From: an uncultured Chlorobiaceae bacterium
GTDB taxonomy: Bacteria > Bacteroidota > Chlorobiia > Chlorobiales > Chlorobiaceae
Direction: 5' to 3'
DNA length: 41,606 bases
Assembly (NCBI GenBank): GCA_903940125.1
Contig: CAJAJL010000099.1
Span: 1-41,606, forward strand
Both the position numbers and the translations under genes were made by a program. Every line of letters starts with the position of its first letter. The stretch's first letter is position 1. This document shows positions 1 through 41,606 of the stretch, piece after piece. Under the pieces are notes generated by a model, which was given only the letters and a program-made list of their open reading frames with translations, was not told the DNA's origin and searched no databases.

Positions 1-9
1 GAATGTCAT
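1..9 (-). CDS. Possible start of a gene running off the left edge
   Basis: An ATG on the minus strand at 9-7 is preceded by AAAAGGAAAAG, a reasonable ribosome binding site at normal spacing. Only three codons (M-T-F) lie inside the window, so nothing can be said about the product. The 106 bases between it and the peptide synthetase fragment are AT-rich and show no other feature. Confidence 0.3.
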
Positions 10-115
10 GAGCTTTTCCTTTTATTGTAGTTACAATAGTAACCTATTTAAAGGCGAAAGACAAGGATTTATAGCTCATAAATTGCTTTATTTTATAAAA
101 TTAGCTTTGATATAG

Positions 116-1354
116 TTATAAAAAGCTCGGGAAATTAGGATAGAGACGTGCACCTGACTCGTCACTAAAAGGATCAGGAATAAATTTGTCCGCAGTGAGT
201 TCAGGGCGATTCAGATAGCCTCTGGCAAGACATGGCCCTCCAATATGCAGTTCCCCAGGAACACCTATAGGAGTTGGTTGCAACTCATGATCAAGAACAT
301 ATACGGTACGATGAGGCAATGGCCGGCCAATCGGGACATATGAGCCTGTAAGCTCCTCGGGAATATCATACATCGTAGCCGTTATGGTGGCTTCAGTAGG
401 ACCATACGTATTGACAATATGAACGTCTGGCCTGGACCATGATTCACGAACTTTAAGCGAATCGGGCGGCAACACATCACCACCTGAATTAATCAGACGT
501 AAAGAGGGAGGAAGATTACCCTGGCAAGATAATGACCAGAGTGAAAAAAATGCTGGGGTGAGGTGCATTACTGTCACCTTCTGTTTACGCAGACAAGCGT
601 CCAGACTTTCGGGAGAATTGAGTCTGGGTGTCGGTAATACTATTGCTGCCCCTGCGGAGAGTGGAGGGAGTATCTGTGCTATAGAAGCATCAAAGCTAAG
701 TGAAGCGAACTGCAATACCCTGTCTCGAGAAGTAAGTTGAAAACACGCTTTAACCGTCTGGCAATGCAGAACAATTGATCGGTGCTCCACCTCCACTCCC
801 TTTGGTCTTCCTGTAGAGCCAGAGGTATAGATGATGTAGGCAAGGTGCTCCGGAGCTATGGAATGAATTGGATTGCTATGAGGATTAGCCGCAATAGACT
901 CCTTATCAGTATCGAGACAGATGGTATGTTCCGCTTTGAGCGGTAAACGTTCGCGCAAAGCTTCTGTGGTAAGCAGTATCCGGGCTCCAGAATCGTCAAG
1001 CATAAACTTAAGGCGGTCAACTGGATAATCAGGGTCAAATGGAACGTAAACCCCGCCCGCCTTGAGAATAGCAAATATAGCTATAACTGCTTCTGGAGAG
1101 CGTGCAAGTGCAACAGCAACCGGTTCATCAGGTTTAACTCTATACTTTATAAGTGTATACGCCAGTTGATTAGAACGGGCATTAAGTTCCGCATAAGTGA
1201 GGAACTCATCCTCAAATACAACTGCTATAGAATTAGGTGTCTCGACCACCTGCTCTTCGAAAAGGTGATGAACACAAGCATCATTAACTGTTAGCAGCAT
1301 ACTGTTTGACTCTACCAAGATTTGTTGATAAACATTTCTGAACAGAATCAACAA
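116..1354 (-). pseudogene. Non-ribosomal peptide synthetase adenylation-domain fragment
   Basis: The 412-residue frame is most of one amino-acid-activating adenylation domain. Visible core motifs are A1 LTYAELN (52-58), A2 LKAGGVYVPFDP (97-108), A3 YTSGSTGRPKG (176-186), A4 FDAS (221-224), A5 NTYGPTE (315-321) and A6 GELHIGG (367-373). The Asp of FDAS is the residue that normally binds the substrate alpha-amino group. The frame stops at GARLYP, exactly where motif A7 (usually RLYRTGD) should follow. A7-A10, the carrier domain and everything after are therefore missing. Residues 10-36 (ILVESN...VHHLFEEQ) look like the linker joining a condensation to an adenylation domain, but no condensation domain lies upstream. 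The TTG start at 1354 is arbitrary; ATG at 1300 is equally possible. Without A10 Lys and a carrier domain it should not work as a synthetase module, so I call it a remnant. Confidence 0.85.
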
Positions 1355-1816
1355 TTAACTCCCTCGATACTGCCCATAAAACAATCAAGAGAGTTGTCGT
1401 TCGTTTTTTTTGGTTTATATGATTTATATATAAGAAATGCAATTTTCATGCCTGAATTTGCATAAAAAGCTATCTATCAAAGAAAATACAATGAAGGGAT
1501 CAAGGATAACTGCTATCAATAAAAACAATTAGATTGATGATGTTTTTTGTTTCCGTTGTTTTGTACCCTGGCTCTTGATCCGAGATTTATACTTAACTTT
1601 TACAGGCATCAGGCAGATTGTCTCAAATTGTCTCAAATTCGTCATCAACAGTAAGTGACAATTATTGACACGAAAAAAGGGGGCGCCAGAGAATAGGAAC
1701 TATGGTCTGTTATCAAATAGATAAGATTATTCAGCAAAAGCTACATCTCCACATGCCAATATTGAAGTGATGATATGTGTTCAGGAAATTGGACGCAATA
1801 CGCTCAGTACCTTTTT
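1355..1816. other. Gene-free gap
   Basis: About 460 bases between the adenylation fragment and the GNAT-like gene. It is AT-rich and no convincing reading frame, RNA gene or terminator is seen. A 10-base unit TCTCAAATTG is repeated in tandem with one mismatch at 1621-1640. Confidence 0.5.
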
Positions 1817-2950
1817 TTAAATGTCAGCTTCATAGATGACATACTCTTTGTATGGGGTTCCTCCGATAACCTTTGCCAGTTTACTCATAGCCTCGTTTGC
1901 TTTGAGCACCCAGCTCATCTCACTTGCAAACACCCCATGTTTTCCTCCGTAATCGGCAATCTGGGTATTGAGAATACTGTCGACTCCCTTATTGCGATAT
2001 TCCGGCAGCACTCCCATGGTAATGGTACGAACCATGGTAATATTACGACTGTACCAGAGATATTTCAGCAGTCCAAGAGGTGAAAACGGGTTTCCATTCA
2101 CATGTTTCAATGCCTGGTTAACATCGGGAAGTGAGAGCGAAAAGCCGACTGTGCGCTTGTTTCGATCCTCGACGAAATATATGTAATGCGGGTTTGCAAG
2201 TGGTTTGAGGCTTTTTGCAAGAAAATGGAACTCCTTGTCGGTCATGGGCACGAAGCCCCAGTTTTTCTCCCAGGCTTTGTTGTAAATGTCATGAATACGC
2301 TCTATTTCACGATCAAAGTCCTTCATGTTCATGATCCGTACTGTCAGTCCTTCCTTTTTCTTGACATGTTCAGCTATTCGCCGCAGACGTGAAATATCAA
2401 TAAGTTTCTGATCGATGTACCAGGCAAGCAGTTCCTGACCGATATGGTGCCCATAGTTCAGAACAAGATCATTGTAATAGGGTGGATTATAGAGCATGAG
2501 AAAAACCGGGGGGCTGTCGTACCCTTTTGTGAGCATACCACACTGATCGTTCATGGATGGACTTACAGGACCGCGCATGGCATTAAGTCCCTTCCCTTTC
2601 AGCCACTTGGCCGCTGCATCAAAAAGCGCATTGGCAACTTTCTGATCGTTGACACACTCAAAAAAACCCCAGAACCCAACTTTGTCGGAGTGAACCTGGT
2701 TGTGCCGCCGGTTTTCGATTGCAGCTATTGTCCCAACCATTGAGCCGTCTTTCCATGCAGTAAAAAGAGCCAGGGAAGCATGATCATACAAGGGAAACAC
2801 TTCTGTATCAAGTGTCTTCATATAATCGTCAATAACCGGTGGCACCCAGTATTTGTTGAGCTCCGGATCGTTGCGGTAGATCTGCCAGGCAAAGGTGATG
2901 AACTGCTTCCTTTCCTTTTTATTCCGTACCTGCCGAATCTCTATAGCCAT
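1817..2950 (-). CDS. GNAT-fold N-acetyltransferase-like protein
   Basis: A 377-residue soluble protein, longer than a single GNAT domain (about 150 residues). The C-terminal part carries the acetyl-CoA-binding signature MGVLPEYRNKGVDSIL, matching the R/Q-x-x-G-x-G/A loop of GNAT enzymes. The N-terminal half (FAWQIYRNDPELNKYWVPP, then VGTIAAIENRRHN) looks like a second, degenerate GNAT half. This suggests a duplicated fold as in other two-domain acyl-CoA transferases. The substrate is not evident. The ATG at 2950 is preceded by GGGGAGAAGAAC, a good ribosome binding site. It lies just downstream of the DAHP synthase gene on the same strand (66-base gap), so the two may be cotranscribed. Fold assignment is fairly safe; function is unknown. 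Confidence 0.7.
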   Translation of the reverse strand: MAIEIRQVRNKKERKQFITFAWQIYRNDPELNKYWVPPVIDDYMKTLDTEVFPLYDHASLALFTAWKDGSMVGTIAAIENRRHNQVHSDKVGFWGFFECVNDQKVANALFDAAAKWLKGKGLNAMRGPVSPSMNDQCGMLTKGYDSPPVFLMLYNPPYYNDLVLNYGHHIGQELLAWYIDQKLIDISRLRRIAEHVKKKEGLTVRIMNMKDFDREIERIHDIYNKAWEKNWGFVPMTDKEFHFLAKSLKPLANPHYIYFVEDRNKRTVGFSLSLPDVNQALKHVNGNPFSPLGLLKYLWYSRNITMVRTITMGVLPEYRNKGVDSILNTQIADYGGKHGVFASEMSWVLKANEAMSKLAKVIGGTPYKEYVIYEADI

Positions 2951-3016
2951 GTTCTTCTCCCCTGCTGAGTTATAGTGATATGATTTTCCGCTTTGACAAC
3001 TTCCTGGAACAGGTTT

Positions 3017-4069
3017 TTACCTGATGAGCTTATGAATGACTGAAGCCCCTTCACGAAGCATGCGTTCAGTCTCTTCCCATGAAAGACACTCATCGGTTAT
3101 GGAGACTCCGTACCTGAGTTTATCGGGATCCTCCGGAAAGGGCTGATTACCGCCACAGATATTGCTTTCGATCATAACGCCGGCAATGCTTTTATTGCCT
3201 TCAGTTTTCTGCGTAAGAATGTTCTCCCAGACTTTCAGCTGCTGCTCATGTTTTTTACCGGAATTGGCATGGCTGCAGTCAACAAGAAGCGACTGCTCCA
3301 GACCTGCCTTTGCAATCCAGGATTCAGCAAGTGCAATACTTTCCGGTTCATAATTGGGCTTATCGCCACCACGAAGCACAAGATGTCCGAAGGGATTTCC
3401 TTTGGTGGTAATGACACTGCTGTGCCCTTCCTGATCAATGCCAAGAAAACTGTGCGGATGCATGGCGGAACGAATTGCATCGACCGCAACGTTCAGGCGG
3501 CCGTCAGTGGAATTTTTGAACCCGACAGGCATCGAGAGACCGCTGGCCATCTGACGGTGCGTCTGTGATTCTATCGTCCTTGCCCCGATAGCAGCCCAGC
3601 TTACAACATCGGCTACATACTGCGGGGTTATGGGATCAAGAAATTCTGTGGCTGCCGGCAGACCTATGGCATTGATGTCAAGCAGAAGCTTTCGGGCATA
3701 GAATAAACCGTGAACTATATCATACGTATCATCGAGGTGAGGGTCATTGATAAATCCTTTCCAACCAAGAGTTGTGCGAGGCTTTTCAAAGTAGACCCGC
3801 ATCATGATGCACAGATCGTCCTGCAGCTCAGTACGCAATGCGGAAAGTTTGCGGGCATATTCAAGGGCTGCATCGGTATCATGTATTGAACAAGGTCCGA
3901 CGATCACAAGCAGTCTGGAATCCTTACCGGTCAATATATTTTCAACTTCACGACGTCCAGTAATAACGGTTCCTGCTATCCGTTCATCCACAGGCAGCTT
4001 ATCCTTGAGATCCTTCGGGGATGAAAGACGGATAATGCGTGAAACTCTTAAATCATATAACTTTTCCAT
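3017..4069 (-). CDS. 3-deoxy-7-phosphoheptulonate synthase (class I DAHP synthase)
   Basis: Condenses phosphoenolpyruvate with erythrose 4-phosphate, the first step of the shikimate pathway to aromatic amino acids. The 350-residue length matches the AroF/G/H type. Family signatures seen are VGPCSIHD (metal/PEP site), [20 protein letters not shown], and [16 protein letters not shown] near the C terminus. The C-terminal [13 protein letters not shown] is also typical of the E. coli-like branch. Which aromatic amino acid inhibits it cannot be told by eye, so no isozyme letter is given. It is divergent from serA across a 217-base gap that must hold both promoters. Confidence 0.93.
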
Positions 4070-4286
4070 TCGTTTTCAACAATAATATCTTCATAGAAAT
4101 TAACAGGATGCAAGATAAAAAAAACCACAATATATAATCAGCGCCAATGCGTATAAATTCCCGCCCCTATGACGTTCTCACTGCGCAAGAAGGAATTTTT
4201 TAATATTATTGCCTAAAAAAAAGAAATATATTGCCCAAGTAAACAACGAAATGTTCAACCTGGGTAATCAATAATCAATAAAAAAC

Positions 4287-5867
4287 ATGAACGTACTGAT
4301 CACTGACGGTATTGATCCGCAATGCGGTCAAATCCTTTCTCAGAACGGTTTTGACGTGACCGAAATACAGAAAATCAGTAAGGAAGAACTCAAAAATATT
4401 ATCGGTGGCTTTGAAAAACTGATCGTCAGAAGCGCCACGAAAGTAACTGCAGAAATAATCGAATGCGGCACGAACCTTAAACTTATCGGAAGAGCTGGAG
4501 CTGGTGTTGACAACATTGACATCGAAGCGGCAACCCGCAACGGAATTATTGTCATGAACACGCCTGGCGGAAACACTGTTTCTGCAGCGGAACATACCTG
4601 TGCCATGATTCTTTCAGCTGCACGCCGAATTCCCCAGGCTACGGCAGATTTGAAAAACGGAAACTGGAATAAAAAGAAATTTACAGGCATCGAGCTTGAG
4701 GGCAAAACCCTTTCCATTATCGGTCTCGGAAAAATCGGTCGTGAAGTAGCATCCCGCATGCAGGCGTTCGGAATGAAAACCATCGCCTATGACCCCATGA
4801 TTCCCGATGAATTCGCAACACATCTCAATATTGAGCTTCTTCCCCTGCATGAGAATTTCATGCGTGCTGATGTTATCACCATTCATTCTTCGCTGAACGA
4901 ATCAACGCGTAACCTGATTTCAAAGGAGACAATTGACCTGATGAAACCCCATGTTATCATCGTCAACTGTGCGAGAGGGGGAATCATTAACGAAGCTGAC
5001 CTTGCTGAAGCCATTGAGTCAGGGAAAGTTGCCGCAGCGGCGCTTGATGTTTTTGAGACTGAGCCGGTCAATCCCGATAATCCACTGTTGAAGCTCGATG
5101 CCGTTATTGCCACACCGCATATTGCCGCATCCACAAATGAAGCGCAGGAAAAGGTTGCCATTCAAATCGCGGAACAGATTGTCGATTGGAAACGAAAAGG
5201 AAAGCTAGAAGGGGCCGTCAATGCATCAGCCGTTGAACTTGCTCAGGTTCCCGGTGTACGATCATATCTTACCCTGGCAGAAAAACTTGGAGCGTTACTG
5301 GCTCAGATGGCTCCGGATCAAGCCAGCAAAATGACTATCAGAACCTCGGGTGAATTCCTTCAGAAATTTAATGAGGTTATTACTGCTGCTGCTCTGAAAG
5401 GTTTTCTCGATATCCGTCAATCCAAAGATACTAACTATATCAATGCATTCACGATGGCAAAGGAGTGCGGTATAAGTCTGGAGCAGAAATTTGAAAAGGA
5501 AAATCCGGACTATACCAACCTGATCCGCATTGAGATTGAAAACGGTGATGAAAAACGAATGATCGGCGGTACTGTCTTCAGTGACAAAGATGTTCGGATT
5601 GTCATGATAGATCAGTTTCTTGTGGAATTCAAGCCGGAAGGCAACATTATCATCTATAACAATATCGATAAACCCGGTGTCATTGCCAATGTCACCCAGC
5701 TGCTGCTGCAGCATAACTTGAATATTGCCTACATAGCACTCTCAAGGGACGAAGACAAAAATGTTGCCTTGACTGCAATTGTGGTCGATGGAAATGTGCA
5801 GCCTGAACTGATTGATGAAATAAGAAATGTTAATGGCGTTAACATCGCTCATCTTGTCACGCTCTGA
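4287..5867 (+). CDS. serA: D-3-phosphoglycerate dehydrogenase
   Basis: Oxidises 3-phosphoglycerate to 3-phosphohydroxypyruvate, the first step of serine synthesis. The 526 residues fit the long SerA type: substrate domain, NAD domain, intervening domain and C-terminal ACT domain. The NAD fingerprint GLGKIG is at 146-151. The catalytic set is Arg230 in NCARGG, Glu259 in DVFETEP and His278 in ATPHIAAS. The last 75 residues (from about NIIIYNNIDKPGVIANVTQLL) form an ACT domain, the usual serine-binding regulatory module, though serine inhibition is not guaranteed for this type. It stands alone on the plus strand and ends at a strong shared terminator facing the ArsA-type gene. Confidence 0.95.
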   Translation: MNVLITDGIDPQCGQILSQNGFDVTEIQKISKEELKNIIGGFEKLIVRSATKVTAEIIECGTNLKLIGRAGAGVDNIDIEAATRNGIIVMNTPGGNTVSAAEHTCAMILSAARRIPQATADLKNGNWNKKKFTGIELEGKTLSIIGLGKIGREVASRMQAFGMKTIAYDPMIPDEFATHLNIELLPLHENFMRADVITIHSSLNESTRNLISKETIDLMKPHVIIVNCARGGIINEADLAEAIESGKVAAAALDVFETEPVNPDNPLLKLDAVIATPHIAASTNEAQEKVAIQIAEQIVDWKRKGKLEGAVNASAVELAQVPGVRSYLTLAEKLGALLAQMAPDQASKMTIRTSGEFLQKFNEVITAAALKGFLDIRQSKDTNYINAFTMAKECGISLEQKFEKENPDYTNLIRIEIENGDEKRMIGGTVFSDKDVRIVMIDQFLVEFKPEGNIIIYNNIDKPGVIANVTQLLLQHNLNIAYIALSRDEDKNVALTAIVVDGNVQPELIDEIRNVNGVNIAHLVTL

Positions 5868-5881
5868 CAATATCTGACAGT

Positions 5882-5920
5882 AAACAAAAAAACCTGCTTT
5901 GACGGCAGGTTTTTTTGTTT
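5882..5920. terminator. Bidirectional intrinsic terminator
   Basis: A perfect 16-base inverted repeat (5882-5897 and 5905-5920) with a 7-base loop. A CCTGC/GCAGG core is flanked by runs of seven A and seven T. It therefore reads as a rho-independent terminator in both directions, between the convergent serA and ArsA-type genes. Confidence 0.9.
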
Positions 5921-5935
5921 TCAGCAAGGGCTTTA

Positions 5936-7120
5936 TTAAGCCTTGGCAAAATCGATACTGAGCCACTTATCTTCGTAAGAAGCGCCGGTGGATTCCATTC
6001 CAGCAAGAAAAATAGGTAAAGCTACAATCTTCTGGTAATCGCCAATACGGATAGTCAGATCATCGCCAAGTTTAAGGATTTTCGGTTCAAGGCCCATATT
6101 TTCCATAAACGGCAATCTTACACGAACCTTGTAGTGCCCTTCAGAAACCTTCTTGATATCAATCGGATTTTCCGAGAAGAAAATATCGAGCGGATTGAGA
6201 TCTCCATAAACCTTTTCACCTACCCGACGAAGCATCACTAAACCGACAACCTCATCATCAAACAAGGGTACTTCGGTAATAGGAATCGGAGCAAATGCTT
6301 CCGTAATCTGGTCAATGTACTTCTGTTGAATAGCGCGCCATTTCTGGAAATATGGATCAGGACTCTGATCAGGCATAACACGGTTGATGGTAATCCTGTC
6401 GACGGTAATTCCGTAAAGGTTAAGATAGGTCAAGGCACGCATTGACTCCTTGATAACCATCTTTTCGGGATTCATGACAAGACGCATGGTGGTTTTTGAA
6501 CTGTCGGCCAACAAATCAATGATACCTTCTGTGGAAGAGAAAAGATTGTCAACCTTGTCATAAACTTCCACCGGGGCGACAAAATCGTTAATCTTATTGA
6601 TTTTTTTGGACAGCGGTCTGATAACCGGCTTTACCATAAACTTTTCAACATTACGGATAAGCTTGATAAACCAGCCGAATGTTTCAGGCAGAGAGAGAAG
6701 ACGAAGGGTTTCTCCGGTTGGAGCACAGTCAACTACAAGAAGATCGTACTCATTCTGCTCATTATAACGTTTGATATAGGAGAGTGAAAAGAGTTCTTCC
6801 ATACCTGGAAGCACACCCATTTCCTCAGCATAAACCCCTTCTATGCCACGAGATTCCATCAGGTGGGCAAAGTGCTCTCGAACAACATCCCAGTTCAGAT
6901 TGAGGTCACCGAATACACTGACTTCCTGACCCCAAAGATTTTCAGCAACCTTCACCGGTGAAGGCCCTAACTGAATATCGAGCGAGTCGCCAAGGCTGTG
7001 TGCCGGATCGGTAGACATAATAAGAGTCTTATACCCCATATCTGCTGCCCTGAGCGCAGTGGCTGCAGCAACAGAAGTTTTACCAACACCACCTTTACCG
7101 GTGAAAATGATATTACGCAT
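5936..7120 (-). CDS. ArsA/Get3-family anion-transporting ATPase
   Basis: A 394-residue single-domain ArsA/Get3-type P-loop ATPase. Deviant Walker [10 protein letters not shown] is at 8-16, switch [14 protein letters not shown] at 37-49, and switch [10 protein letters not shown] at 132-139. After the ATPase core, the last 80 residues ([12 protein letters not shown]... to the end) form a beta-rich tail. This resembles the alpha-crystallin-like domain fused to many bacterial ArsA homologues. The CxC-type metal-binding cysteines of true arsenite pumps are not apparent, and there is no arsB or arsR nearby. A chaperone or protein-targeting role is therefore more likely than arsenite export. Such ArsA-like genes are typical of green sulfur bacteria. 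It is monocistronic, ending at the shared terminator with serA. Confidence 0.88.
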
Positions 7121-7313
7121 ACGTTTTAATGATTCTTATTTTAAGAATTATTGAATAAAGCTGTTTTCTACCAACCACTACTCTCCGTCAGTTGAGCAAC
7201 TTGAAAAGGCTTAAGATAATAAAATTTCCTTTTAATGGAACACGCTTAAAAAACAATTACTTATTGAAAAATCGATGGAACGAACGGATAATGCAATGAG
7301 CGCTGTCGTTGAC

Positions 7314-9011
7314 CTATCGTCTCCGTTTCCGGGAAGAATGAGCGTGACCTCCTTTTTTAACTTTATGACTTTTTACGCCCCGACCAACCCTGGCACCCCT
7401 GGAGTGACGTGATGAAAAACGTGGTCTTTCAAATGAAACTACCTCTTTTTCAATTTTCAACCGCTGTCCACGAGTAAGCGTCATCCGGTGATTAAGATTG
7501 TTCAACTCCGCAAGACGTCGTGTGCTGGTACCATACTTCCTTGCAATGGAAGCAAGAGTTTCGGATCTGCCTACCCTGTGCATCACAATCTTTTTCTTGA
7601 CTGAACCTTCCCGACCCGAATCGCCCTGTCCGGAATTGCTGCTGTCACCTCCGGAAAAAACAATAAGTTTCTGGCCGGGAGTAACGTCAGGATCTTTCAG
7701 GTTGTTCCAGACAATGAGCTGACTGATATAGGTGCGATAGAGTCTGGCGATGGAACCAAGATTTTCTCCCTGCTGTACAATATGTACCCTCTCGGCCTTT
7801 CCTGCAGCACCTTCACCTCCCGAACCGGAATTAAGGCTTTCAACCCGGGCAAGCAGCTGCTCGCGTTCCGATGCCTGCGGCGACTTGTAAGCATAAATTT
7901 CCTGCTCCCGCTTCTGGAATTGAGCGATATATTGTTTTGGCAGCTTGATAACGCTGCCGGTAGAACCAGCCGCAGGAATGATACCAAGCTTGTATTGAGG
8001 ATTAAGAAAATGGAGATCGCGCATCGGCACTCCAATAGTTTCATTAATCTGTTCGAACGACAAAAGACGGGTGGTTCTGAGCGTGTCGATATCGTGATAC
8101 AAAAATCCAGGTTCTACCGGACGGATGTTGTGCTCGTTATAGTAGTTCATGATATAGTTCACGGCAATAAATGCAGGAACATAACCCCTCGTTTCAGCAG
8201 GAAGGTAATCCCATATTGCCCAGTAGTTTTTTACCCCACCTGCCCTCCTGATCGCCTTGTTGACATTTCCCGGTCCGGCGTTATACGCTGCCAGTGTGAG
8301 AAACCAGTCGCCATAAATATTATAGAGATCCCTTAAATATCGACATGCCGCAATAGTAGCCTTCTCGGAATCATAGCGGTCTTCTATAAAGGAAGATGAC
8401 TGCATGCCATACATTTTTCCGGTGCCATACATAAACTGCCACAGTCCTTTTGCTCCTGCAGGTGAGACAGCCGTTGGATTAAGCGCTGATTCAACAATGG
8501 CAAGATACTTCATCTCGAGAGGAATATTGTAGGCATCGAGTTTTTCCTCAAACAGAGGGAAATAGATTTTTGTGAGTCCAAGGATTTTGGCCGTCATATT
8601 TCTCCTGTCGACAGCATAAATTCTTATAAATCCCCTGACATGATCATTAAAGACAAGATTGAACGGAGTTTTTCGGGCAAGCTGGGAAATTCTTGAGGTA
8701 TAAACAGAGTCGCTGTATTGAGGCACAAAATTGGCAGGAAATCCAAACTTTTCACCCTCTTTCGAAGGAGCTGAAAAGTGTTCATCCTTGAAATAGGTGG
8801 CATTGACAAGACTGTCAAGAATATCTGAAACCGAAGATTTCGGAAGCGATCCTCTGATTGCCGCCACTTGATCTTCAGCACGAACAGGCAGAGCGGAAAC
8901 CAGAAAAACAAGTGCCATTAACGACACCTTGAACATGGAAACAGCTTTATTATAAACCCTTATATTCACAAGCGCACGTTCATTAAGAGAGGAAATTACT
9001 AAACGATCCAT
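7314..9011 (-). CDS. MltD-like membrane-bound lytic transglycosylase with LysM repeats
   Basis: Cleaves peptidoglycan glycan strands in the periplasm, forming anhydromuramic ends. A hydrophobic signal segment [20 protein letters not shown] runs from Met26, so the true start is more likely ATG at 8936 than 9011. The SLT domain has the catalytic Glu174 in IVESALNP, then [12 protein letters not shown] (183-194) and [10 protein letters not shown] (241-250). Two LysM peptidoglycan-binding repeats follow at about 409-452 and 477-521, separated by a Gly/Ser-rich linker. The tail is strongly basic ([16 protein letters not shown]). No lipobox cysteine follows the signal peptide, so it may be soluble or loosely membrane-held. 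Domain order and length match MltD. Confidence 0.88.
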
Positions 9012-9110
9012 GCTGAAAAAGCAGAGATCAACCTTGAAAAAGTAACAATAAAAACCGTTCCTGACTAATAGAATAATCTTTTACGTCAATAACATCAAGC
9101 CCTTGCTGTA

Positions 9111-9842
9111 TCAGTAGGTAACTTTCCACAGAAAAAGTCCGTTCGCATCAGCAGGTTTGAGTGAATTCGACAGCACCCCGCCGTCAAGCATCTTCTGGAA
9201 TTCTTCAGCACCAAGAGCACCCTTTCCAGCGCTTATCATTGCATCAACAAGATAGCGCACCATACTGCGTAAAAAACGGTTCGCTGAAATCTGAAACACC
9301 AGGTAACGGTCGTAGCGGTACCATTCACTGGAAGTTACACGGCAGATACGACCTGGATTATCTCTGTCTTCTTTTGAAAAAGCAGAAAAATCATGGCTGC
9401 CAACCAGTGAAGCGGCAATCTGCTGCATGATGTCAATATCGGGTTTTCCATACGAACATCCCGCAAACCGGCCATAAATCGCAGATGGCTCCTCAAGAAG
9501 AAAATAGCGATACTGCCTCTCTCTGGCACTGTGCCGTGCGTGAAATTCATGAGAAACTTCTTCCGGGTCACTTATCCTGATTGTTCTCGGTAAAACAGAA
9601 TTCAGCGAATGTACTATCCGGGATAGATCCATCGTTGATGCACTGAAAAAGTTCGCTGTCTGAGCCCTGGCATGAACCCCTTTATCGGTTCTCCCTGCTG
9701 CTGCAAGAGAGATTTTTTCCTGCAGAATCATACCAAGCGCTGCTTCTATCTCGCCCTGCACGGTCGTGAATCTGCCTGACTGTCTCTGCCATCCTGCAAA
9801 AGATGTACCATCATATTCTACGGTAATCCTGATGTTCTTCAT
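9111..9842 (-). CDS. truA: tRNA pseudouridine(38-40) synthase
   Basis: Converts uridines 38-40 of the tRNA anticodon arm to pseudouridine. The catalytic Asp is in AAGRTDKGVHARAQ at about residue 53. The N terminus (IRITVEYDGTSFAGWQRQ) and the C-terminal NRFLRSMVRYLV motif are typical of TruA. The 243 residues are family length. The ATG at 9842 follows a short AT-rich gap from the divergent GH13 gene. Confidence 0.94.
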   Translation of the reverse strand: MKNIRITVEYDGTSFAGWQRQSGRFTTVQGEIEAALGMILQEKISLAAAGRTDKGVHARAQTANFFSASTMDLSRIVHSLNSVLPRTIRISDPEEVSHEFHARHSARERQYRYFLLEEPSAIYGRFAGCSYGKPDIDIMQQIAASLVGSHDFSAFSKEDRDNPGRICRVTSSEWYRYDRYLVFQISANRFLRSMVRYLVDAMISAGKGALGAEEFQKMLDGGVLSNSLKPADANGLFLWKVTY

Positions 9843-9926
9843 GAGAGAATTTAATATCTTTGTACGTTGGTTACTCTATAATAGTTATCTTCCCGTTTTC
9901 TTCCCTAATAACAATACTATCACACG

Positions 9927-11840
9927 TTGCAGACAACTCACCTGGTATCAATTCTTCAGGCACTGAAAAGCCTGGATACGCATTTACCTGCATGTCCATA
10001 CAAAGTTCCCGGAATCTGGACCGGAAAAAATAACGGAATCGAACTGGTCAACCCGCCAGAATACTTCAGAACAATACTTGAAAACATCCTTGCATGCAGT
10101 GTTCCCCAGAATGCCGAACAAAAAAACGTTGACTGGAAAGAGGGTGCGGTAGTATATAATCTGTTTATTCGTCTCTCCACAGCATTTGACCATAATGGCG
10201 ACGGAACGATCTCTTCTGAACCACTTTCATGCGGCTTCAGGGAAACCGGCACCATCCTGAAAGCAATTGCACTCCTGCCGTATATAAAAAATCTCGGCGC
10301 AAATACCGTCTACATTCTCCCTGTCACTGAAATTGGTTCTCAGAACAAAAAAGGCTCACTCGGCTCTCCTTATGCCGTTAAAAACCCAAGAAAGCTTGAT
10401 CCGATGCTTGACGAGCCGGCACTCGGACTTTCTCCGGAATTTCTGCTCCAGGCATTTGTGGAGGCAGCGCATATCCTTGATATTCATGTTGTGCTTGAGT
10501 TTGTCTTTAGAACAGCAGCAATGGACAGCAGCTGGATAAAAGAGCACCCTGACTGGTTCTACTGGATCAGAGAGAATGAAAATACACGCAACTACGGGCC
10601 ACCACATTTCGAACCTGATACTCTGCAATGGATTCATGAGATGGTAGATCGCCACGAGATGCATAATCTTCCTGCCCCATCTTCCGATTACCGTGAGCAA
10701 TTCGTCTCCCAGCCAGTAACGGTGTATGAGAAAGATGGAATGTATCAGGGTACCGCAAAGGACGGCACGCCATGCCGAATTGCAAGCGCTTTTTCTGACT
10801 GGCCTCCTGACGACAAGCAACCGGCATGGAGTGATGTGACCTATCTGAAAATGCATAACAATGATGCCTTCAACTACATTGCCTACAATACCATCAGAAT
10901 GTACGACAGTGCACTTGAGAATGCGGAACACAACAATACGTCACTTTGGAACGAGATTCTGGATATCATCCCAAGTTATCAGAAGCTTTACGATATTGAC
11001 GGTGCCATGATTGACATGGGCCATGCCCTGCCTTCCGAACTGAAAAAAAGTATTGTCCGTAAAGCCCGCGAAAACAAACCGGAGTTTGCGTTCTGGGATG
11101 AGAATTTCAATCCTACACCTGAGATTCGAAATGAAGGTTTCAATGCCGTGTTCGGTTCCCTTCCTTTTGTTATTCATGATATAGTCTTTATCCGTGGATT
11201 ATTGAACTACCTGAACAAAACCGGTGTAGCTCTGCCGTTTTTCGGCACTGGTGAAAATCACAACACGCCGCGAGTCTGCTTCCGTTACCCCCGCGAAGAA
11301 GCCGGAAGAAACTTCTCGATCTTTATCTTCACGCTCAGTGCCATACTGCCGGCCATTCCTTTTCTGCAGTCAGGCATGGAACTCTGCGAATGGCATCCGG
11401 TCAACCTGGGACTTAATTTCAACGATGAAGACCGAGCTCTCTATCCTCCCGAAAAGCTGCCGCTCTTCAGCGCCTATGGCTATGACTGGGAAAACTGCAA
11501 TGGTCTTCTTCCGCTTAACAGCTATATCAGGAAGATTCTTGCTGTCAGAAAGCAATATCTCAAGCTGGTTCTGTGCGGAGAGACGGGATCGATGACCATA
11601 CCCTATGTATCCGAACCTGAACTTTTTGCCGTCATGAGAACATCGGGCGGCAGGTCGCTGCTCTTTATCGGAAACAGCAATCTTTACGATACAAAAAACG
11701 GCGCGCTTGAATTCAGCATGAACAACATTTCGCTTTACGACCTGATCAGCGAAACATCGTGGCCAATCACAGAGCACAAACTCAGAGTGACCTGCAGTCC
11801 GGGCCAATGCATGCTCTTTGAACTACCTCCGGAGGTTTGA
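9927..11840 (+). CDS. GH13-family, GlgE-like alpha-glucan enzyme
   Basis: A 637-residue alpha-amylase-clan protein. Features close to the GlgE maltosyltransferase type are [21 protein letters not shown] (about 123-143) and [12 protein letters not shown] (203-214). The likely nucleophile is Asp363 (DGAMID) and the general acid Glu392 (FWDENFNP). The region that normally supplies the third, transition-state-stabilising Asp reads GENHNTPR (442-449), so the Asp seems replaced by Asn446 or Arg448. The enzyme may be altered or inactive. The start is uncertain: TTG at 9927 is the first candidate and no ATG lies within the first 150 residues. The PfkB kinase and the symporter follow on the same strand, hinting at a role in glucan or sugar use. 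The exact reaction is not determinable by eye. Confidence 0.75.
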
Positions 11841-11902
11841 CGAGATAAGCGGCGAAAAACGTATCTTTTGTAATTTTTCATTAACCAAATCATTATCCCA
11901 TT

Positions 11903-12814
11903 ATGTCTATTCTCATTGTCGGCTCCCTTGCCTTTGATGATATCGAAACCCCTTTTGGAAGTTCTTTTGACACGCTTGGAGGATCATCCACCTACATAGC
12001 ACTCTCTTCAAGCTATTTTACCGACAAGGTCAAGCTGGTCGGCGTCGTCGGCTCAGATTTCGAGGATAAACATTTCGACCTTCTGCATGCAAGAAACATC
12101 GACACCAAAGGCATCAAAAAAGTTGAGGATGGAAAAACTTTCCGCTGGGCGGGACGCTATCATTACGACATGAACACCCGCGACACACTCGACACCCAAT
12201 TAAACGTTTTTGCGGATTTCGATCCTCAAGTACCTGCTCAGTACCGTGATTCTGAATTTGTCTGCCTCGGCAATATCGATCCTGAACTGCAGCTTAAAGT
12301 TCTTGACCAGATCAACAAACCAAAACTGGTCATTTGTGATACCATGAATTTCTGGATTGAAGGTAAACCGGCAGAGCTCAAAAAAACTCTTGAACGTGTC
12401 GATATTTTCATCATCAACGACAGTGAGGCCCGAATTTTAAGCGGGGATCCCAACCTTGTGAAATCAGCCCGAATCATACGCAACATGGGGCCAAAAACCC
12501 TGATCATCAAAAAAGGCGAACACGGCGCACTTCTGTTTACTGACAATGGCATTTTTGCCGCCCCTGCTTTCCCGCTCGAATCGATTTTTGACCCGACCGG
12601 AGCTGGAGATACCTTTGCCGGCGGCTTTATCGGACACCTCGCCCGTTGTGGAACCATCAATGACCTGGAAATGCGCAGAGCAGTTCTCTATGGGAGCGCC
12701 ATGGCAAGTTTCTGTGTGGAAAAATTCGGCACGGAAAAAATTGCTTCCCTTAATATGCTCGAAATAGAAGACCGCTACCAGAGCTTCCGTGAGCTTTCAC
12801 GAATTGACGAGTAA
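11903..12814 (+). CDS. PfkB/ribokinase-family kinase
   Basis: ATP-dependent kinase of the ribokinase fold, 303 residues. The N-terminal glycine motif LGGSSTYIALSSS and the C-terminal catalytic signature DPTGAGDTFAGGFIGHLA are present. In the latter the Asp of GAGD is the catalytic base. The substrate could be a sugar or a nucleoside; the family does not decide. It sits 62 bases after the GlgE-like gene and 71 before a sodium/solute symporter on the same strand, so a transport and phosphorylation unit is possible. Confidence 0.85.
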   Translation: MSILIVGSLAFDDIETPFGSSFDTLGGSSTYIALSSSYFTDKVKLVGVVGSDFEDKHFDLLHARNIDTKGIKKVEDGKTFRWAGRYHYDMNTRDTLDTQLNVFADFDPQVPAQYRDSEFVCLGNIDPELQLKVLDQINKPKLVICDTMNFWIEGKPAELKKTLERVDIFIINDSEARILSGDPNLVKSARIIRNMGPKTLIIKKGEHGALLFTDNGIFAAPAFPLESIFDPTGAGDTFAGGFIGHLARCGTINDLEMRRAVLYGSAMASFCVEKFGTEKIASLNMLEIEDRYQSFRELSRIDE

Positions 12815-12885
12815 ATAGACCAGAGAGAGAAGAACCACAGGAAATCAAGGAGCACCGGACCGCAATATTTAATGGAACAAAAGAC

Positions 12886-14646
12886 ATGGATCAGCTCAAC
12901 TTTCTTGATTACAGTTTTATCGTCGGATATCTCCTTCTGACCCTTGTTATTGGACTGTGGTTCTCCTCACGCGCTTCGGAAAATGTCGATGAGTTTTTTC
13001 TCTCTGGACGAAAACTTCCCTGGTGGATTGCCGGTACCGGAATGGTTGCAACAACCTTTGCTGCCGACACTCCGCTTGCCGTAGCAGGATTTGTGGCCAA
13101 AAACGGCATCGCCGGCAACTGGGTATGGTGGACGTTTGTTTCGGGTGGCATGCTCACCGTCTTCTTTTTTGCAAGACTCTGGCGGCGGGCAGAAATCCTT
13201 ACCGACCTCGAGTTTATTGAACTGCGATACAGCGGCAGGGCTGCCAGATTTCTCCGGGGTTTCAAGGCGGTTTATTTTGGACTCTTTATCAATGCGGTCA
13301 TTATTGGCTGGGTTAACCTGGCGATGTTCAAGATCATTAAAATCATGGTGCCGGAACTCAACCCGGAATGGACCATTGTTGCACTTGTCCTTCTGACCAC
13401 CTTTTATTCAGGCCTATCCGGTCTCTGGGGCGTTTCCATTACCGATGCCGTTCAGTTTGTGATTGCCATGGCTGGCTGCATCATTCTTGCCGTTCTTGCT
13501 GTTCAGTCACCAGTCGTGGTTTCCGCCGGCGGTCTGACAAAAGCACTTCCAGGGTGGATGTTTGATTTTTTTCCAACATTCGGAGCGGAATCAGGCACTT
13601 CGGTCACTGGGGCAGCCGCACTGCCATTTGCATCTTTTGCCGCCATGGCTTTCGTCCAGTGGTGGTCTTCATGGTACCCCGGGGCTGAGCCTGGTGGAGG
13701 TGGCTATATCGCCCAGCGCATGATGAGTGCCAAAAACGAGAAACATTCACTGCTTGCAACACTCTGGTTCACCGTCGCCCATTACTGCCTCAGACCATGG
13801 CCATGGATTATTGTCGGTCTGGTCAGTCTTGTGATGTTTCCGCATCTTCCAATAAATCAAAAGGAGGACGGATTCGTCTACGTGATGAAAGCTGTTCTGC
13901 CTTCGGGCCTTAAGGGTCTCCTTATCGCAGCTTTTCTTGCCGCCTATATGTCTACGCTCTCAACCCACCTGAACTGGGGCACGAGCTATCTGATCAACGA
14001 TTTTTACAAACGATTCCTCAAAACGGATGGCGACGCCAAACACTATGTCACCATTTCCAAAATCACGACCTTCCTGACCGCAGCTTTTGCCCTCTACATC
14101 ACCTTTTTTGTGCTTGAAACCATCACCGGCGCATGGGAATTCATTATCCAGTGCGGGGCAGGCACAGGTTTTGTCCTGATTCTCCGATGGTTCTGGTGGC
14201 GATTGAATGCGTGGTCGGAAATCACATCGATGGTTGCGCCATTTGCTGTCTTTACCTGGCTGAAATTGTTCACCACCGTTACTTTCCCCTTTTCGATATT
14301 CATTATTGTCGGTTTTACCATTGCCGTAACCCTTACAGTCACCTATCTGACGCCTCCAACTGAAACAGCGCAACTTGAAACATTCTACAGAACCACAAGG
14401 GTAGGTGGAGTGCTTTGGAAAAAAGTTGCAAAAAACCTGCCCGATGTGGAATCCGATACAGGGTTCACGATGCTTTTTGTCGACTGGGCACTCGGCATCA
14501 TTATGATTTATGCAATCCTGTTCGGTACCGGAAGAGTTATTTTTGGTGATTTTTTTCAGGGATTCCTTTTTCTCGGAACCGGTTGTATTGCAGGGGCTCT
14601 CATTTTTGCAGACCTTAACCGAAGGGGCTGGAACAACCTGAACTGA
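12886..14646 (+). CDS. Sodium/solute symporter (SSS family)
   Basis: A 586-residue polytopic inner-membrane protein with about 13-14 hydrophobic segments, matching the LeuT-fold SSS transporters. The N terminus has the family pattern DYSFIVGYLLLTLVIGLWF, then FFLSGRKLPWW and a helix with TTFAADTPLAVAGF, the region where SSS proteins bind sodium. The long C-terminal extension of SglT/PutP-like members is present. The transported solute is unknown. Neighbouring GH13 and PfkB genes make a sugar plausible but not proven. The ATG at 12886 is not preceded by a strong Shine-Dalgarno sequence. Confidence 0.88.
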   Translation: MDQLNFLDYSFIVGYLLLTLVIGLWFSSRASENVDEFFLSGRKLPWWIAGTGMVATTFAADTPLAVAGFVAKNGIAGNWVWWTFVSGGMLTVFFFARLWRRAEILTDLEFIELRYSGRAARFLRGFKAVYFGLFINAVIIGWVNLAMFKIIKIMVPELNPEWTIVALVLLTTFYSGLSGLWGVSITDAVQFVIAMAGCIILAVLAVQSPVVVSAGGLTKALPGWMFDFFPTFGAESGTSVTGAAALPFASFAAMAFVQWWSSWYPGAEPGGGGYIAQRMMSAKNEKHSLLATLWFTVAHYCLRPWPWIIVGLVSLVMFPHLPINQKEDGFVYVMKAVLPSGLKGLLIAAFLAAYMSTLSTHLNWGTSYLINDFYKRFLKTDGDAKHYVTISKITTFLTAAFALYITFFVLETITGAWEFIIQCGAGTGFVLILRWFWWRLNAWSEITSMVAPFAVFTWLKLFTTVTFPFSIFIIVGFTIAVTLTVTYLTPPTETAQLETFYRTTRVGGVLWKKVAKNLPDVESDTGFTMLFVDWALGIIMIYAILFGTGRVIFGDFFQGFLFLGTGCIAGALIFADLNRRGWNNLN

Positions 14647-14656
14647 TAAAACAAAC

Positions 14657-15238
14657 ATGGCTAAACCAACGCTTATCCTTGCCTCGCAATCCCCGAGACG
14701 AAAGGATATACTCTCTTTAATGCAGATACCATTTGAAACCGTAGCCGTTGAGACTGAGGAAATTTTTGACCCTTCATACTCTATCGAACAGAACGTCACC
14801 GCCATTGCTTTAACGAAAGCAGAAGCTACGGCTGCACAGATATCGGGTCACAAGAGAAAAACTGTAATTCTCAGTGCAGATACTGTGGTGGCAAAAGGCA
14901 ACCAGATTCTTGGAAAACCTGCCGGTTTCGATGAGGCATTCATTATGCTCAAAAGCCTGCAAAACCGATCGCACCGAGTCTACACCGGTTTTGTGCTGCT
15001 TTTCGGCGAAAAATCATACACGGAATGTGTTGCCACTACTGTTGAGTTTGAGCCGATGTCCGACAATGAAATCCAGCGCTACCTTCTGTCAGTGAAACCA
15101 TACGACAAGGCAGGAGCATACGGCATTCAGGATCCACTGATGTCCTGTTATATCAAACGTATTGAGGGGTGTTACTATAATGTTGTCGGTCTCCCGCTCT
15201 CAAGGGTCTGCAAGGCCTTGAAACCTTTGTTATGCTGA
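14657..15238 (+). CDS. Maf-like nucleotide pyrophosphatase
   Basis: A 193-residue Maf/HAM1-fold protein that hydrolyses non-canonical or canonical NTPs (dTTP/UTP type). The N-terminal signature [14 protein letters not shown] is diagnostic. The central [18 protein letters not shown] supplies the metal/base motif, and [10 protein letters not shown] is the conserved C-terminal loop. It begins 10 bases after the symporter gene and overlaps the start of miaA by 7 bases, so the three are probably one transcription unit. Confidence 0.92.
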
Positions 15239-16209
15239 TAACCGGCCAAGGTGAGGAAAAACTGCATCAAGCAACTGATGATCAAGCTGTCCATGTTATA
15301 CTCGGTCCTACAGCTTCCGGCAAATCAGCTCTTGCTCTGGCACTGGCAAAAAAAACAGGCGCAGAAATCATTTCCGCAGATTCCCGGCAGATATACCGCG
15401 AACTCGATATAGGTTCAGCCAAACCCTCAGCAGAATCACTTCGCGATATAAAACATCATTTTATCAATGAAAAAGATATCGGTGAACCGTTTACTGCAGG
15501 CGACTTTGCCATTGAAGCGATAGAACGGATTCACAACATCCACCGGAAGGGCTTACGCGCAATAGTTACCGGCGGTTCAACACTCTATCTGCAAGGATTA
15601 CTTGAAGGTTTTGCAGATTTACCTCCAGGAAATCAGGAAATCAGGAAAAAGCTTCTTCATGAACTTGAATGCACAGGTAAAGATGAGCTTTATAAAAAAC
15701 TTCTCCTGATAGATCCTGAACAAGCAGCAACCCTTGATCCCACAAAAACCCAGCGACTCATTCGAAGCCTCGAGATTATTGAGATAACTGGGATAAGCGT
15801 TACGGAACTGCAGGCACGAGGAAAAAAAGCACAGACCGGAATCCGCTTTCTTGTCTGGGGACTTTCAATGCCACGCGAGAAGCTCTACAACCGTATCAAC
15901 CAACGTACCGAGGAGATGCTTGAGGCAGGCCTTCTGGCTGAAGCGGCAATGCTTCATCATAACTATCGGGCAATGCTTGCACATCATAACATATCAGCAC
16001 TGCAATCGGTGGGATACCAGGAACTGTTTCAATACTTCGACGGGAAAATCGACCTGGCAAAAGCCATTGATCTTATAAAGCAGCATACACGCAATTATGC
16101 AAAACGTCAGTTGACTTTTTTTAAAAACAGACTTGATGTCACCTGGGCGGATGCTCCTGAAAACGAGAGTGAACTGGCAGCACTTGTCGAGCGGTTGGCC
16201 AACCTTTAA
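15232..16209 (+). CDS. miaA: tRNA dimethylallyltransferase
   Basis: Adds the isopentenyl group to adenosine 37 of UNN-reading tRNAs. The P-loop GPTASGKS is followed by [18 protein letters not shown] and [15 protein letters not shown], all hallmark MiaA motifs. The C-terminal [17 protein letters not shown] is also conserved. It has 325 residues, close to family length. The start ATG at 15232 lies inside the 3' end of maf, implying translational coupling. The next 280 bases hold no gene I can support. Confidence 0.95.
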
Positions 16210-16492
16210 TAAATAAGGCTTTTTACTGTATCAGGATGCTCGACGCTTCCTCTTTGCATCTGATTACCCAGTCAAGAGTGCCAGTTGGCATTGCGTTCTC
16301 CATTTTGTTAATGATCTCTGCTCATCATCTTCAGAAAAATGCCGCACCATCATCTCACTGTTATCCATCAACATTCCGGATAACGAACGGCGGAGATAAC
16401 ACACACCTAAAAAAATGAGGCGCAGGATATTGCTTGCACAACTCACCTGCACCCCAAATTATGTCCCCCCTAAAATTCAGCCCCTTAATGCT

Positions 16493-16714
16493 TCATTTTG
16501 AGAACCATGAGTCGTCGGCAGTCTTCTCCCATTTGTCAACCATTTTTTCAGCATCTTCTTTAGCAATGCCATACCGCTCCTGGATCTTACCGAGAAAGTG
16601 TACTCGTTTCCCTGCGACAACATCAAAATCATCATCAGTGAGCTTACCCCACTGCTCCTGCACTCTACCCTTGAGTTGTTTCCAGTTACCTTCAATCTGA
16701 TCCCAGTTAATCAT
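16493..16714 (-). CDS. CsbD-like stress protein
   Basis: A 73-residue hydrophilic protein with the CsbD pattern MINWDQIEGNWKQLKGRVQE followed by GKLTDDDFDVVAGKR. This family is general-stress induced in many bacteria; its biochemical role is unknown. The ATG at 16714 has a strong AAGGAGAT ribosome binding site. It is the last gene of a minus-strand group that includes a 75-residue protein and bacterioferritin. Confidence 0.9.
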   Translation of the reverse strand: MINWDQIEGNWKQLKGRVQEQWGKLTDDDFDVVAGKRVHFLGKIQERYGIAKEDAEKMVDKWEKTADDSWFSK

Positions 16715-16856
16715 TCGTATCTCCTTTTTGGTTCATAAAATTCATCTTCTCTTCTTCAAAATATTACAGCATCACATTACTTTTTCAGCATTATAAGCAT
16801 ACCGTTTTCGATTGAGCACTTTATCCAAGACGTTTAAAGCACTTTTCAAAAACAGC

Positions 16857-17084
16857 TTACTTTTTAGAAGGAAACACTGATAAAACCCCCTGCAACACCT
16901 GATTAACTGACGATAAGACGTTACCCGCAAGGTTTATCGAAGTTGTGCCAACAAAAACAATGAAATTTGTGGCTGTGATGATTCCAAGTTTTACCAGCTC
17001 AACTTGATAGTGGGCAAGTTTACCAATGGTTTCCGGCAACGTGTGAAGGTCACCTTGATACTCATTAATTGATACGTTTGTCAT
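16857..17084 (-). CDS. Small hypothetical protein
   Basis: A 75-residue protein I do not recognise. The first third is polar (MTNVSINEYQGDLHTLPETI). The rest is amphipathic to hydrophobic with Val/Leu/Ile heptad-like spacing (VELVKLGIITATNFIVFVGT and INLAGNVLSSVNQVL). This would suit a membrane-associated or phasin-like helix pair. It lies between csbD and the SDR stub on the same strand, so a stress-linked role is possible. Confidence 0.6.
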   Translation of the reverse strand: MTNVSINEYQGDLHTLPETIGKLAHYQVELVKLGIITATNFIVFVGTTSINLAGNVLSSVNQVLQGVLSVFPSKK

Positions 17085-17120
17085 GGTTGTTATTGTTTAG
17101 ATTTATTAAAGGTCAACATT

Positions 17121-17210
17121 TCAATATCCCCGTTCCTTGAACTCTTTCACCGCATATCTGCCGAGATATCCAGATGCACCGGCAACCAGCACTTTTTTCA
17201 TATCGGTCAT
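17121..17210 (-). pseudogene. N-terminal stub of an NAD(P)-binding SDR/NmrA-type protein
   Basis: A 29-codon frame starting ATG at 17210 encodes a first beta-strand and dinucleotide loop (KKVLVAGASGYLGRYAVKEF) and stops with TGA right after KERGY. The GASGYLG loop is the NAD(P) motif of NmrA/SDR proteins, which are normally 250 residues or more. Nothing downstream continues it in any frame I tried. It begins only 3 bases after the bfr stop codon, so it is likely the debris of a former operon gene. Confidence 0.7.
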
Positions 17211-17213
17211 TGG

Positions 17214-17681
17214 TTATCCGAGTTGATCAGCAAGATAGTTCTGGATACCCATTTGGCTGATCTGGTTAATCTGTGCTTCAAGCCAATCAAGGTGCCCCTC
17301 TTCATCTTTGAGAATTGATTCCAACAGCTCTCTGGTACCGCTATCACCGATCTCTGTAGCAAGCTTTATACCATTATTGTACATGGCGATAGCTTCGGTT
17401 TCTGAATTCAGGTCGTTTTTGTGCTGTACAGCAACATCTGAACCAATTGAAATTTTTTTAAGGTGGCTAACGACAGGAATTCCTTCGAGGAAGAGAATTC
17501 TCGCAATAAGCTTTTCAGCATGCTTCATTTCGTCGATTGCACGCTTTTCATCAGCTTTGTGCAGTTTTTCGTATCCCCAATTGCTGCACATTTCAGAATG
17601 CACAATGTACTGGTTAATAGCCGTCAACTCGTCGGCAAGCAAGCTGTTAAGGGTTTCGATGATTTTCGGATTACCGTTCAT
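17214..17681 (-). CDS. bfr: Bacterioferritin (heme-binding type)
   Basis: A 155-residue subunit of a 24-mer iron store. All ferroxidase ligands fall at the E. coli Bfr numbers: Glu18, Glu51, His54, Glu94, Glu127 and His130. Met52, the heme axial ligand between subunits, is present, so this should be the heme type. The start ATG at 17681 follows AAGGAGAGC. Its upstream region is a very AT-rich 250-base gap shared with the divergent lmo0937-type gene. I see no clear Fur box. Confidence 0.93.
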   Translation of the reverse strand: MNGNPKIIETLNSLLADELTAINQYIVHSEMCSNWGYEKLHKADEKRAIDEMKHAEKLIARILFLEGIPVVSHLKKISIGSDVAVQHKNDLNSETEAIAMYNNGIKLATEIGDSGTRELLESILKDEEGHLDWLEAQINQISQMGIQNYLADQLG

Positions 17682-17953
17682 AATGCTCTCCTTGAAGTTT
17701 TATTGATGCATTGGCTTTGTCTAAAGGCTGCATTCTTTGTTCGTTATCGGGTTTGAAGCAGCCGAAACCCTGTAACTCATACACTTATATTATATATATT
17801 ATTTCAATATGCAACTTAAAAAAGCGTTTATTTCGAAAATAATAGTGTTTTTATAAATTAATTATATATAATATAAGTATACAAGTGAAGGAGTTGATCG
17901 GTATTGGTCTTTGTAATTTTGATCCATGTATTCATAATTAAAAGGAGAGAGAA

Positions 17954-18100
17954 ATGCTTGAAACTATCGCAGTGATCCTGATTGTCCTCTGGCTTTTAGG
18001 TCTTGTTACCTCGTACACGATGGGCGGGCTTATTCATGGACTTCTGGTTATCGCAATCGTGGTTATCGTGATTCGTGTTCTTCAGGGCCGAAGCATTTAG
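17954..18100 (+). CDS. lmo0937-type mini membrane protein
   Basis: A 48-residue protein with two hydrophobic segments (ETIAVILIVLWLLGLV and LLVIAIVVIVIRVLQG) joined by a glycine-rich turn SYTMGGLIHG. The layout and ending RVLQGRSI match the lmo0937 family of tiny membrane proteins, whose function is unknown. A textbook ribosome binding site AAGGAGAG precedes the ATG. It is divergent from bfr and followed by about 300 bases without a convincing gene before the sigma-like gene. Confidence 0.85.
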   Translation: MLETIAVILIVLWLLGLVTSYTMGGLIHGLLVIAIVVIVIRVLQGRSI

Positions 18101-18397
18101 CAATACTGAAAGTGCAGAAGGTATCAGAAGAGAGTACCGCAACAACGAAGGCAGAAGAAGACTTGATCAGCAGCGCAGTGATGTAAACCGCAGCGGGTAC
18201 CGCTACGCAGGCTTATAGTACTTGAATATAACGCTTTAAATACAACTATTTCAGATATTACTGACAAGCTTAAAAATTGATACATATTGCAATCGCCTTC
18301 CAACGGGTTCACAGCATGTAACAGCTGCGGATCCGTTTGCATGCCGAGCTTGATGAACAGGTCAATCATTCATGAAATCATAAAACGGAGAGGTTGT

Positions 18398-18823
18398 ATG
18401 ATCAAGGCTAAAAGAACACCGCTGGATTTAATGGATGATATTTACAGTCTTGCCTATTGGCTGACCGGTTCTGAGACAAAAGCGACTGAACTGGTAAACA
18501 ACACCTATCTGAATGTTGATAATAAAAGTTCTGAAACCGAAGTATTTACAATATTCAGAAGCTGTTATTTGGAGAGTATTGATCAGGATGATGCATCCAG
18601 CCTGCCTGAAACACCCTGCTTTTCAAAGGAAACTCCAGGGATTGCACTCTTTAAGCAGGACGCAGATATAAGGTTATCAGTCTTGCTGTCAGCGATTTCA
18701 GGACTCAAACACCGAACCATATCCAGAATACTCGGCAAACCACTGACGACCATAAGAATATGGTTATCCGAGGGGCGTAAATCGCTGGTTCAGGACACCC
18801 GGTTTGGGCTTTGGTGTTGCTGA
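18398..18823 (+). CDS. Degenerate ECF sigma-factor-like protein
   Basis: A 141-residue product from ATG 18398, chosen because GGAGAGG lies at the right distance. A longer frame from 18287 has no such site. The N terminus (LDLMDDIYSLAYWLTGSETKATELVNNTYL) resembles sigma region 2.1-2.2. The C-terminal stretch (SGLKHRTISRILGKPLTTIRIWLSEGRKSL) resembles the region 4 helix-turn-helix with its closing RxSL. Region 2.4 and the linker are shortened, so promoter recognition would be unusual. The last codons overlap the antisense tail of the HigA-like gene. It might be a working sigma-like regulator of the nearby stress genes or a decaying one. Confidence 0.5.
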   Translation: MIKAKRTPLDLMDDIYSLAYWLTGSETKATELVNNTYLNVDNKSSETEVFTIFRSCYLESIDQDDASSLPETPCFSKETPGIALFKQDADIRLSVLLSAISGLKHRTISRILGKPLTTIRIWLSEGRKSLVQDTRFGLWCC

Positions 18824-19103
18824 AACGGAAAAGCAATTTTTGGTGAGGGGTATTGAACTGCATCCCTTCTTCAATATCATAGTCATCCTGCAGACCTAAC
18901 CAGAACTTTGCGGAGTTTCCGAAATATTGTGAAAGGCGCAATGCTGTGTCTGCCGTAATACGTCTCCTCCCTTTCAATATTTCGGATATCCGGGTCTGAG
19001 GGATCCCGATATCTTTGGAAAGTCTGTAAGCCGATATTTCTAATGGAATTAAAAACTCTTCCATCAAAACCTCGCCTGGATGAATATTTCTTAGTTCGTT
19101 CAT
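18705..19103 (-). CDS. HigA-family antitoxin with a foreign C-terminal tail
   Basis: A 132-residue frame. Residues 1-79 are a clean HigA/VapI-type XRE protein: IHPGEVLMEEFL, helix-turn-helix RLSKDIGIPQTRISEILKGR (27-46), and SAKFWLGLQDDYDIEE. HigA normally ends about 20 residues later. Here residues 80-132 instead read antisense into the sigma-like gene, producing a Trp/Ile-rich tail with no antitoxin character. No HigB toxin is visible upstream. The head is convincing; the real protein is either chimeric or non-functional. Confidence 0.75.
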   Translation of the reverse strand: MNELRNIHPGEVLMEEFLIPLEISAYRLSKDIGIPQTRISEILKGRRRITADTALRLSQYFGNSAKFWLGLQDDYDIEEGMQFNTPHQKLLFRFSNTKAQTGCPEPAIYAPRITIFLWSSVVCRVFWIWFGV

Positions 19104-19407
19104 TTCAGTAGGTGCCTGGCATTCTTTTGTTGAGGCAAAATACCTTGCTGTCAGTATTGTGATTTAGTCGGGGATTGATACTGAGGGTTTATTCTATAAC
19201 ATCGACTTTTACGCTTTTTTCACACAAAAACTCAGAATCGATATCCAGCCGGTTTGACCACTCTATCGTGTCGAACTTGACCGATACGGTATGAAATAGT
19301 GAGGGATTTCTCAGTTCTGCAAATTTACCGGTATTGAGGTAGGGGGTTACATCAAAAATTCTTTATGTCGAACCTACCCCCTTCTACAACCTCAAGTTGA
19401 TCAAACA
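19104..19407. other. Gene-free gap
   Basis: About 300 bases between the HigA-like gene and the DUF3037 gene. The only structure I see is an AGGGGGT/ACCCCCT 7-base stem with a long loop near 19341-19375. It lies just past the DUF3037 stop and may be a weak terminator. No HigB reading frame was found. Confidence 0.4.
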
Positions 19408-20325
19408 CTAACCCTTATGAAAAGCTTTTACCTGATGCTTCTTGATCCAGCTTGTAAACGGCTCTACTCCTTTTACCTTAGCCTCTTCCAGGACATCATC
19501 CATGAATTGACGAGTGTCAGAAACCAAGACAACCTCGTACGGCTTATTGTCCGTAACCAAGTCGATGAAGTTCAAGGCTTGCTTTGCCCCTTTTTGTTCA
19601 GCTTGCTTTTTGTCAAGAATTATTTTTTGTTCCTTTTTACCTGCCCCATAGAGCTGATTTAAGCAATCATAGAGACTTATTGTTTTCGAAATATTCTCTG
19701 ATAATGTCGATCCGCTTGCATTAAGGTTCAAAAAATGACCGCAATAAATGGCGCCATTACCTCCAATAAAATCGAGACGAATTTCAGGCAAAAGTATTTC
19801 TGTTTGCAATTCTGCTGAATCAAGCTTGTAATCAATATTCAGATAGCGTTGAAAATCGAAATCATCTTTGGCCATTCTGCGAAAAGCCGTAGCCAATGTA
19901 TGACGACCTTTTGATCTGTTTTTTTCGATTTTCTCCTGTTTATCAGCTATCAACTTATTATACAACCTGTCAAAACGCTGCTCAAGCAGGTCATCGGCAG
20001 ATTCGTCAGGGTTATCATGCGCAATCACAAGCTGCTTTGGTGCAGTATAGCGAATGACGCCGTTTTCATAGACGGAAAGGTATTCAAGGTGTTTAACGTC
20101 AACAGACTCCCGGCTCTTTGCGAGACCTTCAGTCTGCTGTATTGCGCTCTCAAGAAGTGAGGATTTGTCAATACCAAGCGCACGATTAATTCGAGTCACA
20201 CGCTCCCGCGAGAAGCGTACTTTTACAGCACCACTCTCAGGGCTCACCATAATTAATCCGATGCCAAAAAACTCATCACGGTCAGGATTCGGCGCATATT
20301 TTACGGTTGTGAAATAGGTTTTCAT
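19408..20325 (-). CDS. DUF3037-like protein
   Basis: A 305-residue protein whose N terminus (YFTTVKYAPNPDRDEFFGIG, then LIMVSPESGAVKVRF) has the pattern of DUF3037. The family is of unknown function and often encoded beside HipA-like kinases. Typical members are 120-130 residues. Here the protein continues for another 180 residues with Lys/Glu-rich helices (IADKQEKIEKNRSKGR) and a later globular section ending WIKKHQVKAFHKG. The start codon overlaps the stop of the upstream remnant as ATGA, so the pair was translationally coupled. It could be an orphan half of a toxin-antitoxin-like or kinase module. No catalytic motif is obvious. Confidence 0.6.
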   Translation of the reverse strand: MKTYFTTVKYAPNPDRDEFFGIGLIMVSPESGAVKVRFSRERVTRINRALGIDKSSLLESAIQQTEGLAKSRESVDVKHLEYLSVYENGVIRYTAPKQLVIAHDNPDESADDLLEQRFDRLYNKLIADKQEKIEKNRSKGRHTLATAFRRMAKDDFDFQRYLNIDYKLDSAELQTEILLPEIRLDFIGGNGAIYCGHFLNLNASGSTLSENISKTISLYDCLNQLYGAGKKEQKIILDKKQAEQKGAKQALNFIDLVTDNKPYEVVLVSDTRQFMDDVLEEAKVKGVEPFTSWIKKHQVKAFHKG

Positions 20326-20624
20326 GGCATTTTAATCTTTGCGTCCACTAAAAGCTGTTGATAGAAACCTCGAACTAAATCTTTTCGGGGCAACAGATAG
20401 TGTTTTATAATCGATTCTTTTTCTGTCTCTTTGACTTCCCACTCATTGGGAATTTCATTCATTATGTCGCGAAGCTCTTCATCTCTTATGCTCTCTATCC
20501 GGCCAAGAACCCTGTCAGCTTCATCAGAGTAAAAAAGCCCGAGTGCGTATCGAGTATTTCCTTGATTTTGTTCTGTATCATTAGCCCTCTTATGTGGCTG
20601 CTATTCAGAAGTTTTAAACATCAT
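20322..20624 (-). pseudogene. Remnant of the gene coupled to DUF3037, possibly HipA-like kinase C terminus
   Basis: Translating this gap on the minus strand gives ATG-ATG plus five codons, then an in-frame TAG at 20603-20601. After it come 92 uninterrupted codons including RYALGLFYSDEADRV, LGRIESIRDEELRDIMNEIP and NEWEVKETEKESIIKHYLL. The frame ends in a TGA that overlaps the DUF3037 ATG. The acidic helix followed by IPNEW and a basic LLPRKDLVRGFYQQLL helix is what C termini of HipA-like kinases next to DUF3037 genes look like. That identity is an inference. The kinase core is absent, so this is a broken gene. Confidence 0.55.
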
Positions 20625-20689
20625 TCACCCGTGAAGGTGATGCTGCCAATGATTCAATATCAATTTTGAATGATACCTGACTTGATCGA

Positions 20690-20908
20690 TTAGGAATAAA
20701 TAGTATACGAAAATCGTTTAGAATACATTTGATGAAGACCAAACTTTTTCTGGTGAATACCTGCGTATATAATCAGGGATTCAATATCTGAAATCAAACA
20801 GTCCCAAAAATAATCACCTACTCCTTGTTCCTGAATATCATAAAAATCTTTTCCGTCATTTAAATCAACAAATGCTTCTTCAATTATAAAGACATCCTTG
20901 ATTCTCAT
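20690..20908 (-). pseudogene. C-terminally truncated ParE/RelE-type toxin
   Basis: A 72-residue frame with the RelE/ParE fold pattern: VDLNDGKDFYDIQEQGVGDYF, central helix ISDIESLIIYAGIH, and the strand KRFSYTIYS. Full toxins continue for 20-25 more residues (usually an IYY...V.V.AV.D strand pair); here a stop follows at once. A +1 shift would continue as YLFLIDQV, so a frameshift near 20697 is possible. It overlaps the antitoxin stop by TAATG, a normal antitoxin-toxin coupling. The toxin is probably inactive. Confidence 0.65.
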
Positions 20909-21111
20909 TATGGACGACTCTGTTTAAGTTCCGAAAGTGAAATAAATTTTGCATTTCCAGACGCAATCTTCTCTCTTCTTTCCTGAAGTATATTTTTATG
21001 CCACTCAGGAGTTTCGATTGTCTCATGCTCATAGCGAAAACTATCCCAAAGCGATTCCATAACCTGTAACCGCTCCGAAGTGCTCATTTTCTTTATTTCT
21101 GCCATATCCAT
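20908..21111 (-). CDS. Addiction-module antitoxin (Unstab_antitox type)
   Basis: A 67-residue acidic protein with the pattern of the short antitoxins paired with RelE/ParE toxins: MAEIKKMSTSERLQVMESLW, then TPEWHKNILQERREKIASG. It precedes the truncated toxin with a 1-base stop/start overlap. The ATG has a strong AAAGGAGAC site. Its partner is broken, so it may now be an orphan. Confidence 0.78.
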   Translation of the reverse strand: MDMAEIKKMSTSERLQVMESLWDSFRYEHETIETPEWHKNILQERREKIASGNAKFISLSELKQSRP

Positions 21112-21172
21112 CTCTTGTCTCCTTTTTATAACGATTCAATACTCATAAGACTGGTTCCACACTGCATAACTC

Positions 21173-21379
21173 TTAATACTGCCATTTTTCAAATTTCTTC
21201 TTCGCATGAGCCTGCACTATTCCCTTGCCTTCCCGGATCTCTTGTTCTCCATGTGAAAATTTGACATACACATAAAGGGCATAAATAATTTCATCCATTG
21301 AAACATCATTCAACAAAGAATCAATCACCTTTTTTGCTGTTTCTTTATCTCTACAAGTCACTTTCTTCAATTCCTGCAA
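21173..21379 (-). CDS. Small antitoxin-like protein
   Basis: About 60-68 residues (TTG or GTG start; no suitable ATG). Motifs KETAKKVIDSLLNDVSMDEI, YALYVYVKFSHGEQEIREGK and AHAKKKFEKW fit a family of short antitoxin-like proteins usually set before a ParE/RelE toxin. Here it follows hicA, overlapping its 3' end by 29 bases, and precedes another antitoxin rather than a toxin. A fragment of a second copy of its first codons is seen at 22203-22234. Confidence 0.6.
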   Translation of the reverse strand: MQELKKVTCRDKETAKKVIDSLLNDVSMDEIIYALYVYVKFSHGEQEIREGKGIVQAHAKKKFEKWQY

Positions 21380-21557
21380 CTTTCATAAAATACCGAAGCA
21401 AACCGATTTTTAAGTCCGCATTTCCATGAATTGGAACGGATAGTCTGGCCGGATTTTCTTGTTTCATATAAACATGATGGCTACCGTTTACCCGTACCAA
21501 ACGCCAGCCTTTATTTTCAAGAAGCCGCGCAAAGTGTTTTCCTGAAACAGATTTCAC
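21351..21557 (-). CDS. hicA: HicA-family mRNA interferase toxin
   Basis: A 68-residue double-stranded-RNA-binding-fold toxin. The conserved core GWRLVRVNGSHHVY (17-30) contains the His27/His28 pair that includes the catalytic His. PARLSVPIHGNADLKIGLLR is the second family motif. It starts within the hicB stop codon (ATGA). Gene order hicB then hicA is the reverse of E. coli but common elsewhere. All key residues are intact, so it should be active. Confidence 0.9.
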   Translation of the reverse strand: MKSVSGKHFARLLENKGWRLVRVNGSHHVYMKQENPARLSVPIHGNADLKIGLLRYFMKVAGIEESDL

Positions 21558-21757
21558 AGCACAAGCTCAAAAACCTTGTCATTTTCAGCAATCTCGATTG
21601 TTTCCAAATCCACAGAAAGACAGGCATCTACAGCGTCGTGCAGGTTTGCCAGAAGCTCCTCCATCGTCTCTCCTTGAGTTGCGCAGCCCTGAATTGCTGG
21701 CACTTCCGCCCAAAACCCCCCCTCTTCCGCAGGGTGTACAATAATTTTTAATTTCAT
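21554..21757 (-). CDS. hicB: HicB-family antitoxin
   Basis: A 67-residue HicB without the extra DNA-binding domain. The degenerate RNase H fold is seen in IIVHPAEEGGFWAEVPAIQGC and ATQGETMEELLANLHDAVDACL. It neutralises the coupled HicA toxin. A decayed partial copy of this gene lies at 23931-23971. Lacking a ribbon-helix-helix tail, it may not repress its own promoter. Confidence 0.9.
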   Translation of the reverse strand: MKLKIIVHPAEEGGFWAEVPAIQGCATQGETMEELLANLHDAVDACLSVDLETIEIAENDKVFELVL

Positions 21758-21930
21758 ATATAGCTTTTAATAGTAAGCACATCGCCCGTTTTTTCCGCTG
21801 ATATTTCTGAAGAATAAAAGCCATCTGCAACTCATGGCGCAGCAATACTTTCATTGTACCAATTAAATCCATCAACAACAAGGGAGAACAAAGCTATCAC
21901 AAGGAGTTAAACTTATCCGTTCACCCACCG
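21670..21930. repeat. Direct repeat copy 1 (hicB 5' half plus Rpn 3' flank)
   Basis: Three blocks here recur in order at 23931-24102: 21670-21710 inside hicB (41 bases, 3 mismatches), a block with AAGCCATCTGCAACT near 21819-21833, and 21899-21929 with CAAGGAGTTAAACTT. The copies lie about 2.3 kb apart, with the Rpn remnant, PIN and XRE-ImmA genes between them. Confidence 0.8.
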
Positions 21931-21941
21931 AAAAAAACCAA

Positions 21942-22217
21942 TCACAGCCCTTCCACAAGAGCAACTGGCAGACCAGTATAACGTGAAATCGTTTCTATGT
22001 CAAGACCTGCATCTTTAAGCTTTTTTGCAACTTCCAGAGCCTTTTGCTGACTGCCATCGGCCTTGCCATCATCATAAGCGGTATCAACAACATTCTTCAG
22101 GTCACGATATACCTTGAGACTTTCTTCATAAGCCGCTGCTTCCATGGTCCCCGCCCCCGGAGGCAAAAGGGTGATTTTCTTGAAACCAAAATCGGTGAAG
22201 GAGAATCCATCACTTGT
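21942..22217 (-). pseudogene. Internally deleted Rpn (PD-(D/E)XK) nuclease/transposase remnant
   Basis: One continuous minus-strand frame contains FTDFGFKKI (22199-22173), the start signature of Rpn recombination-promoting nucleases. A nine-residue joint TLLPPGAGT follows. Then comes the Rpn C-terminal tail EAAAYEESLKVYRDLKNVVD and TAYDDG with a final short helical motif ISRYTGLPVALVEGL. Roughly 200 residues with the whole nuclease core are gone. No good start codon is present in the remaining frame beyond a TTG at 22166. Confidence 0.75.
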
Positions 22218-22285
22218 TTTGCTGTTTCTTTATTGACCATAAGTTTTCACTGGATTTTCTGCAATTCGGCACTTTTCATACGCCT

Positions 22286-22783
22286 TTATAACCACTGCTT
22301 AATGCGATTGGCAACCTCATGTACAGGGAGTCTGACATTAATGCCTTGCAACTCCTTGAGCTTTTGAGCAGCTACCGAAGGAGTTGTGAGACCAGACTCG
22401 ACAAGCTGGTCAAACAACCACAAGCAGCCATGAACTTCAATCTTTTCCTGTTCGATAACTTTACGCAATTTTCTGTCGCCTGTAATTATCATAGCCTCTT
22501 CCCGTTTGGCTGCGGCCAGCAAGGAACAATCCTCAAATGAAACGCCACTGTACTTTCTGGCACTGAATGCAATTTCAAGCACTTCAACAGCATTGAACCG
22601 CTCAATACCCAGAACCCCATTGTCAATAAACGGCTGCAGCACCATTTGCTGTAGAGCATCTATCTCCTGCCATACAAAATCGGTCGTGCGCATATCAATA
22701 TTAATCTGAAACAGTAGATCCGCCAGACCAATTTTAACCATGTCAATCAGAATATTGGCATCATGTATAGCTACAATCACCAT
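22286..22783 (-). CDS. PIN-domain toxin
   Basis: A 165-residue PIN ribonuclease. The acidic metal-binding set is visible: Asp8 (IHDANILID), Glu40 (VWQEID), Asp85 (SFEDCSLLAAA) and Asp103 (ITGDRKLRK). It lies 18 bases downstream of the XRE-ImmA gene on the same strand. That pairing is known for predicted toxin-antitoxin operons in which a COG2856 protein is the antitoxin. All active-site residues are present, so nuclease activity is likely. Confidence 0.82.
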   Translation of the reverse strand: MVIVAIHDANILIDMVKIGLADLLFQINIDMRTTDFVWQEIDALQQMVLQPFIDNGVLGIERFNAVEVLEIAFSARKYSGVSFEDCSLLAAAKREEAMIITGDRKLRKVIEQEKIEVHGCLWLFDQLVESGLTTPSVAAQKLKELQGINVRLPVHEVANRIKQWL

Positions 22784-22801
22784 TCAGTGCTCGTTGAGCG
22801 A

Positions 22802-23848
22802 TTATATGAAAGACATCTCCTGTTGCAACTCATTGAGCGACATTCCGGCAAGTTCAGCAGCTTTGCTTATTGTTATAATCTCCTCTGCTACCGCTCTATC
22901 CAGCAATTGCCGAAACCGTGACGGCTCCTCCTTTGAGCGGTATTCACCTGGTTCTTCAGTCCGATATGGCGACCAGGCAATATAAAAGCGCTTGTACACA
23001 CTATCGGTAATAATTCCAAGGTTTTTTGCGCGCGCCATCAAGTCCTGTACCGAAAGACCAAAATACTCTTTCATTTCAAGCAGCTCTCTTACCGTAAAAT
23101 GCGTGCGAGTTGTACCAAATGCTTTTATAAAAGAGTCTTTCGGAAACAAAAATGCTCCGGCAAATACATGGGCAAGCTTTTCATTCTCCTTAACACTCCC
23201 TGCCTGAAACGCAAGTAACAGATGAGCCAATTCATGCAAAACGGTAAACCGCCGCCGCACTTTATCACGCGCCTTGTTGAACACAATGAGAGGCACCACA
23301 CCTGACCATGCCGACAGACCATCGAAGGCTGGATGACTGTTGAGCATCACCACTCTGATATTGAAATTTTCGACCATCTCAACGACATCAGGAATGGGAT
23401 CAACGCCAATACACCACTCTTGCCTGAGTCTATCTGCAAGAGCCTCAATCTCATCCGTTGATGATACCCGCATACCCGCCAGGGGATTGCGGAACGAGGA
23501 ATCAATACCAAGACACGACTCAAGCTCAATATAGCGTTCAAGCATGTCGCTGCTCTGAGCCTTGACTTTCTCCTTCTCCTTTTCAGGCAACACAGTATGT
23601 TTTCTGAACTCAATCGAATCAAGCGGCATGCTTTCCCTGAAAAGATAATCTGGCCTGACCTTTAAAGCAGAGGCTAGAGAGAGCAAAATTTCACTATCAG
23701 GCATCATCCTGCCCTGCTCGTATTTATTGATTGCCTGCCGTGAAACTGGCTTGATCATGCTTTCCGCAAGCTCCTGCAGCGACAACCCAGCCATCTTTCG
23801 GGCTGATTTAAGTCGCTCCCCAAAATGATACTGCATACCTGAAGACAT
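22802..23848 (-). CDS. XRE helix-turn-helix and ImmA/IrrE (COG2856) metalloprotease fusion
   Basis: A 348-residue protein. Residues 8-70 form an XRE repressor domain (FGERLKSARKMAGLSLQELA, then SRQAINKYEQGR). Residues about 130-300 are a COG2856 zinc peptidase-like domain with HELAH at 205-209. In IrrE/ImmA proteins this domain cleaves a repressor. The C terminus (TISKAAELAGMSLNELQQEM) is a second small helical motif as in ImmA-type antitoxins. It probably represses its own promoter through the inverted repeat at 23869-23907 and counters the PIN toxin encoded next. The intact HExxH means self-cleavage or substrate cleavage is possible. Confidence 0.88.
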   Translation of the reverse strand: MSSGMQYHFGERLKSARKMAGLSLQELAESMIKPVSRQAINKYEQGRMMPDSEILLSLASALKVRPDYLFRESMPLDSIEFRKHTVLPEKEKEKVKAQSSDMLERYIELESCLGIDSSFRNPLAGMRVSSTDEIEALADRLRQEWCIGVDPIPDVVEMVENFNIRVVMLNSHPAFDGLSAWSGVVPLIVFNKARDKVRRRFTVLHELAHLLLAFQAGSVKENEKLAHVFAGAFLFPKDSFIKAFGTTRTHFTVRELLEMKEYFGLSVQDLMARAKNLGIITDSVYKRFYIAWSPYRTEEPGEYRSKEEPSRFRQLLDRAVAEEIITISKAAELAGMSLNELQQEMSFI

Positions 23849-23868
23849 TGTTTGGCTGGTTCAGTAAT

Positions 23869-23907
23869 GGTTGACAAATAGTTTAAATAATATATATTTT
23901 GTCAACC
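23869..23907. promoter_or_regulatory. Inverted-repeat operator/promoter of the XRE-ImmA/PIN operon
   Basis: A perfect 10-base inverted repeat (GGTTGACAAA at 23869-23878, TTTGTCAACC at 23898-23907) with a 19-base AT-only-like centre, 20 bases upstream of the XRE-ImmA start. Each arm contains TTGACA, a consensus -35 hexamer facing inward, so promoters in both directions are conceivable. The obvious binder is the XRE protein itself. Confidence 0.75.
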
Positions 23908-23930
23908 GATAATCACAAAAAAATTCAGCT

Positions 23931-24102
23931 CTTCTTGAGTTGCGCAACCCTGAATTGCTGGCACGTCCGCCTAATAAGCCATCTGCAACTTTTGATCTGC
24001 AACTTATATCGCCGCGACGTACTTATTATACCAACTTAATACATCTAAACAAAAAGAGAACAAATCTTACACAAGGAGTTAAACTTGTCCGTTCAACCCA
24101 CC
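23931..24102. repeat. Direct repeat copy 2 (decayed hicB and Rpn flank)
   Basis: A shortened copy of 21670-21930 in the same orientation. 23931-23971 matches hicB, then about 110 bases are deleted and AAGCCATCTGCAACT follows directly. The end at 24072-24102 matches the segment past the Rpn stop. No coding capacity remains. The rest of the gap to 24307 holds no gene that I can support. Confidence 0.8.
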
Positions 24103-24307
24103 AGACGCAAAAGGTTTTTTGACCGATGATTGTCGCTGAAAATATCATATTAACTATGGGCTTTTTTTTTACCTTACTTATGAACGGTTTCGGCTATAAG
24201 ATCCATTTTATAAATTTTTTGTTAAAAATCCCTGCACCCTGCTAAACGAGCAGCACATTATATGCTTATACGGTAATGTTTTACAGTTATCAAAGTAGAG
24301 GTTTATC

Positions 24308-24892
24308 ATGAATTACTCAGTATCGAGCCGCAAAGAGTTGACTATTATGAAAATCGAAGAGGAGGTGTTTGATTTCCGTCATGGTGACTCATTCAAGCTG
24401 GCAATTGACGAATTGGTTAACAAAGAGAACTGCAAAAACCTGATTATCGATTTTTCTCAAGTAAAAGCTATTGATTCGTGCGGTATAGGTTCAATGCTGC
24501 TCGCTCACAAACTCTCCAATCAATCACAGGGACTTGCTGTTTTCGTTTCTCTTTGCAAACAGATCAAGGATCTGCTGAAATTGACGAATCTGAACAAACA
24601 GCTCTACATTTTTTCTTCTATTAACGAGGTTATAACACTCATAGAGCCGGCAATAAAAGGTAAGCGGGGTGCAGGGAGAAAATCTCAATCACAAGTCTAT
24701 GAAGCCAACGATGAGGTCAACGACGATCTTAGTGATGATTTAGACCTTATTGCCATACCTGATCTGCATGAGGAAAATCTTGACGAACACCTTGTAGAAC
24801 CTGATGAAATAAACGAGCAGACAGACCTCGCCGATCACCTTACAGAAAGTGAGCCCGGCTCCAAAAAAAGAGGACGCCCGAAAAAAGCTTGA
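24308..24892 (+). CDS. STAS-domain protein with acidic linker and C-terminal AT-hook
   Basis: A 194-residue protein. Residues 14-112 are a STAS fold of the anti-sigma-antagonist type. LIIDFSQVKAIDSCGIGSML carries Asp56-Ser57, the position phosphorylated in SpoIIAA. A basic stretch KGKRGAGRKS (117-126) follows, then an acidic linker of about 55 residues, then a tail GSKKRGRPKKA whose RGRP (188-191) is a canonical AT-hook core. STAS fused to an AT-hook is unusual and suggests a switch that binds AT-rich DNA. The cfa gene follows on the same strand, so the two may be one operon. ATG at 24308 has an AGAGG site; ATG 24347 is an alternative. Confidence 0.8.
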   Translation: MNYSVSSRKELTIMKIEEEVFDFRHGDSFKLAIDELVNKENCKNLIIDFSQVKAIDSCGIGSMLLAHKLSNQSQGLAVFVSLCKQIKDLLKLTNLNKQLYIFSSINEVITLIEPAIKGKRGAGRKSQSQVYEANDEVNDDLSDDLDLIAIPDLHEENLDEHLVEPDEINEQTDLADHLTESEPGSKKRGRPKKA

Positions 24893-25003
24893 CTACTACG
24901 GAGATTTTACCTACTTTAGTAGAGAGTGTTACCGTGCCCTGTGGAGCAGAAAGCAGATAGATATGTGCTACGGGGAGACCAAATAGGAAAAATTTGTCCA
25001 ATC

Positions 25004-26236
25004 ATGACACAAATTTTTACTCATTCAGGTCAGAGGGAAAACGAGCCGAAAACAGAACACAGGCAGTCAAGGTTTCTGGATAACCATTACCCTCCAGTCA
25101 AACTTCACTCTCGTGAAGTCATAGACAACTTCTGCAAAAATCAGTTAGAGCGAATCTTCGACGCCGCAGATATCAAAATCGGGGGTAACCGGCCATGGGA
25201 TATCCACATACACAACCCTCTGGTTTTTCGTCGCGCCATCACTGAAGGAAACCTCGGTCTTGGAGAGTCATACATGGATGGCTTCTGGGAGTGTGATGAT
25301 CTTGAGGAGTTCATGTTCCGGCTTATCAGTTCGAAAGCTGATGAAAAAATTGTAGCACCGGTCATGTTTATCGGAAAATGGATCGGTAAAACATATAACC
25401 TGCAGCGGCCTTCGAGAGCATATACCGTTGGTGAAACACATTACAATGCAGGCAATGATCTGTTTAAGGCCATGCTCGACCAGCGGTTGATTTACAGTTG
25501 CGGCTACTGGAAAGAGGCTGCCACGCTAGATGAGGCACAGGAAAACAAACTTTGCCTGATTTTTAACAAGCTGCAGCTTCAACCGGGAATGCACCTGCTT
25601 GATATCGGCTGCGGCTGGGGAGGAGCTGCCCGCTTCGCCGCCGAACACTATAAAGTCTCGGTAACCGGCATAACCATTTCAACCGAACAGGCCAAAATTG
25701 CAAAAGAATATTGTGCCGATGTCCCGGTCACCATTGAACTGATCGACTACCGCAAACTGCAGGGTTCTTTCGATAGAATTTATTCGATCGGCATGTTCGA
25801 GCATGTCGGTTATAAAAACTACCACAACTATTTCGATTTGATCAGCAGGTGCCTGAAACCGGACGGTTTAACCCTTCTGCACACTATCGGTTCGAACACT
25901 CCCACCACCAACGGTGATGCATGGAGCTGCAAATACATCTTTCCAAACTCGATGCTGCCGGCAGCAAGCCAGATCACAAAAAACTATGAGGGGCTCTTTA
26001 TTCTCGAAGACTGGCACGTTTTCAGTTATGACTACTCTCTAACACTTAAAGCGTGGTATAACAACTTCGAGAAGCATTGGCCGCTGCTGCAATCCAGTTA
26101 CTCTGAGAGATTTCACCGCATGTGGCGTTACTATCTTCTGAGCTTTTCCGGGGCTTTTCGATCCCGCTCCATTCAGCTCTGGCAGATTCTCCTCTCTAAA
26201 AACGGGCTTCCAGGAAGAACAACTATTGCTCGATAA
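25004..26236 (+). CDS. cfa: Cyclopropane-fatty-acyl-phospholipid synthase
   Basis: Transfers a methylene from S-adenosylmethionine to double bonds of membrane phospholipid acyl chains. The SAM motif LLDIGCGWGGAARF is clear. By position against E. coli Cfa the bicarbonate-site residues appear kept: Cys in YSCGYW, Glu in GMFEHVGY, His and Ile in LLHTIGSN, and Tyr in YDYSLTLKAW. The position of E. coli Cys354 (NACAGAF) reads LSFSGAF here, so that cysteine is lost. The frame is open from GTG at 24926; ATG at 25004 gives 410 residues, closer to family length, with AGGAAA about 14 bases upstream. It follows the STAS/AT-hook gene. Confidence 0.92.
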   Translation: MTQIFTHSGQRENEPKTEHRQSRFLDNHYPPVKLHSREVIDNFCKNQLERIFDAADIKIGGNRPWDIHIHNPLVFRRAITEGNLGLGESYMDGFWECDDLEEFMFRLISSKADEKIVAPVMFIGKWIGKTYNLQRPSRAYTVGETHYNAGNDLFKAMLDQRLIYSCGYWKEAATLDEAQENKLCLIFNKLQLQPGMHLLDIGCGWGGAARFAAEHYKVSVTGITISTEQAKIAKEYCADVPVTIELIDYRKLQGSFDRIYSIGMFEHVGYKNYHNYFDLISRCLKPDGLTLLHTIGSNTPTTNGDAWSCKYIFPNSMLPAASQITKNYEGLFILEDWHVFSYDYSLTLKAWYNNFEKHWPLLQSSYSERFHRMWRYYLLSFSGAFRSRSIQLWQILLSKNGLPGRTTIAR

Positions 26237-26244
26237 TGGTTTAT

Positions 26245-27537
26245 TCAGCGATAGAGAAGCTTTGCAGGATCGGTCCGGTTAAACAGCTCTATCTGCTTCC
26301 GGCTCTCGGCCATAATGTCGTCAAGCGGTAACTGTTTTTTGATCATCTCACGGAAGAGAGAGGTGCCGGCAAGCCGGTCGAAAAATATGTGTCCTTTATC
26401 GAGCGCTATTCCCTCAGGATAAAGACGCTGAAGGACAAGAAGAAGAGCAGCGGCTGTTTTGAACGGGCTGAATGTTTTTCTCTCTGTAATTGCAAGCTTC
26501 ACTCCCTGACAGCGTTCTCCTATGAATTTGCCCGACAATGGCTGAAAAGTAACAGCATCAAACACAACACCGGGCAGACTGTAAGCCTTGAGAGCATCTG
26601 CAAGCTCCACGCCATTGATGAACGGTGCACCAAACTGCAGAAACGGAGCATCAGTTCCTCGGCCTTCGCTGACGGTTGTGGCTTCAAGAAATACCGTCGC
26701 GGGATAGACTATTGCCGTGTCAATACTTCTGATATTCGGGGAAGGAGAGATAAACTGAAACCCGGGATACTCATCGGCAAACCTTGCACGATTGTACCCT
26801 GACATTGTTATGACCTTCAGATCAAGCTTTTTATACAAGCGCTCCTTCAGCAGCATGGCAATTTCACCGACTGTCATGGAATGAATAAAAGGGATATCGA
26901 CTGCTCCGACAAACGACTCATAACCGGGCGCAAGCATAAATCCAGCCGGAGCGAGGGGAATAACCGGATTGGGGCGATCAAGCACCATAAAGGGTATGCC
27001 AGCCTCCTCACAGGCCTGCATGGCATTTTTCATGGTCGAAATGTAGGTGTAACAGCGTGAGCCAATGTCCTGAAGGTCATAAACCAGCATATCAATAGTT
27101 TTCAGCTGCCGGATATCAGGTTTTTTGGAAGTCCCATAGAGTGAGAACACCGGAAGAGAAGCATGAACAATTGAAGGGCTGACCTTTTTTCCAGCTTCGA
27201 TATCCGCCGAAAAACCGTGCTCAGGAGCCATGATAAACTGGAGTCCGACTCCGTTCCGGAGCATGAGGGCATAATTCGGCTCCCCTGTCCGACTGACTCC
27301 AGCCACATTGGTAATGAGACCAACTTTCAAGCCTGCAAGCTCGTGGAATTCTGATGCTTCAAGACGGTCTATACCGTAGAGCAACGGTTCAGCTGAAGCG
27401 GAAAGAGTGAAAAAGAGAGAGAGAAGAAGGTAAACAGCGACGACAAAAGAAGAGCGCTTTGCGCGTGCATGAAAGAATGGAGAAAAAAAACATCCTTCAA
27501 TATTCATGACCAAGAGCTTCTTAACGAACATTTTCAA
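26245..27537 (-). CDS. Exo-beta-N-acetylmuramidase NamZ-type (DUF1343)
   Basis: A 430-residue secreted protein of the DUF1343 family, shown elsewhere to remove terminal MurNAc from glycan fragments. A signal segment SSFVVAVYLLLSLFFTLSASA ends near residue 49. Family motifs are GLKVGLITNVAGVSRTGEPN, MAPEHGFSADIEAG with the likely catalytic Glu, DLQDIGSRCYTYISTM and VLDRPNPV. It would act in the periplasm in cell-wall recycling. The gene ends 8 bases from the convergent cfa stop. The start is uncertain: ATG at 27537 or a Met about 12 codons later. Confidence 0.88.
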   Translation of the reverse strand: MKMFVKKLLVMNIEGCFFSPFFHARAKRSSFVVAVYLLLSLFFTLSASAEPLLYGIDRLEASEFHELAGLKVGLITNVAGVSRTGEPNYALMLRNGVGLQFIMAPEHGFSADIEAGKKVSPSIVHASLPVFSLYGTSKKPDIRQLKTIDMLVYDLQDIGSRCYTYISTMKNAMQACEEAGIPFMVLDRPNPVIPLAPAGFMLAPGYESFVGAVDIPFIHSMTVGEIAMLLKERLYKKLDLKVITMSGYNRARFADEYPGFQFISPSPNIRSIDTAIVYPATVFLEATTVSEGRGTDAPFLQFGAPFINGVELADALKAYSLPGVVFDAVTFQPLSGKFIGERCQGVKLAITERKTFSPFKTAAALLLVLQRLYPEGIALDKGHIFFDRLAGTSLFREMIKKQLPLDDIMAESRKQIELFNRTDPAKLLYR

Positions 27538-27636
27538 GCCAAAAAGATTTCACTCGTCCAATACCCTTCAAGGAAAGCGCTGGTAAAGAGTTAAAATAGA
27601 GAGTTCAGGAGAGAAAAAGAACGAATCGACCAAAAA

Positions 27637-27663
27637 AAAGCCGCCTGTTGATGGGCGGCTTTA
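27637..27663 (-). terminator. Intrinsic terminator after the initiator tRNA gene
   Basis: On the minus strand AAAGCCGCC and GGCGGCTTT form a 9-base stem with a short loop, followed by a run of T. It lies directly downstream of the tRNA and would end its transcript, and perhaps read-through from metG. Confidence 0.88.
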
Positions 27664-27667
27664 GTTG

Positions 27668-27740
<73 letters not shown>

Positions 27741-27786
27741 ATGTTTGTGCTACAATGTACGGAATAAATTCTCTTATACAAACTTT

Positions 27787-29895
27787 TTATTGAATCTGTC
27801 TGCCATTTATTTCAGACCCTGCAGGTTCAATAACAAACAGTTTCCCGTCTGCCCCCTCTACGGCGAGAATCATACCCTCTGAAACTTCATCGCGGATGGT
27901 GCGTTCGGCCAGATTTGCAACCAGCACAACATTTTTACCAATCATCTCTTCAGGCGGGTAATAGCGTGCGATACCGGCAAGAACCTGCCTGGTTACTGAA
28001 CCGACCTGCAGCTGAAGTTTCAGCAGTTTTCCGGCTTTCTTAACCGGTTCAGCTGCTATGACTTTAGCAACCCTCAAGTCCACCTTTAAAAAATCGTCAA
28101 AGCTTATCACAGGCTTGAATTCCTGACGATTCTGCTCTACACCTGCCTCGCGCTTTTCAGCTTCGGCCAGCAGAGCCTCAATTTTTCTGAGTTCCGGCGC
28201 AATGTCGGCATCATCAATTTTTGTAAAAAGTATTTCCGATTCCGGCCTGAGCTTGTGGCCTTTTGAAAGAGCCGGGCGGAGCAGAGATGCCGTAAGGGAA
28301 CTTCCTCTGGTGAAGCGATCTTCGATGCTGTCCCCAAAACCGAGCATGGCATAGATACGGTTGCTGGTTTCGGGAATAACCGGATAGAGTGCCACAGCAA
28401 GCGCGTGACAAAGGTTCAAAGAGAGAGCTATAGCTCTTGCTGCCGCTTCGCGGTCAATCTTGATGACTTTCCATGGCTCCGACTCTGTGAGAAATCGATT
28501 GGATGCCCTGGCTATCTCCATACCGAGAGAGGCTGCCTCTCTGAAATGAAACTGTTCAAACGCAAGATCAAGCTGCCGGAGAGTATCCGTCCAGTTAATG
28601 CCAAGTGAGTTCCACTCTTCAAGAGAAGACTCACAGGGTACCTCTCCATCAAAACGGGCATTGGTAAAGTCAACTGAACGCTTGATAAAGTTCCCGAGGG
28701 TATCGGCCAGTTCACCATTGGTCCTGTTCTGAAAGTCCTGCCAACTGAAATCGGTATCCTTGTTTTCAGGATAGTTCATGGCGATAGTGTAGCGGAGGGT
28801 ATCGGCTGGAAATTTTTCAAGGAATTCACCAAGATAGACCGCATAGTTCCTTGACTTTGAAAACTTTCTTCCTTCAAAATTCATGAACTCTGATGCCGGC
28901 ACATTATCGGCAAGATTATAGCGTTCGCTCTGGCGTCCCTGGTTCCATGCCATCAGAATAGCAGGAAACATCAGGGTATGAAAAACCACGTTATCCTTCC
29001 CGATAAAATGGATAAGCCGGGTATGAGGATCCTGCCAGTACTCTTTCCATAGATCACTCTTTCCCAATTTTTCCGCCCACTCTCTGGTAAACGAGATATA
29101 GCCGAGCACGGCATCGAACCATACATAAAGCACTTTGCCGGCAGCCTCTGCAGTATCGAGAGGCACCTTGATGCCCCAAGACAGATCACGGGTTATCGCC
29201 CTGTCGTTCAGTCCCTGTTTGAGCCAGGTGCGGCTGTAATTCACCACATTCTGCCGCCAATCCCCTTCATGGCTGTCGACGTACTCCTCAAGCTGTTTCT
29301 GGAAGCGTCCAAGCGGAAAGTACCAGTGCATAGTTTCGCGCAGCTCCGGTGTAGCATCAGAGAGCTTGCTTTTCGGATTGATGAGTTCCAGCGGACTTAA
29401 ATGGGTACCGCACTGTTCACACTGATCGCCGTTGGCTTCGGGGTTATTGCAGATCGGACATGTGCCGGTAATGTACCGATCGGAAAGAAAACGGTCAGCT
29501 TTGCGGTCAAAAAAAAGCTTTTCGGTCTTTTTGGTAAAAATTCCTTTCTTCTCAATTTCAAGAAAAAACTCCTGTGCCGTCTGATGATGACGTTCGGAAG
29601 TTGTTCTGCCATAATAATCAAACGAAATACCGCACTTTGAGAACGCATCATGGTTCATCCGGTGGTAACGATCAACGACATCCTGAGGAGAAATACCCTC
29701 TTTCTCTGCTGTGATGGTAATAGGCACACCGTGTTCATCGGATCCACCGATATGAATGACATCCTCACCCTTAAGCCTTTTATATCGAACATAAATATCT
29801 GCAGGAAGATAAACACCTGCCAGGTGACCGAGATGAACCGGACCGTTAGCGTATGGAAGCGCCGAGGTAACCAGAGTTCTTTGAAACTGATGCAT
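27787..29895 (-). CDS. metG: Methionyl-tRNA synthetase
   Basis: Charges both tRNA-Met species. The 702 residues have the HIGH-type motif HLGH in GPVHLGHLAG and zinc-knuckle cysteines in TCPICNNPEANGDQCEQC. The second class I signature is KFSKSR in place of KMSKS. A C-terminal tRNA-binding domain starts near VISFDDFLKVDLRVAKV, common in dimeric MetG. It lies directly upstream of the initiator tRNA gene. All domain features look intact. Confidence 0.96.
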   Translation of the reverse strand: MHQFQRTLVTSALPYANGPVHLGHLAGVYLPADIYVRYKRLKGEDVIHIGGSDEHGVPITITAEKEGISPQDVVDRYHRMNHDAFSKCGISFDYYGRTTSERHHQTAQEFFLEIEKKGIFTKKTEKLFFDRKADRFLSDRYITGTCPICNNPEANGDQCEQCGTHLSPLELINPKSKLSDATPELRETMHWYFPLGRFQKQLEEYVDSHEGDWRQNVVNYSRTWLKQGLNDRAITRDLSWGIKVPLDTAEAAGKVLYVWFDAVLGYISFTREWAEKLGKSDLWKEYWQDPHTRLIHFIGKDNVVFHTLMFPAILMAWNQGRQSERYNLADNVPASEFMNFEGRKFSKSRNYAVYLGEFLEKFPADTLRYTIAMNYPENKDTDFSWQDFQNRTNGELADTLGNFIKRSVDFTNARFDGEVPCESSLEEWNSLGINWTDTLRQLDLAFEQFHFREAASLGMEIARASNRFLTESEPWKVIKIDREAAARAIALSLNLCHALAVALYPVIPETSNRIYAMLGFGDSIEDRFTRGSSLTASLLRPALSKGHKLRPESEILFTKIDDADIAPELRKIEALLAEAEKREAGVEQNRQEFKPVISFDDFLKVDLRVAKVIAAEPVKKAGKLLKLQLQVGSVTRQVLAGIARYYPPEEMIGKNVVLVANLAERTIRDEVSEGMILAVEGADGKLFVIEPAGSEINGRQIQ

Positions 29896-29931
29896 ACTGA
29901 GTTAAAAGTCGTTACAGCGATTAAACAAGCC

Positions 29932-30909
29932 CTATTTTTTTACATACATAGCATTAAACTTGTCGACAGGAATTCTGCGCGTCTGATCGTTTTTCAGGTA
30001 TCGAAGGTACACAAGTTTTTTCTGAGCATCAATATTTTCAACAACAGCTGCTCCTTCCGGAGTATTCACCCTGCTCCCTACAGGCGGAAGCGGTAACTGG
30101 GGAGAGGCTTGAGTATGACAACCCTTCTCATGTTTTGAATACCCAAGACAGCATTTCGGACGATTACAGATACCGGTGATATTAAACGCATGACTGTCAT
30201 TCCCCGCGTTTTCGGAATATTGAGTTTTTTCAGAAAACGGGTTCGCATGTATTTTCTGCAGCCAGCTCGAACAACACAGAAGACAGCCACACGGACCGAA
30301 CGCGTTTGCTCTGCGAGCCTCCTCACGTGTTGTGATCTGTACCATCTGAATTCTTGCCTTGAACTCACCGGCAAGATCACGCACGAGTGTTCTGAAATCA
30401 ACGCGATGGGAGGAAGTATAGTAAACCGACAGTTTCTGCTGGTCCATACGTAATTCCACATCAACCAGTTTCAGATCAAGTTCATGCTTTTTAACTTTGT
30501 TCAGGCAAATTTCACGAATCTCAGACTGCCGTTTTTTCAGCTCAATAATTGCCTGATTGTCATTTTCGTCGGCAATACGCAAGACCTCAGTACAGCCCTG
30601 ACCATTTTTATCCAGTCCTTTCAGCTGGAGCTTTTTTCGGGCAATCTGACCTACTGAATAGACAACACCGAAATCATAACCTCCGTCAGATTCAATGATA
30701 ACCTGCATCCCTATAGTAAAAGGAATGCCGGAATTGTTGCGAAAAAATTCACGTCGACAACCCTGCAGCTCAACTTCACAGATATCATCAACAACATCTT
30801 CGGAAACAGCTCCGTAAATGGCTTCCATTTCGCTATGCAGCAATTGTGAAAGCCGAAGCCTTACTTTTGTATTATCACCTAAAAGACAACTGCATATAAC
30901 ATTACTCAT
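29932..30909 (-). CDS. PSP1-domain protein (YaaT/RicT-like)
   Basis: About 325 residues from ATG 30909 (chosen because MSNVICSCLLGDNTKVRL begins the conserved part; the frame is open to 30951). The PSP1 core is recognised by ARRANAFGPCGCLLCCSSWL and NITGICNRPKCCLGY. Its clustered cysteines are the iron-sulfur ligands in RicT of Bacillus, which works in an RNA-decay/maturation complex. Only the PSP1 assignment is certain; the partners RicA and RicF are not in view. It lies 36 bases upstream of metG on the same strand. Confidence 0.85.
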   Translation of the reverse strand: MSNVICSCLLGDNTKVRLRLSQLLHSEMEAIYGAVSEDVVDDICEVELQGCRREFFRNNSGIPFTIGMQVIIESDGGYDFGVVYSVGQIARKKLQLKGLDKNGQGCTEVLRIADENDNQAIIELKKRQSEIREICLNKVKKHELDLKLVDVELRMDQQKLSVYYTSSHRVDFRTLVRDLAGEFKARIQMVQITTREEARRANAFGPCGCLLCCSSWLQKIHANPFSEKTQYSENAGNDSHAFNITGICNRPKCCLGYSKHEKGCHTQASPQLPLPPVGSRVNTPEGAAVVENIDAQKKLVYLRYLKNDQTRRIPVDKFNAMYVKK

Positions 30910-30969
30910 AAAATATTGTTTGTTTTTAATTCCGAAAGCGAACAACATCAAGTGTCCGGCGGCACCTTT

Positions 30970-31734
30970 TTACCCTTTTTCAAGTCCAAAAAAACGCATA
31001 AATGCTTCAACACGTTTATTGATCGAAGCGTTTCCTCTGACAACAGTCAGTGCGTCATCGAAAGCCCGGTTCCTGATCTTCCCGGTAAGATCGTCAAGGT
31101 GCGCCTCGGTCACCCTCTGCATATATGCGGTAAGATCATCAACGCCTTTATATTCCGCCGAAGAGAGTAACCGAGGCTCTCTGAAAGACAAACAGAGCTC
31201 AGGTTTCTGTTCATCAAGATATTCAATCCGACTGACAACTGAAACAAGGTAAATCCAAGGAGTTTTCTTTAGAACACTCGAAATAATGGATGCTGTTCCA
31301 TTAAAAAACAGAAGCGGACGCTTGTCTATCGGCTCTATTTTTCCCTGTGGAAAAATCCACAACGCATTCTGTCTTTCACTGTCGGCTGTCAGCTGATCAG
31401 CAGCATAGCGGAGTGTGTCGAGCGCACTGCGGAGATGGGATTGATCAAGGGAAAAAGCTCCGAGACGGGTAAAAAAGCGATGTTTCTTTAACTGCTTATA
31501 TTCAATAATGATAAACAGATTCTGAAAAAAAAACTTTTCCGTGCAAAGCTGTGACCAGAAACCGTCCCACCAATAGGCGTGATTGGCATAAAAAATAACC
31601 GGAATACGGGGATTCATTTCCTGTACTCCGGCCTGCATAAAAACACGTACCGAATTAAAATACCGCTTGAACTGCCGGCGGGAATACCAGCTGAACCATA
31701 GGGTATAAAGCCTGCTCCGTCGGACTTTAAGCAT
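30970..31734 (-). CDS. LPLAT-family acyltransferase
   Basis: A 254-residue PlsC-like acyltransferase. The HX4D motif is N51-H52-AYWW-D57 and the second block is FPQG (128-131) in place of FPEG. Both are needed for transfer of an acyl chain from acyl-ACP or acyl-CoA to a hydroxyl. The substrate may be a lysophospholipid. In green sulfur bacteria a related acyltransferase (CruD) puts a lauroyl chain on chlorobactene glucoside, and this is a candidate, unproven. The start ATG lies 6 bases after the aspartate aminotransferase stop, so they form one transcription unit. Confidence 0.75.
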   Translation of the reverse strand: MLKVRRSRLYTLWFSWYSRRQFKRYFNSVRVFMQAGVQEMNPRIPVIFYANHAYWWDGFWSQLCTEKFFFQNLFIIIEYKQLKKHRFFTRLGAFSLDQSHLRSALDTLRYAADQLTADSERQNALWIFPQGKIEPIDKRPLLFFNGTASIISSVLKKTPWIYLVSVVSRIEYLDEQKPELCLSFREPRLLSSAEYKGVDDLTAYMQRVTEAHLDDLTGKIRNRAFDDALTVVRGNASINKRVEAFMRFFGLEKG

Positions 31735-31740
31735 CCGCGC

Positions 31741-32955
31741 TTATTTGAATGCTCTCCTGATACGGTTGATCGCCTCCTCCAGAGAGGTGATTGAAGCCGC
31801 ATAGGAAAGACGAAGGTTTTCAGACGCACCGAATGCATCGCCGGGAACAGTGGCCACATGATGCACTTTCAGAAGATATTCGGCCACATCGGCAGAATCC
31901 TTCATGACCACACCGTTAAAGGTTTGACCAAACACTCCGCTGACATCCGGGAAAATATAAAAGGCACCCTCAGGAAGAGCTGTTTTGAAGCCCGGAATGC
32001 TGTTGAGAGCCTGATACATATAATCGCGACGCTTTTGAAATTCAACACGACGCTCTTCAACAATTCCCTGATCTCCCGTCAACGCCGCAACAGCAGCTTT
32101 CTGGGCAATAGCATTCGGATTGGATGTAGTCTGTGACTGTATCTTATCACAGGCGTCAATCAGCCATTTCGGACCTGCAAGATACCCGATTCTCCAACCG
32201 GTCATGGCATAAGTTTTAGATACGCCATTACTGACAATAACCCAATCCTTGATTGCCGGAATCCTTGCCGGAGAGAAAGGACGGACATCGCCATAAACAA
32301 TCATGTCATACATTTCATCAGACACAATGAAAATACCGCGTCCTACAATAACATCAACCAGTGCACGCACCTCATCTTCACTATACACCGACCCTGTAGG
32401 ATTCGATGGAGAATTGAGTACAAGAACCTTGGTTTTCGGTGTAATAGCCGCCTCAAGCTGGTCGGGCGTCATTTTGTATTCATGTTCCAGCGTGGTGTGG
32501 ACAATAACGGGTGTCGCACTGGCAAGACGAACCATTTCGGGAAAACTAACCCAGTATGGCGCAGGAACAATCACCTCATCACCCTCCTGGCAAAGCGCAA
32601 GAAAGGTGTTGGCAAGAGTCTGCTTGCCTCCGTTGCTGACGATGATCTGGTTTGTCTGAAACTCCAGATCGTTATCGCGCTTGAACTTGGCAAGAATGGC
32701 CTTTTTAAGCTCCGGAATGCCGGAATTGGTCGTATAGCGGGTAAACCCTGCATTGATAGCTGCGATAGCTGCCTGGTTTACATTGTCGGGCGTTGGAAAA
32801 TCCGGCTCACCAGCTGACAGACTGACAATATCACTTCCTTCGGCTTTCATTTGAGCGGCCAGATTGCTGATTCGCATGGTCTGCGATTCCTGCATGCTGA
32901 GTACCCGTCGTGTCAGATATTTTTCTTCCAAACTATGTGTTGTAGACATATGCAA
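31741..32955 (-). CDS. Aspartate aminotransferase (class I, PLP)
   Basis: A 404-residue PLP enzyme of the aspartate/prephenate aminotransferase branch. Diagnostic stretches are [29 protein letters not shown], and [17 protein letters not shown] with the Schiff-base Lys. It transfers amino groups between aspartate and 2-oxoglutarate. Some members also use prephenate, which cannot be excluded. It begins a tight minus-strand pair with the acyltransferase and lies 19 bases after coaD. Confidence 0.92.
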
Positions 32956-32974
32956 ATGGTTAATTATGATTTAG

Positions 32975-33466
32975 TTAATTCTGTTCATCCCGTTTTTGAT
33001 GAAGCATTTCCAGAACGCATGGATGCACAAATTTACTGACATCTCCACCCAGTAAAGCCACCTCCTTGATAATTGATGAGGCAACATAGGTGTATTTGAC
33101 ATTCGGCATTAGAAATACCGTTGTCACCTCCGGATAGAGCTGGCGATTCAACAGTGACATCTGAAATTCGTACTCAAAATCCTTGACCTGCCGTACCCCT
33201 CGGACAATTGCCCTTGCACCCACCTGGCGAGCATAATCGGCAAGAAGTCCGTCATGGAGCATTTCAACACTGACCGTGGAGTAATCGGCAATAACCTCTC
33301 TGATCATTGCAAGCCGTTCATCACCGCTGAAAAGCGCCTGTTTATGACTGTTCGCAGCAATGACGACAATGACTTCCTCAAAAATATTAAGCGCACGTTC
33401 AAGGACGTCGAGGTGACCGTTGGTAAAGGGGTCGAACGTTCCTGGATATATGGCTTTCTGTTTCAT
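32975..33466 (-). CDS. coaD: Pantetheine-phosphate adenylyltransferase
   Basis: Penultimate step of coenzyme A synthesis: ATP plus 4-phosphopantetheine gives dephospho-CoA. The 163 residues start with [19 protein letters not shown], holding the TxGH nucleotidyl-transfer motif. The C-terminal [20 protein letters not shown] is also conserved. It lies 21 bases after rsmD on the same strand. Confidence 0.96.
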
Positions 33467-33487
33467 CGGTCAGACAAAGGATCAGTG

Positions 33488-34018
33488 CTAAAAAAAAGTA
33501 ACTCTTGTCATACCGTAATCCCTCTGAAAGGAGTAATACGGAGAGTGTTTGAAATCGATATGGGTACTATGTTCGATAAGCAGAAAGCCATCTTCGGCAA
33601 GAAGTCCGCCTCCGACAATTTTTTCAATCAGCATATCATAATCCTGCCAGGAATAAGGAGGATCACAAAAGACAAGACCGAACGCTCCTGTCGCACGCCC
33701 GAGAAATGCCGAAACATCCGAATTAACAATTTTGACACGATCCTGAACCCCCAACTGAAGGCTTGTCGCCTTCAAGGCTTTCAGGGCATCAACATGCTGA
33801 TCAATAAAACATACTGACCCTGCCCCACGGCTCAACGCCTCAAAACCAAGAGAACCGAATCCGGCAAACAGATCGAGGACCGCAACTCCGTCAAAGTCTA
33901 TCCTTCCTTCAAGAATATCAAAGAGTGACTTTTTAACACGACTGCTGCAGGGACGTATTGCCTGAGACGATGAACTCCTGATTTTGCGTCCTTTATATAT
34001 ACCCGCCAGAATCTGCAC
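33488..34018 (-). CDS. rsmD: 16S rRNA (guanine966-N2)-methyltransferase
   Basis: A 176-residue SAM methyltransferase. The N terminus MQILAGIYKGRKI and RPCSSRVKKSLFDIL are RsmD-specific. The SAM site is LDLFAGFGSLGFEALSRGA and the catalytic motif is DPPY. It modifies the small ribosomal subunit RNA. Its usual neighbour coaD follows, a pairing seen in many bacteria. Confidence 0.95.
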   Translation of the reverse strand: MQILAGIYKGRKIRSSSSQAIRPCSSRVKKSLFDILEGRIDFDGVAVLDLFAGFGSLGFEALSRGAGSVCFIDQHVDALKALKATSLQLGVQDRVKIVNSDVSAFLGRATGAFGLVFCDPPYSWQDYDMLIEKIVGGGLLAEDGFLLIEHSTHIDFKHSPYYSFQRDYGMTRVTFF

Positions 34019-34032
34019 AGAAACGATTGAGC

Positions 34033-34944
34033 TTAAAAGTCACCGAAAGCGGTCTCGCTGAGGATAACAAGTGCTTTTGCAGCATCATCCTTCGAAGGAG
34101 GTTTACCATGCCAGTTACTCTTATCGGGCATAGTCCCTTCAAAAAACGGAACGCCTTTACCCATAATGGTTACAGCAAGCACAACCGATGGTCTGGTGCG
34201 ATTTTCATCAGCCTTTATGGCTTCAACAGTGTTTACAAAATCCTCAATATCGTTACCGTCACAATGATACACATCCCATCCAAACGAACGCCATTTATCA
34301 GCGAATGGCTCAACACTCATAATATTGTTGACCTCACCGTCAATCTGCTCATTGTTGCAATCGACAATACCGATCAGTTTTCCAAGCCCGTAATGTGAGG
34401 CACTCATGGCCGCTTCCCAGATCTGCCCCTCCTGGCATTCGCCATCGCCCATAAGACAGAATACATCATTCTCCCTGCCATCAATGCGCAGGCCGAGCGC
34501 TGCGCCGACTGCTGCAGAAAGACCCTGCCCAAGAGAGCCGGAAGCAATTCTGATACCGGGAAGCTTTGACTCAGACGCAGGATGACCCTGCAGGTATGAG
34601 CTGATCTGACGCAGGGAGTTCAGCTCGCTGAGCGGAAAATAGCCTGAACGGGCAAGCACGCTGTACCATGCAGGAGCGATATGTCCATTGGAAAGAAAAA
34701 CCAGGTCCTGATCATGACTCTGCCAGAACTGATGCGGTTCATGCTGAAGTACCCTGAAGTAAAGCGCTGTAAAAATATCAGCCATACCAAGCGAACCTCC
34801 TGTATGGCCCGAATTGGCCTTGACAAGCATTCTTATAATATCCCGCCGAACCTGACGGGCCATCTCATTGAGTTCATCAAATGTGGCAAGCTGAAGAAGC
34901 TCGCCTTTTTTTTCCGCAGGATAAACTTTTAAGTCTTTTGCCAT
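34033..34944 (-). CDS. Transketolase, N-terminal subunit
   Basis: A 303-residue protein equal to the thiamine-diphosphate-binding N-terminal half of transketolase. SGHTGGSLGMADIFTALYF and GDGECQEGQIWEAAMSASHY (the GDG...N motif for the cofactor) are clear. Two-gene transketolases need a second, C-terminal subunit, which usually follows. Here rsmD follows instead, so the partner must be elsewhere. It functions in the non-oxidative pentose phosphate pathway. Confidence 0.9.
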   Translation of the reverse strand: MAKDLKVYPAEKKGELLQLATFDELNEMARQVRRDIIRMLVKANSGHTGGSLGMADIFTALYFRVLQHEPHQFWQSHDQDLVFLSNGHIAPAWYSVLARSGYFPLSELNSLRQISSYLQGHPASESKLPGIRIASGSLGQGLSAAVGAALGLRIDGRENDVFCLMGDGECQEGQIWEAAMSASHYGLGKLIGIVDCNNEQIDGEVNNIMSVEPFADKWRSFGWDVYHCDGNDIEDFVNTVEAIKADENRTRPSVVLAVTIMGKGVPFFEGTMPDKSNWHGKPPSKDDAAKALVILSETAFGDF

Positions 34945-35018
34945 GGCAGGTCAACAAAATTCTCGCGAATTAATAAAAAAGGTGCAGTTTAAGGAACTGG
35001 TGATAATAACAAAAAAAC

Positions 35019-35663
35019 TTATTCATGTTCACGCTTTCTTTCTCTGAAAAACTTCCATACAGAGAATGAAAGAAGCAGAACAAACAAAACTGATACAGGA
35101 ACACTGTACAGAGCTAAATATCCACCGATATTCTGCCAGTTGCTTCCCAGCAAAAAACCACCGTACAGCAACAGCACATTCCATGCTGTAGCGCTGACAG
35201 CGGCAGCAAGAAAGACTAAAGGAGTTCTTAAATGCATCAACCCTGACATAACGGAAATAACCGCTCTGGAGCCAAACAGAAAGCGGTTTACCAGCACGGC
35301 AAGATAACCATGAGCAGCAAATTTACGGCGAAGAAGATCCATATCGGAAGGCGGAAAAAAACGATGAACACTTTTTGACAACCAGTGCTCTACCGATGTC
35401 CCTCCCTCAGCATACAATTTCATACCGAGATATTTACTGAGCAGGAACACAAACATAAAGCCGGCCGTTGATCCGACGGAAGCCCAGAATAAAGCGCCCA
35501 CAAAAGTTATCCCGCTCTGGTAGATAATATACCCGACAAAAGCAACAGGAACATCTCCAGGTATCGGCGGCACTACATTTTCAAAAAAAGCAATCAGAAA
35601 CAGGAACAGATAGACCGAAAAAGGATCCGCATGCTGCAGATAAGCAATCGCAGATTCAAGCAT
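35019..35663 (-). CDS. DedA-family membrane protein
   Basis: A 214-residue inner-membrane protein of the DedA/SNARE-associated fold, linked in other bacteria to undecaprenyl phosphate or lipid flipping and proton-motive-force maintenance. Conserved stretches are LFLIAFFENVVPPIPGDVPV near the N terminus and the signature FLFGSRAVISVMSGLMHL. About five to six hydrophobic segments are seen. It lies between the transketolase subunit and purC, all on the minus strand. Confidence 0.9.
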   Translation of the reverse strand: MLESAIAYLQHADPFSVYLFLFLIAFFENVVPPIPGDVPVAFVGYIIYQSGITFVGALFWASVGSTAGFMFVFLLSKYLGMKLYAEGGTSVEHWLSKSVHRFFPPSDMDLLRRKFAAHGYLAVLVNRFLFGSRAVISVMSGLMHLRTPLVFLAAAVSATAWNVLLLYGGFLLGSNWQNIGGYLALYSVPVSVLFVLLLSFSVWKFFRERKREHE

Positions 35664-35693
35664 TCAACCCCCCGGTCTTCAGTAAGTTATGTC

Positions 35694-36404
35694 TCAATCG
35701 AGCTCAAGCACCCTTCTCTGAACTTCACTGTATGCATCCTCCACCCCGCCAAGATCAAACCGGAAACGATCTTTGTCCATTTTTTCATTGGTTTCAAGAT
35801 CCCAGAACCTGCAGGTATCAGGGCTTATCTCATCGCCAAGAAGAATCTCGCCGTTATGGCGACCGAACTCAAGCTTGAAATCAACAAGTTTCAATTTTCT
35901 TTCGGCAAAAAACTTTTTGAGCACCGCATTAATCGCTTCCGCACGGCTTTTCAGAACAGCCAGCTCATCAAGAGTTGCAACACCAAGTGCAACTGCATGA
36001 GATTCATTCATCAGAGGGTCATCCAGATCGTCATCTTTCAAATAAAGTTCGACGATGGGTTTTTCAAGCACAGTTCCTTCTGCAAATCCATAGCGCTTCA
36101 CCAGTGAACCTGCGGCAATGTTGCGCACCACAACCTCCACCTTTATAATATCGAGGTGGCGGCAAAGCATATCGCGATCAGAAAGTTTCTCAACCAGATG
36201 GGTACGGATACCCTCTTTTTCAAGCAAGGTAAAAAGCTTGCAGGAAATAGCATTGTTCACAACTCCCTTCTCCGCAATGGTGCCTTTTTTCTTGTTATTG
36301 AACGCTGTCGCATCGTCCTTGAACTCCTGTATGACCAGAGCGCTGTCTTCCGTTAAAAAAACCTTTTTAGCCTTACCTTCGTAAAGCTGTGTCGTCTTGT
36401 TCAT
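35694..36404 (-). CDS. purC: Phosphoribosylaminoimidazole-succinocarboxamide synthase
   Basis: SAICAR synthase of purine synthesis; joins aspartate to CAIR with ATP. The 236 residues begin LYEGKAKKVF, the hallmark N terminus. VEVVVRNIAAGSLVKRYG and LVDFKLEFGRHNGEILLGDE supply substrate and metal sites. It matches the compact bacterial type in length. Confidence 0.96.
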   Translation of the reverse strand: MNKTTQLYEGKAKKVFLTEDSALVIQEFKDDATAFNNKKKGTIAEKGVVNNAISCKLFTLLEKEGIRTHLVEKLSDRDMLCRHLDIIKVEVVVRNIAAGSLVKRYGFAEGTVLEKPIVELYLKDDDLDDPLMNESHAVALGVATLDELAVLKSRAEAINAVLKKFFAERKLKLVDFKLEFGRHNGEILLGDEISPDTCRFWDLETNEKMDKDRFRFDLGGVEDAYSEVQRRVLELD

Positions 36405-36468
36405 GTAAAACGTTTTTTATTGTGGTTGGCTATCCGAGAAGGATAACTGTTAATACCATACTGTTTAT

Positions 36469-36867
36469 CTACTCTTTATGATCAGAAGCAGCCTGCTCTA
36501 CCGCTCCGGTAAGTACAATGGTAATTTGCTCATCGGTCAGACCCTTGTCTTTCAAAAAGCTCATAAACCTGAAGACTCCAAGATCAGAAAGCATGGCTTT
36601 CGGCTGATCCTGCTCACTGAGCCCTCTGGTGCGACTGTACTCGCCGGATGTCTTGATCCAGTCATCAATAAACTGTTCTGATTTTCCGTTCTCAAGAAAA
36701 AAACCGGTCACAATCCGTTCAACATCAGCTCTTGATGGTTCCGGATGAACCGTGAACAGCAGCTGCATCTCCTCTGAAATCCTTGACAACACAATAACCG
36801 CCTCCCTGTCCAGGGTCTCCTCAAGAATATCTTTCGCCTGCTCTTTGACACCGCTCTTCTGGGTCAT
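36469..36867 (-). CDS. Conserved-looking hypothetical protein
   Basis: A 132-residue, mostly helical, acidic soluble protein with no motif I recognise (LDREAVIVLSRISEEMQLLF, then LSDLGVFRFMSFLKDKGLTD). It is 64 bases upstream of purC on the same strand. Codon use looks like its neighbours, so it is probably a real gene. Function unknown. Confidence 0.65.
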   Translation of the reverse strand: MTQKSGVKEQAKDILEETLDREAVIVLSRISEEMQLLFTVHPEPSRADVERIVTGFFLENGKSEQFIDDWIKTSGEYSRTRGLSEQDQPKAMLSDLGVFRFMSFLKDKGLTDEQITIVLTGAVEQAASDHKE

Positions 36868-37017
36868 ACTGTTTTCCGGATCGTTGGGTAATAAAATATT
36901 GACAGCTTAAAAATCCCGAATAAGTTACAAAGAAAAAAGTCAAATACATAGCAAGAGAGCCCATACCCTATGACCAGACAGACAGGTCACTAATCCCGCA
37001 AACAGATGATGTATATC

Positions 37018-37046
37018 TTGATAGATATCAAAAAGGGGTTTATATT
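37018..37046 (+). promoter_or_regulatory. vapBC promoter with palindromic operator
   Basis: TTGATA (37018-37023) and TATATT (37041-37046) are separated by 17 bases, a good sigma70-type promoter. The -35 lies in a perfect palindrome TTGATA-GA-TATCAA (37018-37031), a natural site for VapB autoregulation. AAGGAGGAGG just before the vapB ATG is a strong ribosome binding site. Confidence 0.75.
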
Positions 37047-37074
37047 TATGTAAATATTTATCAAGGAGGAGGAC

Positions 37075-37335
37075 ATGACTTTCACAGCAAAAATTTTTAT
37101 ATCAGGGCGAAGTCAAGCCGTCAGGTTGCCGAAAGAATTTCGTTTTGAAGGCAAGGAGGTATTCATTCGGCGGGATGCCATTTCCGGAGATGTCATTTTA
37201 TCACATCATCCCGATTCATGGAACGGACTGTTCGCGCTTGACGAAACAACTGAAGTGCCTGCTGATTTTATGAATGCAGAGGATCGAAAGCAACCCGAAC
37301 ATCTTCGTGATCCTTTTGAGGGATGGAAAGAATGA
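37075..37335 (+). CDS. vapB: VapB-type antitoxin
   Basis: An 86-residue AbrB-fold antitoxin. The N terminus [20 protein letters not shown] is the classic swapped-hairpin DNA-binding motif of VapB. The C-terminal acidic part ([17 protein letters not shown]) would block the VapC active site. The stop codon overlaps the vapC start by ATGA. Confidence 0.92.
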
Positions 37336-37739
37336 ACCTCTACATGCTGGATACCAATATTGCAAGTCACATTATCAAAGGAGATATTGCTCTTGTGCGC
37401 GAACGGCTGGTGGCTGTGCCCATACACCGTGTTGTGGTTTCATCGGTCACACAAGCAGAATTACGCTATGGCCTTGCAAAGCGCTCCTATCCAAAAGGGC
37501 TGACAACCCGTGTCCATGAATTTTTAATTCGGGTTAAAATATTGCCTTGGGACAAAGATGCTGCTATTGCCTATGGAGATCTCCGTGCAACATGCGAAAC
37601 CGCAGGTGTGACGCTATCCCCGCTTGATCTTATGATTGCCGCTCATGCTCAAGCTGTCAATGCCATTCTTGTTACGGGTGATAAAGCGTTCAACATGATT
37701 GGAGATGGCTTCAGGGTCGAGAACTGGACGACATCATAA
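37332..37739 (+). CDS. vapC: VapC-type PIN ribonuclease toxin
   Basis: A 135-residue PIN toxin from the ATG overlapping the vapB stop (a frame 3 codons longer exists from 37323). The acidic active-site residues are Asp7 (LDTN), Glu43 (QAELRYG), Asp99 (LDLMIAAHA) and Asp117 (GDKAF). These suit cleavage of specific tRNAs, as in other VapC of this FitB-like branch. Everything looks intact. Confidence 0.92.
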
Positions 37740-37911
37740 TACCGATCTCATGCATTTCGGTGATTCACTGGCATCGATGATAATTGAAAAAACAATTGCT
37801 CGCTTCTTTCAGCTCATTGATAGATACTCTCCAGTTTTTATTTTACAGAAAAAATGTTCTGGTTTTTAAACATCAGGCATATCACTCTACAATGTTCGGT
37901 CAGAGAAGGAA

Positions 37912-38187
37912 ATGAAAATGGACAAAATGCTGAAACAATATCTTGATCGCGCAAAAGAGATTATCGGAGAACGGACCGCAAGCGAAATTGCCCATGACAA
38001 TGCTGTTGTCGACGCCCTTAACTCCGGCCTCCCTATCGAAGCAGCTCTCTCCCTGGCAGCTAAACATCACCCAAACGAAGCTCTTCAATGGGACTCCGGC
38101 AATATCAACGACATCGCGGCCCATTACGATTACCTGAAGCAACATGAACAAATCATGAAGAAACTTCAGATGAAGAACAGAAACTAA
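37912..38187 (+). CDS. Small hypothetical protein
   Basis: A 91-residue soluble helical protein I do not recognise (QYLDRAKEIIGERTASEIAH, then SGLPIEAALSLAAKHHPNEA). The ATG at 37912 has AAGGAAATG-like purines upstream. It lies after vapBC and before a recombinase, in the accessory zone. No DNA-binding or catalytic motif is seen. About 300 bases after it, up to the recombinase, hold nothing I can support. Confidence 0.5.
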   Translation: MKMDKMLKQYLDRAKEIIGERTASEIAHDNAVVDALNSGLPIEAALSLAAKHHPNEALQWDSGNINDIAAHYDYLKQHEQIMKKLQMKNRN

Positions 38188-38490
38188 GGATCAAACAAAA
38201 CTTTGTTGTCTACAAAATAGTTGACGTGCAATGGACGATGATGCTGCCAGGCGCGGATAGGCCGTATCTTTGGTGACTCTTGTCCGGCACTGTAAAGAAA
38301 ATAGAAACAAGGCGACGACGAGTCAAGCCTTACAGAGATGGTGACTGGCTCGACAATCCATGTGATATTTGTGGACGCTAACAGAAAAGTGACATTTATT
38401 ACGACAATGGATCCGCGAAGCGTATCAAGATTTACATAATGTATTTTATCATCATTAAACATCAGAATAAAAACCCAACGTCCAGGCACC

Positions 38491-39459
38491 ATGACCGACA
38501 TGCTTCCGATCCTCGAAAAACGGGCGCTTTCTGCTCCGTAGTTTCATGCTCTCAAGGCTATGCCTCCGGAACTCGAATGGTATGCCAATATCCGCAGTGA
38601 AAAGACCCGACGGGCGTACCGTAACGACGTGAAGGAACTGTCCCGATTTCTCGGCATCACGGAACCGGAAGAAATGCGCATAGTCACAAGGGCGCACCTG
38701 CTTGCATGGCGAACAGATCTCGAACAGCGTAACCTCGCTGCCGCCACCATCCGGCGCAAGCTTGCTTCGATCTCTTCTCTTTTTGACTACCTCTGTGAAC
38801 AGAATGCCGTATTGCATAACCCGGTTCTTGGCGTAAAACGTCCCGCTGCAAACAACAACGAAGGCACGACGCCTGCCCTTGGTGACAGCCAGGCAAGAAT
38901 GCTGCTTGATGCCCCGCCGGTGAATACCCTTAAAGGAAAAAGGGACAGAGCAATCCTCGCTACCCTGCTCTACCACGGGTTGCGCCGGGAAGAACTTTGT
39001 CGGCTGCAGGTTAAAGATTTGCAGCAACGGAGCGGTGTTCAGCATTTGTGTATCCACGGTAAACGGGAAAAGATCAGGTTTTTGCCGATGCACCCTATGG
39101 CTCAAAGGTTAATTGACGAGTATCTGGAAGCTGCCGGACACCGTGACGACCAGAAAGGCCCACTATTCCGACCGGTAAAAAATAATATCACCGGTACGCT
39201 CAATAAGCCGCTGGATCCTCAGGCAGTCTATACCTGTATTATCCGGAAATACGGAAAAGAAACGGGTATCAACTCCAACGTGAACGGGTTCTGCGTTCAC
39301 TCGCTGCGCTCAACTGCAGCAACCAATGCACTGGAACACGGTGCTGATATCGGAAAAGTTCAGGAGTGGCTCGGCCATGCCAATGTTTCAACAACACGGC
39401 TTTATGACCGAAGGATAAGCAGGCCGGAGGAAAGTCCAACGTTCAGGGTGAAATATTGA
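38491..39459 (+). pseudogene. Tyrosine recombinase/integrase with in-frame amber codon
   Basis: A XerC/D-like tyrosine recombinase. From the internal ATG at 38560 it has 299 residues. The catalytic residues are all present: Arg142 (HGLRREEL), Lys168 (HGKREK), His247 and Arg250 (HSLRST), His273 (LGHANV) and Tyr282. The same frame is open upstream from ATG 38491 (MTDMLPILEKRALSAP) except for a TAG at 38539-38541. That suggests the original protein began earlier and the amber codon cut off 23 N-terminal residues. Re-initiation at 38560 could still give a nearly complete enzyme. Confidence 0.8.
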
Positions 39460-39630
39460 AAAACTCGCGTTTATCGGGTTCCCCCAACACAAAAAGATCA
39501 TCCTTTAGGTAGAGTTTGAACAGAAAACCACAGCGGATACTGGCAGGCTTTTTAATGTCCATCAATCTCGAATTTCAAGATTTTTGAGGCTTTTTTACAA
39601 AACGGTTAAGCGTGCTGTTTTTTCCATTTC

Positions 39631-39852
39631 GTGAGTAGGCCACTTAAAAAGCAAAGCAGGCAAGGTGTCTATGCCAAACTGAAGTGCACGGTCGAACCGG
39701 TATTCGGCATTATGAAATCGGTCCTTGGGTATCGACAATTTTTGCGCATAGGCTTAGAGAGTGTCGACGCAGAATGGACGCCGGTAAGCTTTGTCTGTAA
39801 TCCACCGCCGGACACTTCGATACGTTGGGCATTTAGGACTACTGTCAAGTAG
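39631..39852 (+). pseudogene. C-terminal remnant of an IS1182/IS5-like transposase
   Basis: A frame with GVYAKLKCTVEPVFGIMKSV, LGYRQFLRIGLESVDAEWTP and then a degenerate end. This matches the conserved C terminus of DDE transposases (YAKR..TVEPVFG.IK..LG.RQF..RGL..V..EW) of the IS1182 group. The rest of the element is gone and no inverted repeats are obvious. Confidence 0.8.
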
Positions 39853-40270
39853 CAAAGAAGGTTGAAAAAAGAAATTTTACACTAAAGTTTAATCGGTGTT
39901 TCATTATCTTTCCTTAATGTAAAAAGATCCAAAAAATCTATTCTTTGATAAAAATAATATCGATGATGATGGGTTATTTACGCTATTAGGAAGCCCACTA
40001 AAGATTAATTTCGAAAGACTCCTAGGGAAAAAAGTATTATAGGATCAGGCATGTTCTGGAAGTCGGTCAAGGCAAAAACATGACAACAGGCTTCTTTGTT
40101 TTTTTCATTTTTGCAAGATTCTGAGCCCGATTAACAGGAGATATTTAAGGGAAAAGAATGAGAAATGGGTCAAGGCGATGCGCTCTATCATGGGTTGACC
40201 ATATCCTAAAGCCACATAGTTCTTCATTGGCTCAGGTTCCGTATATCAAATCGGCCGAAATCTATCATAC
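39853..40270. other. Gap with a 37-codon frame, otherwise empty
   Basis: About 420 bases between the transposase remnant and the SLOG-like gene. One 37-codon frame without a start (39929-40042; DDDGLFTLLGSPLKINFERL) looks protein-like and may be another transposase N-terminal scrap. GGTCAA at 40168 and TTGACC at 40195 form a loose inverted repeat. No gene is supported. Confidence 0.4.
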
Positions 40271-41353
40271 ATGGTAAAAGCTCAAATACTTTTTGTCGCT
40301 ATAATTGGTGGATTCTGGGACCTCAAAAATCAGAATCCTGCTAAGTTCATTGAAGCCAAGTTATTGGCTAATAGTATTGGAGCTGCACTTGCAAAGGCAG
40401 AATTGGGTCTTGTTGTCTATTTCTCAGATGATGAATCCCTTGAACCCCATGTAGTCTCAGGATATGCGGCAGCTCTCCCAGCGGGGACTGCTGCTGGTTC
40501 AATTCGAGTACGCTTTGCCGAATCACAGAAGAACTGCGTCAGATTTGCTGAGCAGGCAACTCGTGAAGATATTTTCAAACGTCATCTCTTTCCTGGTAAC
40601 GATTGGGAAGCACCGTTTTATCGATCCCTTGTTGACGCTGATGAAGTCGATGCGGTGCTATTAATGGCGGGCTCTCGGTCAACTTTTATCGCTGGGCAAA
40701 TTGCCTTAGCTCGTCCTTTGCCAATTCTGGCAGTAGACCAATTCGGTGGTGCAGCTGCGGTTATTAGAACAGAACTCGCTACTGGTTCAAAAGACTACCC
40801 ATCATCTTCAACGCATAGCACAATACAGTTAGTTGAATGGCTGAAGAATGAATGCGTCATGCAGGCAAAACAGCGAGAACAAACTCTTCAAATGGAAATG
40901 ACTTACAGAAAACTCACTTCCCAGGTCAGCAAGACTTTGTGGGCTGGAAGTGCGTTCATCGCACTATTAATAACCGTATTTTTCGGGATGGTACAAGTAC
41001 CGACCCTCGAATTCTACCCGTTTTTAATGTTTGCTGGATTGATATCGGCGGGTGCAACCGGTGCATTAATCCGCTCAGTTATATGGGGAGCGGAACAGAC
41101 TGCCCCGATTGCATCGCTTATTTTAGGAGGTGTCGCAGGTTTTGTTGTAGGTATAGCATACCTTGTCCCACAGTGGGTTGGTGCGCCAGGTATATTGGTG
41201 CCATCTGCAAAAGTAGTTCAGGCAACTGACAAGATCCAATTTGTGGCAACTGTGCTGGTTGCCCTGTCAGCTGGCATTGGATTTGATACGGTGTTCACTC
41301 GTTTGAAGAAGGAGGCTGAGACGCTCCCTGTTAGCTCTCGGGGTAAAAAATAG
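40271..41353 (+). CDS. SLOG-like nucleotide-binding domain with four transmembrane helices
   Basis: A 360-residue protein I cannot place in a named family. Residues 1-170 look like a Rossmann-type SLOG/LOG domain: ILFVAIIGG near the N terminus, and DAVLLMAGSRSTFIAG followed by PILAVDQFGGAAAV in the place of the PGGxGT-type ligand loop. A helical linker (185-220) leads to four hydrophobic segments at about 222-242, 248-269, 279-299 and 322-343, then a short basic tail. SLOG domains fused to membrane segments are predicted elsewhere to sense or make nucleotide signals in defence systems. By that analogy this could be a membrane effector, an inference. It lies between transposon remnants, as accessory defence genes often do. 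Confidence 0.6.
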   Translation: MVKAQILFVAIIGGFWDLKNQNPAKFIEAKLLANSIGAALAKAELGLVVYFSDDESLEPHVVSGYAAALPAGTAAGSIRVRFAESQKNCVRFAEQATREDIFKRHLFPGNDWEAPFYRSLVDADEVDAVLLMAGSRSTFIAGQIALARPLPILAVDQFGGAAAVIRTELATGSKDYPSSSTHSTIQLVEWLKNECVMQAKQREQTLQMEMTYRKLTSQVSKTLWAGSAFIALLITVFFGMVQVPTLEFYPFLMFAGLISAGATGALIRSVIWGAEQTAPIASLILGGVAGFVVGIAYLVPQWVGAPGILVPSAKVVQATDKIQFVATVLVALSAGIGFDTVFTRLKKEAETLPVSSRGKK

Positions 41354-41465
41354 CTTGTATTTGAACTTTATCACAACGCAGCAAGCTTTAGGACAGTACC
41401 TTCAAAAGGAGTTGATCACAAACTATCGGAATAATTTGAATAACAAATACTTTTCTAATAAAATT

Positions 41466-41606
41466 GGGTCTTCGCGGATTTTAGTGGAATAACGGAATAA
41501 AATGGTAGACTGCAGTATTTAAATTCCATTGTCAAAATGCAAAAATTAACCGACCATTACCAGCAATTATTAGGATTTCCTGCCACCTGGGAGGTCGATG
41601 ATGTCA
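41466..41606 (+). mobile_element. Left end of a probable ISL3-family insertion sequence
   Basis: GGGTCTTCGCGGATTTTAG at 41466 resembles the terminal inverted repeat of ISL3-family elements and is followed 52 bases later by a transposase start. The right end is outside the window, so the repeat pair and target duplication cannot be checked. Confidence 0.55.
41537..41606 (+). CDS. Partial transposase, probable ISL3 family
   Basis: The first 23 codons (MQKLTDHYQQLLGFPATWEV and on) resemble the start of ISL3 transposases, which open with a helix and LLG...W.V. The rest lies beyond the window. Identity rests mainly on the adjacent terminal-repeat-like sequence. Confidence 0.55.
   Translation, partial: MQKLTDHYQQLLGFPATWEVDDV

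Follow-up and report, generated by a model that had tools for sequence, protein, structure and literature searches.

What a protein built like a phosphorylation switch might do with a predicted DNA-binding tail is the question raised by a small gene in the window, the 41,606-nucleotide stretch of Chlorobiaceae DNA analysed here, which is contig C99 of a 2.98-Mb genome. The gene (24308..24892, + strand, as are all of its parts given below; ATG start, stop codon included) encodes a protein of 194 amino acids. Its residues 1–116 (24308..24655) form a STAS domain, as defined by a PF01740 match, AlphaFold2 and Foldseek, and a DSCG loop within this domain carries the predicted phosphorylation site, Ser57 (codon 24476..24478). 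The C-terminal 78 residues consist of a basic patch, an acidic linker and KKRGRPKK. The basic patch, KGKRGAGRKSQS, covers residues 117–128 (24656..24691), was delimited by its alignment position and has five K/R and no D/E. The linker, residues 129–183 (24692..24856), has 21 D/E and no K/R in 55 residues and is disordered in the AlphaFold2 model. The terminal AT-hook, GSKKRGRPKKA (residues 184–194; 24857..24889), has six K/R and no D/E, and its RGRP (residues 188–191) is encoded by 24869–24880. The tail therefore joins a disordered acidic segment to an RGRP hook, the combination by which HMGA-like tails are recognized. The original prediction had singled out this arrangement of STAS domain, basic patch, acidic linker and hook as non-standard, and domain match, composition and conservation all bear it out. 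The closest named relatives, at 36 of 36 loci and with identities of up to 91%, come from Chlorobiaceae and Chlorobium metagenome-assembled genomes, and on this basis the window's family is called Chlorobiaceae here. The architecture is real and deeply conserved; its function is what we infer below.

As had been proposed, the STAS domain belongs to the phospho-switch type. Residues 8–107 matched PF01740 with E=4.5e-12 and 46.1 bits, above the cut-off of 22.6, which identifies a STAS-domain protein. AlphaFold2, run on a 21-row alignment (mean pLDDT 67.5), gave an ordered structure up to roughly residue 117 and a low-confidence model thereafter, with ten-residue blocks of the STAS domain at about 68–91 and most of the tail below 50. 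The top PDB matches in Foldseek were TM1442, a Dyadobacter STAS protein, RsfB and SpoIIAA, with RsbV lower down, and the nearest proteins by sequence comparison were anti-sigma-factor antagonists (TM1442, E=3.3e-12; SpoIIAA chains, 2.1e-10 to 7.4e-9). In the alignment, the Ser57 loop corresponds to DSSG in SpoIIAA. We observed DSxGI in 83/83 distinct orthologues from the family and DSSG in 12/12 from other families of the order, so that the DSxG serine is retained in 95/95 sequences of the two groups together. By fold and loop the protein is a putative anti-sigma-factor antagonist.

The hook is a real conserved feature of the Chlorobiaceae protein. Removing duplicates from 116 Chlorobiaceae loci left 83 distinct sequences, two of them (L052 and L053) with the N-terminus missing, and RGRP was present in 82 of the 83. 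The single exception that we found, L167 from genome G090, keeps DSCG and a basic tail, and RGRPN is retained in L152, whose sequence is similar. Across 46 orthologues the codons for R, G, R and P occurred in 4, 4, 6 and 4 synonymous forms with the amino acids unchanged, indicating that conservation acts at the protein level; together with the near-invariance of RGRP, this rules out a chance AT-hook. The tail in the window scored 14.0 bits against the Pfam AT_hook model (PF02178), under the curated cut-off of 17.4. Seven of eight other family tails also matched this model, three of the eight above the cut-off, and neither of two tails from other families did. The linker contains a short hydrophobic–proline–acidic element, IAIPDL, with counterparts in the linkers of other families (LPELP and IPEI), and this element may be a docking motif. 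Such motifs were counted in 66/83 family and 10/12 other-family sequences, compared with means of 25 and 3 after shuffling, a count that serves as a lead only, since the pattern was picked after inspection and the sequences are related.

Beyond the family, the tail persists in another form. A search of the 98 genomes of the order (the class contains the same 98) matched the STAS protein in 97 at E≤0.001. Genome G002 had no match in this search, and the weakest-matching genomes, G049 and G100, were matched through other STAS proteins only; these three genomes are 77–88% complete. The tails from other families (n=12) again have an acidic linker, followed by a Lys-rich end with 8–20 K in the last 50 residues, and RGRP occurred in 0/12 of them, which rules out a hook universal across the homologues. 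The four sister-class proteins also carry acidic tails, which finish in RKRK or RRR. The refuting outcome named with the original prediction is thus split: the tail does not vary freely within the family, and in other families of the order the exact hook gives way to a Lys-rich end. Because the other-family tails are acidic and then Lys-rich without RGRP, the hook appears to be a form, specific to Chlorobiaceae, of an older tail that ran from acidic to basic, a view that rests on its distribution.

The same variation in the basic end can be read differently, as charge, rather than the exact hook, being kept across the order. The protein would then be an ordinary soluble RsbV-like antagonist whose tail is a polyelectrolyte that aids solubility or binds RNA, the ribosome or another polyanion, with RGRP not reading AT-rich DNA. 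The gene for MiaA, a tRNA-modifying enzyme, fits such a role in its position, lying within 1 kb upstream at 32/58 loci of the window's genus, 15/19 of a second genus and 11/12 of other families. However, charge alone is too weak a demand to hold an exact RGRP nearly fixed within the family while the surrounding linker varies in length and letters, and we consider this explanation unlikely.

A divergent STAS paralogue present in 11 genomes of the genus (L057, L058, L059 and L185–L192) offers a comparison with the orthologues. It has lost the DSxG loop in 11/11 copies (the serine is lacking in ten, and one has the serine without the glycine) and RGRP in 9/11, being kept in two. By contrast, the 83 orthologues show no loss of DSxG and one loss of RGRP. 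Fisher's test of hook retention (82/83 orthologues against 2/11 paralogues) ignores shared descent, and the paralogues group by similarity into a single clade, which makes the 11 copies non-independent. The pattern agrees with joint maintenance of hook and switching, with the caveat that the paralogues have a single origin, and phosphosite and hook appear to travel together when orthologues are compared with the paralogue.

A switch of this type would need a kinase, and nearly every genome of the order offers a conserved candidate. HATPase_c_2 matches were found in 41/41 relatives. A lone RsbW-like kinase of about 137 aa (PF13581) was matched at E≤1e-12 in 93 of the order's 98 genomes, 92 of which gave just one match; its KEAFxNAxxHGN and DCGxGF boxes are visible, and a PDB sequence search with it returned RsbW as a relative (E=3.3e-6). 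The gene beside it is presumably pgi, recognized by sequence. At L089 (14938–15351), L092, L093, L095 and L097 the kinase lies directly upstream of this glucose-6-phosphate isomerase-like gene. The candidate for the kinase partner anticipated as HPK-type is present as one conserved copy per genome and is better named an RsbW-like HATPase_c_2 kinase. In the 31 genomes with both genes on one contig, kinase and STAS gene lie 14–37 kb apart (median 16.4 kb); we gave little weight to this as close linkage, because general synteny could explain such spacing.

Nine genomes of the genus (G004, G007, G009, G014, G015, G018, G019, G022 and G023) make the pairing simplest. Their STAS matches consist of the hook protein and frames of at least 520 aa, which we take to be SulP-type transporters, and each has one strong short HATPase_c_2 frame among the matches listed (to about E=1e-5). 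With a single STAS candidate and a single strong kinase, the two would be each other's only obvious partners. G013 was excluded from this set for an ambiguous 172-aa STAS frame, and in G022 a piece of the STAS protein, 39 residues long, is also present.

Phosphatases and a sigma target were harder to find. SpoIIE matches occurred in 31/41 genomes; among the nine single-partner genomes SpoIIE was absent from seven, with weak partial matches in G018 and G023. PP2C_2 was matched in 3/9 genomes searched and was absent from G007, G009, G015 and G022, the four tested of the seven genomes lacking SpoIIE. A complete three-part switch was therefore not seen: of the partners proposed originally, a candidate kinase is present and the phosphatase is often lacking. 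A dedicated SpoIIE partner was not found in several genomes, and the two SpoIIE genes of the window's own genome (contig C107) were set aside, as they lie close to an RsbW of their own and to a pair of STAS genes that have DSSG loops and lack the tail. Sigma70_r2 matches numbered 2–8 per genome in nine genomes searched, and their frame sizes suggest housekeeping (RpoD) and ECF factors only, leaving no obvious sigma-B/F target. The missing phosphatases and the lack of a clear sigma-B/F factor point to a non-canonical output, much as in SypA-type systems, where the STAS protein itself is proposed to be the output.

The missing phosphatases would also suit a protein of nucleoid architecture, one whose STAS domain serves only for oligomerization or docking and whose loop serine has ceased to be switched. 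The composition of the tail, which resembles that of HMGA or histone-H1-like tails, agrees with such a role. Against it stand the invariance of the DSxG serine in both groups of orthologues and the persistence, in nearly every genome of the order, of a kinase whose ATP-binding boxes are visible, which make this account improbable.

The gene that follows encodes a cyclopropane-fatty-acid synthase (cfa; 25004..26236, + strand; PF02353, E=3.2e-82), which we judge to be a neighbour outside the system; homologue lengths make ATG 25004 its likely start, rather than GTG 24926. Beyond it lies the gene for another neighbour, the NamZ exo-beta-N-acetylmuramidase (26245..27537, – strand; PF07075 and PF20732). 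Downstream genes were tallied, after removal of duplicates, at loci with 1.5 kb of downstream sequence. A same-strand cfa gene directly follows at 46/59 loci of the window's genus and 19/20 of the second genus (65/79 family loci), a frequency that invites the idea that the STAS protein controls the downstream gene or its enzyme. However, at the remaining 14/79 family loci NamZ directly follows the STAS gene, 13 of these 14 keep RGRP, and in other families (n=11 informative) cfa adjoins in 0/11. The linkage is weak, and cfa is a frequent family neighbour and no constant partner. These loci led us to reject a partnership with cfa as the main function, and a regulator of cyclopropane synthesis is highly improbable; the role in membrane lipid modification that had been proposed from this linkage is not supported. 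At L033, L037, L041, L047, L049, L052, L072 and L073 the STAS gene is followed by a tandem pair of cyclopropane-synthase-like genes; elsewhere there is one or none.

The usual neighbours in other families are instead MiaA and a sodium:solute symporter, the latter lying downstream at 7/11 loci. In the sister class the symporter appeared in 5/5 rows (four loci, one entered twice), and the duplicate-free tally includes one sister-class locus with enough downstream sequence. The names MiaA, Maf and symporter come from sequence recognition and tblastn among the loci and not from a family search. In the window the MiaA gene (15232..16209, + strand, assigned by homology), commonly found just upstream of the STAS gene, is displaced by about 8 kb. 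The intervening 16210–24307 contains small genes of toxin-antitoxin-like kind, among them a HicA/HicB-like pair, an Unstab_antitox gene and an HTH/M78-peptidase gene; its gene content differs in other family genomes (for example, L003, L024, L025 and L029), as if this gap were an insertion hotspot.

Known systems share parts of this arrangement. SpoIIAA and RsbV share with it the STAS fold, the DSxG phospho-serine loop and a genome that also encodes an RsbW-like kinase. The Chlorobiaceae protein differs in an extension of about 78 residues that includes an acidic linker and a predicted DNA-hook tail, in the lack of SpoIIE from many genomes, in a kinase outside the operon and in that we saw no sigma-B/F-like target. 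For the tail, the closest likeness is to Myxococcus xanthus CarD, in which, as passages of PMC4374960 describe, a folded N-terminal protein-interaction domain is followed by an acidic segment and then RGRP hooks in a disordered C-terminus that binds AT-rich DNA. CarD has an RNA-polymerase-binding CarD/CdnL domain and four hooks, whereas here there are a STAS domain and one hook, and no homology is claimed. According to PMC8256260, the unphosphorylated STAS protein is proposed to be the output itself in SypA, RbaV and HmpV, and the output of these STAS switches has yet to be identified. In contrast to the protein described here, section 6 of that article describes no DNA-binding tail for them, and the terms DNA-binding, disordered and extension are not present in its main text (PMC8256260). 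In the literature searched, where papers on AT-hooks and anti-sigma factors were judged by their titles or the start of their abstracts, we found no description of a STAS/AT-hook protein or of anti-sigma antagonists of green sulfur bacteria.

Our best reading of these data is a DNA-tethered partner switch, with an RsbV/SpoIIAA-type front and an HMGA/CarD-like back, to which we assign a probability of roughly 45%. The original prediction had offered a DNA-binding partner switch as one possibility; the STAS type, the conservation of the hook and the kinase candidate favour it, and the pairing with the kinase, phosphorylation of Ser57, DNA binding and a transcriptional output are its conjectural parts. 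An antagonist-like switch of the RsbV/SpoIIAA type would have gained a DNA-binding, HMGA-like tail. The lone kinase near pgi would bind the unphosphorylated STAS face and phosphorylate Ser57, altering the range of partners that this face can bind, and the linker may be autoinhibitory. The switch would work while tethered to the nucleoid, where it would bring the kinase or an anti-sigma partner to DNA, or would itself be the output near promoters. The missing phosphatases, the lack of a sigma-B/F target and the loss of RGRP in L167 all weaken the tethered switch. In addition, a single AT-hook binds DNA weakly, which counts against it. The more specific idea that the protein is a kinase-controlled, hook-bearing nucleoid protein conserved throughout the family, so that the output of an Rsb-type switch is the DNA-bound STAS protein and not a freed sigma factor, is doubtful.

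The tails form a series, from acidic with a short basic end, through acidic and Lys-rich, to acidic with an AT-hook, which suggests a route of small steps by which a bacterial regulator can acquire an HMGA-like tail; for CarD, a gene fusion has been proposed, according to passages of PMC4374960. In green sulfur bacteria, an on/off switch usually held to act only through other proteins may sit on the chromosome. If so, a STAS protein that brings its own DNA-binding tail would answer the question of output directly, and in a testable way, for one lineage, phototrophs with few sigma factors.
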